Below are positions 1-20,011 of a DNA stretch of 20,011 nucleotides, one piece after another. The stretch is taken from positions 1 through 20,011 of the IMG/VR virus record IMGVR_UViG_3300006810_000566, one strand, 5' to 3'. Source of the DNA: a virus. Under the pieces are notes generated by a model. The model worked only from the letters and a program-made list of their open reading frames with translations. It was not told the origin of the DNA and searched no databases. How positions within the stretch are numbered: the first letter of the stretch is position 1; the number at the start of each line of letters is the position of its first letter. Made by a program: the position numbers and the translations under genes.

Positions 1-125
1 AGATCTCTCCTTCTTTGAGCGATTCTCTACAGGCTACAATGGCTCTTACTATTGAAGGTGACTTCAATGGTCCATTCAGCCTAGAGGCGGATGTAAGCAC
101 TTCTACTTACGCATTGCCTGCGTGA
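1..125 (+). CDS. C-terminal end of probable major tail (tube) protein, partial
   Basis: An open frame enters from the left edge (first whole codon at base 3) and stops with TGA at 123-125. The visible tail is about 40 residues and ends in STSTYALPA. It contains alternating polar and hydrophobic stretches (MALTIEGDFNGPFSLEAD) that would suit beta strands. The product name rests mainly on position: in siphovirus tail modules the major tail protein gene usually sits directly before the G/GT chaperone genes, and here the chaperone pair follows after one small gene. A hairpin directly after the stop also suits the end of a highly expressed structural gene. No family motif is visible in so short a fragment, so another tail protein is possible. 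The start lies outside the window. Confidence 0.5.
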   Translation, partial: ISPSLSDSLQATMALTIEGDFNGPFSLEADVSTSTYALPA

Positions 126-135
126 TTAGGGATAA

Positions 136-158
136 CGAGGGGGCTTTTGGCCCTCTCG
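136..158 (+). terminator. Hairpin after the major tail protein gene (possible partial terminator)
   Basis: A nine-pair stem with one G-T pair (CGAGGGGGC against GGCCCTCTCG read back) closes a short T-rich loop, just 10 bases after the stop codon at 125. The bases that follow are AT-rich (ATATTTTATATA) but not an uninterrupted T run, so termination may be weak. It may instead protect the 3' end of an abundant upstream transcript. Confidence 0.5.
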
Positions 159-182
159 ATATTTTATATAGGATAATATATA

Positions 183-425
183 ATGGAAAATAAACCACCT
201 TTTGATAAGTCTTTTGTATTACAAACAACATTACGAAACATGAAAAAAGATATTGATTTTAGTTCTCGTAAAACATTTGATCGCTATAAAGACTTTAATA
301 ACGATATAAGCGAAGATGACGTATCTAAGCGACAAGAAATTTTTGAAACTCTAGACGTGCTAAATAAGATGCACAAGCTTTTAGATGATTTTCAAGAAAA
401 TAACAAACATTTATTTAATAAGTAG
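183..425 (+). CDS. Small hydrophilic protein of unknown function
   Basis: This 80-residue protein starts at ATG 183, about ten bases after an AGGA Shine-Dalgarno sequence (170-173), and ends with TAG at 423-425. It is rich in Lys, Asp, Glu, Asn and Phe, has no cysteine, no signal peptide and no membrane segment, and its second half looks helical (a run of Leu/Ile/Phe spaced as in an amphipathic helix, ending KHLFNK). I do not recognise the family. It sits between the presumed major tail protein and the tail assembly chaperone, and it is co-directional with only 13 bases before the chosen chaperone start. A minor tail or assembly factor is therefore likely by context only. Codon use resembles the neighbours, so it is probably a real gene and not a chance frame. 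Confidence 0.65.
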   Translation: MENKPPFDKSFVLQTTLRNMKKDIDFSSRKTFDRYKDFNNDISEDDVSKRQEIFETLDVLNKMHKLLDDFQENNKHLFNK

Positions 426-438
426 ATAAGGTATGAAA

Positions 439-738
439 ATGAAAGAATTTTTAGGAAAACAGTTTACAAAAAAAGTACCCTTTATGGGTGAAGAAGTTGA
501 GATCAAAGTCCTTACTGTAGGTTCGGCTCGAGAAATTGAAGACCTAACCAAGAAGATGAATAAGCTTCCAGAAGAAAAAAGAGACAATCTTGAACTCCTT
601 CGTAAAGTAATTCGCATGGCTGTTATTGGTGCAGAAGATCTCACTGATGACGAGCTAGATTCTTTTCCTGTATCGGAGCTAACTGACCTTTCTCAAGCAA
701 TCATGGGTGTAGGCAGTTCCGAAGAGGGAAACGCATAA
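439..738 (+). CDS. Tail assembly chaperone, short form (lambda gpG-like)
   Basis: This is the unshifted product of a G/GT-type gene. In this class the short protein and its frameshifted fusion bind the tape measure protein and recruit tail tube subunits in the host cytoplasm. The protein is about 100 residues, acidic, helical, and opens with a small beta segment (FLGKQFTKKVPFMGEEVEIKVL) typical of these chaperones. Two in-frame ATGs compete. The one at 433 is only one base from the AAGG Shine-Dalgarno sequence (428-431), while the ATG at 439 has seven bases of spacing, so I prefer 439. The strongest support is the slippery heptamer near the end (726-732) and the continuing -1 frame that encodes a gpT-like domain. 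Sequence similarity to lambda G cannot be checked here. Confidence 0.85.
   Translation: MKEFLGKQFTKKVPFMGEEVEIKVLTVGSAREIEDLTKKMNKLPEEKRDNLELLRKVIRMAVIGAEDLTDDELDSFPVSELTDLSQAIMGVGSSEEGNA
726..732 (+). promoter_or_regulatory. -1 programmed ribosomal frameshift site (G GGA AAC)
   Basis: The heptamer GGGAAAC fits the X XXY YYZ rule in the exact reading phase of the upstream chaperone: codons GGA (727-729) and AAC (730-732) can re-pair as GGG and AAA. It closely resembles lambda's G-GT site (GGGAAAG). The zero frame stops two codons later (TAA 736-738), while the -1 frame is open from 687 to the stop at 1065-1067. Only a weak downstream stem is visible (AAGTTC 737-742 with GAGCTT 762-767). Confidence 0.88.
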
Positions 739-1067
739 GTTCAGCTGACCTTTTCTTATATGAGCTTGCTTTTCACTTGAAAATGCCTGTTTATGTAATA
801 TTAAATGAAATGCCAGCTGAAGAATTAAACAACTGGGCCTTATACCTAGACGCTCGCCCTATTGGGTGGAGAGAAGATAATCGAACTTCAATGCTTTTGG
901 GTGCTCAAGGCGTAAAGAAATTAGGACCAGAAATATTTCCTACCTTAAAGCAAATTAAAGAGTGGGATGCAAAACGATCTGATGAGGACGCTATGAGACA
1001 AAGCTTCCGAAAGTCACCTTTTGCAGCACTACTAGAAAAAGCACATAGTAAAAAAGGGAAGAAATAA
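732..1067 (+). CDS. Tail assembly chaperone, frameshift extension (gpT-like part of GT fusion)
   Basis: This is the downstream part of the GT fusion and is read only after a -1 slip at 726-732. The fused protein would be about 209-211 residues: the whole short chaperone up to its Gly-Asn, then RISSADLFLYELAFHLKMPV and onward. In lambda-type tails the T part contacts the tube subunit while the G part holds the tape measure. The segment has the usual gpT-like look: a helical N-terminus, a conserved-looking MPAEELNNW helix and a basic C-terminus ending KKGKK. A TTG at 777 could be called as an independent start, but it has no good Shine-Dalgarno sequence and would cut away the in-frame helical segment encoded from 732. 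The frameshift model explains the coding potential better. Confidence 0.85.
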   Translation, partial: RISSADLFLYELAFHLKMPVYVILNEMPAEELNNWALYLDARPIGWREDNRTSMLLGAQGVKKLGPEIFPTLKQIKEWDAKRSDEDAMRQSFRKSPFAALLEKAHSKKGKK

Positions 1068-1068
1068 A

Positions 1069-1467
1069 ATGTCTATTTCAGTTAAAGTTAGCGGTACTAA
1101 AGAAGCACAAAACGCTATTGATAAAGAAGTTATCGAAGCAATAAATACGCTTCAAAGAGCTTCCGCTTTCGCGGCTGTAAGTGACTTAATAAATAACACC
1201 CCTGTTGACACAGGACGAGCAAGAGGCTCGTGGTCATTAAATAAAACTAAAAATTTAGTAGACACCGAAAGTAACGGGACTTCATTACCAGTTACTTTAG
1301 GGCCAATACCAAAAGAGGTTGTAGAAACTCTCTACATAACTAACGGTACGCCTTATATTCAACAACTAAACGCAGGGTCTTCTCAACAAGCCCCTCCCCG
1401 TTTCATAGAAAAAACTTTATCAAACTATTTTTCTACTTCCGGTGGAACTTTTTTAACAGTTAAGTAA
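1069..1467 (+). CDS. HK97 gp10-like tail completion / neck-type protein
   Basis: This 132-residue protein starts at ATG 1069, one base after the chaperone stop, with GGGAAG upstream as ribosome binding site. The motif NTPVDTGRARGSW (about residues 43-55), followed later by TNGTPYIQQLNAGSSQQAPP, is the pattern I associate with the HK97 gp10 / minor tail completion family. That family has a DTGxLRxSW-like helix start and a conserved Y-x-x-x-L-N/E-x-G-T loop before a C-terminal helix. Such proteins cap the tail tube where it joins the head. The family usually lies upstream of the major tail protein, so finding it between the chaperones and the tape measure gene is unusual. A hairpin terminator follows. 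The family call is made by motif recall and not by a search. Confidence 0.7.
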   Translation: MSISVKVSGTKEAQNAIDKEVIEAINTLQRASAFAAVSDLINNTPVDTGRARGSWSLNKTKNLVDTESNGTSLPVTLGPIPKEVVETLYITNGTPYIQQLNAGSSQQAPPRFIEKTLSNYFSTSGGTFLTVK

Positions 1468-1474
1468 AATTAAA

Positions 1475-1522
1475 GCCCCTATGGCGTGTTCAATATTTGA
1501 ACTCAAAGCCTAGGGGTTTTTT
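1475..1522 (+). terminator. Rho-independent terminator-like hairpin before the tape measure gene
   Basis: CCCCTA (from 1476) pairs with TAGGGG (1511-1516), and GGC/GCC extends the stem around a mismatch. Inside it GTTCAA and TTGAAC form a second perfect six-pair stem around TAT. Six T residues follow (1517-1522). The next gene starts at 1540, leaving no room for a promoter, so the hairpin probably lowers but does not abolish expression of the tape measure gene, or the tape measure promoter lies inside an upstream gene. Confidence 0.75.
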
Positions 1523-1539
1523 AACAGGAGAATTTAAAT

Positions 1540-4500
1540 ATGGCCTTAGAAATTGAAATTCGCAGTAATTCTAAGCAAGCAGAAGCCAGCCTTAAGAAAA
1601 TTCTGAATGCAATTGACCAACTTCCTGAGAACGCCAAAAGAGCGGACAATCAACTAAAGAATGCTTTTTCTACTTCTTTTTCAGGATTGGAAAAAAATCT
1701 TAAGGTACAAAATCGAGAAATTTCAAAGTTTTCTAATAAAGTAGGAACTGATTTAACAAAGCTGAACTCCTCAGTAGACAAAACTTCAAAGGTAGTACAG
1801 CAAGCTAGTAAGAACATTACTAGTTTTATTCGAACCACAAGCATTGCACTAGGGGGATTACTAGCCGCTGGTGGAATTACAAGCATAAGCTCTCAATTTA
1901 CGGAGCTTAGTAACCGTATTGCGCTTACTACTGGTAGAACTAGTGCGCTAGCTTCTCAACAGGCTAAATTGTTTGCTGTTTCAAGAAGGTCAAATGCACA
2001 ACTAAGTACTACTATTAACCTGTACTCTAGTTTGGCGCTAAACACAAAAGCAAGTAATGAAGAAGCCTTAGCTCTTACCGAAACCTTAATCAAGGCTGGT
2101 AAAATTGGAGGGGGTTCTGCCGCTACAATTGATAACGCTATTATTCAGCTACAGCAAGGTTTAGCCTCTGGTGTGCTACGTGGTGAAGAATTAAACTCCG
2201 TGTTAGAAGGGTTACCTAGAGTAGCTCAAGCATTAGCACAAGAGTTAGGTAAAGACATTGGTCAGCTTAAGGGGCTTGCCGCGCAGGGGCGAATTACTGG
2301 AGAGGTAGTAAGAGACGCGCTTGTAAACTCCGCTGGTCAAATCAATAAAGAATTTGACACTTTAACTGTAAGCCTTTCAACCTCTTTAGGGAATGCAGGT
2401 AGAAACATCGGGATTGAGCTTAACCGTGTATTTACTACTATTTCAGGTAATGGACGAGTAGGAAGCTTTATTGAAAGCATTGGAAGCTCTATTGCTAACT
2501 TCCTAAGAAATCTTTCAGTACAGATTAGAGTTTTACAAACAGAATTTTTATTATTTAGACTTGGTTTTGATAATGCCTTTACTAACTTTGGAACAACTGC
2601 TCTCGCTACTTTCCAAAAATTAGTAGATGGCGTAGTAGACGTTTCTAGTAAACTAGCAAAGGGTACTGCGATCGTAAAGTCTTGGGCTAGCGATATTGCT
2701 GGAATATTTTTTGACTTGTTTATTGAAGTCGTAGGTAACTCTACTTTTCCGGACATGGTAGATGGGGTAGTAGACTACAGTAAAAATTTAAATAAAGGAA
2801 TTAGCCCTACAAAAAGTTTTACTCAAAAATATGCCAAGTTATTTTCAGAACTAGGAAGCTCTGTTAAGTCTTCCTTAGATAATTCCACATCAGATACAGA
2901 TTCTGGTTTATCTGGTTTATTTTCAAGAGCTGGAAAAGTTATTGCTAAGGTAGTTAGAACTATTACTGCTGGTACTATTGAGGGTATTGCTCGCGCAATT
3001 TCTCTTGCTTTTGTAGTAGGTTTTGCAGGATTATTAGTTGCTGGCGGATTAGCTGGGAGTTTAGGCGCTAAAATTGCAACAGCCTTTGTTGGAGTAATTG
3101 CCGCTTATTTTGCAGGTTTTGCATCTAACTTTGACATTCAAAGGGCTGGCGAAAATGGTATTATCGCTGAAATTTTAAGAAATCAAGAAAATTTATTATT
3201 TACAATAGCAGATGGAATTAGCTCTATTGCTAGCGGTGCGGCGGCGCTTTCGCCACTTCAGCCTATCAAAGAGGCTTTAGATTTTGCTTCTAAAAATATA
3301 GTAGAGCTTGCTACCGCTTTACCCTTTTTCCTTTTTGGGTTAAAAACCCTTTTTTCAGGACTAAAAGGTGCTGGCAATACTCTCTTAAACCCGCTTGGCA
3401 CAACTGCTTTAGGAGCAGGTAATGCTGTTGGAGATGTGTTTCAATCAAGACTTGCACAAAGCCAAATTTTACCATTACAAGCAGAAACGGAACGTTTACA
3501 AGCAGAGCTTGGCGGCGTAAGTGAAGCTTTTGCTAACGAAAAGATTAGACTTCAAAATACTGTAAGAGACAGAGCATCATTAAACCAACAACTAGCAGAT
3601 CTAGAAGTTAGAAAAAATGATATACTTACAAAAGGGTTTACAGATGAACGGGGTATTAGGCGAAAAGGCCTTTTAACTCAAATTAGAGAAAACCAAAAGA
3701 CTCTTCAATTAACCTCACAACTACTTGATGGCCCAGTTTCAAGATTACGAGATGCAATAAGCAGATCCGTTCTTGCCTTTGGTCAAGTTGGCGGGGTTGT
3801 AGGAGGAACTCTCGGTTCCTTCTTGACTGCCGGTGTTTTTAGTGACTTAGCAAAAAGTTTTGGATTTAATGCTGGTGAATCATTTATCACTATACTTTTA
3901 GGTTCTCAAATTGGCGCAATCGTCGGTGCGTCTATTGGTAATGCTATTTTCAGGGTTTTTGCAACTCTTATAACTTTTGCTCTTAATGGCATATTCATTA
4001 GCATATTTGCAAAATTAACCCCTATTATTTTTAAAGCGTTTTTTCTTCCTTTAAAAAGGGCTGTCACCGCAGTACTTGCTAGCTCTTTTCTTGCTCCTGT
4101 TCGCGCCTTTTTTCTTGGACTATTTGGCATAGCGGTTAGGGCTTCACTTATTGCTACCTTTGTTTTAGTAAGCGCTATTCAAAGAGCGGCAATAGTTACA
4201 GCAAGCGCAACAGGTGCGGCGTTATACAGAACTGCTATAATCGCAGGTAGTGTTTTAGCACAAGCCGCCGCATTTGCTGGTACTTTTGCTTTACTTAATG
4301 CAATACCGATTGCGCTTGGCGCGGCAGTAACTGCTTTATTAGATTATGCATTTAGCGATGATAGCATATTTCAACAAGCCGGTAAATGGCTTGGTGGTGC
4401 TATATTTGAAGGAGTTACTTGGGCTAAACAGCTAGGTAAGGACATCAGTGACGCGATATACGAAGGTATAAGCTGGGTTACTACGCTAGGTTCAGATATT

Positions 4501-7446
4501 GCAACTGCTATTAGAAACGGACTTCTTAACTTTGTAACTTCAAATCCTACTGGTCCTGATCAGTTAAATCGATTTGCTAGCGGTGGTATGGTACGTGGAA
4601 AAGGAACAGGAACCTCTGATTCAATTCCAGCTATGCTTTCAAATGGCGAATACGTTGTTAATAGCAGGTCTACAAGTAAAAACAAAGACATTTTAGAGTA
4701 CTTAAATAGAACAGGTAGTTTACCGGGATATGCCTTGGGTGGATTAGTTATGCCCCCGGAAGGGTATACAGGTCCGGCAAAGTACACTAAGGATATAAGA
4801 GATCTTTTTGGTGGCGTATCAACCTATGATAATCTAAATAAGAAGGTAGTAGATGCTACTACAAAAACAGAGCTTATCGAAGCAATAAATAATTTTGTTG
4901 AAGAAGAAATACTATTAGATTCTAAAAGAACAGGATTGTCAACTGGCCTTTATAACGTAGTATACGGTGATGATCCATATGACGCTTATTATAATTATGT
5001 TGGTAACTATAAACCAAGAGAGAGCGATGGTGGTCTTTCTCCAAAAATCGCACCTGAATTAAAGCTTCCAAAAATAAGTGAAAGTGATTCGATAGCAAGT
5101 ATTCTAGAACGCGCTGCAGTTATTGCTCATGAAATTGGGCATATGCGTGATGTAAATAGACGCCTTGTAGCAAATAGTGAAGGGCCTCTAGGCGACTTTA
5201 GAATAAATAAAATGGCACTGATGATAGAGAGTTTCTCTAAAAAACCCGGTGACTTCTATGAAGAATCAACTGCTAGTGCAAGCGCTTTAAAGGCGTTTGA
5301 TAACGTAGTAGGGCCTGCAGGAGTTCCTATTACAGACTCCTTCGATTATCGAAAAGCTCTTGGTTTCAGCTTATTGAGTTATATTACTAGTTACCCATTT
5401 GACTACGCAAGGATGGCCACGCAGGTTTTTAGTAAGCCAGCAGACGTTGGCGACCATCTTAACTCTATCGATGGTGGATTTGCGCTTGATTTCGTAAATG
5501 ATTATATGGTAAATCAAAATGGAGACAGTAGTAATCCTAGTTTTAGAGGAATGTCTCTTAATCCTATATACGACATTGTAACTGAACAGAGCCAGTTTAC
5601 AAAAGATCTCATAGAGGCCCAAGCAAAAGTGGGCATTTTTGAGTATTACGCTGCTGAAGAGGGGCGAGCTGACTACATTAACGAAATGACTCAATCGTTC
5701 TTAAACCGCTTCGTAGACGCTCAGAGTGCTCTAATGTCTTACGCTATGAGTGACACGGGATTTGCTACAGGAGGTTCTGTATTTGGATCCGGTGGGCCTA
5801 CTTCTGACTCAATTCCTGCTATGTTGTCTAACGGTGAATTTGTTGTTAAGACTTCAGTAGCTGATAAGCATCGTGGTTTCTTAGAAAGCCTAAACAATAC
5901 TGGAAGGATTCCGGGTTTTAGTGATGGAGGCAGTGTAGGAGATACTTCTGGAACTTCATTTTCAGGATTTACATCTGGACTTAAAGATTTGTTAAATCAA
6001 TTAGATGGGCTGTTAGCAGAAAACCTAGGAGAAGGCTACGATACTGTTAAAGATGTTCTTCAAAACTTACTTGGTTTTCTAGAAAAAGGCGTTTCAAATT
6101 TAACGGGATTCGGTGATCAGGCTCCTAACCCAAATGCTGAAATTTTAACACCCGCAAATTTAGCTGATGCGATTGCGTCAATAGATTTTGGCAATGTTAA
6201 ATTTGATACTAAAGACCTTGAAGCGGCACTTAATCCCAGCACTAAAGAAGGACTTGATCTTACTAAAAGGCTTTTGTCTCTTAATGAATCTAGAGCAAAG
6301 GTAGAAAGCAAGATTGCAGAAGCAGGGGAGGAAGCTAGTCTTGAATTAACAACTCAACTAGCTATCCTTAATAAGGACATTATTAAGGAGCTTGGTGAAT
6401 TAGGTATACTGCTAAACGAAAATAAGGAAATAGCAGAACGCCAGATTGAGGCTATAAATCAACTTGCTCAAGCTAGTTTACAAAGCTTTAAAAGTGAAAC
6501 CCAAGGCGGTATAGCGGGTCTTCTTAAAGGCGAATTAAACCTTGAAGGATTTGCTAAAGGTATTCTTGATAGCTTTACAGGTACTGTCCTAGATACTTTA
6601 GCTGGTGGTATAACCCAAGGTATCTTTAATACTGAAAGCGGGCAATTAAGCGGCATAGGAACTACTCTTGAAAAATTGTTTACTAAACTAGGTTTGGGCG
6701 GATTTGACATTGGTAGCTCAATTGGCGGCACTCTAGATTCTGCCGTTACTGAACTAGGTACAATCGCAAACCCAATGTTTGTAAGAATTGTAGGAGCGTT
6801 CGGAGGCGGCTCTGGTGGTGGATTACCCCCTATAGCAACGGACGACGACTTCTTAAATATCGATCAACCTGACTTTGAAACAGGCGGTCTTGCAAATTTA
6901 GGATTACCTCCTATAGCAACGGACGACGACTTCTTAAATATTGATCAACCTAACTTTGAAACAGGCGGTTTAGTAGACGGTGAGGAGGCGGCAGGTCCAT
7001 TCGGCGCAATCTTTGAAAAGTTTACTGGTAGCATTAGTGGAATCTTTAGCTCACTGCCCAGTAGTCTTAGCGGAGTTTTCGGTGGCTTACTTGGCGGTTT
7101 AAAAGGTGCATTTAGCGGCCTTACGAGCCTATTTAGCGGCGGTGGCGGCGGTGGCGGTATCGGTGGTCTTTTCAGCGCAATTGGAGGATTCTTCAATGAT
7201 GGTGGTATAGTTCCCGGTGGTGGCCCTGTTCCTGCTATTGTTCACGGCGGTGAAATGATTCTTAACAAGCGTCAACAATCTAACTTGTTTGACAATATGG
7301 ATAAATCTAAAAATATGTCACAACAACAAAATGTTAGCATTAATGTGACTGGTGATATCTCTCGTCAAACCAAGAAAGAAATCTTCACTATGCTACCACA
7401 AATAGCTACTGGTGTAAATCAATATAATGTCGAAAAAGGTAATTAA
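1540..7446 (+). CDS. Tape measure protein with embedded HEXXH metallopeptidase-like domain
   Basis: This 1968-residue protein sets tail length and is later released into the host envelope. Start ATG 1540 follows CAGGAG (1525-1530). Residues about 115-300 look like the tape measure N-terminal domain (repeated GLASGVLRGEELNSVLEGLP-type helices). Hydrophobic, Ala/Gly-rich stretches lie at about 485-525, 590-606 and 750-940, fitting a membrane-penetrating segment. A Gly-rich module containing TSDSIPAMLSNGE occurs at about 1012-1070 and 1408-1467, with a looser third copy at 1884-1916. Between the first two copies lies a soluble ~340-residue domain with IAHEIGHMRD (His1197, Glu1198, His1201) and candidate third ligands at Glu1241/Glu1242 or Glu1373/Glu1374. 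Residues 1761-1814 hold a 27-residue tandem duplication. The C-terminus (NVSINVTGDISRQTKK) is typical of the class. At about 0.15 nm per helical residue the length would correspond to a tail approaching 300 nm, less if the peptidase domain does not span the tube. Confidence 0.95.
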   Translation: MALEIEIRSNSKQAEASLKKILNAIDQLPENAKRADNQLKNAFSTSFSGLEKNLKVQNREISKFSNKVGTDLTKLNSSVDKTSKVVQQASKNITSFIRTTSIALGGLLAAGGITSISSQFTELSNRIALTTGRTSALASQQAKLFAVSRRSNAQLSTTINLYSSLALNTKASNEEALALTETLIKAGKIGGGSAATIDNAIIQLQQGLASGVLRGEELNSVLEGLPRVAQALAQELGKDIGQLKGLAAQGRITGEVVRDALVNSAGQINKEFDTLTVSLSTSLGNAGRNIGIELNRVFTTISGNGRVGSFIESIGSSIANFLRNLSVQIRVLQTEFLLFRLGFDNAFTNFGTTALATFQKLVDGVVDVSSKLAKGTAIVKSWASDIAGIFFDLFIEVVGNSTFPDMVDGVVDYSKNLNKGISPTKSFTQKYAKLFSELGSSVKSSLDNSTSDTDSGLSGLFSRAGKVIAKVVRTITAGTIEGIARAISLAFVVGFAGLLVAGGLAGSLGAKIATAFVGVIAAYFAGFASNFDIQRAGENGIIAEILRNQENLLFTIADGISSIASGAAALSPLQPIKEALDFASKNIVELATALPFFLFGLKTLFSGLKGAGNTLLNPLGTTALGAGNAVGDVFQSRLAQSQILPLQAETERLQAELGGVSEAFANEKIRLQNTVRDRASLNQQLADLEVRKNDILTKGFTDERGIRRKGLLTQIRENQKTLQLTSQLLDGPVSRLRDAISRSVLAFGQVGGVVGGTLGSFLTAGVFSDLAKSFGFNAGESFITILLGSQIGAIVGASIGNAIFRVFATLITFALNGIFISIFAKLTPIIFKAFFLPLKRAVTAVLASSFLAPVRAFFLGLFGIAVRASLIATFVLVSAIQRAAIVTASATGAALYRTAIIAGSVLAQAAAFAGTFALLNAIPIALGAAVTALLDYAFSDDSIFQQAGKWLGGAIFEGVTWAKQLGKDISDAIYEGISWVTTLGSDIATAIRNGLLNFVTSNPTGPDQLNRFASGGMVRGKGTGTSDSIPAMLSNGEYVVNSRSTSKNKDILEYLNRTGSLPGYALGGLVMPPEGYTGPAKYTKDIRDLFGGVSTYDNLNKKVVDATTKTELIEAINNFVEEEILLDSKRTGLSTGLYNVVYGDDPYDAYYNYVGNYKPRESDGGLSPKIAPELKLPKISESDSIASILERAAVIAHEIGHMRDVNRRLVANSEGPLGDFRINKMALMIESFSKKPGDFYEESTASASALKAFDNVVGPAGVPITDSFDYRKALGFSLLSYITSYPFDYARMATQVFSKPADVGDHLNSIDGGFALDFVNDYMVNQNGDSSNPSFRGMSLNPIYDIVTEQSQFTKDLIEAQAKVGIFEYYAAEEGRADYINEMTQSFLNRFVDAQSALMSYAMSDTGFATGGSVFGSGGPTSDSIPAMLSNGEFVVKTSVADKHRGFLESLNNTGRIPGFSDGGSVGDTSGTSFSGFTSGLKDLLNQLDGLLAENLGEGYDTVKDVLQNLLGFLEKGVSNLTGFGDQAPNPNAEILTPANLADAIASIDFGNVKFDTKDLEAALNPSTKEGLDLTKRLLSLNESRAKVESKIAEAGEEASLELTTQLAILNKDIIKELGELGILLNENKEIAERQIEAINQLAQASLQSFKSETQGGIAGLLKGELNLEGFAKGILDSFTGTVLDTLAGGITQGIFNTESGQLSGIGTTLEKLFTKLGLGGFDIGSSIGGTLDSAVTELGTIANPMFVRIVGAFGGGSGGGLPPIATDDDFLNIDQPDFETGGLANLGLPPIATDDDFLNIDQPNFETGGLVDGEEAAGPFGAIFEKFTGSISGIFSSLPSSLSGVFGGLLGGLKGAFSGLTSLFSGGGGGGGIGGLFSAIGGFFNDGGIVPGGGPVPAIVHGGEMILNKRQQSNLFDNMDKSKNMSQQQNVSINVTGDISRQTKKEIFTMLPQIATGVNQYNVEKGN
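4894..5760 (+). other. HEIGH zinc-peptidase-like domain within the tape measure protein (approximate limits)
   Basis: The sequence AAVIAHEIGHMRD (HEXXH at residues 1197-1201, bases 5128-5142) has a hydrophobic helix before the motif and the glycine common in zincin active-site helices. A glutamate pair in YEESTASASA (1241-1242) stands about 40 residues later, a spacing compatible with gluzincin-type third ligands; AEEGRAD (1372-1378) is an alternative. Around the motif the composition changes from Gly/Ala-rich tape-measure sequence to ordinary globular sequence with many Tyr, Asp and Pro. Role is inferred: peptidoglycan peptide cleavage during DNA entry, or processing of the tape measure itself. 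Confidence 0.55.
6820..6974 (+). repeat. 81-bp tandem duplication in the tape measure gene
   Basis: Copies begin at 6820 and 6901, exactly 81 bases (27 codons) apart. They encode GLPPIATDDDFLNIDQP followed by D or N and then FETGGL. Only a few bases differ, mainly silent changes and one Asp/Asn substitution, so the duplication appears recent. It keeps the reading frame and lies just before the Gly-rich third module. Confidence 0.9.
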
Positions 7447-7462
7447 AAGTAAGGAGAATTAA

Positions 7463-8062
7463 ATGGCGACATATCAATTTGAAGGTCAAGATATAGTCGC
7501 TCCCTTTCGAATTACATCTAATGAACCTGCTTTCTCTGCGGATACGGTAACGTTGAAAACCCGTAGAGTAAGGCAGGGTGCTCAAAGATGGGAACTCGAA
7601 TTTGGAGTTACAATGACCGACGCTTCTAGTTTTCTTGCTGATACTGTTTCTACATTTCACGATTTACTCACTATGGAAATGCCTCAGTTAAATTCTAGAG
7701 GAGAAACTATTTCGCAAGGAACTTCAACTTCTGCGGTTACAACTAGTGGAGTTCATTCTGCAAATGATTCTACTGTTACACTTACAGGAGCTAACGGTAC
7801 TATTTCAAAAGGTAGATTTATTAAGTTTGGAAATCATAATAAAATTTATTTAGTTACTGCAACCTACTCAGGTACTGGTGACATAAGTATATATCCTTCC
7901 TTAAGATCTTCTGTTCCGGCGGCTACTTCTGTATTGTATCGAGATAGTACAGACAATATAACTCTTTCAGCTTATAGAGATGTAACTAATATTAACGGTA
8001 TTATATTTACCGATGGTGTTTTATCCGAAGCAGGAACTATAAACTTAATCGAGGCACTTTAA
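7463..8062 (+). CDS. Probable tail-tip / distal tail protein (lambda gpM position)
   Basis: This 199-residue protein starts at ATG 7463 after AAGGAG (7451-7456), 16 bases beyond the tape measure stop. It is predicted to be mostly beta: an N-terminal segment (APFRITSNEPAFSADT, then QRWELEFGVTM), a middle segment with FIKFGNHNKIYLVT, and a C-terminus ending GTINLIEAL. It has no cysteine, signal peptide or membrane helix. The gene directly after the tape measure in siphovirus modules normally encodes the protein that joins tube to tip (lambda gpM or Dit-type), and the beta-rich sequence agrees. The middle segment (about residues 85-150) could be a small inserted beta domain. Function rests on position and composition; I cannot name the family with certainty. 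Confidence 0.65.
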   Translation: MATYQFEGQDIVAPFRITSNEPAFSADTVTLKTRRVRQGAQRWELEFGVTMTDASSFLADTVSTFHDLLTMEMPQLNSRGETISQGTSTSAVTTSGVHSANDSTVTLTGANGTISKGRFIKFGNHNKIYLVTATYSGTGDISIYPSLRSSVPAATSVLYRDSTDNITLSAYRDVTNINGIIFTDGVLSEAGTINLIEAL

Positions 8063-8063
8063 C

Positions 8064-8611
8064 ATGAAAAATACTCCAGCATCAATTATGACAGCAATCA
8101 CAAGTGATGTTTGTGACCCGTTTTTATTGCTTGACATGGAGTTTGCTTCAGGTACGATTAGATTAACAAACCTTCCTTATAATGTTGTTGTAGGTCCAGA
8201 TACCTACATTTCTGATGGAGGGCTAGTTGAGTTTAGTCCTCCACAGCTTACTTCTAATGTTAATCGAGAAACATATCGAATTAAAATAACTGATTACCAA
8301 AATACATATAAAGATGAATTTGAAGCTAATGCAGTAGGTACTCCAGTAACTGTAAGGTTAGGGGTAAATGATGATACTGCAAATTTAGATATAGTATATA
8401 AGGGAAGAATAGATGCTACTCGTATTGAAACAAACCCGAGTGAAGGTAGTAAAGATGCAATAATAGATTGCTCTTCACCTTTTGGAGCTTTAGATAGAAC
8501 AACAGACAGAAGAACAGATAAAGATACTCAACGACAGATTGATGCAACAGATACTTGTTTTGATAGAATTCTTTTTGAGGTTTCCAACATAGAACTTAGG
8601 TGGGGTAAGGT

Positions 8612-8615
<4 letters not shown>
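8064..8615 (+). CDS. Probable tail-tip protein (lambda gpL position; DUF2163/DUF1833-like appearance)
   Basis: This 183-residue protein starts at ATG 8064, one base after the previous stop, with GAGG at 8051-8054. Its stop overlaps the next start (ATGA at 8612-8615), which suggests translational coupling to the gpJ-like gene. The layout is recognisable: an acidic substrate-free opening (VCDPFLLLDMEF), beta strands describing a loop LTNLPYNVVVGPDTYIS, a repeated strand pattern around YRIKITDYQN and VTVRLGV, and a C-terminus RRTDKDTQRQIDATDTCFDR. That last element resembles the end of DUF2163/DUF1833-type phage proteins found between the tape measure and host-specificity proteins. These form part of the tip hub. 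The protein is shorter than many DUF2163 members and lacks the cysteine cluster of lambda gpL. Confidence 0.6.
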
Positions 8616-15298
<6,683 letters not shown>

Positions 15299-15306
15299 TG
15301 ATATAT

Positions 15307-15330
15307 AAGGGGTTTTTATAGCCCCTTTTT
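15307..15330 (+). terminator. Rho-independent terminator after the gpJ-like gene
   Basis: AAGGGG (15307-15312) pairs with CCCCTT (15322-15327) around a nine-base loop, and the T run continues to 15330. It begins nine bases after the gpJ-like stop (15296-15298). The 78-base gap to the next gene is the longest non-coding stretch here apart from the edges. Confidence 0.8.
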
Positions 15331-15376
15331 CATTAATCGATCACTCTATAGAAGAATAATTAGCTTAGGAGGTATT

Positions 15377-15691
15377 ATGGCTTCTTATAAATTTGAGCTA
15401 AATACAAGTGCTCCTGCTTATCAAATAGAACTGGCAAGAGTGGGTGCACAAGGTGCAGAAGGCCCCGCCGGAGGTGGTTTAGACTGGATTACTCTTGCTA
15501 CTGCTTTCTCATCAACACCATCGTTAAATACCCAGCTGGTAGGCGGTGATGTTTATACTTATCAATACAATAACGATACTTTGACTCTATATAGATATGT
15601 TACTTCTAATTCTGATGAATTTTATCAGGATTTTGATGGTACAAACTTAACAACTTTAATTGCTAGCAAATTACAATCTATAACCCTATAG
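15377..15691 (+). CDS. Small tail-tip or fibre-associated protein with short collagen-like segment
   Basis: This 104-residue protein starts at ATG 15377 four bases after a perfect AGGAGG (15367-15372), the strongest ribosome binding site in the window, which predicts high output. Residues 1-20 look like beta strands (YKFELNTSAPAYQIELARV). A four-triplet collagen-like run, GAQGAEGPAGGG, follows at about 24-35. The rest (LDWITLATAF, then QLVGGDVYTYQYNNDTLTLYRYV) looks like a small beta domain. The gene sits between the giant fibre gene and the fibre genes, after a terminator. It may be a short accessory fibre or a capping piece for the collagen fibre, but this is inference from the shared Gly-X-Y character and position. 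The family is not recognised. Confidence 0.75.
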   Translation: MASYKFELNTSAPAYQIELARVGAQGAEGPAGGGLDWITLATAFSSTPSLNTQLVGGDVYTYQYNNDTLTLYRYVTSNSDEFYQDFDGTNLTTLIASKLQSITL

Positions 15692-15702
15692 GAGATTAAC
15701 TC

Positions 15703-17541
15703 ATGGCTTTTGTAGCTACAGACTGGTCAATTGCGGCCAATGGCGATATTCGCTATATAGGTGACACGCACGGTGGTGCTTCACCTAGCTATGCCACAGT
15801 TATCGAATTCCACAGAGCGTTGCAAGACTTCGCTGATGATCAAGCGGCTTCGGGTGATGATTTACTTGATATTTCAAGTTTAACACCATCGGATCGCTCG
15901 ACAGATAACATTATTACTCTGCTTAATGGATTTAACATTGACGACACAGCGGCTCAACACCTCTTTGACGGCTCTATTATCCAAGCAAACGGTAATGATA
16001 TCTATGACGGTATCGTTAACTTTGGTAACGCAACATATATTAATGTTCTTCAAAATGGCGCTCTTATTGTAGACGATTTTTGGAATTCATATTCACCCGC
16101 TGGTTTCAACAATGATGCAAACCAAGGTATTTCTCACCGATTTATGGTAAAAGTAAGATCAGGCGGTTCAGATACAGACGGTCGTCGTCTTATTGGTCTT
16201 TCTCGTGAATTTGGTAAAACCTATTCAGAATTTTCAATTAATGGTTCTGCCCGTGGTAACAACGTACTTGCGTTGTCTCAAGCAGACGATTTAAACAACC
16301 AAACAGCAGTTGGCACAGTTGCCGCTTATGGCTTTTCTAAAACTGAAGGCTACGTAGAAATTGATGTTCAAGCAGATGGCTCACCTGAAGATTTCTACAT
16401 TGAGTGGAACATCGGTGGTGCCGCTATTAACCAGCTTTACGAATACTCTAAGTGGTTTACACGTCGTGGTACTGCTCAAACTATTATGGGGCTTGACGGA
16501 GATGTATTCCGTGGAGTTACTAACGAATTAACTGTTAGTCAAACTGGTGGTACTTTTGTAGAACCAGAATCTTTAAGTTGGACTGGCGGAACTGGTCAAG
16601 TTCTTGCAGTAGATTCAACAACGGCGGCTACTAAGGTTTGGATTCAAGTACTAACAGGTTCAGCACCTAGCTCAGGTACTATTACAGGTAACGGAGGAGC
16701 TACTGCAACAGTTAGTGCAAATACTTCTCGTACTGTTCCTAGCGTTATTGCTGGTGCTTCTACTGGAACTGCGCTTCTTGGTGCATACGGTTTTGGTGTT
16801 CGTGCTGTAGATCTTAAAGCTACCGATAGTGTTACAGATTTGTCAAACACTGTTGTTAGTCCACCAAACAATGTTACGTTTACAGTAAGTGGATTAATTA
16901 CTGGCGAAGACAGAGTACTCGTTACTCGTGATAGCGGTGCTTCTTCTATTGACAAAGATCAATTTACGCTAGCTACCGCACTTACTGGCTCCGCAGAAAC
17001 TTCTGTTGTTGTAGGAACGTCTATTCCTTCAGATACTCCTGCTTCAGGAACTATTCGTGTTGTAAACGATTCAGGCTTTGATGTTTTCTTGCCTTACACT
17101 AGCTTCACAGGAAGCACGTTTACTTTAACAAGTTCTTATGACTTCTCTGGAGTTGACGAGAATGATGGTGCTGCAATTAGTAACAATGTTTACATTACTT
17201 ACATTGATGAACTTGCAGATGCAGTTGCTGTTACAGCAGGAAACTTTGTAAACGGTGTAGAATACGTTATTACTAGCGTAGGCACAACTGACTTTACTCT
17301 TATTGGTGCAGGATCTAACACTCTAGGTGTAGTATTTACAGCTACTGGTGCAGGAACTGGAACAGGTGAAGCTAAGCCTTATAACACTACAGCAACGTTT
17401 ACTGTAGTTTACAATGTAGATCGTAGCTTGTTTATACGAGTACGTGATGGCGGAACAAGCCCAATTAAGACGTTTGAGACTACAGGTACTTTGACGAATG
17501 CTGGCGGTTCTACTACCGCAATTCGTACAACAGACGCTTAA
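15703..17541 (+). CDS. Tail fibre / appendage structural protein (612 aa)
   Basis: The start at ATG 15703 follows GGAG (15691-15694), which overlaps the previous stop. The N-terminal ~270 residues (IAANGDIRYIGDTHGGASPS, then FHRALQDFADD, and YDGIVNFGNATYINVLQNGA) form a conserved-looking module that I associate with virion proteins of aquatic phages. The middle is Gly/Ser/Thr/Val-rich and beta-rich. Residues about 512-557 contain YVITSVGTTDFTLIGAG followed by FTATGAGTGTG, a small module I recall from many unrelated phage appendage proteins. The last ~38 residues (SLFIRVRDGG, KTFETTGTLTNAGG) recur in the next gene's product. It has no signal peptide and no catalytic motif. Likely a side fibre or tip appendage used in host contact. 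A terminator hairpin follows 10 bases after the stop. Confidence 0.8.
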   Translation: MAFVATDWSIAANGDIRYIGDTHGGASPSYATVIEFHRALQDFADDQAASGDDLLDISSLTPSDRSTDNIITLLNGFNIDDTAAQHLFDGSIIQANGNDIYDGIVNFGNATYINVLQNGALIVDDFWNSYSPAGFNNDANQGISHRFMVKVRSGGSDTDGRRLIGLSREFGKTYSEFSINGSARGNNVLALSQADDLNNQTAVGTVAAYGFSKTEGYVEIDVQADGSPEDFYIEWNIGGAAINQLYEYSKWFTRRGTAQTIMGLDGDVFRGVTNELTVSQTGGTFVEPESLSWTGGTGQVLAVDSTTAATKVWIQVLTGSAPSSGTITGNGGATATVSANTSRTVPSVIAGASTGTALLGAYGFGVRAVDLKATDSVTDLSNTVVSPPNNVTFTVSGLITGEDRVLVTRDSGASSIDKDQFTLATALTGSAETSVVVGTSIPSDTPASGTIRVVNDSGFDVFLPYTSFTGSTFTLTSSYDFSGVDENDGAAISNNVYITYIDELADAVAVTAGNFVNGVEYVITSVGTTDFTLIGAGSNTLGVVFTATGAGTGTGEAKPYNTTATFTVVYNVDRSLFIRVRDGGTSPIKTFETTGTLTNAGGSTTAIRTTDA

Positions 17542-17551
17542 TCTAACAACC

Positions 17552-17580
17552 AGGGGTCGAAAGGCCCCTATTATTTTTTT
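17552..17580 (+). terminator. Rho-independent terminator with GAAA tetraloop
   Basis: AGGGGTC (17552-17558) pairs with GGCCCCT (17563-17569) around GAAA, a stable GNRA tetraloop. ATTA and seven T residues (17574-17580) follow. The next start codon is at 17599, so no promoter fits in the gap and the next gene depends on read-through or on a promoter inside the upstream gene. Confidence 0.85.
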
Positions 17581-17598
17581 ATTTTAGGAGTACTTTAA

Positions 17599-19188
17599 AT
17601 GGTTGCTTCAGTTGACTTTCGTGGCACACGAGTAAACTCCGCAGATACAGCTACTGGCTGGGGAGGCATTAACGTAGGTGGACAAACAAATGCAGAACCT
17701 CAGTTAAGATATCAAGGAACCAATGCTGTAAATAAAAGAATTACCTCTACAAATGGCCGTGCGGGTCTAGATTACGATCCCGGTAGCGGAGCTCTTTCTT
17801 TTAATACAGACCCAAACTCTCTTTGGTTTTGCAAAGTTTATGTTGCTGACTTTGGAGATTTAAATACAACCTATGGTGTAGAAGTTAGAATAGGCTCTAG
17901 CAATGCTAACTACTTTTCGTATAATATTGCGGGTTCGACTTCAACCAACAGCTCTTTTTCTGGGTATCCCGCTCAAGGCGGTTACTTGATTGTTCCAATT
18001 AATCCATCAGATGCTAACTACCGTTTTAGTACCGCAGGCAACCCCGCGCTTACCGGTATAGACTTTTTTGCAGTTTTAGCCCAATTTGTAACTGGCGGAG
18101 CAAAATCTGAAAACCTTGCTATGGACGCTATTGATGTTGGCGAAGGGCTTAACATTAGTGGCACCGATGGAACTTTTTTAGACTTTTTAGAATTTGATCA
18201 AAACACAGTTAATAACAGATATGGGGTAGTAACTGGTCTTGCTCCTACAATTGAATGTAATGGTAAACTTAATTTTGGAAGAACAGGCAACTCTGCCACG
18301 CCTACTACTGTAAGCTGTACATTTAGCGACAGTGAAAACATTGTTTTGTTTAGAGATGGCTTTTTTTCGTCCGGTGATTCAGGGATATTAATAGATTTAG
18401 GTAACGCCTCTACTGATATAACAATAGGTGCGTCACTAACAGGGCTAGGAAGTACTGCAGTTAGCGATACTCGCCCTGTATTTGAAACTACAGGTACCGC
18501 AGGAGTTTTATTATTATCTGGAGCAACTTTAAATAATTTTAAATCTGCTGGTTTTAATTCATCTTCTACAATAAATAATTCTCTTTTAGATGTAGAAACG
18601 CTAACAATAGGCGGTGCTACTTTTGATAATACGGAAGTTGTAACAGCTTCCCTTATAAACACTGCTACTATCACTACTGCAAGTACAGCTGATATAGCTA
18701 ATTTAACAAATATGCAATTTACGCAATCCGGTGTTGCAGGACATGCTATTGAAATTACTAGTCCGGGAACTTACAATTTTGACAATTTTAAGTTTTCAGG
18801 TTATGGAACTTCAGCTAGTGCGGCTGTGAGTAACGCAAGTAATGGATTGGTTACTATAAACGTTACTAACGGAGGCGACACGCCTACTGTTTCTAATGAT
18901 CTAGGGGCTAGTACTGTTATTAATAACGCAGTTCCCTTAAGCATTACCAATATAGTAGACGGAAGCAGACTTTATATCGTTAATGAAACAGACTCTGTTG
19001 TTCTTGCTAATGTGTTAATTTCTGGAACTACTAGCTACTCTGATAGCATTAATTTTACTGGTAACAAGAATTTATTTATTCGAGTAAGAAACTCAAGTGT
19101 TGCCCCATTTTATAAAACATTTACTAGTACAGGTACTCTTACTTCTTCAGGGTTTTCTTTGGCAGTGAATCAGGAGCTTGATCAATAA
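17599..19188 (+). CDS. Tail fibre / spike-like protein, beta-helix-like (529 aa)
   Basis: The start at ATG 17599 follows AGGAG (17586-17590). Residues 1-170 form a globular beta-rich head (VDFRGTRVNSADTATGWGG, DPNSLWFCKVYVADFGDL). From about 175 to 430 the sequence shows short rungs of alternating hydrophobic and Asn/Ser/Thr/Gly residues (for example GVLLLSGATLNNFKSAGF, then INNSLLDVETLTIGGATF). This is the look of a right-handed parallel beta-helix as in phage spikes and fibres. The C-terminus (GSRLYIVNETDSVVL, then NLFIRVRNSS and KTFTSTGTLTSSG) matches the C-terminal module of the preceding 612-aa protein. No catalytic depolymerase motif can be assigned by eye. The stop overlaps the next start by one base (TAATG). 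Confidence 0.78.
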   Translation: MVASVDFRGTRVNSADTATGWGGINVGGQTNAEPQLRYQGTNAVNKRITSTNGRAGLDYDPGSGALSFNTDPNSLWFCKVYVADFGDLNTTYGVEVRIGSSNANYFSYNIAGSTSTNSSFSGYPAQGGYLIVPINPSDANYRFSTAGNPALTGIDFFAVLAQFVTGGAKSENLAMDAIDVGEGLNISGTDGTFLDFLEFDQNTVNNRYGVVTGLAPTIECNGKLNFGRTGNSATPTTVSCTFSDSENIVLFRDGFFSSGDSGILIDLGNASTDITIGASLTGLGSTAVSDTRPVFETTGTAGVLLLSGATLNNFKSAGFNSSSTINNSLLDVETLTIGGATFDNTEVVTASLINTATITTASTADIANLTNMQFTQSGVAGHAIEITSPGTYNFDNFKFSGYGTSASAAVSNASNGLVTINVTNGGDTPTVSNDLGASTVINNAVPLSITNIVDGSRLYIVNETDSVVLANVLISGTTSYSDSINFTGNKNLFIRVRNSSVAPFYKTFTSTGTLTSSGFSLAVNQELDQ

Positions 19189-19403
19189 TGGCAATTCTTT
19201 CAGAACAAGAAATTATCAATCGTAATAATATAAATTCATTACATCAAGCTCTTATTTTAGAAAGATCTAGAATAGACGAATTTAAAACAGAAAACGACGG
19301 ACTACGAAAATCAGTAGTTCAACTACAACAAGAAATTAATGCTCTTAGAACTCAAGTAGTGTCAGTAATGGCATCTTCAATGGGGCATAGTACATCGAGG
19401 TGA
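19188..19403 (+). CDS. Small coiled-coil protein (71 aa)
   Basis: The ATG at 19188 shares its A with the upstream TAA, and AGGAG lies at 19172-19176, so translation is probably coupled. Residues about 15-58 form a long amphipathic helix (INSLHQALILERSRIDEFK, then LRKSVVQLQQEINALRTQVV) with leucine, isoleucine or valine at heptad-like spacing, a likely coiled coil. The Gly/Ser-rich end GHSTSR is short and basic. It has no membrane segment and no enzyme motif. Its placement between appendage genes suggests a fibre-assembly chaperone, a trimerisation partner or a small structural connector. These are inferences; I do not recognise the family. Confidence 0.7.
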   Translation: MAILSEQEIINRNNINSLHQALILERSRIDEFKTENDGLRKSVVQLQQEINALRTQVVSVMASSMGHSTSR

Positions 19404-19406
19404 TTT

Positions 19407-20011
19407 ATGGCAATTACTATTGACTGGGGTCAAAAAATAATTAACGTACCGAAAGCGGATCTTACGTTAATTCAAAGCACCCCTACTGAAATTCGCCAAT
19501 TAAATCTTGATACTTTTCGGCAAACACTAAATGACTTGCAAGACGATCCTGCAGGGATGACTTTTCCTACTACTCATAATCATAACACAAGTCTTACAGT
19601 AGGAGGCGTTACGCTTGCTCGTGTTATTGAGATTATTAATGGTTATACTGTTACGTTTGAAGACGGGCAATATGCTGTTAACTTAGTTGGTGCAAACTCA
19701 AATGTAGGTGATGTAGTAAACGTAAACCAAGTGTCAGTACGTAGTGCTAACTCTGCAGGACTACAAGACTTGTCAACTGTCCTTGCGGCGGCTTACAATG
19801 GTGAAGTGTGCGTAGACCCGTCTTCTCCAAACTCAGGAACCGATGTACCTATTGGTACTCGTGGAGTTCCTGTAAACAACTTAGAAGACGCCAAGGCTAT
19901 TGCAGACAAGGAAAACGCACATAATATTAGAATATTAAAATCTATGACTATCAGAGATGTAGATTTTTCTGCTGGTTATCGTTTTATTACCGACAGTCCT
20001 GTGACAGAGCA
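19407..20011 (+). CDS. Appendage / virion structural protein, partial (runs off right edge)
   Basis: The start at ATG 19407 lies three bases after the previous stop, with GAGGTGA overlapping that stop as ribosome binding site. The frame stays open for 201 complete codons to the end of the window. It begins MAITIDWGQKIINVPKADLT, continues with STPTEIRQLNLDTFRQTLND, and holds VGGVTLARVIEIINGYTVTF and YAVNLVGANSN with VNQVSVRSANSAG. I associate this combination with a widely distributed class of tail-appendage proteins in phages of Gram-negative bacteria, often annotated only as virion structural protein. The later part (VCVDPSSPNSGTDVPIGTRG, NLEDAKAIADKE) may start a repeat or beta-helix region that would continue outside. 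The C-terminus is missing, so any receptor-binding or enzymatic part cannot be seen. Confidence 0.8.
   Translation, partial: MAITIDWGQKIINVPKADLTLIQSTPTEIRQLNLDTFRQTLNDLQDDPAGMTFPTTHNHNTSLTVGGVTLARVIEIINGYTVTFEDGQYAVNLVGANSNVGDVVNVNQVSVRSANSAGLQDLSTVLAAAYNGEVCVDPSSPNSGTDVPIGTRGVPVNNLEDAKAIADKENAHNIRILKSMTIRDVDFSAGYRFITDSPVTE

Follow-up and report, generated by a model that had tools for sequence, protein, structure and literature searches.

Organization of the tail gene region

The window, i.e., the whole stretch of 20,011 nucleotides analyzed here, carries the features from its left edge through the tape measure gene on its plus strand. At its left edge lies the C-terminal end of a major tail protein gene (positions 3 to 125), which is cut by the window edge and was recognized by comparison with the relative L011: the encoded product shares 88% identity over 40 amino acids with the end of the L011 protein encoded at 2057 to 2665, and the latter matches phrog_158 major tail protein (E value, 1.5e-9). 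It is followed by a small open reading frame (ORF) found by the ORF caller, at 183 to 425, whose 80-amino-acid product is of unknown function and yielded no PHROG match up to an E value of 0.01 and no Pfam match up to an E value of 0.1. In L011, an ORF of similar size, also without a PHROG match, is present between the major tail protein gene and G (2744 to 2995).

The ORF caller then gives two ORFs, one at 433 to 738 and the other at 777 to 1067 with a TTG start, and this is the split into two genes that the original prediction had expected from automated callers. The first, hereafter G, encodes 101 amino acids in the zero frame and is the putative main tail assembly chaperone product. Window G showed only weak matches, to phrog_9046 and phrog_893, neither of which has a known function, and its homologue in phage DSS3_VP1 matches phrog_344 tail assembly chaperone (E value, 5.2e-5). 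The second, hereafter T, matches phrog_337 tail protein (E value, 2.3e-6) and scored 17.7 bits against PF06223 (Phage_tail_T), below the cut-off of 25.9. Downstream are the gene for a tail completion or Neck1-like protein at 1069 to 1467 (phrog_169; E value, 2.8e-18; PF04883 below cut-off) and that for a tape measure protein of 1968 amino acids at 1540 to 7446 (PF20155, TMP_3; E value, 3.1e-43). G and T are therefore placed between the major tail protein and tape measure genes, as expected for the G/GT class, with the small ORF separating the major tail protein gene from G and the Neck1-like gene separating T from the tape measure gene.

Two further features of the downstream genes are recorded here. 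Within the tape measure gene, positions 5128 to 5142 encode HEIGH, an HExxH zinc protease-like motif situated between two SDSIPAMLSNGE repeats, and this region gave a weak, sub-threshold match to Peptidase_M48. An ORF of 2228 amino acids at 8612 to 15298 contains two collagen-like stretches of uninterrupted G-X-X triplets, 205 and 200 triplets long (window positions 11147 to 15025).

A slippery heptamer at the G/T junction

The heptamer GGGAAAC is located at 726 to 732 in the phase G_GGA_AAC of the 433-to-738 frame, and it is followed by one sense codon (GCA) and the TAA stop (736 to 738), in agreement with the in-phase heptamer near the zero-frame stop that had been predicted. In the −1 frame, stops occur at 684 and 1065 with no other in between; thus, this frame is open from 687 through 1067, as had also been foreseen, with the T domain read from 732 and terminated at 1065 to 1067. 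Since −1 read-through of the junction yields ...EEGN-RISSADLF..., the Gly-Asn-Arg-Ile junction peptide proposed for the fusion protein is correct. When the codons of the window G ORF were shuffled, an in-phase GGGAAA appeared in the overlap in 0.7% of the trials and any in-phase XXXYYY in 10.6%. Taken singly, the window sequence provides moderate evidence for the heptamer, and it is the comparison with relatives that proved decisive.

Conservation of the heptamer among relatives

A first set of relatives was assembled with the GT fusion as the query. It contained 79 loci, or 80 sequences together with the window, of which 77 gave both G and T (L023, L024, and L025 were without a G match), and these formed 41 junction clusters. 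In every one of the 77 sequences having both halves, T is in the −1 frame relative to G. An in-phase GGGAAA was found within the overlap in 37 of the 41 clusters, followed by C in 18, G in 16, and A in 3. Elsewhere, none was present among 3968 G-frame codon positions scanned, which begin at the start of the G match, not always at the start codon, and include some of the 37 sites. The base preceding GGA is G in 37/37 clusters, across seven different codons, against a background of 15.3% G-ending codons in the G genes of this set. Furthermore, the −1 frame of several relatives opens just 10 to 13 nt ahead of the zero-frame stop, and therefore little except the heptamer is left for the frame switch.

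To enlarge the set, we added the best 80 of 415 and the best 80 of 154 relatives from two IMG/VR profile scans, a single relative from the scanned genomes of bacteria and archaea, and three GenBank phage records out of the six that had been identified. This gave 241 sequences (240 loci and the window) in 101 clusters, a collection that leans to the relatives of the query because the best matches of each profile scan were kept. Some contigs are present twice, and a few truncated copies form clusters of their own; L096 and L097, for example, are identical over 108 nt. The test applied here was the T-frame codon pair GGG AAA together with the next zero-frame stop, with homology of G tested in the first 80 sequences only. 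In this set, capped at the best 80 relatives per IMG/VR profile scan, GGGAAA occurs at the junction in 93 of 101 clusters (46 with C, 40 with G, and 7 with A as the next base), and the zero-frame stop lies 0 to 18 nt past the heptamer in every one of the 93. A frame break of this kind, seen in one virus record of 20,011 bases that may be a fragment, might have arisen from a sequencing or assembly error or from gene decay, but the same break recurs in all these related clusters, a few truncated duplicates among them, and in the isolated phage DSS3_VP1. We therefore rejected this explanation, whose probability we regard as negligible.

The heptamer is kept not only in sequence but also in codon phase across the relatives, as tandem tRNA slippage requires. 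Slippage of RNA polymerase, instead of the ribosome, would be expected to generate the same kind of fusion; however, with only three G and three A, the runs here are short for slippage during transcription. This alternative appears extremely unlikely and was rejected as well.

GGGAAA is absent from the remaining 8 of the 101 clusters of the same capped set, and their junctions were inspected by eye. L229 has C_CCA_AAG in its place, and in L024, L026, L031, L082, and L185 a G_GGG precedes GAR or AAR. At the latter, only the P-site tRNA could re-pair fully, and the sequence possibly represents a weaker alternative slip site. A clear slip site was not found by this reading at the junctions of L037 and L074. 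Throughout L037 to L039 and L074 to L076, T is in the −1 frame of G, yet a recognizable heptamer is absent.

As for gene order, T is followed by the neck gene and the tape measure gene in 74 of the 85 clusters with enough downstream sequence (16 of the 101 were too short), and in 7 clusters the best neck match precedes the end of T; both counts refer to the capped set.

Selection in the −1 frame and the start of T

We calculated pN/pS for three groups of relatives, picked by hand from heptamer type and stop distance (n = 12, 11, and 6). Between the heptamer and the equivalent of the first ATG, the values for the −1 frame were 0.31, 0.24, and 0.30, versus 0.75, 0.71, and 0.44 for the zero frame and 1.9 to 2.5 for the third frame of the same DNA. 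For the 45 nt that precede the heptamer, pN/pS was 0.94, 1.27, and 1.77 in the −1 frame, i.e., no constraint, and 0.99 (the group of the window), 0.58, and 0.23 in the zero frame, so that the end of G is unconstrained in the group of the window. These data indicated that, from the heptamer up to the first ATG, it is the −1 frame in which selection on the protein operates.

This result bears directly on whether T could be a separate gene that starts at TTG 777 or ATG 783, through reinitiation or coupling once translation of G has terminated. The ORF caller reports T in that form, and an ATG equivalent to 783 is common in the relatives. Nevertheless, selection on the −1 frame already acts ahead of ATG 783, this ATG is replaced by an Ile codon in the near relative L002, and an AFHL motif, invariant in 24 aligned T sequences, lies upstream of it. 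The phrog_337 match already starts at residue 6 of the −1 reading, upstream of TTG 777, and it weakens from an E value of 2.3e-6 to one of 6.8e-4 if T is translated from that codon. The original prediction had called the TTG start implausible, and indeed no SD-like motif precedes TTG 777, ATG 783, or ATG 810 or is present among the first four T-frame starts of the window; among the 41 cluster representatives, such a motif was detected at the first four T-frame starts only in L030 and L073, more than 100 nt downstream in both. An independent start of T was thus rejected as very unlikely.

RNA structure downstream of the heptamer

Immediately past the heptamer, the window RNA is not unusually stable. 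For positions 735 to 788, 28 of 200 synonymous recodings were as stable (z = −1.05), and the 60 nt from 4 nt past the heptamer do not exceed other G/T stretches in stability (z = −0.33). For this segment, the statement in the original prediction that only a weak stem is visible was fair. Over a longer segment, the RNA is somewhat stable: the 96-nt fold from 732 reaches −25 kcal/mol, with 5 of 100 synonymous recodings as stable, in part because of an 8-bp stem, 740 to 747 pairing with 814 to 821. This possible extended stem (740 to 821) encloses an inner hairpin and starts 7 nt after the heptamer. Of 24 start and length combinations tried on the window, the best had 5 of 300 recodings as stable, which is unimpressive given the number of combinations.

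The 8-bp stem is not conserved across the clade of the window. All 8 pairs can form in the window and in L018, in which two of them are kept via changes on both sides (by eye); 7 form in L010, 6 in L118 and in L002, the nearest distinct relative, and 1 to 5 in the other 24 of 29 sequences. Over the 29 sequences, 47% of the cells of the outer stem were paired in register versus 41% when it was slid one codon either way. The whole window fold was imposed on 28 of the 29 sequences (L079 was excluded because its downstream coding length differs), and the controls were mixed: the covariation score was reached by 1 of 500 shuffles and the number of paired cells by 2 of 500, versus 248 of 500 for pairs with changes on both sides and 363 of 500 for further pair types. 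A stimulatory structure common to the clade was rejected, RNAalifold having predicted 0 pairs in 12 sequences of 70 nt. Among 27 clusters with the heptamer and stop distance of the window, 6 have a 54-nt fold equalled by at most 2 of 200 recodings (mean z = −1.40), and 5 have a 96-nt fold equalled by 0 of 100 (mean z = −1.32); the stable folds in these GGGAAAC clusters differ from that of the window. From these sequences, a lineage-specific stimulator in the clade of the window is possible.

A sister lineage presents a different arrangement. There, GGGAAAG or GGGAAAA stands straight before TAA or TAG, often with a hairpin, in contrast to the lineage of the window, with GGGAAAC and lineage-specific folds at most. 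The hairpin is strong, has up to 18 bp, starts 8 nt after the heptamer, and lies inside the T coding sequence. It was observed in L028, L030, L060, L066, L072, L073, L191, L196, and others, and EBPR siphovirus 1 (L083) is a member of this lineage. Of 30 clusters with GGGAAAG or GGGAAAA directly before the stop, 17 have a fold equalled by at most 2 of 200 synonymous recodings; for all GGGAAA clusters, the number is 28 of 93 (again in the capped set).

In 30 sequences of the sister lineage, 75.6% of the hairpin cells were formed, versus 41.7 to 45.9% when the hairpin was slid by 1 to 3 columns. Its covariation score was reached by 0 of 500 shuffles and by no slide; the relatedness of the sequences inflates the shuffle test. 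Two measures gave weaker results: the seven pairs with changes on both sides were reached by 61 of 500 shuffles, and a slide of +2 surpassed the true register in such pairs (9 versus 7) and in their cells (22 versus 19).

The relatives can thus be compared as a set: their slip site hardly varies, but their downstream RNA structure does. Tentatively, and with rather less than even confidence, we suggest that the heptamer is nearly fixed in one homologous family while stimulators and the A-site codon turn over. If the efficiency is held constant, the family would offer a natural series for how a phage keeps its G:GT ratio while swapping parts, and the exchange of stimulators between lineages under a constant heptamer is the one point worth following.

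Proposed expression of G and GT

The phase of the heptamer and its conservation, the homology, the gene order, and the selection on the −1 frame all fit the chaperone frameshift proposed in the original prediction. Owing to the comparison with relatives, we consider it nearly certain that the window encodes a lambda-type G/GT tail assembly chaperone with a programmed −1 ribosomal frameshift. Weighing against it are the Phage_tail_T score below the cut-off, the matches of window G to PHROGs of unknown function only, the lack of a stimulator common to the clade, the 8 clusters devoid of GGGAAA, and the unconstrained end of G in the group of the window. Most ribosomes would read 433 to 738 and produce G of 101 amino acids, and a minority would slip back one base at G_GGA_AAC to produce a GT fusion of 211 amino acids, 100 from G and 111 from position 732 onward. 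From the features observed in the DNA, we infer the occurrence of slippage, its rate, and the chaperone role of the products. If the analogy with lambda holds, the tape measure protein would be bound by many G and few GT molecules, T would recruit the major tail protein, and the G:GT ratio would have to be held for correct tail assembly. By the same analogy, a low frameshift efficiency in the window is plausible. The annotation can be regarded as settled: 433 to 738 and the −1 frame ORF should be joined.

Comparison with known systems

In lambda, the heptamer ends with AAG, and G and T are part of the tail gene cluster, ahead of the tape measure gene. The window resembles lambda in having a short G ORF, a T domain in the −1 frame, a heptamer of the G_GGA_AAN type near the G stop, and this same position among the tail genes. 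It is unlike lambda in having AAC for AAG and in the Neck1-like gene that separates T from the tape measure gene, and the similarity of the two is at the profile level only. As described in the excerpted text of PMC5009743, many copies of lambda G attach to the tape measure protein, a few GT molecules bring the major tail protein, and the product ratio of G to GT, 30:1, is crucial. The same excerpts state that, in Escherichia coli, AAC is much less shift-prone than AAG (A_AAA_AAC versus A_AAA_AAG), which counts against a frameshift at the GGGAAAC of the window. The identical heptamer is nevertheless reported for tail chaperone frameshifts in Caulobacter phage Colossus (excerpt of PMC3556154) and haloarchaeal virus HCTV-1 (excerpt of PMC5009743), the same kind of gene in other phages and hosts, likened here by published description. 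A tail chaperone frameshift at another heptamer is predicted for SPP1 (PMC6316719, in excerpt), and 2397 joined tail chaperone genes are counted in SEA-PHAGES genomes according to the excerpted PMC10885494.

Homologous counterparts are found in two phages. By tblastn, G and T of DSS3_VP1 (MN602266) and of Pelagibacter phage Kolga (MT375529) are homologous to those of the window, with 34% and 37% identity, respectively. The DSS3_VP1 junction contains GGGAAACTAA in phase, and GGGAAA is absent from the Kolga junction. Both pairs (L081, MN602266.1 4007 to 4713; L082, MT375529.1 2576 to 3141) were deposited as separate hypothetical proteins. Judging from these sequences, both probably need a joined annotation, less securely so for Kolga. 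Among the titles and abstract openings listed by searches for such a site in marine phages or pelagiphages, none names the G/T family of the window.

Since frameshifts with the same heptamer in tail chaperone genes are reported elsewhere, as far as the excerpts cited above go, the window joins the known G/GT class. Taken together, the sequence comparisons indicate that it almost certainly carries a G/GT frameshift of the already known lambda type, kept in its uncultured relatives as well, and it otherwise confirms the known rule for long-tailed phages in an uncultured group.
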